DNA of 64,000 nt from Candidatus Aerophobetes bacterium Ae_b3b (GTDB lineage Bacteria > Aerophobota > Aerophobia > Aerophobales > AE-B3A). The notes under the pieces are model-generated. The model searched no databases, was not told the origin of the DNA, and was given only the letters and a program-made list of their open reading frames with translations. Location of the stretch: the NCBI GenBank assembly GCA_005223085.1, contig NJBP01000005.1, positions 1-64,000 on the forward strand, read 5' to 3'. This document shows, in pieces, positions 1-64,000 of this stretch (its first letter is position 1; each line of letters opens with the position of its first letter). The translations under genes and the position numbers were made by a program.

Positions 1-1
1 T

Positions 2-160
2 CTGGCAGTTTTTATGGCGGGGTTTCTTTTTGCCTGGCATCTAGACATTCTGGTGGAGAGGATTCATCTTTTAGAATATGGTCTCTTGGGGTGGTTGGCT
101 ATTAGAGATACTTTGGGAGAGGAAAAAAAATAATCAAGGCATCTATCTTTTCGGCTCTTT
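2..160 (+). pseudogene. VanZ-like membrane protein fragment, 5' end outside window, frameshifted
   Basis: The first frame reads a hydrophobic stretch followed by HLLEYGLLGWLAIRD, the His/Glu-Tyr signature of VanZ-like integral membrane proteins, and stops at 131-133 just after a run of eight A (123-130). In the next frame the sequence continues as KASIFSALYGG, the expected following VanZ segment (usually ending in LYG/LYA before an Asp-Glu). The gene therefore looks frameshifted in the A8 run and then cut off where ComEC-like sequence begins at about 160. The frameshift could be a sequencing error in the homopolymer. The truncation could not. VanZ family function in this organism is unknown. 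Confidence 0.55.
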
Positions 161-310
161 ATGGTGGTAGTTAGTGTAGATGAAGCTAATGTATGGGGTT
201 ACCCTTCCGAAGAAGTTCTTGAAAGACTGGAAAAAGCAGGGGCGAAGGTGTATCGTACAGATAGGGACGGAGACATTGTGCTAAAGATCCCTCTGGAATT
301 GGTCGAATGA
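161..310 (+). pseudogene. C-terminal remnant of a ComEC/Rec2-type metallo-beta-lactamase domain
   Basis: A 49-residue reading frame from ATG 161 contains GYPSEEVLERLEKAGAKVYR followed by TDRDGDIVLKIP. This matches the extreme C-terminus of ComEC-type competence proteins, where a 'GHPs..Vl.rL...g..vyrTd..G.i' segment closes the metallo-beta-lactamase domain. The hundreds of residues that should precede it (DNA channel and the metal-binding HxHxDH) are absent. Upstream is VanZ-like sequence instead. I read it as a gene relic left by a deletion or rearrangement; translation is unlikely to give a functional product. No convincing Shine-Dalgarno sequence precedes it. Confidence 0.6.
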
Positions 311-329
311 TAGTTACGACCTAATTCTC

Positions 330-357
330 TTGACACATCAGCCCGTGATGGTATTTT
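330..357 (+). promoter_or_regulatory. Sigma-70-type promoter for the glycan cluster
   Basis: TTGACA at 330-335 and TATTTT at 352-357 are separated by 16 bp, about 50 bp before the ATG of the first glycan gene at 409. It is the only good promoter match between the decayed fragments at the left edge and the cluster. Confidence 0.5.
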
Positions 358-408
358 AAGCAAAATCAAGGGGAGTAAATATCACTCTTTCAAAAAGGTG
401 TTATAAAA

Positions 409-1395
409 ATGCTAGAGTCTAAAAGAGTCCTCGTTACTGGAGCAGGTGGTTTCATCGGCAGTCACCTTACTGAAAGACTGGTAGATTTAGGAGCACAGGT
501 AACAGCATTCCTGCGTTATAACTCCAGAGCTGACGAAGCAATGATTGGACTACTGCCACCTGAAAAGAAGAAAAAGATTAGAATTATCTACGGCGAGCTC
601 AGGCAGTCCGAGACGGTAAAAAGGGCTATGAAGAATATTGACATAGTCTTTAACCTGGCGGCACTGATAAGCATTCCCTATTCCTATCTTCATCCTCAGG
701 AGGTGATAGAGACCAATACTCTGGGGACCTTAAATGTACTGACGGCGGCAAGAGAGGAAGAAGTGGAAAAGTTGGTCCAGACTTCCACCAGTGAGGTGTA
801 TGGCACTGCTCAGTATATTCCCATTGATGAGAAACATCCTAAACAGCCTCAATCTCCGTATTCTGCCAGTAAAATAGCCGCTGATGCTATAGCTTTAAGC
901 TTTTATTATTCCTTCAACCTGCCGGTGGCTATTATCAGGCCTTTTAACGCCTATGGCCCTCGACAGTCTGACAGAGCGGTAATTCCAGCTATCATCAGCC
1001 AGGCTCTGGTGAAAAAAAAGGTCTTAATCGGAAGTACCACACCTACCAGAGATCTTAACTTTGTGAGTGATACGGTAGAGGGATTCATTAAAATTGCCGA
1101 ATCAGAAAATTCTATAGGCGAGGAGATAAATATTGGTTCCGGATTCGAGATCTCCATTGGTGATCTGGCTGAAAAGATTGTCTCTTTGGTAGGGAAGGAA
1201 GTGAAACTGATAAAAGATGAAAAGAGGGTAAGACCAGAAAAAAGTGAGGTGGAAAGACTCCTGGCAGATAATTCTAAAGCAAGAAAGCTTTTAGGCTGGA
1301 GCCCCCGGGTAAGTCTCGATGCGGGACTAAAGATGACGATTAAATGGATAAAGGATCATCCTGATTTCTATAAGCCAGGTACCTATAAGGTGTAG
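409..1395 (+). CDS. NAD-dependent nucleotide-sugar epimerase/4,6-dehydratase (extended SDR)
   Basis: This is a 328-residue extended short-chain dehydrogenase acting on nucleotide sugars in the cytoplasm. The N-terminal Rossmann motif GAGGFIG spans residues 11-17, the catalytic region TSTSE is at 125-129, and the YxxxK pair is Y151/K155. IRPFNAYGPRQ is the usual substrate-domain segment. Overall sequence resembles the LegB / UDP-GlcNAc 4,6-dehydratase and UDP-glucose 4-epimerase branch; the exact substrate cannot be read from sequence. It opens the glycan cluster, followed after 21 bp by a sugar-1-phosphate nucleotidyltransferase, so both probably serve one activated-sugar supply. Length is normal for the family. 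The ATG has only a weak Shine-Dalgarno (AAAGGTG, 396-402). Confidence 0.88.
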   Translation: MLESKRVLVTGAGGFIGSHLTERLVDLGAQVTAFLRYNSRADEAMIGLLPPEKKKKIRIIYGELRQSETVKRAMKNIDIVFNLAALISIPYSYLHPQEVIETNTLGTLNVLTAAREEEVEKLVQTSTSEVYGTAQYIPIDEKHPKQPQSPYSASKIAADAIALSFYYSFNLPVAIIRPFNAYGPRQSDRAVIPAIISQALVKKKVLIGSTTPTRDLNFVSDTVEGFIKIAESENSIGEEINIGSGFEISIGDLAEKIVSLVGKEVKLIKDEKRVRPEKSEVERLLADNSKARKLLGWSPRVSLDAGLKMTIKWIKDHPDFYKPGTYKV

Positions 1396-1416
1396 AGAGA
1401 GCTGAAGGGTGAGATT

Positions 1417-2142
1417 ATGAAAGCTGTTATTCTGGCCGGAGGTTTGGGAACGAGACTAAGGCCCTTAACGTTTTCTATACCTAAGCCGCTCCTTCCCATT
1501 GGCGAAAAGCCGATCCTGGAGTTTATCTTTGAACACTTGAGAAAGTTTGCCATCAAAGAGATTATTCTTTCCACTGGCTATCAATCCGAACTTATAAGAG
1601 CATTTTGTGGTGATGGGTCTAAATTTGGAGTAAAAATTGATTATGTGAAGGAGAACAAGACCCTGGGTACAGCAGGTCCTCTTTCATTGATGCGAGATAA
1701 ATTCTCAGAGGATGAGACCTTTATCCTGATGAATGGCGATGTGGTTACCAAACTGAATTTTTCCAAAATGGTCCGATACCATTCTGAACACAAATGTCAA
1801 TTAACCATTGGATTTGCTGAGTTTGAGTATAAGTCACCCTTTGGGGTCTTAAAGATCGAAGCCGGCAGGCTCAAAGAGATTCTCGAAAAGCCAAGCAAAG
1901 TTTATGATATAAGTGCCGGAATTTATGTGGTGAACTCATCAGTGCTTGACTTTATTCCTCATAATACTTTTTTTACTGTTCCTGATCTGGCGAAAGAGTT
2001 ATTGAGATTTGGTAAAAAAGTAGGGACTTATAAGATTGAGGAATTCTGGGTGGGGATTGAGCATATTGATCAGTTTGACGAGGTTCTAAAAGAGCTGAAT
2101 AAAATAGATATCGGTCAAAGAGGAAAATTTCGTGCTCAATGA
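1417..2142 (+). CDS. Sugar-1-phosphate nucleotidyltransferase
   Basis: This 241-residue protein begins with the nucleotidyltransferase signature: AGGLGTRLRPLT near residues 7-18, then KPLLPIGEKP with the phosphate-binding Lys. A metal-binding NGDVV segment follows near residue 107. It should transfer a nucleotidyl group from NTP to a sugar 1-phosphate, giving an activated sugar for the glycosyltransferases downstream. It resembles RmlA/GlmU-N or mannose-1-phosphate guanylyltransferases without a C-terminal extension, so base and sugar specificity are open. A GAAGGGTGAG ribosome-binding site precedes the ATG. Its end overlaps the next gene by 11 bp, suggesting translational coupling. Confidence 0.85.
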   Translation: MKAVILAGGLGTRLRPLTFSIPKPLLPIGEKPILEFIFEHLRKFAIKEIILSTGYQSELIRAFCGDGSKFGVKIDYVKENKTLGTAGPLSLMRDKFSEDETFILMNGDVVTKLNFSKMVRYHSEHKCQLTIGFAEFEYKSPFGVLKIEAGRLKEILEKPSKVYDISAGIYVVNSSVLDFIPHNTFFTVPDLAKELLRFGKKVGTYKIEEFWVGIEHIDQFDEVLKELNKIDIGQRGKFRAQ

Positions 2143-2851
2143 AAATAAAATTATGGTTTTGATTCCTACCTACAACGAGGAAAAAAGTATTGGGGGGGTT
2201 ATCAGGGGGGTGAGGGAAATTTTACCCCAGGTAGACATAGTGGTGGTTGATGGAGAATCAAGTGATTCCACCGAGGAGATAGCCAGAAAGTTGGAGGTAA
2301 TTATATTGAAAGTTCCCCACAGCTTGGGAATCGGAGGAGGAGTAGAAACTGGATTCAGTTTTGCCGATCTAAGAAGATATGATATGGTAGTTAGAGTAGA
2401 TGGTGATGGGCAGCACAGTCCCGACCAGATTCCTAGATTAATGCAGCCAATACTGAATGGTGAAGCAGATGTGGCTATAGGTTCAAGGTATATTGGGGCA
2501 GGAGATTATAAAGCTTCACTATCCCGAACCTTGAGTATAAAGTTATTTTCTTTAATAATTTCGGCCATCATCAGACAAAAGATTACCGATGCCACTTCCG
2601 GATTTCAGGTGGTCAATGGTAGAGTGATAGAATTTTTATCCCGGAGCTACTTTTTTGACTATTCGGAGGTGGAGGCCATCGTTCTTCTTAGGAAAGCGGG
2701 CTTTAAAATTCTGGAAATTCCCGTGATTATGGAAAAAAGAACGCAAGGATCCTCATCTTTTACATTTGTCAGAGCCTTTTACTATATCTTTACGGGAGTG
2801 CTTTTGCTTTTAATCAGTTTATTGAAGGGGAAAACCCTGAGGAGGGATTAA
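2132..2851 (+). CDS. Family 2 glycosyltransferase, polyprenyl-phosphate glycosyltransferase type
   Basis: A 239-residue GT2 enzyme starting at GTG 2132 with AGAGGA about 7 bases upstream. It has the GT-A start VLIPTYNEEKSIGGVIRG, the acceptor/metal motif VRVDGDGQH near residues 86-94, and a C-terminal hydrophobic segment (FYYIFTGVLLLLISLL) that should place it at the inner membrane face. It resembles dolichol-phosphate-mannose-synthase-like enzymes that charge undecaprenyl phosphate with a sugar for later use by membrane GT-C transferases. Several such GT-C proteins are encoded in the cluster (3283, 5466, 8855). It overlaps the previous gene by 11 bp and is followed after 4 bp by a DUF2304 protein, a pairing common for this subfamily. 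Confidence 0.85.
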   Translation: MLNENKIMVLIPTYNEEKSIGGVIRGVREILPQVDIVVVDGESSDSTEEIARKLEVIILKVPHSLGIGGGVETGFSFADLRRYDMVVRVDGDGQHSPDQIPRLMQPILNGEADVAIGSRYIGAGDYKASLSRTLSIKLFSLIISAIIRQKITDATSGFQVVNGRVIEFLSRSYFFDYSEVEAIVLLRKAGFKILEIPVIMEKRTQGSSSFTFVRAFYYIFTGVLLLLISLLKGKTLRRD

Positions 2852-2855
2852 AAAG

Positions 2856-3245
2856 ATGTCTTTGCAAATTAGATTAATGGCCATATTGGCGTCTTGCGTG
2901 ATGCTGATAATTGTGGTGGATCTTATCCGAAGAGAAAAACTGAGAGCCCAATATTCACTGTTCTGGCTTCTGGTGGGATTCATTTTTTTAATCTTTTCTC
3001 TCTGGACGAATTTGTTGAACCTGGTGGCCAGAATTATAGGTATTTATACTCTTCCCAATGCTCTGTTCTTTATCGGATTCGTCGGGACAGTGGTTATTCT
3101 CCTTCATTTTTCAGTCATCATCTCCACATTATCAATTGAAAATAAAAAGCTGGTAGAGAGATTGAGCATCCTCAGCTGGAGGGTAGAGGAGTTGGAAAAA
3201 GGTACAAAACCAAGGGGGAAGCGTAAGAATAAATCAAATTCATAG
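2856..3245 (+). CDS. DUF2304 family small membrane protein
   Basis: A 129-residue protein with three hydrophobic segments (about residues 5-22, 35-55 and 65-90) and the DUF2304 pattern: a basic turn RREKLRAQYSLFWLLVG, then LPNALFFIGFVG, then a charged coiled tail ending in KRKNKSNS. Function of DUF2304 is not established. Family members are usually encoded next to GT2 polyprenyl-phosphate glycosyltransferases, as here, which suggests an accessory role at the membrane. Only 4 bp separate it from the preceding GT2 gene. Confidence 0.75.
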   Translation: MSLQIRLMAILASCVMLIIVVDLIRREKLRAQYSLFWLLVGFIFLIFSLWTNLLNLVARIIGIYTLPNALFFIGFVGTVVILLHFSVIISTLSIENKKLVERLSILSWRVEELEKGTKPRGKRKNKSNS

Positions 3246-3282
3246 TCGTTTCAAAGGTCTCTCACTAGGTGAGCTTCTTCCC

Positions 3283-5265
3283 ATGATGAGAAGTCTGGTA
3301 AGGAAGATTGGCTGGATCGTACTGGCTGGTTGGGTGGTCTTTATCTACGGTAGTTATCTTCGGCGGGGAATAGATGTCTGGGTGAGAGTAGGAGAGACCT
3401 TTTTCAGAATCTTTCTTCTTTTGCTTTTTATTCTGGTAGCGGCCGGCCTGGGAAGAAAGATTTTAAAAAGGTTACGGTTTGAGGCTAGTTTTCCCTTAGA
3501 ATTTTCGTTATTTGCTTTGGCTATAGGCTTAGGAGTATTTACTTATCTACTCATCGGTTTTGGCCTCGTGGGGCTTTTTAGCCCCTGGGCTGTAAATCTC
3601 ATCATAGGAGGGATGTTCTTTTTTACTTATAGAGAGATAAGAGAGATTGTTCAGGAGACGAAGGCTAAATTCCAAAGCTTAATTACCTCAAAAATACCCC
3701 TCATAGAGACAGCATTAATCCTGGTTTTTTTTGTCCAGTTAGTTTTTAATTTAGTGGGAGCTTTGGTTCTGCCTTCCAGTTGGGATGGCCTGGGTCAGCA
3801 CCTTGCCATTGCTAAAGAATGGGTGCGGCATCAGCGTCTGGCCTGGGTTCCCTATATTGATATCGGTCGTAACCTGGAGCCATTTAACATTCCTGTTCTA
3901 TATGGGATGGCCCTGCTGGTTAAAGGCGCTATCCTGGCGAAGCTCGTTCACTTTACTTTTGGTGTCTTAACCGCAGTGGCAGTGTATACTCTGGGCAGAA
4001 GATATCTCTCCCATCAAATGGGATTGTTGGCTGGCACAATCTTTTATACCGTGCCGATTGTTGGCTGGGAATCCACCACAGCCCTGGTTGACTTAGGATT
4101 TACTTTCTATGCCATCCTGTCAGTCTACGCTCTCGTTAATTGGATTGTTTCCCGTAGGAGGGGTTGGTTGGTGATCTCAGCGGTGATGAGCGGCCTGTCT
4201 CTTGGTTCTCATAATGCAGGGTTTTTGCCCATGGCGATTCTCTCTCTGGGGATTCTGCTAAGCGGCTGGCCCTTTAACCGAGGAAAATTGGTAATGGCAT
4301 TCAAAGGTCTTATTTTATTTGTCGCCGTAGCTGGATTAATCGGTTGTTTCTGGTATCTGAGGCACTTCATCTTTAGCGGAGAGTCGATTTTTGATTTTTT
4401 GCACTCCTATTCCTGGAGTTTTAGACATTTATTTAGGCGGCTATTTTCGTTGGTTACCGGAACACCGGCTTTGGCCAGTGGTTTTCGTCTTCGTCCTCTG
4501 ACACCATATTTTCTTCTTCCCTGGAAGATTACCGTGTATCCCGGTAAATTCCATGGTCTTGGTGCCATTGGATTCTCCTTCCTCGTCTTTTTGCCATTTC
4601 TCGTTTTCACCCGAATCTGGGAAGATAGGCCGCTAAGGTTCATCCTATACTATTCCGCGGTGTATTTTGTCTTCTGGGCCGTTTGTGCATCTGACAAGCA
4701 CTACCTGGTACCACTCCTGCCTTTTTTTAGCATCCTGGCAGCCTATGTAGTAGGGGAGTTCTCGCGTTCCGGTAGGGTGCTTAAGGGTGGTCTTTTTACT
4801 TTTCTTATCCTCACCTTTGTCTTTCAGATGGTTTATCAGGCCCCTGAGGGCCTGGATAAAGTGCATCAGCGATTCTTGGTTTTTGCTGGTTTGAAATCCC
4901 AGGAAGATTACATTTTGGAGAATGAGGAGACTTACCCTGTCTATAATTGGATCAATGAGAACCTGCCCTCTCAGGCCAAAATCTTTGTGGTAAATGACCT
5001 TCGTGCTTTTTACTGTGATCGTTCTTATGTTACAGCTATCATTGAGGGAAAGAAGCCCCTTAATTACTCCTCACTTCAAAATGGCCTGGAACTTCTGGCA
5101 AAATTCAAGCAGGCCCAAATTACTCACGTGGTAATTAATCAATATCGCTGGGATGTTCGTTTTGGTAAAGATAGGTGGCCTAAGCTTATGGAAGAGCTTA
5201 GAAAAGAGCACCTCCAGATTCTTTACCATCGATATCCTTTTCGAGTCCTCAAAGTAATCTACTAA
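3283..5265 (+). CDS. Multi-pass GT-C (GT39/ArnT-like) membrane glycosyltransferase
   Basis: A 660-residue protein with about a dozen predicted membrane segments and a soluble C-terminal part (roughly residues 540-660). The first periplasmic loop carries SSWDGLGQHLAIAKEWV, a placement typical of the acidic catalytic residue in GT-C enzymes of the PMT/ArnT type (dolichyl/undecaprenyl-phosphate-sugar users). It presumably adds a lipid-phosphate-linked sugar to a glycan or lipid on the periplasmic side, using donor made by the adjacent GT2. Two consecutive ATGs (3283, 3286) are possible starts, with AGGTGAG upstream. Substrate is unknown. A transposable-element insertion lies 18 bp after the stop codon. 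Confidence 0.75.
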   Translation: MMRSLVRKIGWIVLAGWVVFIYGSYLRRGIDVWVRVGETFFRIFLLLLFILVAAGLGRKILKRLRFEASFPLEFSLFALAIGLGVFTYLLIGFGLVGLFSPWAVNLIIGGMFFFTYREIREIVQETKAKFQSLITSKIPLIETALILVFFVQLVFNLVGALVLPSSWDGLGQHLAIAKEWVRHQRLAWVPYIDIGRNLEPFNIPVLYGMALLVKGAILAKLVHFTFGVLTAVAVYTLGRRYLSHQMGLLAGTIFYTVPIVGWESTTALVDLGFTFYAILSVYALVNWIVSRRRGWLVISAVMSGLSLGSHNAGFLPMAILSLGILLSGWPFNRGKLVMAFKGLILFVAVAGLIGCFWYLRHFIFSGESIFDFLHSYSWSFRHLFRRLFSLVTGTPALASGFRLRPLTPYFLLPWKITVYPGKFHGLGAIGFSFLVFLPFLVFTRIWEDRPLRFILYYSAVYFVFWAVCASDKHYLVPLLPFFSILAAYVVGEFSRSGRVLKGGLFTFLILTFVFQMVYQAPEGLDKVHQRFLVFAGLKSQEDYILENEETYPVYNWINENLPSQAKIFVVNDLRAFYCDRSYVTAIIEGKKPLNYSSLQNGLELLAKFKQAQITHVVINQYRWDVRFGKDRWPKLMEELRKEHLQILYHRYPFRVLKVIY

Positions 5266-5283
5266 GTGATTATGAATACAGTG

Positions 5284-5423
5284 GTAAATGCTTAGTAAAC
5301 GCCGTGTCACATTGAATTTTCAGGGTAGCCGCACCCTTTAGGGTGCGCATAAACGCAGGCTAAGATTTTGCGCAGGCTGAAGCCTGCGACTACCAAAAAT
5401 GACGGGGTTCACTGAATACTTAC
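5284..5423. mobile_element. IS66-type MITE, copy 1, with nested REP pair
   Basis: The 140-bp element has imperfect terminal inverted repeats. The left end starts GTAAATGCTTAGTAAACGCC, and the right end reversed starts GTAAGTATTCAGTGAACCCC. Flanks ATACAGTG and GTACAGGG agree at 6 of 8 positions, consistent with a decayed 8-bp target duplication. GTAA termini plus 8-bp duplication are the hallmarks of IS66-family elements. No transposase is encoded, so it would be moved in trans. A second copy lies at 39579-39695. Confidence 0.75.
5324..5394. repeat. Inverted REP pair inside MITE copy 1
   Basis: Two palindromes in opposite orientation: GGTAGCCGCACCC/GGGTGCGC at the left and CGCAGGCTGAAGCCTGCG followed by ACTACC at the right. 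The outer GGTAG...CTACC ends are the same as those flanking the RAYT transposase at 32736-33278, so the pair looks like a BIME-type unit mobilised by that transposase and nested in the IS66-type element. Confidence 0.7.
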
Positions 5424-5465
5424 GTACAGGGAAAGCAACTTGTAATCATTTAAGGAAAGAAAGGT

Positions 5466-6794
5466 ATGAGTAAGATAAAGAGAATCGCCGGATTTTTTAA
5501 AGGCTCCTATTTGAACTTAATTCCCTCTACATATCGCCAGGATGCATCGGAGCTAACTACCCTATATAAGTGGCTCTTGATTGGGCTTTTAATTAGATTA
5601 GCCTTTATGCCTTTCACCGTCTATTATCCTGATCTTTTGGCGCTTTACTGGCGTTCTTCCTGGATAGCCTACCAAGGACGAGTTCACACCATAGGTGGAG
5701 GTGATCTAATTATTCATTTTTTCCATGCCTTTTTTTTATGGATCTTCAAGCCGTTAATGCCTTATTTTGACACAATTCTTAACGACCCAAAAATGGGTCC
5801 CGCCGCCACCTACCGAATGTTTCAGACTTTCGGTATGCATCCGTATGTGTTCCGAACGCTCTTCCTTTTTAAGGTACCCTACTTGATTTTTGATTTAGGA
5901 TGCGCATTTTTGTTTTTGCACCTTTTTAAGGACCGTAAAAAAGGATCAGCAGCCTTTAAGTTTTGGATGGTCAATCCCATTGTTATATTTGCCACCTATA
6001 TTGCAGCAAGATATGAATCAGTGGTTATATTCTTTGTTCTATTAAGTTTATACTTTGCTAAAAATAACCAATGGCGAAAATCAGCCCTCTGTCTGGGCGG
6101 AGGTATCATTATCAAATTCTATCCCCTTTTTTTCTTGCCTTTGTTCATAATTCTTCGGGGAAAGAAGTGGCTAAAATCTCTAGAGTTTGCCTTCCTGGCT
6201 TTCATTCCTTACGCATTCCTACTTTTTTTAGCTCACTCATTTCAGCGGGCCGGAGAAGTAGTAGGAGTGGTCAGAATTTATAATGTGGATCATCTCTTAA
6301 GAATGAATTTTTCTCTTGTAGGATTGGATGTCATATTTGTTTTTGTGGCAGCATACATGGTCATACTGTTGTCCCTTGCCACTTATTCAGAGTACTCATA
6401 CGAGAAACTATGGAAATCTATGTTTGTGGTAATGTTGCTCCTTTTTGCCACCTGTCATTTCCATGTCCATTATTTTATGTGGCTAATTCCATTGTTAACG
6501 CTTCAAGTTGCAGAAGATAAAAGATTCACCAGACTCTTTATTGTTCAGGTTCTATGTTTTGTGGTTTATAGCTGGCAGTGGAACAGACATTTTTTTGGTT
6601 ACCTCTTTACCCCGCTTAACTTCCCTTATTTTGCCTGGGGGGTACCAAATCCACTGGATATTGTAGCTCGATTTTATTCATATACCAGAACTCTGGGTAT
6701 TGCTCGTAGTATATTTTCGGCAGTTTGTATCTGGATGATATATTTGGTGGTGAGAGACGCTTTCATAAAAAAGGCAAAGCTTGGTGAATTATAA
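5466..6794 (+). CDS. GT-C membrane mannosyltransferase-like protein (DUF2029/GT87 type), paralogue 1
   Basis: A 442-residue polytopic membrane protein with about ten hydrophobic segments. A short cytoplasmic N-terminus is followed by LLIRLAFMPF and an Asp in the first loop (YYPDLLALYW), then FKFWMVNPIVIFATYIAARY and IIIKFYPLFFLPLFII, all characteristic of the DUF2029/PIG-M-like GT-C group. These enzymes transfer sugars from polyprenyl-phosphate donors on the outer membrane face of the cytoplasmic membrane. It is clearly paralogous to the protein at 8855 (same length, same motifs in the same order), pointing to a duplication within the cluster. Exact linkage is unknown. Confidence 0.7.
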   Translation: MSKIKRIAGFFKGSYLNLIPSTYRQDASELTTLYKWLLIGLLIRLAFMPFTVYYPDLLALYWRSSWIAYQGRVHTIGGGDLIIHFFHAFFLWIFKPLMPYFDTILNDPKMGPAATYRMFQTFGMHPYVFRTLFLFKVPYLIFDLGCAFLFLHLFKDRKKGSAAFKFWMVNPIVIFATYIAARYESVVIFFVLLSLYFAKNNQWRKSALCLGGGIIIKFYPLFFLPLFIILRGKKWLKSLEFAFLAFIPYAFLLFLAHSFQRAGEVVGVVRIYNVDHLLRMNFSLVGLDVIFVFVAAYMVILLSLATYSEYSYEKLWKSMFVVMLLLFATCHFHVHYFMWLIPLLTLQVAEDKRFTRLFIVQVLCFVVYSWQWNRHFFGYLFTPLNFPYFAWGVPNPLDIVARFYSYTRTLGIARSIFSAVCIWMIYLVVRDAFIKKAKLGEL

Positions 6795-6917
6795 AAATTC
6801 CCGGATTGTATGGTGGTAGGTCTCCTTCAACAGATGGTGTGTTGCAGGATTATGGGAATCTGGTAAATTAGGGGTATTGAGGAAAGACGGCAGAAAAATC
6901 GGAGGCTACGTATTCTC

Positions 6918-7649
6918 ATGGCCAAAATTTCAGTGATTTTACCAACCTACAACGAAAAAGGAAACATAGTGAAGCTCATAGAGAAGATCTTCAGCAACTT
7001 ACCTGAAGATATCGAGATAATTGTGGTTGATGACGATTCTCCGGATGGGACCTGGAAGGTGGTAGAAAACATCAGCAAAAGAGATGGCAGAGTAAAATTA
7101 GTCAGAAGAATTAACCAACGGGGTTTAACGAGTGCTATTACCCAGGGAATTTCCTCATCTAAAGGACAAATAGTTGTTTGGATGGATGGTGATTTCTCTA
7201 TGCCTCCAGACGTTCTTCCTCGACTGGTGGGAGAAATAGGTGCTTTTGATATTGTAGTTGGCTCACGCTATGTTAAGGGTGGAAAGGATATGAGATCTTC
7301 GCGTTTTAGAGTCCTGATCAGTAAGGTATTTGATACACTTGCTCAGGTATTTCTCCAGGTGCCGGTCAGGGATCTTACTACCGGTTTTGTATCGGCCAAA
7401 AAAGAAGTCTTTAATACAGTTAGTATATCGGGAGAGTATGGGGAGTATTGTGTAGATTTTCTGTACCGGGCTGTAAAACAAGGATTCAAAGTAAAGGAGA
7501 TCCCATACGTATGTCTACCCAGATTGACAGGGCAAACCAAGACCAACCCCAATATTTTTAAACTCATCCGACACGGATGCATATATATATGGACAGTCCT
7601 GAAATTAAGGTTCTCTAGACATAGTTTATCTACTAAAAGGAGAGGTTAG
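6918..7649 (+). CDS. Family 2 glycosyltransferase (DPM1-like)
   Basis: A 243-residue cytoplasmic GT2 with the start ISVILPTYNEKGNIVKLIEK, the nucleotide-binding VVDDDSPDGTW, and the metal motif WMDGDFSMPP near residue 92. It resembles polyprenol-phosphate mannose/glucose synthases but lacks a clear C-terminal membrane segment. It sits between the paralogous GT-C genes at 5466 and 8855, so a likely role is supplying their lipid-linked sugar donor (inference). GGAGG at 6901-6905 is somewhat far from the ATG. The next gene starts 4 bp after its stop, suggesting one operon. Confidence 0.82.
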   Translation: MAKISVILPTYNEKGNIVKLIEKIFSNLPEDIEIIVVDDDSPDGTWKVVENISKRDGRVKLVRRINQRGLTSAITQGISSSKGQIVVWMDGDFSMPPDVLPRLVGEIGAFDIVVGSRYVKGGKDMRSSRFRVLISKVFDTLAQVFLQVPVRDLTTGFVSAKKEVFNTVSISGEYGEYCVDFLYRAVKQGFKVKEIPYVCLPRLTGQTKTNPNIFKLIRHGCIYIWTVLKLRFSRHSLSTKRRG

Positions 7650-7653
7650 TCGA

Positions 7654-8850
7654 ATGATCAAAAAGATCGAGCTAAATTTGAAAGAGTTAGGAGATTTGGC
7701 GAAGATAATTCCCGGTCCAGAGCCAAGATTAAGAGTCTCACCAACTCTGGGCAGGATCATCCCCGTTTGCGAGCCAAAATTGGATGGCAACGAATCTACA
7801 TACGTGGCCAGATGTCTGGAGACAAACTGGATTTCCTCTACCGGAAATAATATTGAGCAATTTGAAAAAAAATTCGCCAGATGTTGTGGGACCAGATATG
7901 GAATATCCTGCACTAGTGGAACTACCGCTTTACACTTAGCTTTAGTCACCCTGGGTATTGGAAAAGGAGATGAGGTCATCATACCAACATTTACTATGAT
8001 CGCTACGGCTAACGCGGTTACCTATACAGGCGCAACACCTGTTCTCGTCGACGCAGAGCCTGATACCTGGAATATAGATACAGAACAAATTGAAGAGAAG
8101 ATAACCGAAAGAACCAGGGCCGTAATAGTGGTTCATACCTATGGTCATCCGGCAGATATGGATAAGATCCTGAGTATAGCAAAAAAATATCATTTATATG
8201 TGGTAGAAGATGCGGCTGAAGCTCACGGAGCTGAGTACAAGGGAAAAAAAATAGGAAGCATCGGGAATATTGCCTGCTTCAGTTTCTATGCTAACAAGAT
8301 TATCACCACCGGGGAAGGTGGTATGCTTACCACTAATGATAAGAAGATAGCTGAAGTAGCAAAAGAACTCAGAAGTCATGCATTTTCAAAAGAGAGACAT
8401 TTCTGGCACCAGTATATTGGTTACAACTACCGCATGACCAATCTCCAGGCAGCTATCGGTCTTGCACAGGTGGAAAGATTTGATGAATTTGTCCAGTTGA
8501 GAATAGAACACGCCAGGTTATATAATTCTATGTTGAAAGGGATAAAAGGGATAACCCTTCCTCCTGAAACCAAGGATGTAAAGAACGTTTATTGGATGTA
8601 TTCAATTCTGGTAGAAGATGAGCTTGGCATTAGTAGAGATGAGCTCAGAGGGAGGCTGGCAGAAAGAGGGGTAGAGACCCGGACATTTTTCATCCCCATG
8701 CACCTGCAGCCGATTTATTTCCGCAGATACCCTCAAAGGTTTCCCATAGCTGAGGAACTATGCCGAAAGGGAATGTATCTTCCCTCCGCTTCCAGTCTAA
8801 CAGAGAAAGAGATTAATTACGTTGTGAAATCGATAATATCTGTGATCTAA
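7654..8850 (+). CDS. DegT/DnrJ/EryC1/StrS family PLP-dependent sugar aminotransferase
   Basis: A 398-residue fold-type I aminotransferase for nucleotide-linked keto-sugars. The PLP lysine is K215 in SFYANKIITTGEGG, and the pyridine-nitrogen aspartate is D186 in VVEDAAEAHGA. CTSGTTALHLAL near residues 86-97 forms the phosphate-binding turn, and YNYRMTNLQAAIG is the usual C-terminal signature. An unusual N-terminal extension of about 30 residues precedes the family start (RIIPVCEPKLDG). With the SDR at 409 it could make an amino sugar (keto intermediate, then transamination), but the sugar is not identifiable. It lies 4 bp after the GT2 gene and 4 bp before the second GT-C gene. Confidence 0.87.
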   Translation: MIKKIELNLKELGDLAKIIPGPEPRLRVSPTLGRIIPVCEPKLDGNESTYVARCLETNWISSTGNNIEQFEKKFARCCGTRYGISCTSGTTALHLALVTLGIGKGDEVIIPTFTMIATANAVTYTGATPVLVDAEPDTWNIDTEQIEEKITERTRAVIVVHTYGHPADMDKILSIAKKYHLYVVEDAAEAHGAEYKGKKIGSIGNIACFSFYANKIITTGEGGMLTTNDKKIAEVAKELRSHAFSKERHFWHQYIGYNYRMTNLQAAIGLAQVERFDEFVQLRIEHARLYNSMLKGIKGITLPPETKDVKNVYWMYSILVEDELGISRDELRGRLAERGVETRTFFIPMHLQPIYFRRYPQRFPIAEELCRKGMYLPSASSLTEKEINYVVKSIISVI

Positions 8851-8854
8851 GGTT

Positions 8855-10168
8855 ATGGCTAGCACAAAGGGAATTTCTTTCAGAAAGCTGGTGGTCTTTG
8901 TAACGTGGATCTATCGAATGTTCATAATGAGAGTGTTTCCTGAGGAAGATCGACTCATTTTTCTAAAATGGACTCTCATCGGTCTTCTTATCCGCCTGGC
9001 ATTCATGCCTTTTGCCCTGCATGGAGACCTGGTGGGTATAAATAAGTTCGCCTTCCTTTTGATTCATCGAGGCTATATTCCTTCTGCTCGAATGGACTAT
9101 CCCCCTCTAGCTTATTTTAGTATAGCTTTTTTCCAGTTTTTGTTTAAACCACTCATGCCGGACTTCGGATATGCTCTAGATTCGGGAAATCCTCTTTGGG
9201 GTGAGAGTCCCCATCTTTTCAGGTATCTTTTCCTTTTAAAGTTCCCTTATCTCATTTTTGATTTCGGAATCGCATTTTTACTGCTTCGGTTGGTAGACAA
9301 TAGAGAAAAAAGACTGACGGTTTTCAAATTGTGGATGCTAAATCCCCTCATAATTTTTGCCTGTTACCTTCATGGACAGTTTGACATTATGCCCACTTTC
9401 CTGGTAGCATTGAGCCTTTATTATGTTTGGAAGGGAAAGTTAACCGTCTCCCTTATTTTATTGGGACTGGGGGCCTCCTTGAAGCAGTTTCCCCTCTTGT
9501 TTTTGATTCCAGCTCTTATCCTTCTCGGAAGGACTAAGCTGCAGAAATTCAGGCTCTTGCTTTGGGCGGTAGTTCCTTACCTGCTTCTGACCTTTCCCTA
9601 TTGGGGAGCTGGCGGCTTTAGACAAATTTTTACCACCGGGGGTGGCTACGATGAGAGAGTTTTAGAGTTATATGTAAACATAGGTTCTCACAGGGTATAT
9701 GTCTTTGTAATAGGATACGCAATAATCTTGGCCTTTATCTATTTTCACAGCCTTGCTAGGAGTTCTAAACAAGCATTTCAAAAATTATTACTAGCTGAAC
9801 TGGTAATCTGTTTGTGGTTCTATGCTACAGTTTATTTTCACCCCCAGTGGGTTGTCTGGATAATGCCTATGCTAACTCTTTTTGTGGTAGGACACAGGAA
9901 GCTAACTACTCTTTACTGGATGCTAATTATTTGCGTTTTCGTTTATTTTACCCTGGAGTGGGGTGGGTTGTTAACAACCTGGCTCTTTAGTCCCATCGAC
10001 CGAGTCTTTTTTCATTCCCTCATAGGTCCGGGTGAAATTGTTTCTTATTTTTATCCCTCTCGTAAGTTTCTCTATATTTTTCATAGTATTTTCATCGGAA
10101 TATCGTTTTGGCTAATATATCAAGCTTTCAGGAGTTTTCTCCAGGAGAGGAGCGAAAATGAAGAATAA
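8855..10168 (+). CDS. GT-C membrane mannosyltransferase-like protein (DUF2029/GT87 type), paralogue 2
   Basis: A 437-residue polytopic membrane protein paralogous to the one at 5466. It shares LLIRLAFMPF with an Asp in the first loop (LHGDLVGINKF), then FKLWMLNPLIIFACYLHGQF and ASLKQFPLLFLIPALILL. The HGQFD segment is closer to typical GT-C mannosyltransferases than the equivalent AARYE of paralogue 1, so the two may differ in acceptor or donor. It is probably membrane glycan elongation on the periplasmic face. The 3' end overlaps the next gene by 11 bp, so the exported repeat protein downstream is likely translated together with it. Confidence 0.7.
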   Translation: MASTKGISFRKLVVFVTWIYRMFIMRVFPEEDRLIFLKWTLIGLLIRLAFMPFALHGDLVGINKFAFLLIHRGYIPSARMDYPPLAYFSIAFFQFLFKPLMPDFGYALDSGNPLWGESPHLFRYLFLLKFPYLIFDFGIAFLLLRLVDNREKRLTVFKLWMLNPLIIFACYLHGQFDIMPTFLVALSLYYVWKGKLTVSLILLGLGASLKQFPLLFLIPALILLGRTKLQKFRLLLWAVVPYLLLTFPYWGAGGFRQIFTTGGGYDERVLELYVNIGSHRVYVFVIGYAIILAFIYFHSLARSSKQAFQKLLLAELVICLWFYATVYFHPQWVVWIMPMLTLFVVGHRKLTTLYWMLIICVFVYFTLEWGGLLTTWLFSPIDRVFFHSLIGPGEIVSYFYPSRKFLYIFHSIFIGISFWLIYQAFRSFLQERSENEE

Positions 10169-11726
10169 GAAAATTATTTTAGCGGCTGTAACATTACTAC
10201 TGCCAGTGGCTTTTGGCTATTTTTGGGGCACAGGATCAAGAGGTTCTCAGATTGGTTCAGATAATCTCGTTCTCAACGGCGGTTTTGAGACTCTAAGCAG
10301 GGGCCGACCTGTTTCCTGGAAAGAGAGTAGGAAGAGGGGCTGGAAGATTGAGACAGAGCAACCTTATGAGGGAGATAGGACCATGCAGGCCACCATAGCC
10401 TGGAGTTGGCTCCAGCAAGAAATTAAGGCCAAAGCTAACAGAAATTACATCCTGAAAGCTTATATAAGATCGGATATCGCTATACCTGAGAAGGAAGATT
10501 ATGCCAATACTTTTCTAACTCTGGAGTGTCTGAATTGGAGAAAAAAGATTATCAAAAGGGATTATGGCATCGTTAATGCTGCCTCTTCCTGGCAATTAAA
10601 AATAAAAGAGATTCATGCTCCTTCAGGGACCAGGAAAATCAGAATAAAGCTAGCCAAAAGGCAGGGAGAGGGAAGTGTTTGGTTTGATGAGGTTAAGTTA
10701 TTTGAAGTGCCACCAAGCTTGGTACTTAATCCCAGTTTTGAAGTTCTAAAGAAGGACAGGCCTGTTTCCTGGAAAGAAGATCCTCTGGGTGGCTGGAAGA
10801 TTGAGACAGAGCAGCCTTATGAGGGAGATAGGGCCATGCAGGCCACCATAGCCTGGAGTTGGCTCCAGCAAAAAGTTCAGGTTAAACCAGGCAAGTACTA
10901 TCTCCTGCAAGCTTATGTAAGATCGAATATAGCTATACCTGAAAAAAAAGATTATGACAACACTTTCCTTGGCCTGCAGTGCCTGGATGAGAAGGGCCAG
11001 CTTATCAAAGAAAACTACGGTATTACTAATGCTACTTCTTCCTGGCAGCCAAAGATGCAGCAAATCTATACTTCTCTTAAGACAAAGAAGATCAGAATAA
11101 AGCTAGCCAAAAGATTGGGAGAGGGTTCTGTTTGGTTTGATAATGTCAAATTGTTTGAGATTCCTTTCTGTGTAGTCTTTAACCCCGGATTTGAAATTCT
11201 ATCCGGGGATAAACCGGATTCCTGGAGGGAAGATCCTAAGGGAGGATGGAAGGTTACCACAGAGGAGCCTCACGCAGGGAAAAACTGCATGCAAGCTACC
11301 ACAGCCTGGAGTTGGTTATGGCAGGATATTTCGATCAGACCTAGAAAATACTATATTTTGAGAGCCTACGTGAGGTCAAATATTATTGTGGTTGGGAAAG
11401 AAGACCGTGACAATGCTTTTTTCTCTCTTGAGTGCTTAGACAAAAAGAGTAAGGTCATTACACAGACATACCAGACTTTTAATGCTAATTCTTCCTGGGA
11501 GCAAAAGGAAGGGGCTATCTGGACCGCGGAAGACACCGATAAGATCAGAATAAAGCTAGCTAAAAGGCAGGGAGAGGGAAGTGTTTGGTTTGATGATGTC
11601 GAGCTGGTAAAACATCCAGTCGTGGCCAACATTTTCAAGGATAAAGGATTCTTTATCTTCTACATTTCTCTATATCTGATCCTGGGAATATCTCTCCTGA
11701 GGCTGGTTCTGAAGAAAGGTGGTTGA
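10158..11726 (+). CDS. Membrane-anchored protein with three tandem carbohydrate-binding-like domains
   Basis: A 522-residue exported protein: N-terminal signal/anchor (residues 5-25), three near-identical domains of about 150 residues (36-185, 187-336, 338-486), and a C-terminal membrane helix (about 497-517). Each domain follows the pattern NPxFE...PxSW...GWK, then AWSWLQQ, then YxLxAYVRS, then SSW, then KIRIKLAKRxGEGSVWFDxV. This looks like a galactose-binding jelly-roll or CBM4/9-type fold. Repeats are also very similar at DNA level, so amplification was recent or is maintained by gene conversion. Function is not known. In a glycan cluster it may bind the polymer or its precursor at the cell surface. 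Confidence 0.7.
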   Translation: MKNKKIILAAVTLLLPVAFGYFWGTGSRGSQIGSDNLVLNGGFETLSRGRPVSWKESRKRGWKIETEQPYEGDRTMQATIAWSWLQQEIKAKANRNYILKAYIRSDIAIPEKEDYANTFLTLECLNWRKKIIKRDYGIVNAASSWQLKIKEIHAPSGTRKIRIKLAKRQGEGSVWFDEVKLFEVPPSLVLNPSFEVLKKDRPVSWKEDPLGGWKIETEQPYEGDRAMQATIAWSWLQQKVQVKPGKYYLLQAYVRSNIAIPEKKDYDNTFLGLQCLDEKGQLIKENYGITNATSSWQPKMQQIYTSLKTKKIRIKLAKRLGEGSVWFDNVKLFEIPFCVVFNPGFEILSGDKPDSWREDPKGGWKVTTEEPHAGKNCMQATTAWSWLWQDISIRPRKYYILRAYVRSNIIVVGKEDRDNAFFSLECLDKKSKVITQTYQTFNANSSWEQKEGAIWTAEDTDKIRIKLAKRQGEGSVWFDDVELVKHPVVANIFKDKGFFIFYISLYLILGISLLRLVLKKGG

Positions 11727-11831
11727 GAATTAGAAAAAGCTAGTCGGTGGTTTTAATATAGGCCCGGATACAGAAGGCTGAATTTTCTCATAAAAACAAG
11801 GGAGTATCCAATTACAGAAGAAACTAGGGGA

Positions 11832-13376
11832 GTGTATCGAAAACAGATAGCCAGAGCTACAATGGTGGTGGCATTAGTGGTGGTTACCAATAAATTATTA
11901 GTTTTTGTACTAGAGATTCTACTGGCGGCCTGGTTTGGCACTACCTTCATCAAGGATGCTTATCTGGTAGCTCTAGTGATACCAAATCTTATTTTTATAG
12001 TTGGAGTTGAGGCAATCACTGTCACTTTGGTTCCCTTGTTTATGAGGTTGTTGTCCAGAGAAAACTCCGAGGAGACCTGGTCCATTGTCAGCTCAATAGT
12101 CAACATTACCTTAATTTCTTTAGGTGGAATCTGTGTAGTCTACGTTCTTTTAGCTCCCTGGATAATTTCTCTGATCGCCCCCGGGTTTAGCCAGCAAAAT
12201 CTGGTCTTGGCCACTAAATTGACCCGTATCATCTCTCCTATCATAATCTGGGGAGGACTCATAGGACTTTTGGTTGGCATACTAAACTCCTTTAAGCGAT
12301 TTACACTCGCTGCCTTTAGACTAACTTTCTACAATCTAATAGTCATTGGTTTTGTTTACCTTTTTCATTCTCGATGGGGTATAATTTCATTGGCCCTGGC
12401 AGTTACTGGAGCCTCATTCTTTCAGGTGGTGGTACTTTTATTAGGTCTGTGGGAGAAAAGGAGGAACTATAGACTGAGTATAGATATTAGTCATCCTCCC
12501 CTTAAGGGAATGGCAATGGCAATGACTCTCGTCATATTAGGAGTTACTCTAACCCAGTTGAATTTCCTCATCGAGCGGGCCATGGCCTCGGGATTGGCAG
12601 AGGGGAGCATTTCCTCTCTTGATTTTGCCTATAAGCTAATGAGGATGCCGTTTGAGATCTTCGCCGTAGCCATAGCTACGGTAGTTTTCCCCAATATTAC
12701 CGGCTTGGTCATTACTGAGGATGCTTCTAAACTAAGAGAACTTTTTGCTTCAGCGTTAAGAATGACCGCTTTTATTACTATACCGGCGACGGTTATTCTG
12801 ATAGCACTCAGGACCCCGCTCATTCGAATATTGTTTGAACGAGGAGAATTTAGCGCCGGTTCCACCCGGATGACAGCCACGGCATTGTTCTATTATTCTT
12901 TTGGTTTGCTCTTCCACGGACTGAATTATGTCATTATTCGAACCTACTATGCTTTCAAAGATTACAAGACACCTCTCAAGATGGGTTTAATAGCCATAGG
13001 GTTATATATTCTTTTTAATTTAGTTCTGGTTCGTCGTCTGGCTCATGGGGGACTCGCACTCGGTTGTTCTCTGGCTGCTATGTCTTACACGGTGATGCTG
13101 CTGAAGAATATCAAGATAAAGATGAAGGATTTACAAGCCATTATTTTTTTAAAACCGCTGGCTAAAATAGTAGTTAGTTCAGCTCTTATGGGTGGGGTAT
13201 TTATTTTTATGAGTAGAGCGCCCATTTATTCTCCCATCCTGAGATTTGTGCTGATTCTAGGAGCAGGTGGGCTGACCTATTTTACCGTCTGCTTTTTCTT
13301 AAAGGTCCAGGAAGCATCACAGATTCTCAAGACATCAATTGAATTTATAAGGGGAACTAATATCCGAAGTCTGTGA
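11832..13376 (+). CDS. MurJ/MviN-family flippase (Wzx role possible)
   Basis: A 514-residue polytopic protein of the MOP superfamily with about 14 membrane segments. MurJ-type landmarks are LLAAWFGTTFIKDAYLVALVIP near the N-terminus (written here as one diagnostic region, residues 30-51), MRMPFEIFAVAIATVVFPNI, and LFERGEFSAGS near residue 335. It should flip undecaprenyl-diphosphate-linked saccharides across the inner membrane. Inside a polysaccharide cluster it most likely exports the glycan repeat unit rather than lipid II, though it could be the housekeeping MurJ. The start is uncertain: GTG 11832 keeps the expected N-terminus but its Shine-Dalgarno is very close. ATG 11862 would cut the first helix. 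Confidence 0.8.
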   Translation: MYRKQIARATMVVALVVVTNKLLVFVLEILLAAWFGTTFIKDAYLVALVIPNLIFIVGVEAITVTLVPLFMRLLSRENSEETWSIVSSIVNITLISLGGICVVYVLLAPWIISLIAPGFSQQNLVLATKLTRIISPIIIWGGLIGLLVGILNSFKRFTLAAFRLTFYNLIVIGFVYLFHSRWGIISLALAVTGASFFQVVVLLLGLWEKRRNYRLSIDISHPPLKGMAMAMTLVILGVTLTQLNFLIERAMASGLAEGSISSLDFAYKLMRMPFEIFAVAIATVVFPNITGLVITEDASKLRELFASALRMTAFITIPATVILIALRTPLIRILFERGEFSAGSTRMTATALFYYSFGLLFHGLNYVIIRTYYAFKDYKTPLKMGLIAIGLYILFNLVLVRRLAHGGLALGCSLAAMSYTVMLLKNIKIKMKDLQAIIFLKPLAKIVVSSALMGGVFIFMSRAPIYSPILRFVLILGAGGLTYFTVCFFLKVQEASQILKTSIEFIRGTNIRSL

Positions 13377-13484
13377 GATGAATCAAAGCAATTGTTAGAT
13401 ACATTTTCCCAAATTCCCATTGCAGTAAGGAATTTTCTCCCTGAATATCTTGAAGAAATATAAGAAGAATTAAGAAAGACTCTC

Positions 13485-14930
13485 ATGAATGAGGCCATAA
13501 TCAAAAAGTTAGGTTTGTCTTTATATAAGGATAAGCGATTGCTGATACTGGCGGTAATAGTTTTCTGCCTTACTCTTAGCATTCTTTACTCCCTGGAAAT
13601 TTTATCACTAGAATTGGTGTTTGCCATGTCAATTCTACCTTTTCTTCCGTGCTTGTTTCTCCTTCGTCAAGAGGCGCTACTCCTTGCATTAGTGGCTACT
13701 TATTTTGGTGCCACATATTTTTCTAGCAGTCTAGTAATAGAAGGTTTGATAAGAGGGCTATTTTTATTGTTCATAGGACTAGTATTATTACTAAAGTCAG
13801 GAGCAAAAAAAGTTATCACCCGAATTTCAACCCCTCTGGATAAGATAATTGTTATCTGGTTCATTATTATTTTGTTTTCCTTCATCTATGGTTTCTTTTT
13901 CAAACATAATAATGGCAGGTATCTCATGGGGGATCTATATAAATTTGTGGAAATATTCTTGGTATTCTGGCTGACCACTTTAATCGTTAAAAATGATAGA
14001 CAGACCAGGTTCCTCATCTGGGGGTTTTTGATGCTTGCCCTTATGTTCGGAGCTGTTGATTCGATAATTTTTTTAAAGAGATGGTCTCTAGTGGGTAGCG
14101 CTCTCCTGGCAAGAGTGAGGGCGGCAGCTCAATTCTCTTCAATTTTCGCCTTGATATTAGGGATCTGTTTAATTTTGCATGAAAGAAGAATAATAGTTAG
14201 AGCTGTTTTAATGTTTTTGAGCTTTGGTCTTCTAGTTAGCTTTCTTTTGACTTTCCTTAGAACAGGCTATATCGTTCTTCCTGCCACTGTTTCCTTTGTT
14301 ATCTTTTTGTATCTATATAAAAACAGGAGATATCCTTGGGCAGGCATTATGAAGTTCATCATTTTTGGAGTGTTTTTATTGATATTCGTGGGTTTGTTTA
14401 ATCTGATTGTCGCCAGTATTTATCCCGGCATGGACATAATCAAAAGTACCTCAGCTCGTTTTGGTTCCCTTGTTGATCCTGTAGGAGCTGATCCCATGGG
14501 GGTTAGAATGCTGGAAATTAATTCTATAATCTCTGGAGTGATAGCTCTCAGTCCTTTCCTCGGAAATGGATTGGGGGGAGAATATTATAGTGCTACTTTG
14601 GTCGATGGAGAGCTACAATGGGGTATGAAACATTTTGTCCACAACAATTATTTTGACTTTCTGGTAAGAACAGGGATGCTTGGACTGATTGTATTTTTAG
14701 TTTTTGTCTTTATCTATTTAAGAAATTCCATAAAGTTCTACCTGAGATCAAGTAGTGGTTTTCACCAGGGAGTGTTATTAGGTACTATAGGAATTTTTGT
14801 TTCTTCTTGTCTGATCGCTTTGTCTACCAGTCCCATTTATTCTCCCTTCCTGTTTATGATGGTGGCCTTAACTTACTGTGTGACACACTTAGAAGAGAAA
14901 AGGACTCCAGGGGAGCCGAAGGTTGAATGA
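13485..14930 (+). CDS. O-antigen ligase/polymerase-like membrane protein (Wzy/WaaL)
   Basis: A 481-residue protein with about twelve hydrophobic segments and a large periplasmic loop between residues 320 and 385. Near the end of that loop, FLGNGLGGEYYS and VHNNYFDFLVRTGMLGLIVF match the O-antigen ligase/Wzy_C signature, in which the loop histidine is functionally important. It should polymerise repeat units or ligate the finished glycan to its carrier on the periplasmic face. It follows the flippase gene and overlaps the next glycosyltransferase by 8 bp, the usual Wzx-Wzy arrangement. Whether it is polymerase or ligase cannot be told from sequence. Confidence 0.75.
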   Translation: MNEAIIKKLGLSLYKDKRLLILAVIVFCLTLSILYSLEILSLELVFAMSILPFLPCLFLLRQEALLLALVATYFGATYFSSSLVIEGLIRGLFLLFIGLVLLLKSGAKKVITRISTPLDKIIVIWFIIILFSFIYGFFFKHNNGRYLMGDLYKFVEIFLVFWLTTLIVKNDRQTRFLIWGFLMLALMFGAVDSIIFLKRWSLVGSALLARVRAAAQFSSIFALILGICLILHERRIIVRAVLMFLSFGLLVSFLLTFLRTGYIVLPATVSFVIFLYLYKNRRYPWAGIMKFIIFGVFLLIFVGLFNLIVASIYPGMDIIKSTSARFGSLVDPVGADPMGVRMLEINSIISGVIALSPFLGNGLGGEYYSATLVDGELQWGMKHFVHNNYFDFLVRTGMLGLIVFLVFVFIYLRNSIKFYLRSSSGFHQGVLLGTIGIFVSSCLIALSTSPIYSPFLFMMVALTYCVTHLEEKRTPGEPKVE

Positions 14931-15900
14931 GATAGATCTTGCGGTAGTTATGGTAAGTTATAATACGAAGGAGTTGCTCAAGAGGAGTCTGAAATCAATT
15001 TATCAGAATGTTAAAGGAATTAGTTTTGAGATTATAGTGGTGGATAATGGCTCCAGCGATAATAGTGTGAAGATGATTAGAAATAAGTTTCCTCAAGTCA
15101 GGTTAATTGAAAACCGAGAAAATCTCGGATTTGCCAGGGCTAATAACCAGGCAATTGAGCAAAGTAGAGCCAGGTATTTTCTTTTGTTTAATCCTGATAG
15201 TAGCTTCAAGGCCAGTTCACCTCATAAAATGATTAAATTTATGGATAATCATCCTGAAATAGGTATCCTTGGATGCAGGATCTTGAACACTGATGGAACG
15301 ATTCAACCATCCAATAGTAGTTTTCCTAATCTGTTTACTGAATTTTTGCGAGCCTTTCAGTTAAAGAAGTTAATTTCCGGGGTAAGATTAAGGGAAAAAA
15401 TTGGAGAAAAATGGAGCGGGATATTAGGCTCGACGTTGAGAGAATACTTTCGAGTTTACTGGGATTCCGAAAGAATCAGAGAGGTTGATTGGGTAACCGG
15501 TGCCTGTTTACTGGTCAGAAGAAAGGCTATAGAGGAGGTGGGGCTGCTGGATGAGAATTTCTTTATGTACTATGAAGATGCTGATTGGTGCTACCGAATG
15601 AGAGAAAAAGATTGGAAGACCCATTATTTTCCTTTCTTTGAGGTGGTTCATTATGTTGGCAAAAGCAATAGTAGATTTAGTCCCAGGACTTTCATTGAAC
15701 GACACAAAAGTATGTATCATTATTTCAGGAAACATAAGGGTAAGAAAGCAGTTTTTTTGCTGAGACTCTTTATCTTTGGTGGTTTAGCTCTGAGGTGGGT
15801 AGGATTATTGGTGATTTATCCATTTACTAAGAAAAAACAAGCGGAATTAAGAAACAGGCTTTACGCTTATTTAAAGGTCATTGAGGTAAAAGGCTTCTAA
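14923..15900 (+). CDS. Family 2 glycosyltransferase, rhamnosyltransferase (WbbL)-like
   Basis: A 325-residue GT2 enzyme beginning at TTG 14923, with GGGGAG 8 bases upstream. Landmarks are VVMVSYNTKELLKRSL, VVDNGSSDNSV, ENLGFARANNQAI, the metal motif LFNPDSSF near residue 90, and the catalytic-base region VTGACLLVRRKAIEEVGLLD. These follow the WbbL-like rhamnosyltransferase pattern. ENFFMYYEDADWCYRMR is typical as well. It adds a sugar to a lipid-linked intermediate in the cytoplasm. Start overlaps the Wzy-like gene by 8 bp, so the two are probably co-translated. No ATG lies nearby in frame; the TTG start is forced by the alignment. Confidence 0.85.
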   Translation: MNEIDLAVVMVSYNTKELLKRSLKSIYQNVKGISFEIIVVDNGSSDNSVKMIRNKFPQVRLIENRENLGFARANNQAIEQSRARYFLLFNPDSSFKASSPHKMIKFMDNHPEIGILGCRILNTDGTIQPSNSSFPNLFTEFLRAFQLKKLISGVRLREKIGEKWSGILGSTLREYFRVYWDSERIREVDWVTGACLLVRRKAIEEVGLLDENFFMYYEDADWCYRMREKDWKTHYFPFFEVVHYVGKSNSRFSPRTFIERHKSMYHYFRKHKGKKAVFLLRLFIFGGLALRWVGLLVIYPFTKKKQAELRNRLYAYLKVIEVKGF

Positions 15901-15916
15901 AGTTTTAAAAAAAAAT

Positions 15917-16627
15917 ATGAAGGCTGTGATATTGGTCGGAGGTTTAGGCAAGCGGTTAAGAAAGGTAGTAAGGGATAAACCTAAATCGATGGCTCCTGTG
16001 CTGGGAAAACCTTTCCTGCAGTATCAGATTGAACAGTTGAAAAAATATAATATAATCGAGATAGTGCTCTGCGTTGGCTATTTGGCAAATCAGATTAAGA
16101 ATTATTTCAAGGATGGAGCAAAATTTGGTGTGAATATTAGATATGCAGAGGAAGAGAGACCTCTGGGAACGGCCGGGGCTCTTAAAAATTCTCGAGATTA
16201 TCTAGAGGATGAGGCATTTCTGGCTTTGAATGGTGACTCTTATTCAGAGGTTGACTTTCTTAAATTCATTCAATTTCATAGAGAAAAAAAGGGGATGGGA
16301 GCGATTCTTTTAACCAGAGTTTCTCGCCCGGAAGATTATGGGTTGGTGAAGATGGATGAGGATAACCGGATCACCGGGTTCTTTGAAAAGCCTGGAAAGA
16401 CCCCCTCCAGCAGCATAATTAATGCTGGAGTTTATTTTCTGGAACCCCGGGTTTTGAACTATATCCCTGAGGGAAGGCAAATCTCTTTAGAAAGAGAAAT
16501 CTTTCCCCATCTTTTGGAAAAGAAGGTACCTTTATTTGGCTATCTAACTTCTGATTACTTTATTGATATTGGATCACCCCAAAAATATGCTCAAATTCAA
16601 AAGGACATGAAGGAAATGATAAGATGA
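15917..16627 (+). CDS. hddC: D-glycero-D-manno-heptose 1-phosphate guanylyltransferase-type enzyme
   Basis: A 236-residue nucleotidyltransferase with AVILVGGLGKRLRKVV at the N-terminus, KPKSMAPVLGKPFLQY, and LNGDSYSEVDF near residue 105. The shorter length and the KSMAP wording fit HddC rather than RmlA. It should make GDP-D-glycero-D-manno-heptose. Assignment is supported strongly by its neighbours: hddA starts 4 bp before its stop and gmhA follows. The heptose bisphosphatase GmhB that completes the route is not in this window. No Shine-Dalgarno is visible; the ATG follows an A-rich tract. Confidence 0.8.
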   Translation: MKAVILVGGLGKRLRKVVRDKPKSMAPVLGKPFLQYQIEQLKKYNIIEIVLCVGYLANQIKNYFKDGAKFGVNIRYAEEERPLGTAGALKNSRDYLEDEAFLALNGDSYSEVDFLKFIQFHREKKGMGAILLTRVSRPEDYGLVKMDEDNRITGFFEKPGKTPSSSIINAGVYFLEPRVLNYIPEGRQISLEREIFPHLLEKKVPLFGYLTSDYFIDIGSPQKYAQIQKDMKEMIR

Positions 16628-17637
16628 TGGTGAGAAGTAAAGCACCCTTAAGAATTAGTTTTGCTGGGGGAGGAACCGACGTTCCGCCATATCCTCAGGA
16701 GCGAGGGGGGATGGTACTTAGCGCTACCATAAACAAATATGTCTATTCTTCCCTGATTCCTCTTAAAGGTAAAAATCGGGTAGAGGTTAATTCTCTGGAT
16801 TACAATATGACAGTAAAGTATGAAAATGAAGAGGATTTAAAATACAACGGACAGTTGGATCTGGTAAAATCGGTACTCAAGAAAATGAAAGTTATGGGGA
16901 AAGGAATTAGGATTTATCTTCACAGTGATGCTCCGCCTGGGTCAGGATTGGGTGCTTCATCCACCATGGTCGTCTGTTTAATTGGCCTTTTCAAGCACTG
17001 GCTGAATAAACCCTTAACTAACTATGATATTGCTGATTTGGCCTATGAGATTGAAAGAGTCGATTTAGGAATAAAAGGAGGGCTGCAGGACCAATATGCA
17101 GCAACATTTGGGGGATTTAATTTTATCGAGTTCCTCAAGGATGCTATTATTGTCAATCCTTTAAAAATCCCTCCGGATACCGTTAATGAACTCAATTATA
17201 ATTTGCTCCTTTGTTACACTGGTAGAAGAAGGCTATCCGCCCACATTATTGAAGAGCAGGTCGAAAGATTTGTAAAAAAGAAAAAAGGGGTAGTCAAAGC
17301 CATGGATGAGCTAAAGAAAGTTACTATTGAAATGAAAAATGCTCTTCTTCAGGTAAGACTGGATGACTTTGGGAAGCTTCTGCGCTGTGCCTGGGAAAAT
17401 AAGAAGAAGATGGCCAGCAAGATCACGGCACCTTTTATAGATGAGATGTATGAGACTGCCCTCAAGAGAGGAGCCCTGGGTGGTAAGATCTTAGGAGCCG
17501 GTGGGGGAGGTTACCTTTTACTCTATGTCCCTTTTAACAAAAAACAGGCAGTTGCTGAGGGTCTGGAACTACTGGGAGGCCGAATGGTTGACTTCAATTT
17601 TGAGTTTGAGGGACTTCGAACCTGGGAGGTTAAATAA
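16624..17637 (+). CDS. hddA: D-glycero-D-manno-heptose 7-phosphate kinase (GHMP family)
   Basis: A 337-residue GHMP kinase. It starts with SKAPLRISFAGGGTDVPPYP, the signature of HddA/fucokinase-type sugar kinases. The ATP-binding PPGSGLGASSTM lies near residues 102-113, and the third GHMP motif GGKILGAGGGGYLLLY near the C-terminus. It phosphorylates heptose 7-phosphate at C1 in the GDP-heptose pathway. Start overlaps the hddC stop (ATGA), and gmhA begins 20 bp after its end, so the three form one unit. Two further ATG/GTG codons follow immediately and the exact start is unimportant. Confidence 0.88.
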   Translation: MMVRSKAPLRISFAGGGTDVPPYPQERGGMVLSATINKYVYSSLIPLKGKNRVEVNSLDYNMTVKYENEEDLKYNGQLDLVKSVLKKMKVMGKGIRIYLHSDAPPGSGLGASSTMVVCLIGLFKHWLNKPLTNYDIADLAYEIERVDLGIKGGLQDQYAATFGGFNFIEFLKDAIIVNPLKIPPDTVNELNYNLLLCYTGRRRLSAHIIEEQVERFVKKKKGVVKAMDELKKVTIEMKNALLQVRLDDFGKLLRCAWENKKKMASKITAPFIDEMYETALKRGALGGKILGAGGGGYLLLYVPFNKKQAVAEGLELLGGRMVDFNFEFEGLRTWEVK

Positions 17638-17657
17638 GCTCGGAAGGAGAGCGAGAA

Positions 17658-18248
17658 GTGGATAAAATCATCAAACAAATCTTAAGCGAGAGTATCAAAG
17701 TCAAAAACAAAATACTTGATGATCCATCTTTGCTGGATCAAATCGGGAAGATATCCTCAGTAATTATAGAGGCTTACAAAAGGAAGAATAAAGTGATTTT
17801 GTTTGGGAACGGAGGTAGTGCTGCCGATGCTCAGCATGTAGCAGGAGAACTGGTGAATAAGTTCCAATTGGAACGAGAGGCTCTACCGGCAATTGCCCTT
17901 ACTACAGATAGCTCGGTATTAACTTCCATCGCCAATGACTATGATTACTCCAGAATTTTCGCCCGTCAAGTAGAGGCTTGGGCTAAAGAAGGTGACGTGG
18001 TGATCGGCATAAGTACCAGTGGAAATTCGGCCAATGTAATGGAGGCAGTAAAGGTAGCCAAAGAAAAAGGGGCAAAAACAATAGGTTTTACGGGAAGAAG
18101 TGGAGGAAAACTGGCTAAACTAGTGGATCTTGCGGTAAGAGTGCCTTCTGATGAGACCCCGAGAATTCAGGAAAGTCATATTACCATTTTGCATATCATT
18201 TGTTATCTGGTAGAAAGAGGACTGTTTGGTTCTCAGTCTAGGGCTTAA
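17658..18248 (+). CDS. gmhA: Phosphoheptose isomerase
   Basis: A 196-residue SIS-domain protein starting at GTG 17658 with AAGGAG 8 bases upstream. LFGNGGSAADAQHVAGELVN (residues 50-69), TTDSSVLTSIANDY, the SIS motif GISTSGNSANV and the C-terminal ESHITILHIICYLVE are all characteristic of GmhA, which converts sedoheptulose 7-phosphate to heptose 7-phosphate as the first step of the heptose route. Length is normal. It is the third gene of the hddC-hddA-gmhA unit; the glycosyltransferase behind it starts 1 bp after its stop. Confidence 0.92.
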   Translation: MDKIIKQILSESIKVKNKILDDPSLLDQIGKISSVIIEAYKRKNKVILFGNGGSAADAQHVAGELVNKFQLEREALPAIALTTDSSVLTSIANDYDYSRIFARQVEAWAKEGDVVIGISTSGNSANVMEAVKVAKEKGAKTIGFTGRSGGKLAKLVDLAVRVPSDETPRIQESHITILHIICYLVERGLFGSQSRA

Positions 18249-18249
18249 T

Positions 18250-19425
18250 ATGAAGAAAATTTTAATTTTATGCTCCCGGATTCCCTATCCCTTGATTGGG
18301 GGAGATAGAATAAGAATTTACAACACTGGCAAAGTCCTTTCCAGCCAATATAAGGTTGATTTGGCCTGTATAAGCGAGGGAGAAGTGAGAAAGGAGTATG
18401 TTGAGGAGCTAAAAGAGATATTCCATAAAGTCATTCTCTTTTCATATCCTCGCTCAAAATTCAGATGGAATACTTTTAAAGGAATTTTTTCCAACGAGCC
18501 CTTGCAAGCTCATTATTATTACTTTCCTGAGGTTCAAAACTGGATAGATAAAAACTTTGGAAGTTATGACTTGATATTTGCCCATCACATTCGTACAGCA
18601 AAATACATAGAGCATATTGATCGTCCCAAAGTAGTCGATTTACATGATGCCATCTCAATGAATTACCTCAAAGCGGTAAAGAAGGTGAATGGTTTGTGGA
18701 AGCTTATTTATGGGATTGAAAATAGGAGAGTTTTGCCCTATGAAATAAAGACCATTAACTGCTTTAATAGATCGTTCATTGTATCAGATGTGGACAGAAA
18801 TTACTTCATTGAGCACGGAGCCGATCAAGAAAAGATTATCACTATACCGGTAGCGGTGAAGGATGAAGTGATTAATAGATCCCCCCAGGTAAAAGAAAAA
18901 AACCAGATTGTCTTTTTAGCAAAAATGGATACTCTCGCTAATAGGGATGCCGCTATTTATTTTGCCAAAAAGGTATTGCCGTTGTTAAAGAAGGAAAACA
19001 AAAAGATAAGTTTTTTCATCGTAGGGGCTAGACCTCCTGAGGAGGTTCTTAATTTGGGGAAAATAGAAGGGATTAAAGTGACCGGGTTTGTAAAGGATCC
19101 TTATGAATATCTTGAGGCATCGAAGGTAGTTGTAGCACCCATACGATTTGGTGCCGGGATACAAAACAAGGTCCTGGAGGCTATGGCATTAAGAAAACCG
19201 GTAGTGACCAGCTCCCTGGGAGCACAAGGAATTAAGGGAAAAGATGGCGAACATTTCTTAGTTGCCGACAGGGCGGAGGAGATGACCGAGAAGATATTAA
19301 GTCTATTAGAAGATAGGGAGAAGAGAAAATCTATGGGAAAGAAAGCCAGGGCTTTAATAGAAAAAGAGTATACCTGGGACACTATCGGAGAAAAATTTTT
19401 AACGGAAATTGAACAGATTATTTAA
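18250..19425 (+). CDS. Family 4 glycosyltransferase (GT-B)
   Basis: A 391-residue GT4 protein. The N-terminal domain starts KKILILCSRIPYPLIGGDRI with the Gly-rich loop. The C-terminal nucleotide-sugar domain has VVVAPIRFGAGIQNKVLEAM, which includes the EX7E-like region, and ALRKPVVTSSLGAQGI. It resembles sugar transferases associated with exopolysaccharide or exosortase systems. Start: an upstream in-frame ATG (18226) would overlap gmhA by 23 bp, but the homologous N-terminus begins at ATG 18250, one base after the gmhA stop, which I prefer. It is the last gene of the run; a small hairpin follows. Donor and acceptor are unknown. Confidence 0.85.
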   Translation: MKKILILCSRIPYPLIGGDRIRIYNTGKVLSSQYKVDLACISEGEVRKEYVEELKEIFHKVILFSYPRSKFRWNTFKGIFSNEPLQAHYYYFPEVQNWIDKNFGSYDLIFAHHIRTAKYIEHIDRPKVVDLHDAISMNYLKAVKKVNGLWKLIYGIENRRVLPYEIKTINCFNRSFIVSDVDRNYFIEHGADQEKIITIPVAVKDEVINRSPQVKEKNQIVFLAKMDTLANRDAAIYFAKKVLPLLKKENKKISFFIVGARPPEEVLNLGKIEGIKVTGFVKDPYEYLEASKVVVAPIRFGAGIQNKVLEAMALRKPVVTSSLGAQGIKGKDGEHFLVADRAEEMTEKILSLLEDREKRKSMGKKARALIEKEYTWDTIGEKFLTEIEQII

Positions 19426-19451
19426 AAGTCACTCGTGATTTATAAGTAAAT

Positions 19452-19474
19452 CCCAACTTAGTAAGCTAATTGGG
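19452..19474 (+). terminator. Hairpin after the glycan operon, weak terminator candidate
   Basis: CCCAACTTAG and CTAATTGGG can pair around a TAAG loop with one bulged C. No U-tract follows, so intrinsic termination is doubtful; it may only protect the 3' end of the transcript. Confidence 0.3.
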
Positions 19475-19491
19475 AAGAGAGTGATTGCATT

Positions 19492-19520
19492 TTGACTTTT
19501 TTAGCAAAGGTTGCTATATT
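19492..19520 (+). promoter_or_regulatory. Sigma-70-type promoter for the WecA-like gene
   Basis: TTGACT (19492-19497) and TATATT (19515-19520) are 17 bp apart, about 37 bp before the ATG at 19557. Confidence 0.5.
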
Positions 19521-19556
19521 GTAACATCGATTATCCTGCTTCGAGCGAGATTGTAA

Positions 19557-20615
19557 ATGTGGCCCAAATTCCTGACAGTGTTTGCTATTGCCCTTATTTC
19601 CACTATGTCCTTAACTCCTCTAGTGAGAAAGCTTGCCTTAAAATTTGGTATTGTAGATAAATCTAACCCGCGCAAATCACACAAGAGGGTTATCACCTGT
19701 CTGGGGGGAGTGGCTATATATGCTGGTTTTATCATAAGTTTGGTCTGCGCCTCCTTTCTCTTCCTTGGAAATCTTAACTCCTCTTTTCTTCGCAATCTGG
19801 TTGGTCTACTTAGCGGAGCTACCGTTATTTTGATTTTAGGATTAATTGATGATACGTACGGTACCACTGCTCCGGTGAAAGTTGGATTACAGGTAGCGGC
19901 GGCTCTGGTGACATCCGCTATCTTCGGTATTAAGATAACCTACTTGATTCTTCCTACTTTAGGAAAGATCGATTTTGGAATATTAAGCGTACCTATCACT
20001 CTTATCTGGGTGGTAGGTTTAACCAATGCTCTCAATTGGGCAGATGGTTTGGACGGTTTGGCAGCAGGGATTACCTCCATTGCTTGCGTTTCTCTACTCA
20101 TAATTGGCTGGCGTGGAGGAGAATTAGTTAGCGTCGTAATAATAATTGCTCTTCTGGGAGCCACCTTAGGTTTTTTAAAGTATAACTTTTATCCAGCTAA
20201 GGTGTTTATGGGAGACACGGGAAGTAATTTTTTAGGCTTTGTTCTGGCCAATGTGGCTATCATGGGAAGCCTTAAGTCGGCAGCCGTCCTTTCTTTAATG
20301 ATTCCGATTCTAATTCTGGGTGTTCCCATTTTTGATAGCCTATTTTCGGTGTGGCGAAGATTGCGTTTAAAAAGAAGTCCTATCGAGCCAGATAGAGATC
20401 ATTTTCATTATCGCTTGCTTAAGTTAGGACTCACTCATCGACAGGCCGTTTTGGTAATTTATGCCATATGTGGTGTTTTAAGTCTATGTGCTATCTTTCT
20501 GCATCGAAGTCCTACCCTTACTTCCGTGGCCGGTGTTGTCTTAATTGTGGGTCTGCTGGTGGTGGCCGCCTGGAGACTGAATCTGCTCTCCGTAGCTTTT
20601 AAAAACGATAGATAG
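19557..20615 (+). CDS. Undecaprenyl-phosphate GlcNAc/sugar-1-phosphate transferase (WecA/TagO type)
   Basis: A 352-residue polyprenyl-phosphate N-acetylhexosamine-1-phosphate transferase with about eleven membrane segments. Conserved cytoplasmic motifs are all present: the paired aspartates D98/D99 in LIDDTYG, the NALNWADGLDGLA block at 157-169, FMGDTGSNFLGF, and a HIH-type DRDHFHYRLL near residue 282. It starts glycan assembly by loading a sugar 1-phosphate on undecaprenyl phosphate, and sits just after the large glycan cluster with its own promoter. WecA/TagO fits better than MraY because of length and the HFH motif. The first sugar cannot be read directly. Confidence 0.88.
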   Translation: MWPKFLTVFAIALISTMSLTPLVRKLALKFGIVDKSNPRKSHKRVITCLGGVAIYAGFIISLVCASFLFLGNLNSSFLRNLVGLLSGATVILILGLIDDTYGTTAPVKVGLQVAAALVTSAIFGIKITYLILPTLGKIDFGILSVPITLIWVVGLTNALNWADGLDGLAAGITSIACVSLLIIGWRGGELVSVVIIIALLGATLGFLKYNFYPAKVFMGDTGSNFLGFVLANVAIMGSLKSAAVLSLMIPILILGVPIFDSLFSVWRRLRLKRSPIEPDRDHFHYRLLKLGLTHRQAVLVIYAICGVLSLCAIFLHRSPTLTSVAGVVLIVGLLVVAAWRLNLLSVAFKNDR

Positions 20616-20655
20616 AGTTATCGAGCATAAGATTGGTTTTACGGGATAGACAAGA

Positions 20656-21795
20656 ATGTACGATGTTGTAGTCGTGGGAGGTGGACCCATTGGTGGCTAT
20701 ACGGCGTGCCAACTTGCCGACCAGGGATTTGAGGTATGTCTCTTTGAGGAAGATGATGAAGTTGGTAAGGATGTTATCTGTACCGGAGTGATAGGGACTG
20801 AGGCCTTCAGGCATTTTAACCTTCCGCAAACCGCTATAATCCGCGGGATAAAGTCTATTATTTTTTTCTCACCCTCTTTTCTTACCTTTGATTATACTCC
20901 ATCTGATACTTTTGCCTACGTGGTGGATAGAGGTATATTCGACAGCAAAATCTTAGAATGGGCCAGGGAAAAGGGAGTAGAGGTTCATTTGGGCAGGCAA
21001 GTCCGCCGGATCAAAATAAATGAGAATTTGGCTGAGGTAGAGATTGGGAATGAGGATTCTTCTCAAACTGTCCAGGCGAGGGTCATAGTGCTGGCCACAG
21101 GGATCAAGTACCAGCTTCATAAAAGCTTGGGACTAAGGGGGCCTCCGGCTTTTCTCCAGGGAGTTCAGGTGGAGACAGAGGTAAAGGATCTTTCCTGTAC
21201 CGAGATCTATGTGGGTAGTGAAGTTTCCCCAGGATCTTTTGCCTGGGCCGTGCCTCTTGATCATCAAAGGGCACGCATAGGCCTTTTAACCGGAAAAAGA
21301 GGGACTTTTTATCTTAATAATTTCCTTAAAAGTAGGTTTAAAGGCAGGATTAATGAGCCGAATCCGAAAATTTTACAGAAAAGCATAGCCCATGGTCCAG
21401 TCCAGGGAAGTGTCGGTGATCGTATCTTAGCGGTGGGTGAAGCGGCGGGGCAGGTAAAGACCACTACCGGGGGTGGTATCTACTACGGCCTTTTATGCTC
21501 TGAAATAGCTGTCGAGGTTCTTAAACAATCCCTCCATAAAGGAGATTTGAGCCTCAAGCAGTTGGTTAAATATGAAAATCTATGGAAGTCGAAACTGGGA
21601 GGAGAATTCAGAGCTGGACTCTGGGCCAGAAAAATTATGGGTAAACTCAGCGACCAACAGATAGATATGATCTTTAAGTTTGTTCAAAAAAAGCCAAAGG
21701 TAAAAGAGCTTATGGAAAGGAAGGTTAAGTTCGATTATCACTCAGACCTGATTTCCTTCGGACTAAAACTTCTCAAGGGATTCATTCTGGGTTAA
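20656..21795 (+). CDS. FAD-dependent geranylgeranyl-reductase-family oxidoreductase
   Basis: A 379-residue flavoprotein. The N-terminal dinucleotide fold reads VVVVGGGPIGGYTACQLA (GxGxxG type) with the acidic end LFEEDDEVG. A second FAD motif, DRILAVGEAAGQVKTTTGGG, lies near residue 255. It belongs to the geranylgeranyl reductase / digeranylgeranylglycerophospholipid reductase-like group, which saturates isoprenoid chains, although many bacterial members have unknown substrates. The position after the polyprenyl-phosphate sugar transferase suggests a link to undecaprenyl or quinone isoprenoids, which is only inference. No partner ferredoxin gene is adjacent. Confidence 0.75.
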   Translation: MYDVVVVGGGPIGGYTACQLADQGFEVCLFEEDDEVGKDVICTGVIGTEAFRHFNLPQTAIIRGIKSIIFFSPSFLTFDYTPSDTFAYVVDRGIFDSKILEWAREKGVEVHLGRQVRRIKINENLAEVEIGNEDSSQTVQARVIVLATGIKYQLHKSLGLRGPPAFLQGVQVETEVKDLSCTEIYVGSEVSPGSFAWAVPLDHQRARIGLLTGKRGTFYLNNFLKSRFKGRINEPNPKILQKSIAHGPVQGSVGDRILAVGEAAGQVKTTTGGGIYYGLLCSEIAVEVLKQSLHKGDLSLKQLVKYENLWKSKLGGEFRAGLWARKIMGKLSDQQIDMIFKFVQKKPKVKELMERKVKFDYHSDLISFGLKLLKGFILG

Positions 21796-21914
21796 GGAAA
21801 GGCGAGGGAGCAAATTATTTGATATTAATACCAGTTTTTTGAAAATTCTGCCTCGCTAAGAACTCTCTCACCAGAAGCTTTTTGAGATTCTCGAGGAACT
21901 CCCAGGTATAGATA

Positions 21915-21942
21915 TTGACATTTGATGTTGAATCCATATGCT
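21915..21942 (+). promoter_or_regulatory. Promoter of the toxin-antitoxin pair with possible autoregulatory operator
   Basis: TTGACA (21915-21920) and TATGCT (21937-21942) are 16 bp apart, just before the antitoxin's strong Shine-Dalgarno. The stretch from the -10 box to 21963 contains an imperfect palindrome centred on TGATCA, a plausible site for CopG-type autorepression. Confidence 0.4.
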
Positions 21943-21978
21943 GATATTGATCATCATACTGATAAGGAGGTTCTTATT

Positions 21979-22230
21979 ATGGCTACTCTAACTAAAAAGA
22001 CTCAGATCCTTTTTTCTGAGGAGCAACTGGAACTGTTGAAAAAGATAGCTGAGGAAAAGGGTACCTCCATGGGGGCTCTAATTCGGGAAGCGGTGGAGAA
22101 GGTATATCTGAAAGAAATTAAATACCAGCGTCTGGAAATAGCAAAACGCCTTATAAATATGCAGCTTCCGGTGGATGAGTGGGAAAAAATGGAGAAAGAA
22201 ATAACCGATGGAGCCAGGGAGGAGCGATGA
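21979..22230 (+). CDS. Ribbon-helix-helix (CopG-like) antitoxin
   Basis: An 83-residue protein. The N-terminal part KKTQILFSEEQLELLKKIA is a ribbon-helix-helix beta strand plus helix, followed by GTSMGALIREAVEKVYL, the second helix. The C-terminal part, INMQLPVDEWEKMEKEIT, is typical of the toxin-binding tail of VapB-like partners of PIN toxins. ATG 21979 is chosen because it follows a perfect AAGGAGG; an upstream in-frame ATG at 21922 has none. The stop overlaps the toxin start (ATGA). It should neutralise the PIN nuclease and repress its own promoter. Confidence 0.8.
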   Translation: MATLTKKTQILFSEEQLELLKKIAEEKGTSMGALIREAVEKVYLKEIKYQRLEIAKRLINMQLPVDEWEKMEKEITDGAREER

Positions 22231-22649
22231 TATTTATTGACGCTAATATTGTGATGTACGCAGTAGGTAGGCCTCATAGGTACAAGGAGGCATGTGCCAG
22301 GATCATAGTGGATATTTCAGAGGGCAAAATTCCTACAGTTACTGATTGCGAAATTCTGCAAGAAATTCTTTATCGGTACTGGTATATCCGTGAACTGGAA
22401 AAAGGCCTTCAGGTGTTTGAAGATTTTCAAAACTTGGTACCTAAAATCTTTCCCATCGGGAGGGAGGATTTAATTGAGAGTGCTCAGATTTTAAGAGAAA
22501 ATTTCCCCGTTTCTCCAAGAGATGCCTTGCATGTGGCGGTAATGAGAAATAATGGTGTGAACAGCATCTTGAGTACTGATACACATTTTGACCTTATCCC
22601 TAGAATTCAGCGTAAAGACCCCCTGACCATGAGTGATGAATCTGTATGA
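22227..22649 (+). CDS. PIN-domain RNase toxin (VapC-like)
   Basis: A 140-residue PIN-domain protein with the acidic residues expected for a metal-dependent RNase: D5 in MIFIDANIVMYA, a central acidic pair in TDCEILQEILYRY, and the C-terminal SPRDALHVAVM and STDTHFD. ATG 22227 overlaps the antitoxin stop by 4 bp and has GGGAGGAG upstream; this is the standard coupled type II arrangement. It likely cleaves tRNA or other RNA when free of antitoxin. It lies in a small accessory pocket with a Uma2 nuclease. Confidence 0.85.
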   Translation: MIFIDANIVMYAVGRPHRYKEACARIIVDISEGKIPTVTDCEILQEILYRYWYIRELEKGLQVFEDFQNLVPKIFPIGREDLIESAQILRENFPVSPRDALHVAVMRNNGVNSILSTDTHFDLIPRIQRKDPLTMSDESV

Positions 22650-22717
22650 TTGCTCCTTTGGTGGCCGAAGAAGAAAGCTTCAGTACTGAAGAGGATAAAA
22701 AATTCTGGGACAATTAA
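22646..22717 (+). pseudogene. 23-codon remnant resembling the start of a CopG-type antitoxin
   Basis: ATG 22646 overlaps the end of the PIN toxin gene and encodes 23 residues ending SFSTEEDKKFWDN before TAA at 22715. The SEEE..FW pattern is characteristic of the N-terminus of PF12441-type CopG antitoxins, whose DNA-binding part is missing here. It may be a decayed second antitoxin. The match is short and could be coincidental. Confidence 0.25.
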
Positions 22718-22761
22718 CCTTTTGAGCCATCAGGTGTGAGCTGGAAAAGGAGGTGTAAGCG

Positions 22762-23316
22762 ATGACCAGATTAAACATGAAGATTAAGTTCACCTATAAG
22801 GACTACAAGAGCCTACCAGAGTCCGAAACCAAGCGCTACGAACTTATAGAGGGAGAGTTAATTATGGTTCCATCGCCAAATGAATATCACCAGCGTATCT
22901 CAGGAAGACTTGAGTTTATTCTGCGAGCATTTGTGGAGGGTAAGAACCTGGGAAGAGTTTATGATGCGCCTTTCGATGTTGTCTTTTCCAAGGAGGATGT
23001 TGTTCAGCCAGATATTCTCTTTATCTCTAAAGCTCGTTCTAAGATTATCACGAAGGAGGAAATTCTGGGAGCACCTGATTTAGTGATAGAAATTCTTTCC
23101 CCAGCTACAGCTGAGAGAGATCGCACTTATAAGAAGACGCTTTATGCCCGACACGGCGTCCGGGAGTACTGGATTATAGATCCAGAAGAGAAAACCGTCG
23201 AAGTAATGACTCTGGGCAAGGCAGGATTTGAGTCCTCCGGGGTCTACGGGAAAATGGACACCTTGAAGTCCACCATCTTTCTTGGCTTAACCATCAACCT
23301 TTCTGATGTTTTTTGA
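22762..23316 (+). CDS. Uma2 family (DUF820) PD-(D/E)XK endonuclease-like protein
   Basis: A 184-residue protein with the Uma2 plan: a YELIEGELIMVPSPNEYHQR start, a catalytic core VVQPDILFISKAR, then APDLVIEILSPAT, and a YKKTLYARHGVREYWIIDPE end. The PD and ExL/K-like residues of a restriction-like fold are present. Biological function of Uma2 proteins is not settled; they are abundant in cyanobacteria and environmental bacteria and often behave as accessory genes. The perfect Shine-Dalgarno AAGGAGGTG fixes the start. It follows the toxin-antitoxin pair in an accessory pocket between an isoprenoid reductase and rsmI. Confidence 0.85.
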   Translation: MTRLNMKIKFTYKDYKSLPESETKRYELIEGELIMVPSPNEYHQRISGRLEFILRAFVEGKNLGRVYDAPFDVVFSKEDVVQPDILFISKARSKIITKEEILGAPDLVIEILSPATAERDRTYKKTLYARHGVREYWIIDPEEKTVEVMTLGKAGFESSGVYGKMDTLKSTIFLGLTINLSDVF

Positions 23317-23320
23317 CCCC

Positions 23321-23348
23321 GGACATAGGACTTCGGACCTCGGACTTG
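23321..23348. repeat. Four-unit heptamer tandem repeat
   Basis: Units GGACATA, GGACTTC, GGACCTC and GGACTTG follow each other without gaps between the Uma2 gene and rsmI. It is too short to have a known role. Confidence 0.6.
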
Positions 23349-23373
23349 AGGCAGTTTTTCATGGAGATAGAAG

Positions 23374-24063
23374 ATGAAAAAAGGCATCCTTTATCCGGTA
23401 GGAACTCCTATCGGAAATTTGAAGGATATTAGTTTAAGAGCCTTGGAGCTCTTAAAGGAGGTGAGCCTCATTGCCGCCGAAGACACCAGACACACCCGTA
23501 AGCTTTTGTCCCATTATGATATTCACACTTCTTTAACCAGCTTCTATGAGCATAACCAGCTACGAAAAATTCCCTATTTAATCAAAAAGTTAACCACAGG
23601 AAAAGACATTGCATTAGTGAGTAAAGCAGGAATGCCAGGAATCTCAGATCCTGGTTATCATCTGATAAAAGAAGCAGTAAAGGAGGGAATTGAGGTTGTT
23701 CCTATTCCTGGTCCCACTGCCTTGGCTCTTGGCCTGGTTGCCTCAGGTCTTCCCACTCAGAGTTTTGTCTTTGAGGGATTTCTGGGAAGAAAGAAGGTTG
23801 AATGGTTAAAGAAGCTAAACCGATTGAAAGAAGAGGAAAGAACCATTGTCATCTATGAAGCACCTCACAGGATAAGAAAGATTTTGCCGGAAATTCGAAA
23901 GATTCTGGGAGATCGTCAGATAGCGGTAGCCAGGGAACTCACCAAAAAATTTGAGGAGATAATAAGAGGGAAGGTAAGTGAAGTAGAGGCTGTCTTTGAG
24001 GAGAAAAAACCCAGGGGGGAATTCACCCTAATCATTGAAGGTAAATCTCTTACAATGACCTGA
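23374..24063 (+). CDS. rsmI: 16S rRNA (cytidine-1402-2'-O)-methyltransferase
   Basis: A 229-residue tetrapyrrole-methylase-fold enzyme that uses SAM to methylate 16S rRNA C1402 near the decoding centre. Recognisable blocks are LYPVGTPIGNLKDISLRALE, AAEDTRHTRKLLSHY, EHNQ, PIPGPTALALGLVASGLP, and VIYEAPHRI with a C-terminal REL/KF.E segment. Length is slightly short because the usual C-terminal helical extension is missing. The normally near-invariant block VSDAGTPGISDPG reads VSKAGMPGISDPG here (K84 and M87), which touches the substrate pocket. It stands alone between accessory genes and an outer-membrane protein. Confidence 0.9.
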   Translation: MKKGILYPVGTPIGNLKDISLRALELLKEVSLIAAEDTRHTRKLLSHYDIHTSLTSFYEHNQLRKIPYLIKKLTTGKDIALVSKAGMPGISDPGYHLIKEAVKEGIEVVPIPGPTALALGLVASGLPTQSFVFEGFLGRKKVEWLKKLNRLKEEERTIVIYEAPHRIRKILPEIRKILGDRQIAVARELTKKFEEIIRGKVSEVEAVFEEKKPRGEFTLIIEGKSLTMT

Positions 24064-24100
24064 TTACATTTGTCAGTTCTTGCTGGACAAGTGAAGGACC

Positions 24101-24814
24101 ATGGATTCTTTTAAGGATATGAAAAGATTCTTTTCTCTAGTTATAGCAGAAACGGTGCTTTCCCTTCTTTTCCTTATTCCGGCCTCTGGTGAAGCTGGTT
24201 TAAATCTAGGAATATCCACTGGTTACTACCTTCCCAGTTTTGGGAGAATCAATCAACAATTGGTACGGTATTACAACAATGTCTACGGAACAAATTTGAA
24301 ACTCAGAGATGGCTTGGTCTCAGGAGTGCAGGTTGAACTTGAATTTCCCTCGGGATTTAAGATCCGAGTGGAAAACTTCTCTTTCAAAGCAATTACCCAG
24401 GACTCTTACAGTGTTGATTCTGCTCCCTATCGTCAACAAGTTGACCACGACATAAAAGTAACTACTAATCCCTTTTTCATAAGTGGCATCTGGGATGTTT
24501 CCTTGGAAGAGAGTTTCTCTCTTTACCTGGGATGTGGGATTGGGATCTTTCCTACTGACGTGAGACTTTTTGGAACTACTAAATACTACTCTGGTTCTAC
24601 TCTGGTCAGCCAAGAATCGTGGGCAGATTGGCAGCGTAGCGACCCTATAGGATTTCAGTATCTAGGCGGATTTCGACATACCTTTAAGGGCGGCTTAACC
24701 ATATCCGGAGAAATGAAGATTTTTGCTGTGGCAATGGCGGAGTTAGATAATCTGTCTACTAGCGTAGACTGGAACGGCCCCCTTTTTTCTCTGGTTGCTA
24801 GTTATCGATTCTAG
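24101..24814 (+). CDS. Putative outer-membrane beta-barrel protein
   Basis: A 237-residue exported protein: signal peptide (about residues 8-32, FFSLVIAETVLSLLFLIPAS then GEA), followed by alternating amphipathic strands rich in Gly, Tyr and Ser, and a C-terminal strand ending LFSLVASYRF with the terminal Phe recognised by the BAM machinery. Repeated GISTGYYLP, YLGCGIGIFP and YLGGFRHTFKG segments suggest an eight-stranded OmpW/OmpA-like barrel. No specific family is recognised. It is the clearest sign in the window that the cell has an outer membrane. Confidence 0.7.
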   Translation: MDSFKDMKRFFSLVIAETVLSLLFLIPASGEAGLNLGISTGYYLPSFGRINQQLVRYYNNVYGTNLKLRDGLVSGVQVELEFPSGFKIRVENFSFKAITQDSYSVDSAPYRQQVDHDIKVTTNPFFISGIWDVSLEESFSLYLGCGIGIFPTDVRLFGTTKYYSGSTLVSQESWADWQRSDPIGFQYLGGFRHTFKGGLTISGEMKIFAVAMAELDNLSTSVDWNGPLFSLVASYRF

Positions 24815-24873
24815 GGGTCTTCCGAACTGTCTCTTACTGCTCCCATTGAATACGATATTGAATTGAGCTCCAC

Positions 24874-24901
24874 TTGACATGTTATGAGGATAAGATAGGG
24901 T
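24874..24901 (+). promoter_or_regulatory. Possible promoter for thpR-recA
   Basis: TTGACA (24874-24879) is consensus; the best -10 at 16 bp spacing is TAGGGT (24896-24901), which is weak. No LexA box of the classic form is evident here or before recA. Confidence 0.3.
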
Positions 24902-24922
24902 GATAACGACAATAAGAGAAAG

Positions 24923-25486
24923 ATGAGGGTATTTATAGCGGTAGAGATTTCTGACTCCATCAGGAGCACGATAGCTCAGATTCAAGGTAAGCTTAGAGGA
25001 ACAGAAGATAAAATTAAATGGGTGGATCCATCTTTAATTCATCTTACCCTAAAGTTTTTAGGGGAAGTAAGAAAAGAGAGACTGGGAGCGGTAATTGAGG
25101 TGGCACAAAAAATAGCTCCCAAGTTTTCTCCTTTCTTTATGGAAGTTAAAAGAGTGGGTGCTTTTCCTACTTCCTCTTCTCCCAGAGTTATATGGCTGGG
25201 AGTGGATAGGGGGAGCACTAATCTGCAAAGACTAGCTAGCGAGCTGGAAAACCATCTAGCAAAGGATGGGTTTTCTAAAGAAAAGAAGAAGTGGACTCCC
25301 CACCTAACTCTCGGCAGGGTGAAATCGTTAGTAGAACCACAGAAATTAAGTGGTCTTATCTTAGGAGAAAAAGAGGTTGTGGCAGGAGAGATGGAGGTAA
25401 AGGAGATCAGCGTAATTGAGAGTCGCCTCACTCCCAGTGGACCAATTTATACTGTTTTAGAGCGAATCAGGCTAAAGGGAATGTAG
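24923..25486 (+). CDS. thpR: RNA 2',3'-cyclic phosphodiesterase (LigT/ThpR)
   Basis: A 187-residue 2H phosphoesterase. The two catalytic HxTx motifs are HLTLKFLG near residue 41 and HLTLGRVK near residue 127. MRVFIAVEISDSIRS is the typical start. It hydrolyses 2',3'-cyclic ends of RNA; the in vivo substrate is uncertain. The order thpR then recA is common across bacteria and supports both calls. The gap of about 300 bp to recA is long and holds a structured leader. Confidence 0.9.
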   Translation: MRVFIAVEISDSIRSTIAQIQGKLRGTEDKIKWVDPSLIHLTLKFLGEVRKERLGAVIEVAQKIAPKFSPFFMEVKRVGAFPTSSSPRVIWLGVDRGSTNLQRLASELENHLAKDGFSKEKKKWTPHLTLGRVKSLVEPQKLSGLILGEKEVVAGEMEVKEISVIESRLTPSGPIYTVLERIRLKGM

Positions 25487-25570
25487 GATATAAAAAGTAC
25501 AAAGTTGAGAGATCGGACCATTTGCTAAGATTCTGAGACCCTTGAGAGTAGCAGGAAAATATTAGCATTC

Positions 25571-25780
25571 AGGAGATTTATACGCGTATCGAGGGACTTT
25601 GCCCGAAGGAGCCTTATATCAGCCACCTTAACGAGTCTTCGAGTTAAGGAAGAAGAAAGACGTGATGTCTGAGGAGCGGAGCGAGGAGTTTCACGTCTTT
25701 CCCGAGACGAGAAGACGAGCAGAAACAATCGAAAGTCGATATACAGCGACGAAGGGGAACAGTCCCGAGATATCCTTGAG
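25571..25780 (+). ncRNA. Structured leader RNA before recA (homologous to the one before mrdA)
   Basis: This 5' leader matches the sequence before mrdA (34782-35030). Three helices are visible. The closing helix TATCGAGGGACT (25587-25598) with AGTCCCGAGATA (25761-25772) has a tandem G.A/A.G mismatch. The second is CCTTAAC (25626-25632) with GTTAAGG (25643-25649). The third is a perfect 10-bp stem AAAGACGTGA (25656-25665) with TCACGTCTTT (25691-25700), enclosing the purine-rich GTCTGAGGAGCGGAGCGA. Base changes between the copies keep the pairs. The recA Shine-Dalgarno (GAGGAGG) starts right after the closing helix. I do not recognise the family. Confidence 0.65.
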
Positions 25781-25790
25781 GAGGATAGAT

Positions 25791-26825
25791 ATGAGAGAAG
25801 AGAAGATGAAAGCTCTGGATATAGCCAGGCAGCAGATAGAGCGCCAATTTGGCAAAGGATCACTTATGCGCCTGGGGGAAAGAGCGGCCAGGATGGATGT
25901 GGATGTAATTCCCACAGGGAATATTGCCGTGGACGCGGCTCTGGGTATAGGAGGGCTTCCCCGGGGAAGAGTAGTGGAGATATTCGGTCCTGAAGGGGGT
26001 GGTAAAACTACTCTGGCTTTGCATGCTGCTGCTGAAGCTCAAAAAATGGATGGAGTAGTTGCTTTTATTGATGCGGAGCACGCCTTAGATCCTACCTATG
26101 CAAAAAATTTGGGGGTGGATATGGAAAACCTTCTCATCTCCCAGCCTGACTCTGGAGAGGAGGCTCTGGAGATAGCTGAACTTTTAGTACGCAGTAATGC
26201 CATAGATTTGATTATCATAGACTCAGTGGCTGCTCTGGTTCCCCGGGCCGAGCTGGAAGGGGATATGGGTGATTCCCACGTTGGGCTTCAGGCAAGGCTT
26301 ATGTCTCAAGCACTTCGTAAGTTAACCGGAGCGATAAGCAATTCTAAGACCTGTACCATCTTTGTCAATCAATTGAGAATGAAGATTGGAGTAATGTTTG
26401 GCAATCCAGAGGTAACTCCAGGAGGTCGGGCTCTCAAGTTTTATGCCAGCATAAGAATAGATATTCGAAGGAAAGCATCTTTGACCAAGGGGGATGTGCA
26501 GATAGGCAACAGAACCAAAATCACTGTGGTTAAGAACAAGCTCGCTCCACCTTTCAGGAAAGCTGAATTTGACCTACTTTTTGGAGAGGGGATGTCTCAG
26601 GAGGGAAGCATTTTGGATCTGGGAGAAGATCTTGGCATTCTTAAAAAATCGGGAAGCTGGTATTCTTACGGAGATACCCAATTGGGGCAGGGAAAGGAAA
26701 GTGCCCGAGAGTTTCTTAAGGATGTAAAAAATGCTACTCTGAGGAACGAAATTGAGCAAAAAATTGGGGGAAAATTGGGTTTTATAAGAAAAAAGAAGGA
26801 GACGGTTAAGGCTAAGGTTGAGTAA
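25791..26825 (+). CDS. recA: Recombinase RecA
   Basis: A 344-residue RecA, normal length. Walker A is GPEGGGKTT at residues 66-74, Walker [11 protein letters not shown], then loop L1 with [20 protein letters not shown] and loop L2 with [20 protein letters not shown]-type sequence. It forms filaments on single-stranded DNA, catalyses strand exchange and triggers SOS cleavage. The start is ATG 25791: it has GAGGAGG upstream and gives the family N-terminus. A longer frame from 25662 only reads through the structured leader. Walker A differs from the usual GPESSGKTT by two Ser to Gly changes. Regulation may act through the leader since no LexA box is evident. Confidence 0.95.
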
Positions 26826-26868
26826 AACAGCACCAGATTCAAGTAAGACACATAGAAGTTGAAGCAGA

Positions 26869-28023
26869 ATGAATAAGATCAGCAAAATATTAATCCTTCT
26901 TGCTTCTTTACTCTTGTTCGCTTCTTCCGCAAAGGCCTATCAAGATTATGGAGTTGAGAAAGTAGGTTTTCACTCCTATCTCACCTATACCCGGATAGTT
27001 CTGGAGATATCTGGCGAAGTTGGTTACATTGTCAGGGATCTAACCAGTCCACCTCGATTGCTGATTAACCTTTATCCGGCTAAACTTACTTCTTTGGAGC
27101 GAAAAATTGATGTAAAAGATAGATTTATTAGGGGGCTTCGTCTCTCGCAGGATAGCAAACATGTGACCAGGGTCGTCCTGGATTTAACGAATTTTGAGTC
27201 TACCTATAATATCTTTTCCTTGAAGGGGCCTCATCGTCTAGTTATCGAGGTAAAAAGTCCGAAGAAAGATCCAATAGCGGATCTATTGAAACCACAAGGA
27301 TTTCCTTACTATTTGCGTGAATCGGTTTCGGAGGAATACAGGAGAGTTTATAAAGTAATATTAGATCCTGGACATGGGGGGGAAGATCCGGGAGCAATTG
27401 GCCCCACTGGTTTAAAAGAGAAAGATGTTGCCCTTGCCGTGACCCTGGAGGTAGCTAATCTCTTAAAAGAGGAAGCAGGGATTGACATTTATCTAACCAG
27501 GACGGATGATTCTTTTATTCATCTGGATCTGAGGACAGAGTTGGCTAACCAATGGGGAGGGGATCTTTTTGTATCCATACATGCCAATGCAGCTTTTAAC
27601 CAAAAGGCAAGCGGTATAGAGACTTTTTTTAATTCCCGGTACCCATATGGAGAAGGGGCAGCAGCAGTGGCGGCCAGAGAAAATACTTCTCTGGGAGCTG
27701 ACGACGTTTCAGGGGAAATTAAGGCCATTCTCTGGGATTTAGTGCAGAATCGATATCGAGACGAAAGCAACGAATTATCCCATTTTGTGCAGAGGCAATT
27801 ATGCCAGGCTATAGACGTCGAGGATAGAGGGGTAAAATCAGCCGGATTTTATGTCCTAAGGGGAGCAGCCATGCCTGCTATTTTGGTAGAGATAGGATTT
27901 ATCTCCAATCCCTGGGAGGAGCAAAAACTAAGAAAAGGTGAATTTAGAAAAAAAATTGCTCGGGGCATCTTTAGAGGAATAAAAGATTATCTTGAAAGTT
28001 ATGATGAGAGATCAAGTAGGTAA
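26869..28023 (+). CDS. N-acetylmuramoyl-L-alanine amidase with AMIN domain (AmiC type)
   Basis: A 384-residue exported cell-wall hydrolase. It has a signal peptide (residues 5-23), an AMIN domain (about 28-130) that targets septal or peptidoglycan sites, and an Amidase_3 domain (about 160-375). The zinc site is built from ILDPGHGGEDPGAIG (His), KEKDVAL (Glu), and FVSIHANAA (His), with catalytic Glu in VEIGFISNPWEE. It cleaves between MurNAc and the peptide stem, for daughter-cell separation. A GerMN-domain gene follows and then a murI start, an order seen in other bacteria. A 10-bp hairpin immediately after its stop may separate expression of the two genes. Confidence 0.9.
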   Translation: MNKISKILILLASLLLFASSAKAYQDYGVEKVGFHSYLTYTRIVLEISGEVGYIVRDLTSPPRLLINLYPAKLTSLERKIDVKDRFIRGLRLSQDSKHVTRVVLDLTNFESTYNIFSLKGPHRLVIEVKSPKKDPIADLLKPQGFPYYLRESVSEEYRRVYKVILDPGHGGEDPGAIGPTGLKEKDVALAVTLEVANLLKEEAGIDIYLTRTDDSFIHLDLRTELANQWGGDLFVSIHANAAFNQKASGIETFFNSRYPYGEGAAAVAARENTSLGADDVSGEIKAILWDLVQNRYRDESNELSHFVQRQLCQAIDVEDRGVKSAGFYVLRGAAMPAILVEIGFISNPWEEQKLRKGEFRKKIARGIFRGIKDYLESYDERSSR

Positions 28024-28054
28024 ACCCTGTTAGATGATCACTACCTAACAGGGT
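28024..28054 (+). promoter_or_regulatory. Intercistronic hairpin between amidase and GerMN genes
   Basis: ACCCTGTTAG and CTAACAGGGT form a perfect 10-bp stem with an 11-nt loop directly after the amidase stop. No U-tract follows, so mRNA 3'-end protection is likelier than termination. Confidence 0.5.
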
Positions 28055-28069
28055 AAATGAGAGGCTAAG

Positions 28070-28648
28070 TTGGCTTCACGCAAAAAGAGGCGAAAATATC
28101 TGTTAGTTTATATCCTCGTTGTAGTAGGGGTCTTTGTGGTGGGAGTATTGGTAGGTCCATTGCTCAGAGAAAAGGGATATCAGATTAAAGATTGGGTTAT
28201 TCAGCCCCGTCCTCCTCGAGAGATGAAGGTGGTGAAACTGTACTTTTCTGATCCCCAAGCAGAACATCTCATCCTTGAGGAAAGAAAAGTGGTAGCCTTA
28301 CCTGATATGAGTGAGGAGGCTAAAGAAATATTGAAAGAATTAATTAAAGGCCCTCTTGATAGCTCCCTTAAGCCAACCATTCCTCTTCAAACAGAGGTGG
28401 AAGATGTTTATTTGAAGGATGACTGTTTTTATGTAAATTTTTCTTTGGCTTTAAAAGAGAAGCATCCTGGAGGATCTAGCGGGGAACTACTTACTGTATA
28501 CTCCATAGTTAATACCCTCCTTATTAACTTTCCCTCCCAATCGCGGGTACAAATCTTAATCCAGGATAAACCTGTGGAAACTCTCGCCGGACACATTGAT
28601 ATTAGAAACCCTTTGCGCCAGAGACTCGATATTGCAAAGGAACCCTGA
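28070..28648 (+). CDS. GerMN-domain protein, membrane anchored
   Basis: A 192-residue protein starting at TTG 28070. An N-terminal membrane anchor (about residues 10-32) is followed by a GerMN domain: MKVVKLYFSDPQAEHLILEE, then EEAKEILKELIKGP, then EVEDVYLKDDCFYVNFS, then ELLTVYSIVNTLL and VQILIQDKPVETLAGHID. GerMN domains occur in spore germination and cell-envelope proteins and are often encoded beside amidases, as here, which suggests an envelope role on the periplasmic side. It does not imply sporulation. The start is weakly supported; no ATG lies nearby in frame. Confidence 0.8.
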   Translation: MASRKKRRKYLLVYILVVVGVFVVGVLVGPLLREKGYQIKDWVIQPRPPREMKVVKLYFSDPQAEHLILEERKVVALPDMSEEAKEILKELIKGPLDSSLKPTIPLQTEVEDVYLKDDCFYVNFSLALKEKHPGGSSGELLTVYSIVNTLLINFPSQSRVQILIQDKPVETLAGHIDIRNPLRQRLDIAKEP

Positions 28649-28652
28649 GAAG

Positions 28653-28796
28653 ATGAACTCCCGTTCAGAATCAGAAAGTGCAAGAATAGCTGTCTTTGAC
28701 TCAGGTGTAGGAGGACTTACTGTTGTTTCGGAAATAATGAAGCTTCTTCCTGGGGAGGGGAAGAGTCCCGAGATATTTCTTGATTTGGAAGGATAA
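28653..28796 (+). pseudogene. murI: Truncated glutamate racemase gene
   Basis: ATG 28653, 5 bp after the GerMN stop, starts a normal MurI N-terminus: IAVFDSGVGGLTVVSEIMKL, then LPGE, which includes the catalytic-site DSGVGGL. The match ends at about 28757 and the frame continues through unrelated GKSPEIFLDLEG to TAA at 28796, giving 47 residues instead of about 265. The break coincides with a 21-bp repeat (28763-28783) found elsewhere in the window. D-glutamate for peptidoglycan must come from another racemase or a D-amino-acid transaminase outside the window. Confidence 0.75.
28763..28783 (+). repeat. Dispersed 21-bp repeat, copy at the murI break
   Basis: The core AGTCCCGAGATATTTCTTGA also occurs at 37861-37881, with one change at 53228-53248, and inverted at 60124-60144. 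It closely matches the 3' edge of the recA leader (25761-25779). Confidence 0.7.
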
Positions 28797-28815
28797 GGAT
28801 AACTAAAGGATCACC

Positions 28816-29493
28816 ATGTTTCAGGAGAAAAACTCAGTGATTTTCCAGGGAAAAGAATTTGCTTTTACCATTTTATGCAGCATCTTCATCGGGTCACTGG
28901 TGATTTCCGAGGTATTGGCCAGTAAAATTGTTGCTCTAGGGGAGATCTACGTCCCGGCGGGAGTAGTTGCCTACGCGGTAACTTTTGCCATGACCGATAC
29001 CATTGAAGAAATCTGGGGGAAGAGGTATGCCAGAGCCGTAGTGATTGGCGGACTTCTAACACTGGGTGTGGTTCTTTTTCTAATGTGGCTTGCCGTAATC
29101 TTGCCTTCTGCTCCATTCTGGAAAGAAGAAAAAGCATTTACGCGTATTTTAGGAATAAAGGCAGGAGCAATCAGAATAACTATGGCTAGCATAGTTGCTT
29201 ATTTTGTCAGCCAGTACCACGATGTCTGGGCCTTTAATTTTTGGAGACGGATCACCAGAGGACGATGGCTCTGGCTGCGTAATAACGCTTCCACCCTTGT
29301 TTCTCAGGCTATAGATACTTCTCTGTTTATATCTTTAGCCTTCTATGGAGTTGTTCCCGTTGTGCCTTTAATTCTAGGACAGTATTTCGTTAAATTGTGT
29401 ATTGCTCTCCTTGACACTCCCCTGGTCTATCTCCTCGTCTACTGTGTGAGAGGGAAAACCACAGTGACCGAAGAGTCCCGCGGTGTTTCTTGA
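28816..29493 (+). CDS. Queuosine precursor transporter (YhhQ/VUT family)
   Basis: A 225-residue inner-membrane protein with six hydrophobic segments. YhhQ landmarks are SLVISEVLASKIVALGEIYV near the N-terminus, VTFAMTDTIEEIWGKRYAR after the third strand, YFVSQYHDVWAFNFWRR, and RNNASTLVSQAIDTSLFISL. It takes up the queuosine precursor preQ0/preQ1 or queuine for tRNA modification. No queuosine synthesis genes are adjacent. It starts 20 bp after the truncated murI, so it may have been placed here by the rearrangement that removed the rest of murI. Confidence 0.85.
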   Translation: MFQEKNSVIFQGKEFAFTILCSIFIGSLVISEVLASKIVALGEIYVPAGVVAYAVTFAMTDTIEEIWGKRYARAVVIGGLLTLGVVLFLMWLAVILPSAPFWKEEKAFTRILGIKAGAIRITMASIVAYFVSQYHDVWAFNFWRRITRGRWLWLRNNASTLVSQAIDTSLFISLAFYGVVPVVPLILGQYFVKLCIALLDTPLVYLLVYCVRGKTTVTEESRGVS

Positions 29494-29518
29494 CAACTCT
29501 CCTTTTTTGTCTTAGAAT
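29490..29518 (+). promoter_or_regulatory. Sigma-70-type promoter for the E2 gene
   Basis: Consensus TTGACA (29490-29495) and TAGAAT (29513-29518) with ideal 17-bp spacing, about 42 bp upstream of ATG 29560. Confidence 0.6.
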
Positions 29519-29559
29519 TTATTTACCAATTCCGTCAAGCAGTTGCTAGGAGGCAGATT

Positions 29560-30732
29560 ATGATCAGTAAGGTGATAATGCCCAAGTTGGGAGAAACTAT
29601 GGAGGAGGGAGAGATTATCCAGTGGTTAAAACACCAGGGAGACAGAGTCAAGGAAGGAGAACCGCTCTTGGAAATTGCCACTGATAAGGCCAATATGGAG
29701 GTAGAGGCACTTTCTTCTGGATTCTTGAGAGAAATTGTTGCTCCGGCAGGTGAGATTGTACCAGTAACCAAAACCATTGCTTATATTGCCGATACTATGC
29801 AGGAAGAGATTTCTCAGGAGGCAGAGGCACCCGAGAAACCGGCTCAGAAAAAAGTCCCAGAAGAACCGCTCATCCAGTCACCTATTAAGGCCTCCCCCCT
29901 GGCCAAAAAGCTAGCCAGAGACTATGGGATTGACCTTTCTACTGTAAAGGGAAGTGGTCCAGGAGGAAGAGTGCTTAAGGAGGATGTAATTAAATTAGCC
30001 GAGGAAAAAGAAACTGTCGCGGAAAAGGCAGTTTCTCTTTCGCGGATAGAAAAAGTCATGGTCCAGCGAATGGAGAAGAGCAAAAGGGAAATTCCCCATT
30101 TCTATCTTACTGTAGAAGTTGACTTCTCGAAATCCCAAGCCCTGCGAGATGATTTACTAAAAGAATTTGAGCAGAGAGAAAAAGTTCGACTTTCCTACAC
30201 GGATCTATTAATTAAGTCTTGTGGCCGTGCTTTGAGTAAATTTCCCCGGGTAAATTCAACTTTCGAGGCCGGCAGAATCACTTCACACTCAGAGTTTAAT
30301 GTAGGACGAGCTGTGGCTACACCCAAAGGGCTCATCGTCCCGGTGATTAAGGATGTAGATAAAAAAAATCTTTTCCAAATAGCTAGGAAAAGAAAAGAGT
30401 TGGTTAAAAAGGCAAATGAAGACCGTCTTTCTCTAGAGGAATTAGAGGGAGCCGCCTTCACTCTTTCTAACCTGGGAATGTTTGGAATTAAGACATTCGT
30501 TGCCATAATCAACCCTCCACAGGCATCTCTTCTAGCTACTGGAGAAATTAAAGAAAGGCCAGTGGCCATAGATAATAGAATAGAGATAAGGCCTATGATG
30601 GAGATGACTCTATCTTGCGATCATCGAGTGATGGATGGATACCTAGGAGCAAAATTCCTGCAGGAGATAAAGCGGGGATTGGAAAGGCCTTCTCTTTTAT
30701 TAATTGAGATTGCTTCACTCCGTTCGCAATGA
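29560..30732 (+). CDS. Dihydrolipoamide acyltransferase (E2) of a 2-oxo acid dehydrogenase complex
   Basis: A 390-residue E2 with three parts. The lipoyl domain (1-78) carries the lipoylated K43 in EIATDKANMEV. The E1/E3-binding domain (about 107-143) reads SPLAKKLARDYGIDLS then GSGPGGRVLKEDV. The catalytic acyltransferase domain (about 160-388) ends with the HxxxDG active site in SCDHRVMDGYLG. It passes acyl groups from E1 to CoA, most likely acetyl in pyruvate dehydrogenase. No E1 or E3 gene is next to it in the window, which is unusual because these normally form an operon. It has its own consensus promoter. The last residues run into a repeat containing an IS66-type end. Confidence 0.88.
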   Translation: MISKVIMPKLGETMEEGEIIQWLKHQGDRVKEGEPLLEIATDKANMEVEALSSGFLREIVAPAGEIVPVTKTIAYIADTMQEEISQEAEAPEKPAQKKVPEEPLIQSPIKASPLAKKLARDYGIDLSTVKGSGPGGRVLKEDVIKLAEEKETVAEKAVSLSRIEKVMVQRMEKSKREIPHFYLTVEVDFSKSQALRDDLLKEFEQREKVRLSYTDLLIKSCGRALSKFPRVNSTFEAGRITSHSEFNVGRAVATPKGLIVPVIKDVDKKNLFQIARKRKELVKKANEDRLSLEELEGAAFTLSNLGMFGIKTFVAIINPPQASLLATGEIKERPVAIDNRIEIRPMMEMTLSCDHRVMDGYLGAKFLQEIKRGLERPSLLLIEIASLRSQ

Positions 30733-30755
30733 CCAGCGAGTGATCTCGCTCGTAA

Positions 30756-30779
30756 TGACGTGGTTGAGTGAATACTTAG
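30756..30779. repeat. Single IS66-type terminal repeat relic
   Basis: TGACGTGGTTGAGTGAATAC followed by TTAG matches the right end of the MITEs at 5284 and 39579 (TGACGGGGTTCACTGAATAC, TTAC). A small hairpin AGCGAG/CTCGCT lies just upstream at about 30735. No left end is recognisable. Confidence 0.5.
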
Positions 30780-30791
30780 ATGGAGAGGGCC

Positions 30792-31430
30792 ATGTTTACC
30801 GGAATAATAGAGGAGATGGGGACAGTAGAAAAATTATGGATTGGCTCTTCTTATAGGTTGAGAATAAGAGCAAAGAAAGTATTGCCGGGAACCAAACCTT
30901 CCCACAGTATAGCGGTAGACGGGGTTTGTTTAACGGCGACTGAGGTAGACCGGGAAAGTTTCTCGGTCGAAATAATGGCTCAAACCCTGAATAAAACTAA
31001 TTTATCTCTGATGAAAGAAGGAGATAAAGTCAACCTAGAAAGAGCGACATCTCTATCATCTCTCTTAGGGGGACATATAGTAACTGGGGATGTGGATGGA
31101 GTGGGCAGGATATCGAGAATAGATAAAAGGGTGGGGGAGACCGTAATGCAGATTGAATTTCTCCCACGTCTGGCAAAATATATAGTCAATCAAGGTCGTG
31201 TGTCTTTGGATGGGGTTAGTTTAACCGTAGCTGATTGTCGAGCTTCGAATTTTACCGTCCACCTTATTCCTTTTACCTTAAACAACACCACCCTGGGTCT
31301 AAAAAAAAGAGGGAATTTGCTTAACCTGGAGGTAGATATAATTTCTAAATATATAGAGAAAATGATCCATAATCAAAGTGGTTCTGGCTCGAGAATAGAT
31401 AGAGGATTTTTAAAAGCTATGGGGTATTGA
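30792..31430 (+). CDS. ribE: Riboflavin synthase, alpha chain type
   Basis: A 212-residue protein made of two lumazine-binding domains. Each has its own start, MFTGIIEEMGTVEKL and later GHIVTGDVDGVGRISRI, with the conserved SIAVDGVCLTAT in domain 1 and GRVSLDGVSLTVAD in domain 2. It dismutates two molecules of 6,7-dimethyl-8-ribityllumazine to riboflavin. ATG 30792 fits the family start and has GGAGAGG upstream; an earlier ATG (30780) would add four residues. It is the first gene of ribE-ribBA-(insertion)-ribH. No FMN riboswitch is seen upstream. ribD is not in the window. Confidence 0.92.
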   Translation: MFTGIIEEMGTVEKLWIGSSYRLRIRAKKVLPGTKPSHSIAVDGVCLTATEVDRESFSVEIMAQTLNKTNLSLMKEGDKVNLERATSLSSLLGGHIVTGDVDGVGRISRIDKRVGETVMQIEFLPRLAKYIVNQGRVSLDGVSLTVADCRASNFTVHLIPFTLNNTTLGLKKRGNLLNLEVDIISKYIEKMIHNQSGSGSRIDRGFLKAMGY

Positions 31431-31497
31431 ACTGAAAACCAGAAAAGTGCCAATAAGAATTTGTAAGGTTCCCAAGTAATTTACAAGAGGTGAGATA

Positions 31498-32706
31498 ATG
31501 AAGTTTAATCCCATAGATGAAATTATGAAGGACTTCAAAAAAGGTAAGATGGTGATCGTGGTGGACGACAAGGATAGAGAAAATGAGGGTGATCTTATAG
31601 TCCCCGCTTCCCAAGCCACTCCTGAGGTGATAAACTTTATGGCTAAATATGGAAGAGGGTTGATTTGTCTGGCTATCACTTCTGAGAGGGCCCGGGAGTT
31701 GGGGCTTAGTCCCATGGTAAATGAAAACACCTCTCTCAAAGGGACTCCCTTTACTGTCTCCGTGGATGCCAAGCATAATACTACTACTGGAATATCTGCC
31801 TATGACCGAGCCCGGACTGTAGGAGTTCTCATTCACCCTCAGACTAAAGAGGAAGATCTGGCAAAGCCTGGTCATGTGTTCCCATTAATTAGTAAGAATG
31901 GAGGAGTTCTCGTAAGAGCCGGTCATACCGAGGCAGCGGTAGATTTAGCCAGATTAGCGGGATTTTACCCGGCAGGGGTTCTCTGTGAGATGATGGGAGA
32001 AGATGGCAGGATGGCCAGACTTCCTGAGCTTTTATCTTTCGCTGCTCACCATGGTTTGAAGATATGTAGCCTGGCCGACATCATATCATATCGTTGGAAG
32101 AAGGAAAAACTGGTTAAAAGAGAAGTTGTTACCGATCTTCCTACTCACTACGGGAATTTTAAACTCATCGCCTACAGGACTCTCCTCGAGGATAGGATTC
32201 ATCTTGCTCTGATAAAAGGAAAAGTAAGAAATAAAGAGGATGTTCTGGTGAGGGTGCATTCTCAATGCCTTACGGGAGATGTTTTCAGATCCCTTCGCTG
32301 TGACTGCGGGGATCAGCTTGAGATTGCCTTATACATGATAGGAAAGGCAAGCCATGGCGTGGTACTTTACTTAAACCAGGAGGGGCGTGGAATCGGATTA
32401 TTAAATAAGCTCAAAACATATGTGCTTCAGGACAGAGGGATGGATACGGTGGAGGCAAATCAGAAGCTTGGTTTTGAGCCAGATTTACGTAGTTATGGAA
32501 TTGGAGCTCAGATCCTTGCCGATTTAGGACTTCACCGGATCAGACTTTTAACCAATAACCCTCGCAAAATAGTGGGTTTAGAGGGGTATGGGTTGGAGAT
32601 TAGCGAACGCACTCCTTTAGAGATAAAGCCTAACCGCGTAAACAGGGAGTATTTGAAGACCAAGCAGAAGAAACTCGGTCACCTGCTGAGTTTCGATAAG
32701 GAATAG
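31498..32706 (+). CDS. ribBA: Bifunctional 3,4-DHBP synthase / GTP cyclohydrolase II
   Basis: A 402-residue fusion. The N-terminal DHBP synthase (1-205) has [15 protein letters not shown] and [14 protein letters not shown], which bind ribulose 5-phosphate and Mg. The C-terminal GTP cyclohydrolase II (about 210-395) has the zinc cysteines in [20 protein letters not shown], and [14 protein letters not shown], plus [15 protein letters not shown]. The two activities feed both branches of riboflavin synthesis. Catalytic residues appear intact in both halves. It follows ribE by 67 bp. A heptamer repeat and a REP/RAYT insertion separate it from ribH. Confidence 0.94.
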
Positions 32707-32707
32707 T

Positions 32708-32735
32708 ATTAAGTACTAAGCATTAAGTACTAAGT
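32708..32735. repeat. 14-bp tandem duplication (2 x 7 bp pattern) before the RAYT element
   Basis: ATTAAGTACTAAGC is followed directly by ATTAAGTACTAAGT; each half is itself two related heptamers (TTAAGTA, CTAAGC/T-). It abuts the left REP of the insertion at 32736. Confidence 0.6.
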
Positions 32736-33278
32736 GGTAGCCGCAGGCTTCAGCCTGCGTAGAGAAATGATAAACAGAAATGTTAGAGAAAAGAAACACC
32801 GGTTACCTCTGCACTGCTACCTGGGGCAGGTAAGGGTAACCTTCACTCTTTGTATTGAAGACAAAAGACCCTTTTTTGTGGAAAAGGCAATAGTGGATAA
32901 GTTCATAGAAATCCTAAGAGAAGCGAAGGAAAAGTATAATTGTAAAAATTGGGTATATATGTTCATGCCAGATCATTTGCACGTCGTTAATGAAGGTATT
33001 TCAGACAGTTCTGATTTATGGAAAATGATGAATTTTTTCAAACAAAAGACTGGTTTTTGGCTATCGCGGAATAAAAAAGGAACGAAATGGCAAAAAGATT
33101 TTTATGACCATGTTCATCGGAAAGAAGATGATTTAAAGAAGCACATAATCTACATTCTGGATAATCCAGTAAGAAAAGGGTTAGTCTCTGATTGGAAAGA
33201 TTATCCTTCCAAAGGGTCACTGGATTTTAGCTTGGAAGATATTATTTCATGAAACGCAGGATAAATCCTGCGGCTACC
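32736..33278 (+). mobile_element. RAYT element flanked by inverted REP hairpins, inserted between ribBA and ribH
   Basis: The left end GGTAGCCGCAGGCTTCAGCC continues TGCG, and the right end is ACGCAGGATAAATCCTGCGG followed by CTACC. The ends are inverted copies of one REP, each with an internal CGCAGG/CCTGCG hairpin. The transposase gene lies between them. This is the structure expected for REP-associated tyrosine transposases (IS200-related Y1 HUH enzymes). No target duplication is expected and none is seen. Confidence 0.8.
32767..33252 (+). CDS. REP-associated tyrosine transposase (Y1 HUH, RAYT)
   Basis: A 161-residue Y1 transposase-like enzyme. The HUH metal motif is HLH in MPDHLHVV (about residue 69), and the catalytic Tyr is in [15 protein letters not shown] (about residue 132). 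[20 protein letters not shown] and [16 protein letters not shown] are typical RAYT blocks. It nicks single-stranded DNA at REP sequences to spread them. The start is placed at ATG 32767, after the left REP; the frame is open through the REP but that part is non-coding. All key residues are present, so it may be active, and REP pairs with the same ends occur at 5324 and 39619. Confidence 0.88.
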
Positions 33279-33329
33279 AATTCAAAAAAGGCAAATATTT
33301 TTGACAATACCGCCGAATGGGAGGAAGTT

Positions 33330-33797
33330 ATGAAAAATTATAAAGGGAAGATAAGGGGTAAAGGACTAAGATTTGGAATAATAGTTTCACGTTTTAATGA
33401 GTTTGTCACTGAGAAACTTTTGGAAGGAGCCCTGGACGCACTCGAGAGGCATGAGGTGGAGGAAGAAAATATTGAGATTATTTGGGTTCCTGGTTCTTTT
33501 GAAATCTCGGCTCTAGCCTCAAAGCTAGCCAAAAAGGAAAGATTTAATGCTCTGATCTGCTTGGGGGCTATTATTCGGGGTGAGACACCTCATTTTGAGC
33601 TGATATCATCTCAAGTAGCTCGAGGAATCGCCACCTTAGCTTTAAAGGAAGAAATCCCCGTTATTTTTGGAGTCATTACTGCCGATACTTTGGAGCAGGC
33701 AATCGAGAGAGCAGGTACTAAAGCAGGAAACCGAGGTTGGAACGCAGCCGTGTCTGCTATGGAAATGGTGGATCTTTATCAACAGGTGCAGAAATAG
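33330..33797 (+). CDS. ribH: 6,7-dimethyl-8-ribityllumazine synthase
   Basis: A 155-residue lumazine synthase. Substrate-binding segments are [20 protein letters not shown] (residues 15-34), [30 protein letters not shown] with catalytic His, and [14 protein letters not shown], with [13 protein letters not shown] at the end. It condenses the RibBA product DHBP with the pyrimidine intermediate. ATG 33330 has GGGAGGAAG upstream and matches the family start; the frame is open further up through the REP. It belonged to the same operon as ribBA before the RAYT insertion. Confidence 0.93.
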
Positions 33798-34702
33798 CTA
33801 GAGGAAATACAAAGAGGGCCAACACCAAGATCTGGACAGTTAAGAAGAGCCTCAAGTGGGCTACCCGGTATTTGGAAGAAAGAGGAATCGAGAATCCCTG
33901 CCTGACCTCGGAACTTCTACTGAGTCAACTTTTACAGAAGAAACGTTTCCATCTTTATCTTGACGGGGATCGAGATCTTCCTGGTTCAGTTCGTACCCTT
34001 TTCCTAAATTTGGTCAAAAAGCGTGGTCAATATGTCCCCCTATCTTATCTTACCGGCAGCCAAGATTTCATGGGTTACAGTTTCAAGGTGAATCCGAGGG
34101 TCTACATACCCCGTCCTGAGACCGAGATATTAGTAGAAAAGGTTCTTGAAGTAACTAGTTTGCCAAGAGGAAGAGAATTTATTGCCGTTGATCTGGGAAC
34201 GGGCTGTGGAAATATTGCCATAACTTTAGCCAAGCAATTAGAAAGATCAAGGATCTGGGCGGTCGATATTTCACCCGAGTCTTTGGAAGTCGCCAGATGC
34301 AATGCCCAATTGCATTATGTGGATAAAAAGGTTGAGTTTTTAAGGGGAGATTTATTTACTCCTCTTATCAGGCTAGGCTTAGAGAGAAGAGTTGATTTAG
34401 TAATTTCCAATCCTCCCTATGTAGCCTCCACTCAGATGAAGAATTTGCCACCTGAGGTAAGAAAAGAACCGAAGGTGGCTCTGGAAGGCGGGGAAGAAGG
34501 ATTGAGTGTGCATAGAAGAATTATCTGGCAAGCTCCTCGTTTTTTGAATAGAGGAGGTCTTCTTGCTCTAGAGATTGGATGCGGTCAGGTCAAGATTATA
34601 AAGGATTTAATTTCGGCCCAACCTCAGCTTTTACCTCCTAAGATTGTCTCGGATTACCAAGGAAAGGAACGGGTAGTGCTTACAAGGAAAAGAAGTGATT
34701 AG
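33737..34702 (+). CDS. prmC: Peptide chain release factor N5-glutamine methyltransferase
   Basis: A Rossmann SAM methyltransferase modifying the GGQ glutamine of RF1/RF2. Landmarks are [26 protein letters not shown] (SAM site), and the catalytic [10 protein letters not shown]. The start is problematic. The family N-terminus ([20 protein letters not shown]) begins right after an ATC codon at 33830-33832, where homologues have Met. The only canonical in-frame start that keeps it is ATG 33737, which overlaps ribH by 61 bp and adds 31 unlikely residues. I give that start with low confidence in the first 31 residues; translation from ATC 33830 would give about 290 residues, the usual family length. 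Confidence 0.85.
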
Positions 34703-34781
34703 TGGTCAGGGTTTAATGAAAAACCAAGAGAGTTACCTAAGGCCTTGATTTCTTGATCAATAGTTTCTTTTCTTGAGATTT

Positions 34782-35030
34782 AGGAATTTATACACTTGTC
34801 GAAAGACATTTTCTGGTCCGAAGGAGGCGCAGCCGGAGCCTTATAGGAGCTACCTTAACGAAGCTTCGAGTTGAGGAAAAAGAAAGACGTGATGTCTGAG
34901 GAGCAGAGCGACGAGTTTCACGTCTTTCCCGGCCGTTAAGGTGCCGCAGGCAACGAGAAGCTGAGCAGAAATAATAAAAGGCTACTATACAGCGACGGAA
35001 GAAAATTGTCCTGAGACATTTTTTTGAGGA
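34782..35030 (+). ncRNA. Structured leader RNA before mrdA (homologous to the recA leader)
   Basis: Homologue of 25571-25780. The closing helix pairs TGTCGAAAGACATTTTC (34797-34813) with GAAAATTGTCCTGAGACA (35001-35018), again with the tandem G.A/A.G mismatch. The second hairpin is CCTTAAC (34853-34859) with GTTGAGG (34870-34876), where one U-A pair has become U.G. The third is AAAGACGTGA (34883-34892) with TCACGTCTTT (34918-34927). About 25 extra nt are inserted after the third stem. The mrdA Shine-Dalgarno GAGGAG follows the closing helix. It occupies most of the 335-bp gap between prmC and mrdA. Confidence 0.65.
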
Positions 35031-35037
35031 GTAAATT

Positions 35038-36804
35038 TTGGTTCCAGTAAGAGGCAAAAGAAAGAGATTTGAGACAAGGATTAAGATTTTATGGGTTGTC
35101 ATAGTCTGTAGTTTTCTCATTCTTCTGGCAAGGATAGCCTGGCTGCAATTAATAGAAGGAGAAAGATATCTTCGTATTTCTAAGAATTCTCGCCTTCAAC
35201 TCCTTCCTCTTCCTTGTACCCGAGGTCTCATTTTGGATAGAAATGGTAAGAAGTTAACTCACAATGAGGCCTCATTTTCAGTAGGGGTAATTCCATCCAA
35301 TGTAAGCAATCCAGACCATCTTCTTGATCGTCTAGCTATTATCTTAAAGCTAGATAAAAAGGCTATTCTGGAAAGAATTCGCCGGGCCCCCAATCCTTTT
35401 AAACCTGTGGTGTTGAAAAAAAATGTGGGTATGTCTACCGTGACTTTTCTCCTGGAGAGAGAGGAAGAGTTTCCCGGAGTTGTCATTATTGCCCAACCAG
35501 TACGTACTTATCTTTACGGCGGACTCGCCTCTCATCTTCTTGGTCACCTGGGAGAGGTGAACCAAGCCGAGCTTGCCCTTAGTTCTGGCTATGGCATCGA
35601 GTTGGGAGATCTGGTGGGGAAGATGGGAGTAGAAAAGGTATGCAATAGATATCTACAAGGAGAAAAGGGAGGTAAACAAATAGAAGTAGATGCTCATGGC
35701 CGCGCCTTAAGAACAATTTCCGAGAAAGATCCTGTCCCAGGTCATAGTCTCTATTTAACCATAGATCTTCGAATGCAGGAGATTGCTGAAAAAGAGTTGG
35801 GAGAAAGGAAAGGGGTGGTATTGATTGGTGATCCATATACCGGAGGGATCTTTGCTTTGGTGAGTTACCCTGGCTTTGATCCAAATCTTTTTTCCTGGGG
35901 TATATCAGAAAGTGAGTGGAATAGATTAAGAGATGAACCTTTGCATCCCCTGGAGAATCGAGCTACCAGGGGAGAATATCCTCTTGGTTCCGCTATTAAA
36001 GTCATAACTGCTTCAGCGGCTCTGGAGGAGGGAATTATTAGCAAGGAGGATACTTTCTTTTGTGGAGGGAATTTTACCATTGGTAACCGGGTGTTTAAGG
36101 GATGGAAAGAAGAAGGTCATGGGGAAATAAATCTGGAAGAGGCTATTATTCATTCCTGCAATGTCTACTTTTATCAACTGGGCTTGCGCCTGGGAGTAAA
36201 ACGAATAATCCGATACGCTAGTCTCTTTGGTTTAGGGAAGCCCACCGGTATAGATCTTGGGTCTGAGAAGCCAGGGTTTTTACCCACTCGCGATTGGAAG
36301 AAGAAACACAAAGGGGAGGCCTGGTATGGAGGGGACACGGTCAATCTCTCCATTGGACAGGGGTATATCTTAGTTACCCCGGTTCAAATGCTTAAAGTCA
36401 TCAGCGTTATAGCCAATGGAGGATATCTGATTAGGCCCTATTTGATAAAGAAAATAGTAAGTCCGAGAGGTGATCTTATTAAGGAATTTCAACCCCCAAA
36501 GATGGAAAGAGTTCCTCTTTCTTCAGCTACACTCAATTTTCTAAGAAGATCCTTAAGGGGCGTAGTGCGGGAAGGGACAGGGTGGCGGGCAGAAAGTAAA
36601 ACAGTGGAAATTTCCGGGAAAACCGGTACGGCAGAGCTATCCGAAGGCGAGAAACCCCATAATTGGTTCATAGGCTATGCTTCATCTACTCATCTCCGTC
36701 TGGCTATCGTGGTTTTGGTAGAAAATCGAGAAGAAGATATACAGATTGCTCCCCAGATTGCCGGAAAAATTTTTTCCCAGATCTTCGAAAAAAATGTACC
36801 CTGA
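35038..36804 (+). CDS. mrdA: Penicillin-binding protein 2, elongasome transpeptidase
   Basis: A 588-residue class B PBP. It has an N-terminal anchor (about 15-35), a dimerisation/pedestal domain starting TRGLILDRNGKKLTHNEASF, and a transpeptidase domain with SxxK as S318-A-I-K321, SxN in HSCNVYFYQL, and KTG in ISGKTGTAELSEG. It cross-links peptidoglycan during rod elongation with RodA, encoded next with an 11-bp overlap. The start is TTG 35038, 7 nt after GAGGAG. The structured leader upstream suggests expression control. mreBCD, often upstream, is absent here. Confidence 0.93.
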   Translation: MVPVRGKRKRFETRIKILWVVIVCSFLILLARIAWLQLIEGERYLRISKNSRLQLLPLPCTRGLILDRNGKKLTHNEASFSVGVIPSNVSNPDHLLDRLAIILKLDKKAILERIRRAPNPFKPVVLKKNVGMSTVTFLLEREEEFPGVVIIAQPVRTYLYGGLASHLLGHLGEVNQAELALSSGYGIELGDLVGKMGVEKVCNRYLQGEKGGKQIEVDAHGRALRTISEKDPVPGHSLYLTIDLRMQEIAEKELGERKGVVLIGDPYTGGIFALVSYPGFDPNLFSWGISESEWNRLRDEPLHPLENRATRGEYPLGSAIKVITASAALEEGIISKEDTFFCGGNFTIGNRVFKGWKEEGHGEINLEEAIIHSCNVYFYQLGLRLGVKRIIRYASLFGLGKPTGIDLGSEKPGFLPTRDWKKKHKGEAWYGGDTVNLSIGQGYILVTPVQMLKVISVIANGGYLIRPYLIKKIVSPRGDLIKEFQPPKMERVPLSSATLNFLRRSLRGVVREGTGWRAESKTVEISGKTGTAELSEGEKPHNWFIGYASSTHLRLAIVVLVENREEDIQIAPQIAGKIFSQIFEKNVP

Positions 36805-37861
36805 TTCTCGACCATACGATTGGCTACTTCTATTGGCGGTCTTAGGTCTTTCTCTGGGTGGACTTTTCCACCTTTATACGATTTCTTTTGTTCATCAGTC
36901 TTATTATTTTTTTCGCCAGATAGCCTGGGTGGGGATAGGATTGGGACTGCTAGTTCTATTTTCTTATCTTCGGATCAGTCTATGGGAGAAGGTAGCTCAT
37001 CTTTTTTATTTGGCAATTTTTATTACCCTCCTTTTGGTATTATTTAGAGGAGAAGGTGCACATGGTGCACAGAGGTGGTTCAGGCTGGGGACATTTAGTT
37101 TCCAGCCCTCTGAGTTTGCTAAACTCAGCCTCATCATTGTTTTAGCTAAGTTGCTGGCTGCCAAGGATAATATAGGATGGAGACAAATAGGTCTATCTTT
37201 TTGTTTTACTTTCCCTTTCCTTATCTTAGTCGCCCTGCAACCTGATCTGGGAAGTGCTCTCATTTTGCTTCCACTTTGGCTGGGGATGCTCTTTTTGGCC
37301 GGTGTCTCTCCGAGAAAGCTTCTTACCATTCTGGGAATAGGGGCATCTTCCTTTCCATTTTTTTATTTATTGTTACGTCCCTATCAAAAGATGCGTATTC
37401 TGACCTTTTTGAATCCCGGTCGAGATCCTCTTGGCACAGGGTGGGCCGTCCTACAGTCTAAGGTTGCTCTAGGTTCAGGAAAATTAGTAGGCAAAGGTAT
37501 TGGAGGAGCTCTTCATACCCAACTCAGTTTTCTTCCTCAACCCTTTACGGATTTTGTATTCGCCAGCATTGGTGAAGAGTGGGGATTTGTTGGAACAGGG
37601 ATTTTTATAGGACTGTATTTTGTCATTATAACTAGAGGCATGAAGATAGCTAGACAATCTACCAATGGTTTTACCAGGCTGGTAAGTGGTGGTCTGATCA
37701 TTCTATTATTTTTCCAGGTTTTTATTACCGTGGGAATGACGATAGGGATCATGCCTGTTACCGGTATGCCTTTACCTCTGGTGAGCTATGGGGGAAGTTC
37801 TATTATAATGTTTTTTCTGGGGATGGGATTATTGCTCAGTATGAAGAGATTCGGGGAATAG
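36794..37861 (+). CDS. rodA: RodA, SEDS peptidoglycan glycosyltransferase
   Basis: A 355-residue SEDS protein with about ten membrane helices. Landmarks are GAHGAQRWFRLGTFSFQPSE, in which the loop arginine and WF.LG are conserved, then PDLGSALILL, and LPQPFTDFVFASIGEEWGFV with the catalytic Asp region, ending PVTGMPLPLVSYGGSS. It polymerises lipid II into glycan strands for elongation with PBP2. ATG 36794 lies inside the last codons of mrdA, so translation is coupled. The stop codon TAG merges with the dispersed 21-bp repeat. Confidence 0.93.
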   Translation: MYPDSRPYDWLLLLAVLGLSLGGLFHLYTISFVHQSYYFFRQIAWVGIGLGLLVLFSYLRISLWEKVAHLFYLAIFITLLLVLFRGEGAHGAQRWFRLGTFSFQPSEFAKLSLIIVLAKLLAAKDNIGWRQIGLSFCFTFPFLILVALQPDLGSALILLPLWLGMLFLAGVSPRKLLTILGIGASSFPFFYLLLRPYQKMRILTFLNPGRDPLGTGWAVLQSKVALGSGKLVGKGIGGALHTQLSFLPQPFTDFVFASIGEEWGFVGTGIFIGLYFVIITRGMKIARQSTNGFTRLVSGGLIILLFFQVFITVGMTIGIMPVTGMPLPLVSYGGSSIIMFFLGMGLLLSMKRFGE

Positions 37862-37881
37862 AGTCCCGAGATATTTCTTGA
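37861..37881 (+). repeat. Dispersed 21-bp repeat, copy after rodA
   Basis: Identical to the copy at 28763-28783 (core AGTCCCGAGATATTTCTTGA). It begins at the last base of the rodA stop codon, and its end forms part of the next -35 box. Confidence 0.7.
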
Positions 37882-37905
37882 CAGTTTTATATCCTTCTGT
37901 ATATT
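37878..37905 (+). promoter_or_regulatory. Sigma-70-type promoter for the aconitase-family gene
   Basis: TTGACA (37878-37883) and TATATT (37900-37905), 16 bp apart. The -35 box overlaps the 3' end of the 21-bp repeat. Confidence 0.5.
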
Positions 37906-37999
37906 GAATGCACCTGAGGTATAGAATTTCAATAATTTCTCTGAATTGTTATCAAGTAAACCTTGGCAATCGAGATATCAGAAAAAAAAGAGGGGAGCA

Positions 38000-38090
38000 G
38001 GCTCGACTTGCTCGAGCGAAGCGAGAGTCGGCTTTGCCGATCGAGCCGTCGAGGGGGGATATTTCCCCCCTCGAGTATCTTGGTGGGGGA
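38000..38090 (+). promoter_or_regulatory. Highly structured leader: three-way junction plus G/C hairpin next to the ribosome-binding site
   Basis: GGCTCGA (38000-38006) pairs with TCGAGCC (38041-38047) around two small hairpins, CTCG/CGAG (38011-38025) and CGGC-TTT-GCCG (38029-38039). It is followed by a 10-bp hairpin CGAGGGGGGA (38050-38059) with TCCCCCCTCG (38064-38073). The C6 tract could alternatively pair with the Shine-Dalgarno GGTGGGGG (38082-38089), so it may control translation of the next gene. Confidence 0.5.
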
Positions 38091-38095
38091 TGGGA

Positions 38096-39376
38096 ATGAC
38101 TTCTGGTTTCACCATGCCAATGACCATTACTGAGAAAATCCTAGCTTCTCATTCTGGAACCACCGAGGTGAAAGAAGGAGAATTTGTCGAGGCTCAAGTC
38201 GATCTTGCATTTGCTAATGACATTACTGCTCCCTTGGCCATAAAGAAGTTTGAGGAGTGGGATGGACAGCGAGTTTTTGATTCAGAAAAAGTGGCTTTTG
38301 TACTCGATCATTTCACACCCAATAAGGATGTAATCACGGCAGACCAATGCAGATTGGTCCGGGAATTTGCGCAGTGCCAAAATATCACCCATTATTTTGA
38401 GGCAGGAGCCTGCGGCATAGAGCATGTTTTGCTCCCGGAAAAGGGACTGGTTCTCCCGGGAGATCTGGTAATTGGAGCTGACTCTCATACCTGTACTGCT
38501 GGAGCTTTGGCTGCCTTTGCCAGTGGAGTAGGCAGTACAGATCTAGCTGCTGTCATGATCACCGGTAAGATCTGGCTTAGGGTCCCCTCAACCATTAGGT
38601 TGACATATCATGGTGAACTTCAGCCATGGACTAGTGCCAAGGATCTGATCCTTTATACAATTGGGGATATAGGCGTTGATGGAGCATCTTATCGGAGTAT
38701 GGAATTCACCGGCAGGGTTCTCTCCAGGCTACGCATGGCGGGGCGATTTACCATGTGTAACATGGCTGTAGAAGCCGGAGCCAAGAATGCCATTGTCGAG
38801 CCAGACGAGGTTACCTTAAATTATATTAAGGGGAGAGGAGAAAGGGATTTCAGCCTTTATTACAGTGATCCTGAGGCTGAATATCTGGAGACGAGGGATT
38901 ACAATGTTAGGAAAATTGAGCCTCAGGTGGCCTTACCGTCTCTACCCGCCAATGTTAGGGGAATATCAGAAGTGGAATCAGTAGCCATCGATCAGACGGT
39001 TATAGGTAGTTGTACTAATGGTCATCTGGAAGACCTAAGAGTTGCTGCAGGAATATTGAAAGGAAAGAAGGTTCATTCAGAGGTTAGGCTGATAATTGTT
39101 CCAGCTACTCCTTTGGTTTACCTCGAGGCTCTAAAAGAAGGATTACTTCAGATTTTCTCAGAGGCAGGTGCACTGATTAGTCCTCCCACCTGTGGACCTT
39201 GCATTGGAGGACATATGGGCGTACTGGGGAAAGGGGAGGTGGCAATTGCCACCACCAATCGTAATTTTAGAGGAAGAATGGGTCATCCTGAAAGTGAAGT
39301 TTATCTAGCTGGTCCAGCAATAGCCGCTGCTTCATCAATTAAGGGCAGGATTGCAGGTCCTGATGAGATAAAATAA
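38096..39376 (+). CDS. Aconitase-family hydro-lyase large subunit (3-isopropylmalate dehydratase/homoaconitase LeuC type)
   Basis: A 426-residue LeuC/HacA-type large subunit. The [4Fe-4S] cysteines lie in VIGSCTNGHLEDL and in PPTCGPCIGGHMG; substrate and base residues lie in VIGADSHTCTAGAL and ATTNRNFRGRMGHPESEVYL. It isomerises 2- and 3-isopropylmalate or a homologous tricarboxylate. The partner small subunit (LeuD), needed for activity and normally next door, is absent: downstream is a promoter and a transposable element. The start is ATG 38096 with GGTGGGGG; ATG 38114 gives the tighter family N-terminus. Substrate class is unresolved. Confidence 0.85.
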   Translation: MTSGFTMPMTITEKILASHSGTTEVKEGEFVEAQVDLAFANDITAPLAIKKFEEWDGQRVFDSEKVAFVLDHFTPNKDVITADQCRLVREFAQCQNITHYFEAGACGIEHVLLPEKGLVLPGDLVIGADSHTCTAGALAAFASGVGSTDLAAVMITGKIWLRVPSTIRLTYHGELQPWTSAKDLILYTIGDIGVDGASYRSMEFTGRVLSRLRMAGRFTMCNMAVEAGAKNAIVEPDEVTLNYIKGRGERDFSLYYSDPEAEYLETRDYNVRKIEPQVALPSLPANVRGISEVESVAIDQTVIGSCTNGHLEDLRVAAGILKGKKVHSEVRLIIVPATPLVYLEALKEGLLQIFSEAGALISPPTCGPCIGGHMGVLGKGEVAIATTNRNFRGRMGHPESEVYLAGPAIAAASSIKGRIAGPDEIK

Positions 39377-39502
39377 AAGAGTGAAGAGAATGATGCCGGT
39401 AGCAGAAAGAATCAGAAGAATTCCTCCTTTGAGAAAAGAATGCAAGAAGCGGTGGAACGAATTGGGTCAGTATTAACCTGATACCCACAGGAAAAATTCG
39501 TC

Positions 39503-39531
39503 TTGACAGTTGGGAGAGGTTTTGTTAAAAT
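39503..39531 (+). promoter_or_regulatory. Strong sigma-70-type promoter for the coiled-coil protein gene
   Basis: Consensus TTGACA (39503-39508) and TAAAAT (39526-39531) with 17-bp spacing. The gap 39377-39790 (414 bp) holds only this promoter, a MITE at 39579-39695 that sits in the 5' untranslated region, and the ribosome-binding site of the gene at 39791. Confidence 0.6.
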
Positions 39532-39578
39532 AACTTTAAAATCGAAGATATTCGACATACACATAAATAGGTGGGCGT

Positions 39579-39695
39579 GTAAATGCTCAGTAAACGCCGT
39601 GTCACATTGAATTTTCAGGGTAGCCGCACCCTTTAGGGTGCGCAGGCTCTGAGCCTTGCGACTACCAAAAATGACGGGGTTCACTGAATACTTAC
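39579..39695. mobile_element. IS66-type MITE, copy 2, with perfect 8-bp target duplication
   Basis: A 117-bp element with terminal inverted repeats: left GTAAATGCTCAGTAAACGCC, right end reversed GTAAGTATTCAGTGAACCCC. It is flanked on both sides by GTGGGCGT (39571-39578 and 39696-39703), a perfect 8-bp target-site duplication. The interior holds REP-type hairpins between GGTAG (39619) and CTACC (39666), shortened relative to copy 1. It lies between a promoter and the gene at 39791. Confidence 0.85.
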
Positions 39696-39790
39696 GTGGG
39701 CGTTAGGTAAAAAGCTGATGATTTGTTGGGAAAGGAGGTGAAAGTAAGGTTTTTTCAAAAATACTTGACGAACGGAGGAGGTTCTGAGAA

Positions 39791-40663
39791 ATGTTAACCA
39801 AGACTTTTTTGAAAAGATGTGGGATGGTAGGATTATTAGCATTCGGTATTCTCTGGACTCAGATGCCGGTTAAGGCCCAAGAAAAGTCGGTGAGAGAACA
39901 ACTCGCAGAAGCTAAAGCGGCAATTGCTGATCAGGTATGGGTAATCGAGCAGATGAAGGATAATTTCTTCAAAGTAACCGGCCAACTAGAGACAGAGATC
40001 AAAAAGCTAAGAGCAATCAATATCGAACAAGCCAGAAAGATTGAAGAGGTCACCAATGTCTATTCGAGAAAAATTCAAGAGTTGGGAGGTGAACTGGATC
40101 GTCTTAAGGCAGCGTACACTAATCTCGAGGCTGTCAATGTTGAGCAGGCTCAAACCATCAAGCAGATCACCGATAACTACTTTGAGGTAACCGGGAAGCT
40201 TGGTGAGGAGCTTGCTATACTCGAGGCTGCCAATGCTGAGCAGGCTCAAACCATCAAGCAGATCACCGATAATTTCTTTAAGGTAACTGGAGAACTCAAC
40301 AGCAAACTGGGTTCACTCGAGGCTGCCAATGCTTCACTCGAGGCTGCCAATGCTGAGCAGGCTCAAACCATCAAGCAGATCACCGATAATTTCTTTAAGG
40401 TAACTGGAGAACTCAACAGCAAACTGGATTCACTCGAGGCTGCCAATGCTTCACTCGAGGCTGCCAATACCGAGCAGGCTCAAACCATCGAACAGATGAG
40501 GGATAATTTCTTGAAGGTAACAGGTAAGCTAAACGAAGAGGCAAATATGCTCAAGGTGACCATAGACGAGCAAGCTGCCACCATCAAAAAACTTAAAGGT
40601 CAGAGAATGCTTCTCGGTCTTGGATTCCTAATAGCCACAGCTGTATTAATAAGTTGTGACTAA
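39791..40663 (+). CDS. Exported coiled-coil protein with tandem 39-residue repeats
   Basis: A 290-residue protein with a signal peptide (residues 8-30, ending VKAQ), a long alpha-helical coiled-coil region, and a C-terminal hydrophobic helix (LLGLGFLIATAVLIS) ending in CD. The coiled coil repeats EQAQTIKQITDNFFKVTGEL with spacers SLEAANASLEAANA; the last complete units have a 39-residue (117-bp) period and are nearly identical in DNA. It resembles envelope stalk or lipoprotein-like filaments in architecture only; no named family is recognised. GGAGGAG precedes the ATG. Its neighbour is another exported coiled-coil protein with LysM, so both may span the periplasm or bind peptidoglycan. Confidence 0.65.
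   Translation: MLTKTFLKRCGMVGLLAFGILWTQMPVKAQEKSVREQLAEAKAAIADQVWVIEQMKDNFFKVTGQLETEIKKLRAINIEQARKIEEVTNVYSRKIQELGGELDRLKAAYTNLEAVNVEQAQTIKQITDNYFEVTGKLGEELAILEAANAEQAQTIKQITDNFFKVTGELNSKLGSLEAANASLEAANAEQAQTIKQITDNFFKVTGELNSKLDSLEAANASLEAANTEQAQTIEQMRDNFLKVTGKLNEEANMLKVTIDEQAATIKKLKGQRMLLGLGFLIATAVLISCD
40141..40500. repeat. Tandem coding repeat, 117-bp period
   Basis: The segment beginning GAGCAGGCTCAAACCATC recurs at about 40142, 40238, 40355 and 40472, i.e. spacings of 96, 117 and 117 bp. The last two intervals are almost identical in DNA, so unit gain or loss by slippage or recombination is likely recent. Confidence 0.75.
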
Positions 40664-40895
40664 GATCATTTGAGAATGACGTGGAAAGAGCCGATTTAAT
40701 GAAACGTATTTCCTCTGTTGTAAGACCATTGGAGTTTCAATAAAATTCCTATGGCTAAAAAAAACAACATTTAGAGGACAAGACGTTTGAGGTTAGGCTC
40801 ATATAAAGAATGAGTAGTGTTTCAATAAAAATGATAGGTTGTTATTATGGATGTGGGAATCATTTGGTAAATAAGTCTTCAAGGGGGTGAAGAAG

Positions 40896-41756
40896 ATGCT
40901 TAGGAATGCTGGAATAGGAATCTTAGTTTTGGGAACCGGATTGTTTTTGATGAGCGGCATTGGATTAGCCGGGCAGTCTTCCATGGTAAACCTAGAGGAA
41001 GCCTTGGCCCAATGGGAGGGACTTCAGAAGGAAGTCGTTCAGACCGGAAAAATTGCAGCAGAAGCAAAAGAACTTTCTGTAGATACGGTATTGAGAGCTG
41101 CTGAGTTTAAGGAAATTGTACTGGCCAAGCTGGGGCTGTGGCGAGCAAAAATGGCGGAAGGACTCATGACGACCATAGAAGCAAGAGAAATAGCCCGTAG
41201 AGCAGAAGAACAGATGAAAATTAATAAGAAACTACAGGGAGATATGGCTACTCTACAAGGAGATGTGACTACTCTACAGGGAGATATGACTACTGTGCAG
41301 GAAAAAGTAAAAGGTCATGAAAAGATCCATCAGGTTCTGAAGAAAGATGTGAAGGATCTTCAGACCAGTGTTTCCGTGGCTAAAGAAATGGCCGCCACTG
41401 CAAAAATGGAGGCTGATCAGGCTAGAAAGGAAATCAAACAATTAGCAAGAGATACACAGGAGAAGACAGATCTATTATTTGCCAAGCTAAACAGTCTGGA
41501 AAAGAGGGTAAGAGCCCTAGAACAGCGAGTGGGAAAAAAACCTCTTAAACTTAAGCCTAAAAAACTCTACCCGGTGAAAAAAATCGGGAAGCTTTATGAA
41601 GTGAAGAAAGGTGAGAGTCTCTGGCGTATCTCAGGACACAAAGATGTTTACAACGACCCTTCCAAATGGAAAAAGATATACGAGGCTAACAAGAATAAGA
41701 TTGCTAATCCGAATGTTGTCTATCCAGGTCAGCGATTGGTAATACCTCCGGAATAA
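40896..41756 (+). CDS. Exported coiled-coil protein with C-terminal LysM domain
   Basis: A 286-residue protein. The signal peptide covers about residues 4-26 (ending SGIGLAGQ), a helical coiled coil about 30-215 contains short repeats LQGDMATLQGDVTTLQGD, and a basic linker (KKPLKLKPKKLYPVKK) leads to a LysM domain over the last 50 residues (YEVKKGESLWRISG through NPNVVYPGQRLVIPPE). LysM binds peptidoglycan GlcNAc, so the protein should tether to the wall from the periplasm. ATG 40896 is chosen because AGGGGGTG lies 6 nt upstream. Together with the gene at 39791 it forms an envelope pair. Specific function is unknown. Confidence 0.75.
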   Translation: MLRNAGIGILVLGTGLFLMSGIGLAGQSSMVNLEEALAQWEGLQKEVVQTGKIAAEAKELSVDTVLRAAEFKEIVLAKLGLWRAKMAEGLMTTIEAREIARRAEEQMKINKKLQGDMATLQGDVTTLQGDMTTVQEKVKGHEKIHQVLKKDVKDLQTSVSVAKEMAATAKMEADQARKEIKQLARDTQEKTDLLFAKLNSLEKRVRALEQRVGKKPLKLKPKKLYPVKKIGKLYEVKKGESLWRISGHKDVYNDPSKWKKIYEANKNKIANPNVVYPGQRLVIPPE

Positions 41757-41802
41757 ATAAGGAGGTGTAGCAGACAGAAAAGATAAGGTATTTCCCCGGC
41801 CT

Positions 41803-42018
41803 TCAGGTTTGTTTGGAGGGTGGTTGTTGATACTTTTGTTGGAACTTTTTTATTCTTCCTCCGCTGTCAAGAAATTTCTGTTTACCAGTAAAGAAAGGAT
41901 GGCAACGGGAGCATATTTCTACCCGCAAGTTCTGCTTGGTAGACCTTGTCTTATATTCTGCACCACAGGCACATCTAATAATTGTCTCCTGGTAAGGGGG
42001 GTGTATTTCTTTCTTCAT
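41803..42018 (-). CDS. rpmE: Ribosomal protein bL31
   Basis: A 71-residue bL31 of the zinc-binding type: [19 protein letters not shown], then [20 protein letters not shown] and a basic tail. Zinc ligands should be C16, C18 and the CSRC pair. It sits on the 50S subunit surface and bridges to the 30S. It lies downstream of rho on the same strand, a common rho-rpmE order. It converges with the LysM gene at 41756. Confidence 0.93.
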
Positions 42019-42027
42019 GTTATTCTC

Positions 42028-43287
42028 CTAGCTTTTGGAGTTTTTCCCTAGATGAGAAATGACCTCCAGAAATCGTTCATTGTTCTCGGTTTTTTTCATT
42101 ACTTCTATTAACGCCTCAATGGGCTCTTTAAGGTTCTGTCGATTAAGATAATCTCGGAGGGTCCATATCATCTTAAGTTCCCTTTCACTCAGCAATAGTT
42201 CTTCCTTTCTCGTACCCGAGCGGTTAATATCAATGCAAGGGAAGATTCTTCGCTCAGCTAATTCCCTGGTTAGTCGTAGTTCCATGTTGCCTGTCCCCTT
42301 AAATTCTTCAAAGATAACCTCGTCCATTTTACTTCCTGTTTCTACCAGAGCAGTAGCTAAAATAGTTAAACTTCCGCCTTCTTCTATGTTCCGAGCCGCC
42401 CCGAAGAATCTTTTGGGATAGTGTAAAGTATTAGCATCTATTCCCCCTGAAAGAATTTTACCAGAAGTGGGGACAACCAAGTTATAGGCTCGAGCTAATC
42501 TGGTAATGCTGTCTAAGAGAATTACTACATCGTATTTTTGCTCTACTAATCTTTTAACCTTTTGGATAACTAATTCTGCTACTCGGATATGACGTTTTGG
42601 AGGCTCGTCAAAGGTGGAAAAGGCGATTTCCCCAACCACGGATCGTTGCATATCGGTGACCTCTTCCGGTCGTTCATCAATCAAAAGGACTATAAGTTCT
42701 ATCTCTGGAAAATTGGCGGTAATGCTGTTAGCGATTTTTTGCAGTAACATAGTTTTTCCCGTCTTGGGAGGTGCAACAATGAGACCTCTCTGTCCCTTCC
42801 CTAAGGGTGCAATAAGATCAATCAAACGAGGAGAAATGTCACCAGAAGCATCTTCCAGGGTGATGCGTTCTTGAGGATAAAGAGGAGTTAGGTTTTCAAA
42901 GATAGTTCTTTTTCTTGCTTCTTCGGGATCCTTTCCGTTTACCGACTCTACCTTTAACAAGGCAAAGTAATTTTCACCCTCCTTGGGTGGTCTAATCTGG
43001 CCACTTACCGTGTCTCCTTCACGTAGGTCAAATCTTTTAATTTGTGAGGGGGAAACATATATATCATCCGGCCCAGAGACATAGTTTGATCTCAAGAATC
43101 CGTATCCCTCAGCAAGAATATCTAAGACCCCGCATCCGTAAGCTACTTTTTCGCGATCAATCTCATTCTGTATTATCTTAAATATGAGATCCTGTTTTTT
43201 CAGATAGCGATAATTCTCAATCTTCCTCTCTTCTGCCATCTGATGCAGCTCAGCAATATTTTTCTTTTGTAGCTCAGCAATATTCAC
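42028..43287 (-). CDS. rho: Transcription termination factor Rho
   Basis: A 419-residue Rho, normal length. N-terminal Rho_N helical region (1-45), RNA-binding cold-shock-like domain (about 50-125; [20 protein letters not shown]), and ATPase domain with Walker [15 protein letters not shown] near residue 170, Walker [14 protein letters not shown], and Q-loop [20 protein letters not shown]. It is a hexameric helicase that terminates transcription. Walker A has Thr where Ala is usual (PPKAGKT), a minor change. It overlaps the nnrDE gene upstream by 14 bp and is followed by rpmE. Confidence 0.95.
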
Positions 43288-44833
43288 TTTTCACCCTCCT
43301 TATGGCGTCAGGGAGATTCTCTAAGACATCCCCAGCTATGAGGCTTGTTTCTCCCCTTTTTTGAGCAGCAAGGTCTCCGGCGAGTCCATGAAGATATACC
43401 CCAATCTGGGCTGCTAACAAAGGTGAGAACCCCTGTACTAATAGACCAGCAATGGTACCGGTGAGAACATCTCCGGTTCCTCCACTAGCCATTCCTGGAT
43501 TGCCAGTGGAGTTGATCCAGCTGTTACCTTCTTTGTCAGCTATTATTGTTCCAGCCCCTTTTAGTACAGCAATGGCTCCCGTTTCTCTAGCCAGAGCGAC
43601 AGTAGATTCAATTCTATCCTTTTGAACCTCTTCTACCTCAATTTCTAAAAGTCTGCTCGTTTCCCCTGGATGAGGGGTAATGATTAAAGGGGCTCTATAT
43701 TTTTGGAGTAGAGAAATTTCACCCACAAGGTTGTTTATCCCATCTGCATCAAGGACCAGAGGAATGTTTAACCCTCTCATAATCATTTTCACCAGTTTTT
43801 TAGTTTCCTCGTCTACCGAGATACCCGGACCTAAAGCTATTGCCCTACATCTACCACTAAATTCTTCAATTTTTCCGAATGCCCCGGAAGATAAAGTCTT
43901 TTGTGAGGTCTCGGGAAGAGGTAGAGTCATCACTTCAGTCAGTTTGATTTCTAAGATTGGATTTAAACTTTCTGGAATTCCTAATGTTACCAGCCCTGCC
44001 CCTACCCTCAGAGCAGAAAGAGCTGTTAAGGTAGCTGCTCCTGTCATGCCGGGCGATCCAGCAATTATCAAAAGGTGCCCAAAATTTCCCTTGTGAGAAG
44101 AGGGTTTTCTGTAAAATAAATCTTTTTGGATATCAGAGGAGGTAAGAAGATTACATTTGATCCTTTCCTCGCCTAGAAACGAAGGAATTCCTATATCCGC
44201 GACTTCTATTTTTCCCGTATAGTTTATGCCTGGATAAAGATATAGCCCCCTTTTGGGATAGGCAAAGGTCACCGTAACATTTGCCTTAATAGCCTCTCCC
44301 GGTACCTCACCCGTGTCAGCGTGTAAGCCGGTAGGAAGATCTACGGCCATAGTATAGCTTGAGCACTGGTTGATTAAGTCAACGGCTTCTCTCATTAATC
44401 CTCTAAGGGGAAGAGTGGAACCGGTTCCCAGAAGGGCGTCTACAATTATATCAGCATGGGGGAGTTCCTGGCGTAAGAGCTTTAGATCCTGAGCAGAGTT
44501 AATTTCCTTTATCTCTATCCCCAATTTCTCAGCTATGGATAGATTTGTAGCCGCATCTCCTTTGACTCTGTTTTTCTTGGCCAAAAGGAACACTTTTACT
44601 CTCACTCTCCGGTTAAAAAGGTGCCTGGCTATTACCATTCCGTCTCCTCCGTTGCTACCCGGTCCACAGAGGATATAGACTGACTTTTCAGGAAGTGGCG
44701 AGTATTCTTTTTCTATCACTTCTACTACCTTGATACCAGCATTTTCCATAAGCACTATACTGGGTATTCCTATCGTCTTTATGGTAAGTTCGTCTAACCT
44801 TTTCATTTCTTGTGAGGTAACCACCTTCATCAT
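43274..44833 (-). CDS. nnrDE: Bifunctional NAD(P)HX epimerase / ADP-dependent NAD(P)HX dehydratase
   Basis: A 519-residue fusion for nicotinamide nucleotide repair. The N-terminal epimerase (YjeF_N, about 1-215) has [17 protein letters not shown] and [14 protein letters not shown]. The C-terminal dehydratase (YjeF_C, about 230-510) has [20 protein letters not shown], then [12 protein letters not shown] and the nucleotide-binding [15 protein letters not shown]. It restores NAD(P)H from hydrated forms. It overlaps acpS by 4 bp and rho by 14 bp, so the minus-strand genes form a tight operon. Domains look complete. Confidence 0.93.
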
Positions 44834-45207
44834 TGATCCTTTTCCTCTCCAATTGCTATAGCTTGAGCTATAGCATAATCATTATCATGCGATAGACTAA
44901 TCAAGATCTTTTTTACTCCTTTTTGGTCAGCAATTATTTTCATCTTCTTCTGGAGCACAATGTAGGGCTTGTTGTTTTTCTCTGCTAAAACCTCAATATC
45001 TTGCCAATATCCACCAGTTCCCAGAGATTTGAACACAGCTTCTTTGGCAGCAAATCTTCCTGCTAGATAAGTGAGTCTTGTTCTCCCTTGACTGGCATTA
45101 ATCTCTTCAGGGGTAAAAACCTTTCGCTCGAGTCGAGTTCCCCATCTCTGCAAAGCTTTTTTTAATCTCTCTATTTTAATAATGTCTATTCCTATTGCTC
45201 TAATCAT
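44830..45207 (-). CDS. acpS: Holo-[acyl-carrier-protein] synthase
   Basis: A 125-residue phosphopantetheinyl transferase of the trimeric AcpS type. The Mg site Asp is in MIRAIGIDIIKIERLKKAL, and the second motif is GRFAAKEAVFKSLG. KILISLSHDNDYAIAQAIA is the usual C-terminal strand. It attaches phosphopantetheine to ACP for fatty-acid synthesis. Start: MIRAIGIDI (ATG at 45207) matches the family; the frame is open further upstream into pdxJ but those residues are not AcpS-like. It follows pdxJ by 8 bp, a very common order. Confidence 0.93.
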   Translation of the reverse strand: MIRAIGIDIIKIERLKKALQRWGTRLERKVFTPEEINASQGRTRLTYLAGRFAAKEAVFKSLGTGGYWQDIEVLAEKNNKPYIVLQKKMKIIADQKGVKKILISLSHDNDYAIAQAIAIGEEKDQ

Positions 45208-45215
45208 AAGGGCCC

Positions 45216-45932
45216 TTACCGGCCAACTAATCTTACCATCTCCCTTACCGCTTCCTTCATTCCGACCAGACATGCCCGGGCAACGATAGAGTGGCCTATA
45301 CTAACTTCCTCTATCTCTTCTATAAGGCAAATTTTTCTTGCGTTCTGGTAGTTTAAACCATGTCCGGCATGCACTTCCAGATCGAGCTTTTTGGCCAGGG
45401 CGGCGGCCCCGGCAATTCTCTCCAGTTCGGTGGCTGAATCGAGGAAACTAGTTGCTTCGGCATAAGGTCCGGTATGGAGCTCCACTACATTTGCTCCCAA
45501 TTTGTGTGCTTTTCTTACACTGTTTGGAGTTGGATTTATGAAGAGAGAAACCGGGATTTCCATTTGGTGAAGGAGGGAGATCACTTCTTTTAACCTGGGG
45601 TCTTCTTGGGAAAGATCGAGCCCCCCCTCGGTAGTTATCTCGGTCTCTTTTTCTGGAACCAAGGTAGCCAGATCGGGCTTTGTTTTTAAGGCAATTTTCA
45701 CTATCTCCTCGCTAGTTCCCATCTCAAGATTCAATTTAGTGTGTATCATCATCCGCAAAAGATCCAAGTCACGCGGCTGGATATGCCTTCTATCTCGTCT
45801 TAGATGAATGGTTATTCCTTCTGCTCCGCCTAGTTCTGCTAAAAGTGCGGCAGCTGCTGGATCTGGCTCCTTAACTTTTCTAGCCTCACGCAAAGTAGCT
45901 ACATGGTCAACATTTACACTTAATCTTGGCAT
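45216..45932 (-). CDS. pdxJ: Pyridoxine 5'-phosphate synthase
   Basis: A 238-residue TIM-barrel enzyme joining 1-deoxy-D-xylulose 5-phosphate and 3-amino-2-oxopropyl phosphate to pyridoxine phosphate. Signatures are RLSVNVDHVATLREARK, GITIHLRRDRRHIQPRD, ELHTGPYAEA and LEVHAGHGLNYQNARKI. It indicates the DXP-dependent PLP route. It overlaps dapL upstream by 26 bp and is followed by acpS. Length is normal and catalytic residues appear present. Confidence 0.94.
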   Translation of the reverse strand: MPRLSVNVDHVATLREARKVKEPDPAAAALLAELGGAEGITIHLRRDRRHIQPRDLDLLRMMIHTKLNLEMGTSEEIVKIALKTKPDLATLVPEKETEITTEGGLDLSQEDPRLKEVISLLHQMEIPVSLFINPTPNSVRKAHKLGANVVELHTGPYAEATSFLDSATELERIAGAAALAKKLDLEVHAGHGLNYQNARKICLIEEIEEVSIGHSIVARACLVGMKEAVREMVRLVGR

Positions 45933-47115
45933 TTAGAAACTCCCTGCTTATCAAATTATCAGCTCTAATTCTTTTTACTGCCTCCTCTAGTCTCTCTTCA
46001 CTTACTGTCAAGGCTATTCTAATATAACCCTCTCCGCAGGAGCCAAAGCCAATGCCGGGAGTGACTATCACTCCACACCTCTCCATGAGGAGCTCAGCAA
46101 ATTCTAAGGAAGAAAATCTTGAGGGGATCTTTAGCCAGAGATAAAAGGTAGCTTTGGGTAGTTGAATCTGCCAATTTATTCTGGCCAGCCCTTCAGTCAA
46201 GATATTTCTTCTTCTCTGGTAAATCTCTTGTGTCTTTTTCAGGGCGTGTTCGTTCATCCTCAAAGCCTCTATTCCTGCTTCCTGGACAGCCTGAAAAACA
46301 CCTGAATCTATATTGGTTTTTACCTCATTCAGAGTCTCAATTATGGCTTTGTTTCCCACGGCAAACCCGATGCGCCAGCCGGTCATGTTAAAAGTTTTTG
46401 ATAAAGAATGAAACTCTATGGCTACTTCCTTAGCCCTTTTTATTTCCATAATGCTGGGGGGTGAGTATCCGTCAAAAGAGATTTCTGAATAAGCAAGATC
46501 ATGGCAGACAACTATATTAAACTCTTTAGCAAAATCTACTATACTCTGAAAGAAATCCTTTGTTGTTACCGCTCCCGTGGGATTGTTAGGATAGTTGATG
46601 AATAAAATCTTTGCTCTCTGGGCTACTTTTTTGTCTATTTTTTCTAGACAGGGTAAAAAGTGATTTTCCTTCCGGAGAGGCAGGAGGTAGGATTTTCCTC
46701 CAGCAAATATAACACCTGCCCCGTAGACAGGATAAGCTGGATCAGGTACCAAAGCAATATCTCCGGGATTAATCAAGGCTAAAGATATATGAGCTATCCC
46801 TTCTTTAGAGCCGATAAGGGTAAGGACTTCTTTCTCTGGATCAAGTCCAACCCCAAACCTCCTCTGGTACCATTGAGAGACCGCCCGGCGAAAGGAAAGA
46901 AGACCTTGGTAAGAAGGATAACGATGATTCCGGGGATTCTCAGCCGCCTGGGATAATCTCTTGATAATAGGAGAAGGAGTAGGAAGGTCAGGATCTCCTA
47001 CTCCCAGGTCGATAAGATCCTTTCTTTCTTCCCTTAGGCGAGATTTCATTTTGTTTAACTTGGCAAATAAATAGGGTGGAAGTTTGGTTAGCCTTTTCGC
47101 TTTATCTATTTTCAT
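45907..47115 (-). CDS. dapL: LL-diaminopimelate aminotransferase / class I aminotransferase
   Basis: A 402-residue PLP fold-type I enzyme. DLGVGDPDLPTPSPII is the start of the LL-DAP-AT/aspartate aminotransferase-like group. NYPNNPTGAV and HDLAYSEISFDGYSPPS carry the cofactor Asn and Asp/Tyr residues, and the PLP lysine is in EFHSLSKTFNMTGWRIGFA. Adjacent dapB makes a diaminopimelate role very likely: DapL converts tetrahydrodipicolinate directly to LL-DAP, bypassing DapD/C/E. It overlaps dapB by 14 bp and pdxJ by 26 bp. Other class I specificities cannot be excluded from sequence. Confidence 0.87.
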   Translation of the reverse strand: MKIDKAKRLTKLPPYLFAKLNKMKSRLREERKDLIDLGVGDPDLPTPSPIIKRLSQAAENPRNHRYPSYQGLLSFRRAVSQWYQRRFGVGLDPEKEVLTLIGSKEGIAHISLALINPGDIALVPDPAYPVYGAGVIFAGGKSYLLPLRKENHFLPCLEKIDKKVAQRAKILFINYPNNPTGAVTTKDFFQSIVDFAKEFNIVVCHDLAYSEISFDGYSPPSIMEIKRAKEVAIEFHSLSKTFNMTGWRIGFAVGNKAIIETLNEVKTNIDSGVFQAVQEAGIEALRMNEHALKKTQEIYQRRRNILTEGLARINWQIQLPKATFYLWLKIPSRFSSLEFAELLMERCGVIVTPGIGFGSCGEGYIRIALTVSEERLEEAVKRIRADNLISREFLNAKIKCKC

Positions 47116-47905
47116 AATTTCCCTTTTTTAATCCTAATACATCCTGAAGGTCATAGAGCCCCTTTTCTTTGTCTATGATAAACTTTGCTGCTAGAATAGC
47201 TCCCCGGGCAAAGATACCTCTAGATTCGGCTCGGTGAATGATTTCCAGTCGTTCTCCAGGTCCGGCAAAGAGAACCATGTGGTCCCCGACTACACTTCCT
47301 CCTCTTACAGCATGGATACCAATCTCATCCGGCCTTCTTATTTCTTTTACTCCCTTTCTTCCATACACCCCTACCTTAGCCAGATCTGCGTCTTTCATTC
47401 TAGCTATGATTTGAGCAATTTTTCTTGCTGTGCCGCTGGGTGCATCGGCCTTATTTCGGTGGTGAATTTCTATAATTTCTGCATCAAAATCTTCTCCCAG
47501 AACGCTGGCTGTCTGTTCTACTATTTTGTAAAAGAGGTTAATACCCACACTCATGTTTGGGGAAAGAACCAGAGGGATACTGTGGGAAGCTTCTTTTATT
47601 TTCCCATATTGTTCTCCTTTGAACCCGGTAGTGCCTATGACCATGGGAACCCTTTTGCTTTTAGCGACTTCAAGATGTTCAAGTGTTGCCTGGGGAGTAG
47701 TAAAGTCGATTATTACAGTATCTGGTCTTATTGCTTCTTCTAGGTCAGGAATAACTTTGATTCCCTTTTCGATTTCTTTGCCTAAAGAAGCATGATTACG
47801 AGCCTCTATTGCTCCAATTAATTTCATCCCCTTTGCCCGATGGACTTTAAAGGTAATCTCCTTACCCATTCTTCCCCGAGCACCACAAACAATAATATTT
47901 AGCAT
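47102..47905 (-). CDS. dapB: 4-hydroxy-tetrahydrodipicolinate reductase
   Basis: A 267-residue DapB. The N-terminal NAD(P)-binding motif is IIVCGARGRMGKEI; VPMVIGTTGF and LSPNMSVGINLF are signatures, and EIHHRNKADAPSGTA holds the catalytic His pair and Lys. It reduces the DapA product for lysine and peptidoglycan diaminopimelate synthesis. It is the first gene of the minus-strand run dapB-dapL-pdxJ-acpS-nnrDE-rho-rpmE. GAGGATT precedes the ATG. dapA is not in the window. Confidence 0.94.
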   Translation of the reverse strand: MLNIIVCGARGRMGKEITFKVHRAKGMKLIGAIEARNHASLGKEIEKGIKVIPDLEEAIRPDTVIIDFTTPQATLEHLEVAKSKRVPMVIGTTGFKGEQYGKIKEASHSIPLVLSPNMSVGINLFYKIVEQTASVLGEDFDAEIIEIHHRNKADAPSGTARKIAQIIARMKDADLAKVGVYGRKGVKEIRRPDEIGIHAVRGGSVVGDHMVLFAGPGERLEIIHRAESRGIFARGAILAAKFIIDKEKGLYDLQDVLGLKKGNYENR

Positions 47906-48139
47906 CTTATGAATCCTCGATTAAAAACCTGTGGGAAATAGCCGATAAGGTCGGGGGTTTAGATTTTGAACAGCAAACTAGATAAGTTCTGGTGGACTAA
48001 ACTTTGGCCTGCCATCTTAAAAACCATGATGCTATCTTTATTTTACGCATTCTAAGGCGCATTTTTTCCCCAACGGAAAAGAGAGTAGTAAGCAGAATTT
48101 GGAAAAACGGTACCCACTTTTTGATTAGAGGAAGGTATC

Positions 48140-48498
48140 TGGTGGAGGCGGAGGGAATCGAACCCTCGTCCAGAGACAAAACCATCGGAACATCTACATA
48201 TTTAGTCTACATTTTGAATTCATCTTTCCTCCCTCCTGTAGACGAGATGAAGGAAAGACTAGCAGCTCTCGAGTATTCGCTTTGTTTCCCATCTGCCTGG
48301 AAACAAAGCTAGCTCTACTTTCTCACGCCTCTTTTACTCCGTAGAGCAAAAGTAAGGAGACGTAGCTACTTAGTTGTAGCTAAAAGCTAACGTTGGATTA
48401 GCGTTTAAGTTTAGTTGCCGGATGGATTTACAAGGTGTCCGGCGACCCTTGCTATGCCATTCCGATTTTTCTATCCCTGTCGAAACCGTTTCGCCCCC
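48140..48498 (-). ncRNA. ssrA: Transfer-messenger RNA (tmRNA)
   Basis: A 359-nt one-piece tmRNA. The 5' end GGGGGCGAAACGGTTTCGAC pairs through GGGGGCG with CGCCTCC before the 3' ACCA (48143-48140 on the minus strand). The T arm reads GAGGGTTCGATTCCCTC. Pseudoknot 1 is visible: CAAGG/CCTTG with GCCGGA/TCCGGC. The resume codon is best placed at GCT (48402-48400), preceded by U-A at -5/-4 as in known tmRNAs. The tag frame runs to TAA at 48372-48370 and would read ANPTLAFSYN, lacking the usual terminal Ala-Ala. smpB lies 11 bp upstream. Confidence 0.93.
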
Positions 48499-48509
48499 TT
48501 TCTTCATTT

Positions 48510-48962
48510 CTAATGAGGATAGTATCTTTTTCGTTCCTTTAATGTGCGTTTTATTTCCCGGTCTATGGAGATTTCTCGAAGCTTTCTTCTTTTATCATAC
48601 AATCGTTTTCCTTTTGCCAAACCTATCCCTACTTTAACTTTCCCTTTTTTAAAGTATATACTTAATGGAATTAATGTCAAGCCCTTCTGAGATAAAGTTC
48701 CTATTAGCTTTCTTATTTCACCGTGGTGCAGAAGGAGTTTTCGGGGTCTTTTGGGATCAAGATTTGGCTGGCTGGTACGAGCATAGAGAGCTATATGAAG
48801 GTTATGTAAAAATAGCTCTCCGGAGATTACTCGGACAAAAGAATCAATGAAGTTTACTTTCCCCTCCCGGATGGATTTAACTTCTGATCCTTTAAGCACA
48901 ACTCCTGCCTCCCATCTTTCTAATATATGGTAATCATGAGTTGCCTTCTTGTTGGTAATCAT
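48510..48962 (-). CDS. smpB: SsrA-binding protein
   Basis: A 150-residue SmpB that binds tmRNA and brings it to stalled ribosomes. Start NKKATHDYHILERWEAGVVL is canonical; LKGSEVKSIREGKVNFIDSF and YARTSQPNLDPKRPRKLLLH follow, and the C-terminal tail GKRLYDKRRKLREISIDREI is basic, as needed for the mRNA channel. The ssrA gene begins 11 bp after its stop, the standard smpB-ssrA pairing. The upstream neighbour is rnfE, only 5 bp away. Confidence 0.95.
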   Translation of the reverse strand: MITNKKATHDYHILERWEAGVVLKGSEVKSIREGKVNFIDSFVRVISGELFLHNLHIALYARTSQPNLDPKRPRKLLLHHGEIRKLIGTLSQKGLTLIPLSIYFKKGKVKVGIGLAKGKRLYDKRRKLREISIDREIKRTLKERKRYYPH

Positions 48963-48967
48963 TTTTT

Positions 48968-49570
48968 TTAACTTCTTCTTTTGGTGAGTACATTTATCAA
49001 ACCTATTAGTATTCCCAGGGTGAGAAAGGCACCGGGGGGAAGAATCATAATTACCCAGGGCCGAAAAGAACCACCAAGAATCTGCAAGCCAAATATGGAA
49101 CCTGAACCCAACAGTTCCCTTATAGATCCCAGAATAACCAAAGCGCCGGTAAAACCTGCTCCCATGCCAAGAGCATCAACTAAAGATGAAAGAGGGGGAT
49201 TCTTGGAGGTAAAGGCCTCTTGTCTTCCTAAGATTATACAATTTACCACAATCAAGGGAAGGTAGGGACCTAATGCCTTGCTTATGGAGGGGTGGTTGGC
49301 CTTGAAAAAGTAGTCAATTATAGTGACGAAACTGGCAATAATTATGGTAAAGGTAGCAATCCTCACTTCGCGAGGAATGAATTTTCTGAATGAGGAGATG
49401 ATCAGACCTGAGCACACCAAGACAAAAATCACCGCAGTCCCCATAGAAAATCCATTTATAGCGGAGTTAGTTACTGCTAAGGTTGGACACATCCCCAGAA
49501 GCTGAACAAAGACAGGATTCTGTTTCCATAATCCCTTAGCGAATTCACCGTAAAGCTGATAAGATTTCAC
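48968..49570 (-). CDS. rnfE: Rnf complex subunit E (RnfE/RsxE), apparently orphan
   Basis: A 200-residue inner-membrane protein with six hydrophobic helices, typical of RnfE/NqrD: FAKGLWKQNPVFVQLLGMCP near the N-terminus, ATFTIIIASFVTIIDYFFKA, YLPLIVVNCIILGRQEAF and DALGMGAGFTGALVILGSIRE. RnfE helps form the ion channel of the ferredoxin:NAD oxidoreductase. The start is GTG 49570. Partner genes rnfC, D, G (upstream) and A, B (downstream) are missing: smpB follows after 5 bp and no gene is recognisable upstream. It is either a rearranged remnant or works with subunits encoded elsewhere. Confidence 0.9.
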   Translation of the reverse strand: MKSYQLYGEFAKGLWKQNPVFVQLLGMCPTLAVTNSAINGFSMGTAVIFVLVCSGLIISSFRKFIPREVRIATFTIIIASFVTIIDYFFKANHPSISKALGPYLPLIVVNCIILGRQEAFTSKNPPLSSLVDALGMGAGFTGALVILGSIRELLGSGSIFGLQILGGSFRPWVIMILPPGAFLTLGILIGLINVLTKRRS

Positions 49571-49677
49571 TTATTTCTGTCTCCCTGGCTCCTTTTTTAG
49601 AAATCCTTCCCTTAAGAATATTAATTTTTTCTCCCATAAAGTCAAGGGGTACCTCGAAGCCCGAGAAATCGAGGGGG

Positions 49678-49705
49678 TTGACAAAGCATAAATAGGCCGT
49701 ATAAT
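49678..49705 (+). promoter_or_regulatory. Perfect-consensus sigma-70 promoter without an obvious gene
   Basis: TTGACA (49678-49683) and TATAAT (49700-49705), 16 bp apart, both exact consensus. A hairpin CCTCGA/TCGAGG (49654-49676) lies just upstream. The 782-bp stretch 49571-50352 holds this promoter, one unassigned frame (49713-50054) and a structured leader near 50163-50280. Confidence 0.65.
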
Positions 49706-49712
49706 AGTACAC

Positions 49713-50054
49713 GTGCACGAAAGCTTAGGAAAAGGATATTGTATAAATACCTTATTAATAAATCATTATCCTCCGGAGGAGTATGCTTTTACCAACCTCA
49801 CCGTTGCATGTCGGGGGAACATTGAAGTGTTAGCAAGACAGCATGCCAAGAACCTGCGTATGGTAGATAGTCACCTTCTAGAGAAAGTATCGTATTCTGA
49901 AAGAAGGAAAACTCCCACTGTTAGCGGCCAACCACAAAAATATTCAGAGGACTATATTGAAATTCCTGACTCTATTAAAAGACGAGATAAAAGGAGAGTT
50001 CGGGAAAATCACGATCACTCAGCCGGTATTAAAGAAGACCTGCTAGCTGGGTGA
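49713..50054 (+). CDS. Unrecognised possible small protein
   Basis: A 113-codon frame from GTG 49713 begins almost at the predicted transcription start of the strong promoter, so it would be leaderless or start later. The product is hydrophilic, Lys/Arg/Glu-rich towards the end (DSIKRRDKRRVRENHDHSAG), with no signal peptide, membrane segment or motif I recognise. An alternative use of the transcript is suggested by a good GGAGGAG 2 nt before ATG 49783 in another frame, which stops after 16 codons. I keep it only as a candidate; the region may instead be a non-coding transcript or a gene relic. Confidence 0.25.
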   Translation: MHESLGKGYCINTLLINHYPPEEYAFTNLTVACRGNIEVLARQHAKNLRMVDSHLLEKVSYSERRKTPTVSGQPQKYSEDYIEIPDSIKRRDKRRVRENHDHSAGIKEDLLAG

Positions 50055-50162
50055 ATAAGTGACAGGACAAAAATTCTCTGAAAAAATTTCTGACCATTAA
50101 AGATCGAACCAAAATCTAACTATTGAGTAATTTTGTTTGGAATTTCTCTTAAGAGAGCCAGA

Positions 50163-50280
50163 CCAGCTAAAAATAGGGCCAGGAGGAGGTAAGAGATAAG
50201 AAAGTAAATAGGCCATCAGCTGGGACAAAAGGAAAGCTTTCTAAAAAGGAGGAAAACGTTAAATAACTAAATTTCTTTTT
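50163..50280 (+). ncRNA. Conserved leader before the FrcB-like binding-protein gene (homologue at 61161)
   Basis: CCAGCT (50163-50168) pairs with AGCTGG (50218-50223) and GGCC (50177-50180) with GGCC (50211-50214). A second hairpin uses GCTTTC and GGAAAAC around 50235-50257, followed by GTTAAATAACTAAATTTC. The same sequence order occurs at 61161-61267, at nearly the same distance (about 75 nt) from the start codon of another ABC binding-protein gene. I do not recognise the family. Confidence 0.55.
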
Positions 50281-50352
50281 GGAAGCCTTCACGGAAAAAT
50301 GAATTATGTGGGTAAAAGAATTATCTAGAAACCAACAAAAGGAGGCAGTAGT

Positions 50353-51336
50353 ATGAAAACTTGGTTAAGGATGTTGGTGGTTTCAATCCTGGTAGCAGGA
50401 TTGGTAATTGGTATTGGAGGAAGTTCCCTAGCGCAGGCACGAAAGTACACGGTTTATGTGATAGTGCACGGCGGTATTGCGGATCCGTTCTGGAAGGTTT
50501 GTGAAAAAGGCGCAAAGGATGCAGCTGCCCTATATCCCGATCTAGATGTAACCTATGTTGGACCAGCAGTATATAAGTTTGAAGAGTTCATGACCTATGT
50601 AGAGTCAGCCATAGCATATAATCCTGATGCCCTGGTTGTTACCTTGACTGACCCTCCAGCTATGGATGAGTCCCTTCGCGCGGCCATTGCCGCGGGATTA
50701 CCGGTAGTGGCGATCAATGCTCCGGACCTAAGGGAGCCTGTTGAAGCGAGGATACCTGTAATAACTTATGTCGGCGAAGACAGCTATGTGATCGGGGTGA
50801 CTGCAGCAAAAGAAACGTTAGAGCGATTCACCCCCAAACGGGCAGTGTTCGCTAACCACCACCCAGGAGCCGTTAATATTGAGGCAAGAGGAAGAGGCTG
50901 GGTAGATACCATGAAGGAAAAAGGTATACCCGCAGAGCAGCTAGATATCACTGAGGACGCAGTTAAGGGAGCTGAGATAACAGCAGCCTATCTGAGGACA
51001 CATCCTGACACTGATGCCATCTTTGTTTCAAATACACTTCGCACAGAAACGATCGTACCGCGTCTAGAATCAGATGGCATTAAGGTAGGGGTTGAGGTAA
51101 AGATTGCTCAAATGGATATATCCCCGAAGATCCTCGAATACATCGGAGCTGGCAAGGTAATGTTCACAATGGACCAGCAGCAGTATCTGCAAGGTTACCT
51201 GGGGGTACTGTTCGCGTACTTGCACGTGAAATATGGGTTTACACCTCCACCAGCACCAGTCTCGACAGGACCGGGAGTCGTAACCAAAGCGGAGATTCCT
51301 GTGCTGGCAACATTATCCGAGCAAGGGTATAGATAA
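50353..51336 (+). CDS. Sugar ABC transporter substrate-binding protein (cluster B, FrcB/RbsB-like)
   Basis: A 327-residue periplasmic binding protein. The signal peptide covers residues 5-28 (ending SSLAQA). The mature part starts YTVYVIVHGGIADPFWKVCE, characteristic of the ribose/fructose-type Peripla_BP_4 family, with VVTLTDPPAMDESLRAAIAA and the ligand-side FTMDQQQYLQGYLGVLFAYL. It binds a monosaccharide or related ligand for the permease and ATPase encoded next. AAGGAGG fixes the start. A structured leader precedes it and a strong hairpin follows its stop. FrcB-like identity is suggested by the single-domain ATPase; the sugar is unknown. Confidence 0.87.
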   Translation: MKTWLRMLVVSILVAGLVIGIGGSSLAQARKYTVYVIVHGGIADPFWKVCEKGAKDAAALYPDLDVTYVGPAVYKFEEFMTYVESAIAYNPDALVVTLTDPPAMDESLRAAIAAGLPVVAINAPDLREPVEARIPVITYVGEDSYVIGVTAAKETLERFTPKRAVFANHHPGAVNIEARGRGWVDTMKEKGIPAEQLDITEDAVKGAEITAAYLRTHPDTDAIFVSNTLRTETIVPRLESDGIKVGVEVKIAQMDISPKILEYIGAGKVMFTMDQQQYLQGYLGVLFAYLHVKYGFTPPPAPVSTGPGVVTKAEIPVLATLSEQGYR

Positions 51337-51374
51337 GGCAGCAACGTTAGGTGCGGAAGTGCTCGGTAGTTCAG

Positions 51375-51407
51375 GTTAGACGGCGTCCGTACCGGACGCC
51401 GTCTAAC
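51375..51407 (+). promoter_or_regulatory. 15-bp perfect hairpin between binding-protein and permease genes
   Basis: GTTAGACGGCGTCCG and CGGACGCCGTCTAAC flank a TAC loop. No U-tract follows. Its position matches hairpins that stabilise the upstream, highly expressed binding-protein mRNA in malE-malF-type operons. Confidence 0.65.
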
Positions 51408-51451
51408 ACACTGATACCTCGGTTACATTTAATCACAGACAAGGATTGATG

Positions 51452-52444
51452 ATGGACAACGTAGATACGGGTATAGGAAGGGTAAAGGAAAATTTGTCTT
51501 TATCTCTTTCTCGGATACGCCGGTGGCCCGAATTTGGCGTGATACTTGCTTTCTCAACCATATTTATGGTCTTCTCTCTTCTTGCCCCTAAGTTTGTTAC
51601 TTTGCGTAACCTTACCGGGGTATTCACCATAGTATCGGAGTTAGGGATCATAACCATCGGTGTGGCTTTCCTCATGATCGCCGGAGAGTTCGATCTTTCA
51701 GTAAGCAGCGTCTACGCATTATCAGGTTTCCTCTTTGTGACACTAGCGAACAGCTTTAATTCGCTTTTAGCCCTTATCATCACCCTGGTGGCTGCTGCCT
51801 GCATTGGTTTCCTCAATGGAACGATAACTCTACGAGCCGGCATCCCTTCATTCATAACGACCTTGGGCACGATGATGTTTTTAAGGGGGATCATGCTGGC
51901 AGTAACCGGGGGACGTTCCGTTGTCTATAATGGTGACCTCATTGTTCCAACCATGCTAACCCGATTTATAGGCCGTGGGTTTCGCCCTTCGCATATTTGG
52001 TTCCTCGCCCTGGCCCTGTTCTTCTCGCTCATACTTACCCGAACACGTTACGGGAATTGGGTATTTGCCACCGGGGGAAAGAAGGAAGTGGCAAGGGCAA
52101 TGGGGGTAAATGTAAACAGGGTGAAGGTAGTAAACTTTATGATATCATCGGTGATGGCAGGACTTGCAGGTTGTATTGTCATCAATAGATTTGGGGTAGC
52201 AAACGCATCATTTGGAATGGGGATGGAGTTAGAGGCCATCGCCTCGGCCGTTATCGGGGGAACCTTCTTGATGGGAGGCTATGGCACCATCATTGGGGCA
52301 TTCTTTGGGGCATTCCTCATGGGCATGATGAGGACTGGGCTGGTAATGGTTGGAGCACCCGCCTATTGGTACCAGGCATTCGTGGGAGCAATCTTAGTCA
52401 TAGCAGCAACGATCAATATTAAGCTGAGGCGCCTGGAGATGTAG
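51452..52444 (+). CDS. Sugar ABC transporter permease (FrcC/RbsC-like)
   Basis: A 330-residue BPD_transp_2 permease with about ten hydrophobic helices. GELGIITIGVAFLMIAGEFD-type sequence near residue 60 (LGIITIGVAFLMIAGEFDLS), then NGTITLRAGIPSFITTLGTM, and the ATPase-contact loop TGGKKEVARAMGVNVNRVKV with the EAA-like region, are diagnostic of RbsC-type permeases. It forms the inner-membrane channel for the ligand delivered by the protein at 50353. Start: AAGGA suits ATG 51452; TTG 51446 and ATG 51449 are possible. It is followed after 17 bp by its ATPase. Confidence 0.88.
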   Translation: MDNVDTGIGRVKENLSLSLSRIRRWPEFGVILAFSTIFMVFSLLAPKFVTLRNLTGVFTIVSELGIITIGVAFLMIAGEFDLSVSSVYALSGFLFVTLANSFNSLLALIITLVAAACIGFLNGTITLRAGIPSFITTLGTMMFLRGIMLAVTGGRSVVYNGDLIVPTMLTRFIGRGFRPSHIWFLALALFFSLILTRTRYGNWVFATGGKKEVARAMGVNVNRVKVVNFMISSVMAGLAGCIVINRFGVANASFGMGMELEAIASAVIGGTFLMGGYGTIIGAFFGAFLMGMMRTGLVMVGAPAYWYQAFVGAILVIAATINIKLRRLEM

Positions 52445-52461
52445 AAGGAGGTTATAGGGCG

Positions 52462-53211
52462 ATGCAGCAGGATTTACCGTTAGTAAGAATGGTAAACATA
52501 AATAAGAGATTTGGCGCGGTCGAGGCATTGAACAATGTGAGTATCGAAGTCCGGCAGAAGGAGGTTTTGGGACTTCTAGGAGATAACGGGGCGGGTAAAT
52601 CCACTCTGATAAAGATCCTGGCAGGTGTGTTTCCTCCGGACGGGGGCGAGATCTATTTCAATGAAGAGCCGTTAAAATTTTCATGCCCAAAAGAGGCCAG
52701 GGCAAGGGGGATTGAGACGGTCCACCAGGAGTTATCATTAGTAGATATGATGACTATCTCGCGGAATTTCTTCCTGGGAAGGGAGCCAACCAAAGGGATA
52801 GGCTCAATCGCCCTGCTTGATAAGAAGAAGATGGACAAAGAGTGCAGGAGGGTTATAGCAGAGATTGGCATAAGGGTAAGGTCACCGAACGAATATGTAT
52901 CGATCCTATCGGGAGGGGAGAGACAAGCGATATCAATAGGAAGAGCGATGTATTTTGGGGCCAAGCTCCTCATCCTGGATGAGCCTATGAACGCCCTGTC
53001 GGTGAAGGAGACAAGGATAGTGATAGGGCATATAGAAAAGGCGAGAAAGTTAGGAACTTCGATCATATTCATAACGCACAACGTATACCACGTGTATCCA
53101 GTCGCTGACAGATTCGTGATATTGGACAAAGGGCTCAAGATAGGAGAGTTTGACAAAAAAGAGGTTGAAACTAAGGATATCATAGAAATGATAGCTAGGG
53201 GCAAGGTATAA
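52462..53211 (+). CDS. Sugar ABC transporter ATP-binding protein, single domain (FrcA-like)
   Basis: A 249-residue ABC ATPase. Walker A is GDNGAGKSTL (residues 40-49), the signature LSGGERQAISIGRAM, Walker B LLILDEPMNALSVKE, and H-loop IFITHNVYHVYPVAD. RbsA-type ATPases are normally about 500 residues with two ABC domains; this has one, like FrcA of the fructose transporter FrcBCA, and would act as a dimer. Walker B is followed by MNA instead of the usual TAA/TSA. It ends the three-gene transporter; a 21-bp dispersed repeat follows. Confidence 0.88.
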   Translation: MQQDLPLVRMVNINKRFGAVEALNNVSIEVRQKEVLGLLGDNGAGKSTLIKILAGVFPPDGGEIYFNEEPLKFSCPKEARARGIETVHQELSLVDMMTISRNFFLGREPTKGIGSIALLDKKKMDKECRRVIAEIGIRVRSPNEYVSILSGGERQAISIGRAMYFGAKLLILDEPMNALSVKETRIVIGHIEKARKLGTSIIFITHNVYHVYPVADRFVILDKGLKIGEFDKKEVETKDIIEMIARGKV

Positions 53212-53227
53212 GACTATGACTTCGTTA

Positions 53228-53248
53228 GAGTCCCGAGATACTTCTTGA
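53228..53248 (+). repeat. Dispersed 21-bp repeat, variant copy
   Basis: AGTCCCGAGATACTTCTTGA, one base different from the copies at 28763 and 37861. It lies between two transporter operons. A strong AAGGAGGTGG further on (53267) precedes only a six-codon frame (53280-53300). Confidence 0.6.
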
Positions 53249-53345
53249 AGAAATTTTGTCCATTAAAAGGAGGTGGTGAATGGGAGAGAGATCAAGATGA
53301 GAGGAGATGAGAGTAGTAGAGATCGTCTAAAAAAGGAGTGTTAAA

Positions 53346-54725
53346 ATGAAGAAATTAAGAGCAAAAAGCGGGATAATGGTAGTTGCCTTGGCGGTAGGTT
53401 TGCTTCTGGTGGGAGGAGCAGTCTCGTATACTCAGGAGACTGAGACTATTACCGTTACTGTCCGTTGCCGGGCGAAACCGCCCATGGAAAACTGGCGCGG
53501 TGATAACTTCCTTCTAGCGACTGAGGAGCTCAATGCTGATCTGAAGGCCGCAGGTGACCCCCGACGGGTTGAGATCGAACTTATACAGGACAACATGGAC
53601 TGGGGTCCTTACCTAAGCGAGTTCGTGCTCGGCTTTGGGGCTGGTGAGGCGCCGGACATCTGGCTTACCGGACACGAGTACATCGGTGCTCAGGCCGAGG
53701 CGGGCCGGATCATTGCCCTGGACGAGATGTTGAAGGAGTTCCCCACATTCAACCTTATCATTGACGGCCTCTGGGATTCCACCACGTACAAGGGCAAGAT
53801 CTGGGGGATCCCCCAGGATGCTGAGGCTCGACCCCTCTACTTCAACAAGGCTTTGTTGAAGAAGCTCGGTTGGTCCGATGCAGAGATCGCGGCCCTGCCG
53901 GGGAAGATCGAGAAGGGTGAATTCACCCTCTACGACATGCTGGAGACGGCCAAGGAGGCCGTGGCCAGGGGTATCGTCGAGCTGGGCAATGGTTTCTGGA
54001 CTCGCCCCAAGAACGGCCCCGACTTCACTGCCTTCTACTATGCCTTCGGCGGGGAGACCATCGATCCTGCGACCGGCAAGCTGGTCTTTGATACGGCGGC
54101 GGGGCTGAAGTACTACCAGTTCTTCTACGACGCCGCGCAGACCTACGGGTCAATGGGCTGCCTTGGCTTAGGTTGGGGCGAGGCCTGGCATCCTGGGGTC
54201 TCCGGGAGTAAGGTTCTGTTCTGGATCGGCGGGACGTGGCAGTGGGCCGAGTGGGCAGAGATTTACCTCAAGGACCTCGGCGGTGAGGCCTACATGTGGG
54301 AGAACTTCGGCTTCGGATTGATCCCGGCTGCGGAGAAGGGTGACAAGCCGAACTCCCTCACGCACCCGCTGGCCTATCTTATCAGCTCCCAGTGTAAATA
54401 CCCGGACCTGGCGCTGGCCCTAATTGCCAAGGTTAGTAACTATGGACCCAACACCCGTCATGCGATCGCCAGCACCCATCTGGGTATCCTCAAGGGCCAG
54501 ACAGAGTACAAGTTCTACAAGGTATCCCGCCTGCTGAGCGAGACTCTCTACATGCTCGATTACACTACTTTTCTGCCCAACAACCCCTACTGGGGCCCCT
54601 ATTCCACCATTACCTACGAGGCCCTGGCAGCGGCGGTGGGGGGCGAGTTCACCCCCGAGGAGGCGGTAGACTTCGTGGTAGATGGGCTCCAGCGTGAGCT
54701 GGGCGACAAGGTGATCATTCGGTGA
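53346..54725 (+). CDS. Family 1 extracellular sugar-binding protein (MalE/UgpB type)
   Basis: A 459-residue exported protein: signal peptide (residues 10-31), then an SBP_bac_1 fold with APDIWLTGHEYIGAQAEAGR, LDEMLKEFPTFN, YKGKIWGIPQDAEARPLYFN and a Trp-rich binding face (FWIGGTWQWAEW). It captures an oligosaccharide or polyol for the permeases at 54722 and 55758. From about 53460 its base composition is visibly more GC-rich, with C/G third positions, than the genes on either side. This extends through both permeases and suggests transfer from a GC-richer donor. AAAGGAG fixes the start; the next gene overlaps by 4 bp. Confidence 0.88.
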   Translation: MKKLRAKSGIMVVALAVGLLLVGGAVSYTQETETITVTVRCRAKPPMENWRGDNFLLATEELNADLKAAGDPRRVEIELIQDNMDWGPYLSEFVLGFGAGEAPDIWLTGHEYIGAQAEAGRIIALDEMLKEFPTFNLIIDGLWDSTTYKGKIWGIPQDAEARPLYFNKALLKKLGWSDAEIAALPGKIEKGEFTLYDMLETAKEAVARGIVELGNGFWTRPKNGPDFTAFYYAFGGETIDPATGKLVFDTAAGLKYYQFFYDAAQTYGSMGCLGLGWGEAWHPGVSGSKVLFWIGGTWQWAEWAEIYLKDLGGEAYMWENFGFGLIPAAEKGDKPNSLTHPLAYLISSQCKYPDLALALIAKVSNYGPNTRHAIASTHLGILKGQTEYKFYKVSRLLSETLYMLDYTTFLPNNPYWGPYSTITYEALAAAVGGEFTPEEAVDFVVDGLQRELGDKVIIR

Positions 54726-55729
54726 AGAAAAAGGGACAAACCGGGGAGGGGGAGCTCCCCCTCCCCATTTCTTCCAAGGCAAAAAACCGGACCTTCTCCC
54801 GGTTACAAGGACGATTGGCACCGTACGCTTTTCTCGCCCCCGCACTTATAGTAGTAACTCTGTTTTTCTTCATTCCCCTAGTTATGGTTTTTATCTTGAG
54901 CTTTACTAACTTGGACATGACTAACTTCGGAATCCTTGAGTGGTGGAGACCGGCAAATTGGAGTTTGGATAATTATGTAAAGATCTTCACCAACAGGTTC
55001 TTTCCCAAGATTCTGGGCAATACTCTCATCTATGTAGCCCTGACCCTGGCCTTCTTTAACGTGGGAATGGCCCTGGTTATCGCCCTGATAACCACTCACA
55101 TCAACCGCCAGGCTGGCTTTGCTTTCCGAGCACTGTGGCTCCTGCCACGTATTACCCCGGTGGTTGTCTATATAATGATGTGGAAGGCCCTGTCTGGGCC
55201 CGCCCCCATGGGCATTATAAATAACTTTCTTGGTGTTTTAGGCATCGGTAGGGGAGAATATTTGCTCAACACCCATCCGTGGGTCTTTGTCATCCTGGTC
55301 AATGGGTTCATCGGCGCCTCATTTGGCATGATTCTCTTCTCCTCAGCCATTGAAGCCATTCCCAAGGACTACACCACGGCCTCCAAAGTGGATGGGGCTA
55401 CAACCTGGCAGACTATTCGTTACGTCATTCTTCCCATGATCAAATGGCCACTCCTTTTCGTGACCACCTATCAGACTCTGTCCCTTTTGACTTCTTTCGA
55501 GCAAATCATGCTCCTTACTGATGGAGGTCCCAGACTTTACCAGACTGAAGTTTGGGCTTTGACCGCTTATCACCGGGCTCTAACCAGCTATTTCGGGAAT
55601 ACCCAGTGGGGTTATGGCTCGGCCTGGGCGGTGGCGTTGGTAGTCATCGGCATAATAATGGCCATTATATACCTGCGGGTTTTCAAGTTCGGCGAGTTGG
55701 TGGAGGAACCGAAGATAGATCGGCTATAA
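54722..55729 (+). CDS. Sugar ABC transporter permease (MalF/UgpA type)
   Basis: A 335-residue BPD_transp_1 permease with six or seven helices. FLAPALIVVTLFFFIPLVMV is the first helix, and the EAA loop DYTTASKVDGATTWQTIRYV leads to ILPMIKWPLLFVTTYQT. It pairs with the MalG-type permease at 55758. GTG 54722 overlaps the binding-protein stop (GTGA). The first 30 residues are encoded across a perfect 24-bp palindrome (54743-54766) and look unlike a transporter N-terminus, so real translation may begin later, although no good start is visible there. Confidence 0.88.
   Translation: MKKKGQTGEGELPLPISSKAKNRTFSRLQGRLAPYAFLAPALIVVTLFFFIPLVMVFILSFTNLDMTNFGILEWWRPANWSLDNYVKIFTNRFFPKILGNTLIYVALTLAFFNVGMALVIALITTHINRQAGFAFRALWLLPRITPVVVYIMMWKALSGPAPMGIINNFLGVLGIGRGEYLLNTHPWVFVILVNGFIGASFGMILFSSAIEAIPKDYTTASKVDGATTWQTIRYVILPMIKWPLLFVTTYQTLSLLTSFEQIMLLTDGGPRLYQTEVWALTAYHRALTSYFGNTQWGYGSAWAVALVVIGIIMAIIYLRVFKFGELVEEPKIDRL
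54743..54766 (+). promoter_or_regulatory. Perfect 24-bp palindrome at the binding-protein/permease junction
   Basis: GGGGAGGGGGAG followed directly by CTCCCCCTCCCC, 18 bp after the binding-protein stop. As RNA it forms a 10-bp G/C stem with an AGCU loop. It is placed like the hairpins at 51375 and 62398. Confidence 0.65.
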
Positions 55730-55757
55730 TGATGTATACAAGCAAAGGTGCCATAAG

Positions 55758-56648
55758 ATGACCTTACGACAAAAGCTGAGGCCTGCGCTTGCTTACCTGG
55801 CTTTAATCGTGCCTAGCGCCCTCATCCTCCTCGGTTTTCTCTGGCTGTTTATCACCAGCTTCTCGACCAGGACCGAAGGGTTGAGGTCACTGGGATGGAC
55901 CTGGCGCAACTGGAGTTTCCTGTGGGAGTCACCTTTCGGTCCCCACTATCCCAGTATCTGGTGGGTAACTTTAAATACATTGGTAATGTCTTTGATCATG
56001 ACCCTTATCGTGGTGGCAGTTTCGTCCATGACCGCCTATGCCCTCTCGCGGATGAAATTTGCTGGACGGAAGAGTTTCCTTTCCTTGACCTTGATCCTTC
56101 ACGCTTTCCCCAGTGTAACACTGCTGATCCCCATCTATTTTGTGCTCCTTTGGGTCTCGAAAATCCCGGTCATCGGGCGAGGTGTCCCGCTTCTCGGAGG
56201 TTTGGGGTATAATACCATAGGCGGTGTAGCTTTGGTTATGGTTGCTTTCCAACTCCCATTTGGCATCTGGGTGATGAAGGGCTTTTTTGACAACATATCC
56301 TGGGATATGGAGCGTTCAGCTCTGATCGATGGTGCTTCCCGGTTTAAGGTGTGGTGGCAAATTATGATGCCTAATATCAAGCCGGGTATTGCTGCATTGT
56401 CTATCTTTTCTTTCATCACTGCCTGGAATGCCTACTTAATCCCACTTACTTTCACCGCAGGTCGTGCTGGAAAGTCCGCGGTTTTATCTCTTTACCTACA
56501 GAATTTTATAAGTGAATCTGTAATGACCGAATGGAACGCGGTAGCAGCGGTAGGGTTATTCCAGCTCATCCCGGTGGTGATCTTTTTCCTCTTCACCCAG
56601 CAGGCACTACTCAACATCTACGGCGGAGGGAAGAAGGGAGGAGTATAA
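55758..56648 (+). CDS. Sugar ABC transporter permease (MalG/UgpE type)
   Basis: A 296-residue BPD_transp_1 permease with six helices. The first cytoplasmic segment is short; TLNTLVMSLIMTLIVVAVSS starts the core, SRMKFAGRKSFLSLTLIL follows, and the EAA loop is MERSALIDGASRFKVWWQIM leading to MPNIKPGIAALSIFSFITAW. FGIWVMKGFFDNI is typical of MalG. It forms the translocation channel with the protein at 54722, 28 bp upstream. GC-rich composition is shared with the two preceding genes. The cognate ATPase is the next gene, in ordinary composition. Confidence 0.88.
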   Translation: MTLRQKLRPALAYLALIVPSALILLGFLWLFITSFSTRTEGLRSLGWTWRNWSFLWESPFGPHYPSIWWVTLNTLVMSLIMTLIVVAVSSMTAYALSRMKFAGRKSFLSLTLILHAFPSVTLLIPIYFVLLWVSKIPVIGRGVPLLGGLGYNTIGGVALVMVAFQLPFGIWVMKGFFDNISWDMERSALIDGASRFKVWWQIMMPNIKPGIAALSIFSFITAWNAYLIPLTFTAGRAGKSAVLSLYLQNFISESVMTEWNAVAAVGLFQLIPVVIFFLFTQQALLNIYGGGKKGGV

Positions 56649-56683
56649 TTTAAATAGGAACGATGCATCGAGGAAAACAATAA

Positions 56684-57775
56684 ATGAAGATAGCTTTCAA
56701 ACATTTGTCTAAGTATTTTGGCAAAGTGAAGGCGGTTGACAACCTCAATCTGGAGGTGGGGGACGGGGAGTTTGTGGCCTTACTAGGGCCCTCGGGCTGC
56801 GGGAAGACCACCATCCTTTTGATGATTGCGGGAATATATAAACCCACCAAGGGTTTAATTTATTTTGACCAGAGAGTGGTCAACAATGTCTTACCTAAGG
56901 ATAGAAAAATAGGCATGGTATTTCAGAGTTATGCCCTTTATCCTCATATGGCCGTCTTTGATAACATTGCTTATCCTCTGAAGTTAAAGAAGGTGCATAG
57001 GAAGGAAACGAAGGAAAGAGTTCAGAGGGTTGCTGATATGATGGGGATCGGAGAACTCCTGGATCGTAAGCCAGCCCAGCTCTCTGGTGGCCAGCAGCAG
57101 CGGGTGGCTCTGGCGCGAGCCCTGATTAAAGAGCCAGAGATACTTCTTCTGGATGAGCCTCTTTCTAATCTGGATGCCAGGCTGAGAATAATGATGAGAT
57201 CGGAGCTCAAGAGGTTGCAAAAGGATTTGGGTATTACCACCGTTTTTGTGACCCATGATCAACTGGAGGCTCTGACCATGGCTGACAGGGTAGCGGTAGT
57301 GAATTTAGGATGCTTTCAGCAATTCAGCACCCCTGATGAGCTTTACAACCATCCCAAAAACTTATTTGTGGCCGGTTTTATCGGCAGTCCTCCCATTAAT
57401 TTCATCAATGTCTCTTTAGAGAAATCCGATGGCAGGTTTCTTTTGAAAAGCAGGGATTTGGAGATACCGCTTCCTAAAGAATTAGGTTCAAAGGCAGGAA
57501 ATAACTCTACCAGCTCTGAGGTAGTACTCGGTATCAGACCCGAACATATCCTAATTAATGAAAAGGAGGGTATAGATACCGAGATCTATGTGGTTGAGCC
57601 TCTGGGAAGGGAGATCCTGGTTAGTGCAAAACTGGGGGACTCGATGATTAAAGTTCTTACCTCACCACCCTTTAAAGCTAATATGGGAGATAGAGTCAGG
57701 TTAAGTTTTAACTTAGACAAAATTATGTTGTTTGATAAGAAAACCGAAAAATCGCTGTTATTAGATAAAGATTAG
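56684..57775 (+). CDS. Sugar ABC transporter ATPase (MalK/UgpC/MsmX type)
   Basis: A 363-residue ATPase: Walker [10 protein letters not shown] (residues 35-43), Q-loop [12 protein letters not shown], signature [15 protein letters not shown], Walker [19 protein letters not shown]-loop [10 protein letters not shown]. The C-terminal regulatory OB-fold (about 240-360) contains [12 protein letters not shown] and [12 protein letters not shown], as in MalK/UgpC. It energises the permease pair upstream and might also serve other CUT1 transporters, as MsmX does. Composition is AT-richer than the three preceding genes, so it may be the native ATPase with a transferred SBP/permease set. Confidence 0.9.
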
Positions 57776-57857
57776 AAGTTGGCCGTGCAGATAACTAATT
57801 TTATTATCTTAGATATTAGCTAGCCAGTTCGGTAGAAACTGTGTGGAGTAAACAGAG

Positions 57858-58748
57858 TTGCCGATAAAAGGGGTAGGCATAAATGCTCATTCATACAGAA
57901 TAAAGGGTGACCCTGAGTTCCTTGAGGCCGATTTGGCTTTTTTTGAGGAGGTTGGATTTGAATATGTGGAGATACCTATTCACGGCGTAGATGGAGTAGT
58001 AGGTGGTGAGCTTAACCTCAAGAGCATGGAAAAGGTTAAAGAAGCTTTGGAAAAGCATCGTTTAAAGGCTACTGTCCATTGTCCCGATCCCTTAAATTTA
58101 AGAGAGGGAGATTTTGAGCTGAGCCAAAAAGTTTTTAAATCTTGTATCGAGTTTACCTCAAAGCTAGAAGCGGAAATTCTGGTATACCATGATGGCAATT
58201 TTAAAAGAACAAGACAAAGGTCGCAGCATCAAGATTTGGCTAGACGAAAGGAAATTGAGGCACTAGAGTCCCTGAGTGATTTTGCGGCTGAGAGAGGAGT
58301 CCAGATTTGTGTTGAAAATGTTGCGGGTTCTCTGGAGGAATTAGTGAGGATGGTGGGGGAGGTAGATAGGGAAAATGTGGGAATAACTTGTGATTTTGGA
58401 CATGCTTTTCTTTTCTATAGCGCCTGCGGCAGAAAAGGGGGTTTCTTGGAATCTATTGAGAAAACTGTTCCTTACCTGAGACATGTCCATATTCACGACA
58501 ATTTCGGTAGATTCACTTCAGATTTTGTTCTCGATTCCTTAACCACTCCGTACATTGATAGGCTTCCTTTTGGAGAAGGAGATCTCCATATGCCTCCCGG
58601 GATGGGAAAGATACCCTATAACAAGATCATTCCCTTGATAAAGGGTTATCGAGGCGTGGTCATAATGGAGATCGATCCAAGATATAAAGATTTTTACCAG
58701 GAGGCATTAACCTCGATTAAGAAAATTTTCGAGGAGAAGTCAAAATAG
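57858..58748 (+). CDS. Sugar phosphate isomerase/epimerase family TIM-barrel protein
   Basis: A 296-residue xylose-isomerase-like (AP_endonuc_2) protein starting at TTG 57858. Metal-site segments are EYVEIPIHG, EILVYHDGNF, VQICVENVAG with a conserved Glu, GITCDFGHAFLF with Asp/His, LRHVHIHDNFG with two His, and a final VIMEIDP Glu. All ligands of a divalent-metal isomerase or epimerase appear present. Its location between a sugar transporter and phosphofructokinase points to conversion of the imported sugar, such as a keto-sugar or inositol-type intermediate. The substrate cannot be assigned. Confidence 0.8.
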   Translation: MPIKGVGINAHSYRIKGDPEFLEADLAFFEEVGFEYVEIPIHGVDGVVGGELNLKSMEKVKEALEKHRLKATVHCPDPLNLREGDFELSQKVFKSCIEFTSKLEAEILVYHDGNFKRTRQRSQHQDLARRKEIEALESLSDFAAERGVQICVENVAGSLEELVRMVGEVDRENVGITCDFGHAFLFYSACGRKGGFLESIEKTVPYLRHVHIHDNFGRFTSDFVLDSLTTPYIDRLPFGEGDLHMPPGMGKIPYNKIIPLIKGYRGVVIMEIDPRYKDFYQEALTSIKKIFEEKSK

Positions 58749-58756
58749 ACCTAACG

Positions 58757-60052
58757 ATGAGAGGAGATAAAGATCTAAAAGGTAAAGGAGAAAAGGTAAT
58801 CTCAGGACTAAAGGGAAATTGTATCGTTGCTCAATCGGGTGGCCCCACCGCAGTCATTAATGAGAGTCTATGTGGAGTTATCCAGGAAGCTCAAAGACAC
58901 GAAGAAATAGAGGAAATATACGGGGCCAGAGATGGAATTTTGGGTCTACTTAAGGGAGAATTAATCAATTTAAGAAAAGAGAAGAGCTCTACCATTGATG
59001 GCTTGAAAACCGCTCCCGGGGCGGCATTAGGAAGCTGTAGATACCGCTTGAAGTCATGGAGCGAATCCGGTAAGGATTTTGAAAAGATTATCGAGATTTG
59101 CAGGAGATACCATCTTCGGTATTTTTTCTACATCGGGGGTAATGATTCTATGGATACTGCCAATAAGGTAGATGAGGCAGCTAAGAGAATGAACTACCAG
59201 CTGGTGGTCATTGGAATTCCCAAGACAGTAGATAATGATCTTGTCTTTACCGATCACTGCCCGGGTTTTGGTAGCGCAGCAAAATATTTAGCAATTTCAG
59301 TAATGGAAGCGGGACGTCACCTAGAAAGCCTTTACGATTCGGAGTCGGTAATCATACTGGAGACGTTAGGAAGAAATACCGGTTGGCTTGCTGGATCCTG
59401 TGCGCTGGCTAAGCGGTCCCCAGAGGATGCTCCTCACTTGATTTATTTTCCAGAAATACCCTTTTCTCTGGATAAGTTTATCAAGGATGCACGCGAGGTT
59501 TATCACAAGATTGGCGGGGTCTTTATTGTGGTAAGTGAGGGTCTTCGAGATGAGAAGGGAAATTACGTTTGTGCCAGGAAGGACAGGATATCTACCGATG
59601 CTTTTGGTCATCCGGAGCTAGAAGGAATTTCCAATTACTTAAAGGAAGTGATAGAATCTCAACTCAAACTAAAGACCAGGACTATCAAACCAGATGTCTG
59701 TCAGCAGAGCGCCGTGCATTTTGCCTCCAAGGTCGACATGGAAGAAGCATATTTGGTGGGAAGGCAAGCTGTTAAGTCGGCACTGGAGGGTAAAAGTGGC
59801 TACATGATTACCATAAGGAGAGAAAAAGGAAGAGTTTATAAGCGAAGAACTTCTAGAGCTAAGCTCTCTCTAGTTGCTAACATGGAAAAGAGAGTTCCCC
59901 CAGGATGGATAAACAGAAAGGGAAATTTTGTGACTAAGGAATTCATCGACTACGTGCGTCCTCTTATTCAAGGAGAGGTCGATGTCCCTGTTCAGAAGGG
60001 GCTTCCTTACTATCCTAGATTAGAGAAAAGGAAAATTCTGGCTAAGAAATGA
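58757..60052 (+). CDS. pfp: 6-phosphofructokinase, probably pyrophosphate-dependent
   Basis: A 431-residue PFK-family enzyme. NCIVAQSGGPTAVINESLCG is the N-terminal phosphate-donor loop. The motif at residues 127-131 is GGNDS, with Asp130 at the position where ATP-dependent enzymes have Gly, an indicator of PPi use. PKTVDNDL at 155-162 is the PFP-type catalytic block, and GFGSAAKYLA follows. The enzyme reversibly phosphorylates fructose 6-phosphate and so can run glycolysis or gluconeogenesis; some homologues also act on sedoheptulose 7-phosphate. It follows the TIM-barrel gene by 8 bp and is separated from the PfkB gene by an inverted 21-bp repeat. Confidence 0.88.
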   Translation: MRGDKDLKGKGEKVISGLKGNCIVAQSGGPTAVINESLCGVIQEAQRHEEIEEIYGARDGILGLLKGELINLRKEKSSTIDGLKTAPGAALGSCRYRLKSWSESGKDFEKIIEICRRYHLRYFFYIGGNDSMDTANKVDEAAKRMNYQLVVIGIPKTVDNDLVFTDHCPGFGSAAKYLAISVMEAGRHLESLYDSESVIILETLGRNTGWLAGSCALAKRSPEDAPHLIYFPEIPFSLDKFIKDAREVYHKIGGVFIVVSEGLRDEKGNYVCARKDRISTDAFGHPELEGISNYLKEVIESQLKLKTRTIKPDVCQQSAVHFASKVDMEEAYLVGRQAVKSALEGKSGYMITIRREKGRVYKRRTSRAKLSLVANMEKRVPPGWINRKGNFVTKEFIDYVRPLIQGEVDVPVQKGLPYYPRLEKRKILAKK

Positions 60053-60123
60053 AGGGATCGTTTCTCGCGGTACCCAAAGTGTAAGTACTCATCCCTAATT
60101 TGTAGTGGTTACCCCAAGGGTTT

Positions 60124-60144
60124 TCAAGAAATATCTCGGGACTT
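60124..60144 (-). repeat. Dispersed 21-bp repeat, inverted copy
   Basis: Reads AGTCCCGAGATATTTCTTGA on the minus strand. It occupies the position where the pfkB-like gene's ribosome-binding site should be. Confidence 0.65.
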
Positions 60145-60148
60145 GAAT

Positions 60149-61093
60149 ATGCTGGATTTAATAGTGGTGGGAAATTTATCCTATGATGCTATATCGACGC
60201 CCAACGGCCGTCGAAAAGCGGCTTTTGGTGGTTCGGTTGCCTATGCCAGTCTTTGTGCCAGCTACCTTGGTGAGCGAGTGGGTGTGGTAGCTAAGGCTGG
60301 CAAAGATTATCACCTTAAAGATTTGGATAGACTTGTGCGTCGGGACATCGATATTGAGGGAGTAAAGATAGTTTCCCTCGGTCTCACCACTAGATTTGAG
60401 AATGTGTATGATGAGAATGAAAGTAGAAAACAGAGATTGTTAGGCAGAGGCGATCCCATATTTCCTGAGGATGTACCGGATGGGTATCTGAATGTGGATA
60501 AGGTATGTTTTTTGCCAATCTTTCAGGAGTTACCTTGCCAAACGGTGGAAAAGCTTACCAAAAATGGAAAATGTGTCTGCCTGGATCCCCAAGGTTATAT
60601 CAGGACAACCGGCAAGGCCGGAGAAATAGTACTGACCGATTGGAAAGAAAAAGAAAAGATTCTTAGAAAAGTGGATATCCTAAGCACAAGTGCTCCGGAA
60701 CTAAATGCTGTTGCAGCCACAGCTGATGCTTTAAGTGCCGCTGAAAAACTGAGCAGTCTTGGTCCAGAAATAGTATTTATTACTAGAGAAGGGGGATCAA
60801 AGAGTTCTTTGCTCTATTTTGATGAGAGGTTGGAGGAGGTGCCGATTATCCCTCCCCAGGTTTTTGTGGATCCCGGAGGGGTAGGGGATGCTTCAGCGGT
60901 TGCTTTTCTGGTGGAATATGAAAAAACACACGATCCCTGGTGGTCAGCTTTCTTTGCCTCAGCAGCCTCCTCTTTTGTTATGGAAGCCTACGGAGCCGAT
61001 AGTTTTGGGAACAGAGACCAAATTTTAACCAGAATAAAGATTTTTGTCAGTCATAATCGACAGTACCGGGGTTTATGCCAGGGTTTTCTCTAA
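60149..61093 (+). CDS. PfkB-family carbohydrate kinase
   Basis: A 314-residue ribokinase/PfkB fold protein. LDLIVVGNLSYDAI and KAAFGGSVAYASLCASYLGE form the N-terminal substrate region, and the ATP/catalytic segment is VDPGGVGDASAVAFLVEYE, where the usual DTTGAGDAF is GVGDAS with the catalytic Asp retained. It phosphorylates a sugar, nucleoside or sugar phosphate. The start may be ATG 60149 or TTG 60143; neither has a good Shine-Dalgarno because the dispersed repeat sits there. The sugar is unknown, but neighbours (isomerase, PFP, transporters) suggest it serves the same catabolic route. Confidence 0.82.
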   Translation: MLDLIVVGNLSYDAISTPNGRRKAAFGGSVAYASLCASYLGERVGVVAKAGKDYHLKDLDRLVRRDIDIEGVKIVSLGLTTRFENVYDENESRKQRLLGRGDPIFPEDVPDGYLNVDKVCFLPIFQELPCQTVEKLTKNGKCVCLDPQGYIRTTGKAGEIVLTDWKEKEKILRKVDILSTSAPELNAVAATADALSAAEKLSSLGPEIVFITREGGSKSSLLYFDERLEEVPIIPPQVFVDPGGVGDASAVAFLVEYEKTHDPWWSAFFASAASSFVMEAYGADSFGNRDQILTRIKIFVSHNRQYRGLCQGFL

Positions 61094-61160
61094 TCTTATA
61101 AAAAGTAGACTCTGCTTGACTTGGTGAACATGAAACAAGATGGCAGGGTAATAATGGCAA

Positions 61161-61267
61161 GGGAAGAGCTAAAAATAAGGCCAGAGGGAGGTGAAAAGCA
61201 GGTAGGTCGTTAGCTGGGCAGAAGGAAAGCTTCCCAGAAAGAGGAAGCCGTTAAATAATTAAATTTC
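61161..61267 (+). ncRNA. Conserved leader before the AfuA/FbpA-like binding-protein gene (homologue at 50163)
   Basis: AGCT (61167-61170) can pair with AGCT (61212-61215), and GGCC (61179-61182) with GGTC (61205-61208), a C-G to U.G change relative to copy 1. GCTTCC pairs perfectly with GGAAGC around 61230-61250, where copy 1 has GCTTTC with GGAAAAC. GTTAAATAATTAAATTTC closes the match. The end is about 74 nt before ATG 61341. Confidence 0.55.
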
Positions 61268-61340
61268 CTCAGAGGAAGTTTCAGAAAATAGCTCAGCTAT
61301 CTCAGCAAAAAGATGGGAAAACAAAAAGGAGAGAGTTAAT

Positions 61341-62375
61341 ATGTTTAGACGATTGCTGGTATTCAGTTTAACGGCAGCCCTACTTTTTGGTCTGGCTGCC
61401 ACAGGATTTACGGCCAAAAAGACTCTCCATGTGTATACAGCTTTTGACGTAGACGAGGCTAATATATATATAGAAGCCTTCAAGAAATCGTATCCCGACA
61501 TAGACGTTAAATGGGTGCGGATGTCTGCGGGAGAGGTTTTGGCCCGAGTAAGGGCGGAGGCAAAGAATCCTCAGGCGAGTATCTGGTTTGCCGGTCCCAG
61601 CACTTCCCACATAGCTGCCGCGGGACATGACCTACTGGACCCCTATACCGAATCCTTGGCCTGGCAGTACCTTCCCGCTGACTTCAAGGACCCCGAGGGG
61701 CGTTGGACTGGCTTTTACACCGGATTCATCGGCTTCGCTACTAACAAAGAATTTCTCAAAAAGCATGGTGTGGAAGCTCCTACCTCATGGAATGACCTTC
61801 TTAAACCGGTGTTCAAAAAAGAAATCTCCAAAGCCTATCCCTATACTTCAGGTACCGCTTACACCACCTTAATTTCACAGCTTCAAGCTATAGGCCCCAA
61901 AAAGCTCGGTTGGGACCAGGAAGATGAGGAATATATCAAGAAACTGAGCGCGCAGATACACCACTACACCAAGGCGGGCTCAGCCTGTGTAACCGAAGCA
62001 GGGTTGGGTGAGGTGGCAGTGGGTATTGCCTTCTCTCATGATATCGTGGCCAAGGGTATCGCCAAAGGATATCCGGTGGTGATGAGTTTTCCTAAAGAGG
62101 GAACAGGTTACGAGATCGGGGCTGTTTCCTTGATCAAAGGCGGGCCTGAACCGCAACTGGCCAGGGTATTCTTTGATTGGCTCATGAGTGCTGAGGCTCA
62201 AAGTCTATTTAAGAAATGGAACAGAGTTCCTTTGAACCCGCAAGCGGAGCTCGCCGAAGGCCTGGTAACAGCGGCCCAGGTCCCGGTAATCGAAGGCTTC
62301 GGGGGACAAATCACCTGGTATGGTCAGCGCAAGGACGAGATTATCGACCGATGGAGACAAATCACCGGTCGATAA
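61341..62375 (+). CDS. AfuA/FbpA-family ABC transporter substrate-binding protein
   Basis: A 344-residue binding protein with a signal peptide (residues 6-24, ending GFTA). It has the type II fold of ferric/phosphate-ester binders: LHVYTAFDVDEANIYIEAFK, ARVRAEAKNPQASIWFAGPS, TGFYTGFIGFATNKEFLKKH, TSWNDLL, YPYTSGTAYT and VSLIKGGPEPQLARVFFDWL. FbpA relatives bind Fe(III), while AfuA relatives bind hexose phosphates. The paired tyrosines typical of iron ligation are not evident near residues 195-230. Beside PFP, PfkB and an isomerase, a sugar-phosphate ligand is the more attractive inference. AAAGGAG precedes the ATG; a hairpin and a dual-domain permease follow. Confidence 0.85.
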   Translation: MFRRLLVFSLTAALLFGLAATGFTAKKTLHVYTAFDVDEANIYIEAFKKSYPDIDVKWVRMSAGEVLARVRAEAKNPQASIWFAGPSTSHIAAAGHDLLDPYTESLAWQYLPADFKDPEGRWTGFYTGFIGFATNKEFLKKHGVEAPTSWNDLLKPVFKKEISKAYPYTSGTAYTTLISQLQAIGPKKLGWDQEDEEYIKKLSAQIHHYTKAGSACVTEAGLGEVAVGIAFSHDIVAKGIAKGYPVVMSFPKEGTGYEIGAVSLIKGGPEPQLARVFFDWLMSAEAQSLFKKWNRVPLNPQAELAEGLVTAAQVPVIEGFGGQITWYGQRKDEIIDRWRQITGR

Positions 62376-62397
62376 TGGAGACTTGGTTCAAACCCAA

Positions 62398-62427
62398 CCG
62401 GAGAGGGGAGGATCTTCTCCTCTCCGG
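62398..62427 (+). promoter_or_regulatory. Hairpin between AfuA-like and permease genes
   Basis: CCGGAGAGG (62398-62406) pairs with CCTCTCCGG (62419-62427), extended inward by wobble pairs to a GATC loop. No U-tract follows. It is placed like the hairpins at 51375 and 54743. Confidence 0.6.
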
Positions 62428-62460
62428 TCCTCTTAATGTCGAGGTCATCGAGGAGATCTA

Positions 62461-64000
62461 TTGAAAATTACTATCTACTTAAGAGAAAGTAGGAACGAAA
62501 TCAAGAGGTTAATTAAAGATCCGGTTTTACTTATTAGCATTGTTTTCATCTCCGGACTTCTTTTCCTTTTCATTGCATTTCCACTAATAAAGGTTTTCCA
62601 GTACAGCCTCTGGCCGCGTGGGGAGTTCTCTGCCAAGTATTTTGTGGAATTCTTTCAAAGATCATATCGATGGCGGCCCCTGATTAACAGTTTGACCGTG
62701 GGAGCCCTGGTGGCTCTTCTGGGAACTGTTATTGGCTTCATCTACGCCTATGGGATCACTCGTACAGACATACCATTTAAACGGTTTTTCCGAACCGTAG
62801 CCATCTTTCCCATTATCTCCCCTCCCTTTCTTATCGCGCTGGCCGCTATTTTTGTTTTTGGAAATCATGGGGTTATAACCGATCTCTTTAACTTAGATTG
62901 GGATATATACGGCTTGGACGGGCTGGTTATGACTGAGACTCTGGCCTACTTCCCCCTCGCCTTTATGGTCCTGGAAGGGGTTCTTTCCAAGGTGGATCCA
63001 GCTATGGAAGAGGCTGCCCTTGACCTGGGGGCATCCAAGCTGAGGACTTTTTTTACGGTAACCCTGCCCCTGGCCACTCCCGGAATAGCCACTGCCCTGC
63101 TTTTAGTCTTTATTAGATCCTTAGAAGATTTTGGTAATCCCATTGTAATTCAGGGTGATTTTCCGGTGCTTACCGTGGAGGCTTTTTTGGCTATTACGGG
63201 AATGTACAATATGCCCTTAGGGGCGACTCTGGCCATCTTTTTACTGGTGCCGACAATGATAATCTTTGTGGTGCAAAAATATTGGGTTTCCCGAAAGTCG
63301 TACGTGACTGTGACCGGCCGACCATCGGGAGCTGGACTTCTAAGCACAGAAAAACACGCCAAATACCCTGTGATGGTAGCTATGATATTCCTAAGCTCAT
63401 GTGTACTTCTTTTTTATGGGGTGGTCTTGTACGGTTCCTTTACCAGACTATGGGGAGTGGACAACAGCCTAACCCTGGAAAACTACCGGTATGTCTTTAC
63501 AGTAGGCGGTCAATACATTAGCGATACTCTCACCATCGCCCTGATAGCAACGCCTATAGGCGGAATATTAGCCATGATAATAGCCTATTTGGTGGCAAGA
63601 AAAAAATTCTTGGGCAAAGGAGTTATGGATTTTGTCTCCATGCTCAATTTTGCCGTACCGGGGGTGGTGGTGGGCATCGCTTACATATTGGCTTTCAACA
63701 CCCGCCCTCTACAGCTTACCGGAACCGCCCTGATTATAATATTGGTCTTTATCTTCCGGAGAATGCCGGTGGGGATAAGAGATGGAATAGCTCAACTGCA
63801 ACAGATAGATCCGGGTATTGATGAGGCCTCTACCGACCTGGGAGCTGGTATGTTCAGAACATTTGGGAGGATCACCTTGCCCCTGATTGCTCCCGCCTTT
63901 CTCTCGGGTATGGTTTATATGTTTGTAAGGTGTATGACGGCAATAAGTGCAGTTATCTTTGTTGTTTCTGCTGATTGGCAGCTTCTTACGGTGGCCCTAC
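62461..64000 (+). CDS. Dual-domain ABC permease (AfuB/FbpB type), 3' end outside window
   Basis: A frame from TTG 62461 stays open to the window edge (513 codons). GAGGAG lies 5 nt upstream. The protein is two fused BPD_transp_1 permease halves. The first EAA loop is EEAALDLGASKLRTFFTVTL and the second is DEASTDLGAGMFRTFGRITL, so both ATPase contacts are intact; about twelve helices are predicted. This is the FbpB/AfuB arrangement that pairs with the binding protein at 61341. The ATPase gene should lie just beyond the window. Substrate follows that of the binding protein: Fe(III) or, more likely here, a phosphorylated sugar. Confidence 0.88.
   Translation, partial: MKITIYLRESRNEIKRLIKDPVLLISIVFISGLLFLFIAFPLIKVFQYSLWPRGEFSAKYFVEFFQRSYRWRPLINSLTVGALVALLGTVIGFIYAYGITRTDIPFKRFFRTVAIFPIISPPFLIALAAIFVFGNHGVITDLFNLDWDIYGLDGLVMTETLAYFPLAFMVLEGVLSKVDPAMEEAALDLGASKLRTFFTVTLPLATPGIATALLLVFIRSLEDFGNPIVIQGDFPVLTVEAFLAITGMYNMPLGATLAIFLLVPTMIIFVVQKYWVSRKSYVTVTGRPSGAGLLSTEKHAKYPVMVAMIFLSSCVLLFYGVVLYGSFTRLWGVDNSLTLENYRYVFTVGGQYISDTLTIALIATPIGGILAMIIAYLVARKKFLGKGVMDFVSMLNFAVPGVVVGIAYILAFNTRPLQLTGTALIIILVFIFRRMPVGIRDGIAQLQQIDPGIDEASTDLGAGMFRTFGRITLPLIAPAFLSGMVYMFVRCMTAISAVIFVVSADWQLLTVAL

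Follow-up and report, generated by a model that had tools for sequence, protein, structure and literature searches.

A probably mobile, MITE-like folded repeat of Candidatus Aerophobetes whose terminal TTGA commonly forms the -35 box of the downstream promoter

The sequences that precede recA and mrdA in Candidatus Aerophobetes bacterium Ae_b3b are copies of a dispersed repeat, which very probably represents a non-autonomous, MITE-like mobile family of Candidatus Aerophobetes. In about 60% of 57 copies the terminal TTGA of the repeat serves as the -35 box of the promoter that follows, typically with a spacer of 16-17 bp. The copies at recA and mrdA are recent inserts within operons. The window analysed here is the stretch of 64,000 nucleotides at positions 1 to 64,000 of contig NJBP01000005.1 (forward strand). 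In the following, G000 denotes the genome of the window itself (2.04 Mb, 86 contigs) and G001 denotes its sister species.

The segments 25571-25780 and 34782-35030 had been described in the earlier note as homologous structured leaders. This homology is confirmed by identity at 177 of 208 aligned positions (85%) and by an alignment score of 283, as compared to a mean of 108 (sd 7.4, maximum 128) in 200 shuffles. The complete recA copy (25546..25779, + strand) is located between a LigT-like gene and recA, and the mrdA copy (34757..35027, + strand), which carries two additional small inserts, is located between prmC and mrdA; in both cases the flanking genes run in the same direction. The closing helix P1 with its tandem GA reads TATC-GA-GGGAC/GTCCC-GA-GATA in the recA copy (25587-25597 with 25762-25772, + strand) and TGTC-GA-AAGAC/GTCCT-GA-GACA in the mrdA copy (34797-34807 with 35008-35018, + strand). 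The AAAGACGTGA/TCACGTCTTT stem is indeed unchanged between the two, and the Shine-Dalgarno sequence (SD) stands directly 3' of the closing helix in both. The compensatory differences are explained by membership in different subfamilies, the recA copy belonging to the one dominant in this species and the mrdA copy to an older one found family-wide. The small 7-bp hairpin CCTTAAC/GTTRAGG, listed in the same note as a further recurrent helix, displays no covariation at all and is disrupted in 4 of the 29 copies examined; its bases find better partners further downstream, within the long rod described below.

Using the recA copy as query, 53 alignments at about 40 places and on either strand were obtained in G000, with about ten other full copies being 93-95% identical to the query. 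The same query matched G001-G011 and G014, and a query from a second subfamily found matches in 14 of 17 genomes, G002 alone contributing 54. Related subfamilies are present in relatives of the same genus, family and order, while no match was seen in 44 genomes outside the order or in viral contigs. An exact core-pattern scan of 84,980 species genomes returned 47 stretches. Their only sources are MAGs of Candidatus Aerophobetes and two MAGs that bear the name "Clostridia" and whose loci correspond to genomes placed in the window's own family. The repeat was thus found in Candidatus Aerophobetes only. The comparison with Rfam proposed in the earlier note gave no credible match for either leader copy: none up to E=10 for the recA copy and for L202, a copy of another subfamily, and none at the gathering threshold for the mrdA copy (classes including HEARO, riboswitches and ribozymes). 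At gathering threshold, the window contains a single Rfam match, a tmRNA gene (48140-48498, - strand).

No copy is present upstream of recA in any of 15 relatives, or upstream of mrdA in any of 16. G001 displays clean empty sites at both positions, with a flank identity of 87-95%. Further empty sites of this species correspond to L022, L024, L030 and L038, and at these four the promoter is intact, with TTGAC as -35 box, so that the -35 box predates the insertion. The repeat begins right after TTGA, which in the recA copy lies at 25542..25545 (+ strand); the left consensus is CTTGA followed by TAGTACC..., and this TTGA is common to the G001 empty sites of other copies. The right end reads ...GAGATATTTCTTGA or near variants thereof and terminates with TTGA in most copies, including recA (25776..25779, + strand, followed by the SD GGAGG at 25780-25784 and the recA ATG at 25791) and mrdA (35024..35027, + strand, followed by the SD GGAG at 35028-35031). 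TTGA occurs at both sides of L020, L022, L024, L028 and others, and is the longest sequence common to both flanks in all well-preserved copies. It is hence either a 4-bp target duplication or a tetranucleotide used for cleavage and borne by the right end, as in IS200/IS605.

For 57 distinct right ends with enough downstream sequence, TTGA is followed by C in 41, and the pattern TAnnnT is found at a spacer of 16-18 from the right end in 34, as compared to 1-7 at control offsets of equal width (binomial estimate 2e-27). Of 37 copies in G000, 34 are followed by a gene that reads away from their right end (p=1e-7). Both leader copies fall into the minority of about 40%, as insertions within operons where TTGA stands directly before the SD; the apparent link of the SD with the closing helix hence results from insertion at a TTGA directly preceding the SD. 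These two copies are probably co-transcribed from upstream, with at most a secondary effect on expression.

The earlier note had offered two readings of the leaders, a cis-regulatory RNA joining recombination to wall growth, or a mobile element that recruits itself to leaders. The second is borne out insofar as dispersed copies, TTGA junctions, empty sites, subfamilies and internal deletions all point to a mobile element; recruitment to leaders is not, since insertion takes place after TTGA, mostly that of a -35 box. As to the first, a dedicated leader RNA controlling recA, mrdA and other genes post-transcriptionally would agree with the strongly conserved fold (the recA copy folds better than its shuffles, z=-3.6), with the in silico pairing of the right end with the recA SD, and with the orientation of the copies towards genes. 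However, the copies are missing at recA and mrdA in all relatives that possess these genes, which refutes a conserved recA/mrdA riboregulator. Moreover, a right end that forms the -35 box places the repeat upstream of the respective transcription start and outside the leader of that promoter, which applies to most of the other copies. Near-identical copies precede unrelated genes, Rfam is silent, and the mrdA copy folds no better than its shuffles (z=-1.0). Taken together, we regard a leader RNA of this kind as highly improbable.

The position directly upstream of -35 boxes and the orientation towards genes could also be explained if the repeats were retained as upstream promoter elements or insulators of the genes which they precede. 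Yet orthologous promoters of the sister species keep their -35 and -10 boxes without the repeat, and at some orthologous sites copies have been lost or shortened, which makes retention of this kind very unlikely. A point against the MITE-like reading is that some sites, L017/L112 among them, differ between the two species in a manner suggestive of secondary deletion or re-insertion.

The architecture of the family is MITE-like. Full copies comprise about 215-245 bp, which inserted modules can extend to about 380 bp, within an overall range of about 43-380 bp; they are short, dispersed and multi-copy, with no internal transposase gene, and none of the copies read contains a gene between its ends. 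The ends are inverted repeats, forming a closing helix of 15 pairs plus the tandem GA, which is kept even in minimal copies consisting of little beyond the ends (TATC-GA-GGGA-CTT-TCCC-GA-GATA). The interior is modular, with two inserts, a filler hairpin subfamily common to G001 and G002, and a short form in G009 from which the P3/P4 arm is missing. In L106 (15259-15438), L181 (3968-4154) and L199 (2608-2811) of G001 and G002, a near-repeat filler (GTGAATAGTGAATGG...GATTCACGAAATACGATTCACC) takes the place of the interior; it resembles a palindromic repeat of its own, and similar AACTATGAACTACG runs are found upstream of mrdA in G003 and G006. Furthermore, a GC-rich hairpin module (GGGGAGCAG...GTCGAGGGGGGATATTTCCCCCCTCGAG) occurs solitarily at 37950-38080 and in L027, and a close relative of it is nested as an insert inside many copies of the repeat, which indicates a second dispersed repeat family.

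Right-end-only copies are numerous, and left-only copies exist in G001. The window itself contains four right-end fragments, at 28754..28783 (+ strand, GGGGAAGAGTCCCGAGATATTTCTTGA), at 37854..37881 (+ strand, after a rodA-like ORF, with its TTGACA being the -35 of TTGACA-16-TATATT), at 53228..53248 (+ strand, AGTCCCGAGATACTTCTTGA) and at 60124..60142 (- strand). The first of these adjoins a stretch resembling the start of murI (glutamate racemase), together spanning 28654-28783, where the sister species carries filler repeats; a comparable coding-like stretch is fused to a right-end fragment in L038.

The fold was assessed on a set of 29 copies, any two of which share less than about 95% identity, with a mean pairwise identity of 78%. 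A nested rod of 48 pairs is paired in 96.9% of the cells, as compared to 39-56% when slid by 1-3 columns. Double-sided changes are seen at 18 pairs and in 127 cells, as compared to shuffled means of 12.4 and 41.7, and neither value is reached in any of 500 shuffles; these counts exceed the number of independent events, as the copies are related to each other. Compensatory examples are P4, in which GACGTG/CACGTC becomes AATATA/TATATT, and P3, in which GTCTTC/GAAGAC becomes AGCTTC/GAAGCT. The tandem GA/GA of P1 is present in 26 of the 29 copies, and two have GA/TC, that is Watson-Crick pairs. In the recA copy (+ strand), covariation analysis places both arms of P1 as given above, the 5' strand of P2 (GCCTTATATCAGC) at 25611..25623 with its partner at 25735-25747, and the P3/P4 rod arm (GTCTTC-GA-GTT-..-stem-..-GAAGAC, helices 3-8), the unit that is missing in the G009 copies, at 25635..25716, with the stem inside it at 25656-25665/25691-25700. 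An alternative fold with a pseudoknot and the small hairpin was rejected, since the nested rod agrees better with the covariation. In the predicted fold, the right end of the recA copy (25768-25790, AUAUCCUUGAGGAGGAUAGAUAU) can form a hairpin hiding the recA SD, possibly a site-specific accident.

Within the helices, G-T occurs in 95 cells and A-C in 12 (25 versus 7 pair columns, p=0.002), a bias that possibly stems in part from the choice of the fold. This excess of G-T over A-C indicates that it is the sense strand that folds, either as RNA or as single-stranded DNA. The inverted-repeat ends, the 4-bp TTGA at both sides and the internal deletion derivatives would all fit an ordinary double-stranded DNA MITE, moved by a DDE transposase that duplicates TTGA as its 4-bp target. 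However, a strand-biased wobble and a covarying interior are unexpected of the terminal repeats of double-stranded DNA, and an insertion sequence with these ends was not found; we consider this explanation rather unlikely. A folded interior that is conserved across families is beyond what a plain MITE needs, which also weighs against the MITE-like reading in general.

The unpaired motifs of the repeat are invariant across families, which together with the single-strand-specific covariation would agree with a mobile element that has an RNA product, namely an orphan guide RNA of the TnpB/IscB type, or an RNA that a reverse transcriptase copies in trans. In the guide version, the target motif would be TTGA, with the flank past the right end serving as guide; indeed, the left TTGA and the variable flank past the right end are arranged as in TnpB-type elements, TnpB genes are present in G000, and right-end-only copies abound. 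Against this, minimal copies and filler subfamilies recur without most of the RNA, the TnpB loci that were fetched are dissimilar to the repeat, the left-only copies of G001 weaken the signature of 5' truncation, and the right-only copies are explained by deletion with retention of the -35 box. An RNA product of this kind thus appears distinctly unlikely. Kinship of the repeat to the TnpB elements of this genome was rejected for their lack of similarity to it, and retrotransposition with 5' truncation was rejected in view of the left-only copies and of orthologous sites, which indicate deletion.

Based on this dataset, we hypothesize that the mobile repeat is recognized by its mobilising machinery as a folded single strand, and that this strand has been selected for mobility. 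An enzyme supplied in trans would recognize the fold and place the element after TTGA, and the element's own TTGA end would then restore the -35 box, or the spacing before the SD. Since -35 boxes begin with TTGA, many copies reside in promoters, where their right end supplies the -35 of the host anew, correctly spaced from its -10. Such a self-restoring junction may render gene-adjacent insertions tolerable and able to survive under selection, which would explain why the repeats nearly always face the downstream gene. Later deletions would more readily remove the left part than the right end with its promoter box, which would account for the many right-end fragments, including the four in the window.

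As mobiliser, a single-strand transposase of the HUH/Y1 type (IS200/IS605-like) that acts in trans is the likeliest candidate, a tentative assignment held at somewhat less than an even chance, with a double-stranded DNA transposase or an RNA-level route as alternatives. An autonomous parent with the same ends was not seen in G000, in about 0.86 Mb of G001 or at 47 other loci, the genomes being incomplete. Y1 transposase genes are present in the carriers G000, G002, G009, G011 and G014, and also in the non-carriers G013 and G016; they were not found in the carriers G001, G003-G008 and G010, and are missing from 7 of 8 same-family genomes with the repeat, all of which are incomplete MAGs. Kinship to the IS200-like genes of G002, G011, G013 and G014 was rejected, as no ends are shared and the Y1 copies are too divergent to define borders. 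The window holds a Y1/RAYT-like transposase gene (32734-33252, PF01797, 172 aa) between ribAB and ribH, flanked by the inverted palindromes GTAGCCGCAGGCTTCAGCCTGCG / CGCAGGATAAATCCTGCGGCTACC, which differ from the recA/mrdA repeat; the same REP-like palindrome recurs at window position 5371 and in L037, L042, L048 and L050, which indicates a separate REP system.

More speculatively, the repeat could be a phylum-specific element whose spread requires a conserved fold, of RNA or of a single DNA strand, and which has become a specialist of -35 boxes: on entry it would rebuild the promoter with its own right end, and genes would stay on; we think this conceivable but rather doubtful. The family illustrates how a mobile repeat can survive in the most sensitive surroundings of a gene, by using the leading TTGA of the -35 box as target and then returning it. 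It also calls for caution, since homologous "leaders" that share a structure and differ by compensatory changes may belong to subfamilies of a mobile repeat, with no role as riboregulators. In addition, the repeat can usefully serve as a marker when genome dynamics are followed in this uncultured phylum.

Several known systems resemble the repeat in part. Elements of the IS200/IS605 group (ISDra2, IS608) insert at the 3' side of short targets, for example TTGAT or TTAC, carry subterminal single-strand hairpins and produce no conventional target duplication. The Aerophobetes repeat is likewise inserted 3' of a short target, but it lacks an internal transposase gene and forms one long rod, not two end hairpins. 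REP/BIME are non-autonomous palindromic intergenic repeats for which mobilisation in trans by a RAYT (TnpA-REP), an HUH Y1 enzyme, is assumed (PMC8266576); the Aerophobetes repeat differs in having no unit of GTAG plus palindrome beside a RAYT. BOX elements of Streptococcus pneumoniae are small, modular (67-637 bp), multi-copy, strongly folded and mobile-looking, with no mobiliser of their own being known, and both BOX and RUP are enriched in the gaps that separate convergent genes (PMC3049150). The architecture of the Aerophobetes repeat is similarly small, modular, multi-copy and folded, whereas it is directed at gene starts and located at -35 boxes, in an unrelated host. Correia elements (CREE) of Neisseria are MITEs of about 200 bp with terminal inverted repeats, often located upstream of genes, which interact with promoters, form stem-loops in transcripts and carry promoters of their own (reviewed in PMC10969869). 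The Aerophobetes repeat shares the MITE-type size of about 200 bp, the inverted-repeat ends and the frequent location upstream of genes; in contrast to Correia elements, it keeps the promoter of the host, with the -35 box as target. Among MITE-like small interspersed repeats, the nesting in -35 boxes, the strict gene-ward orientation and the conserved, covarying interior are unusual.
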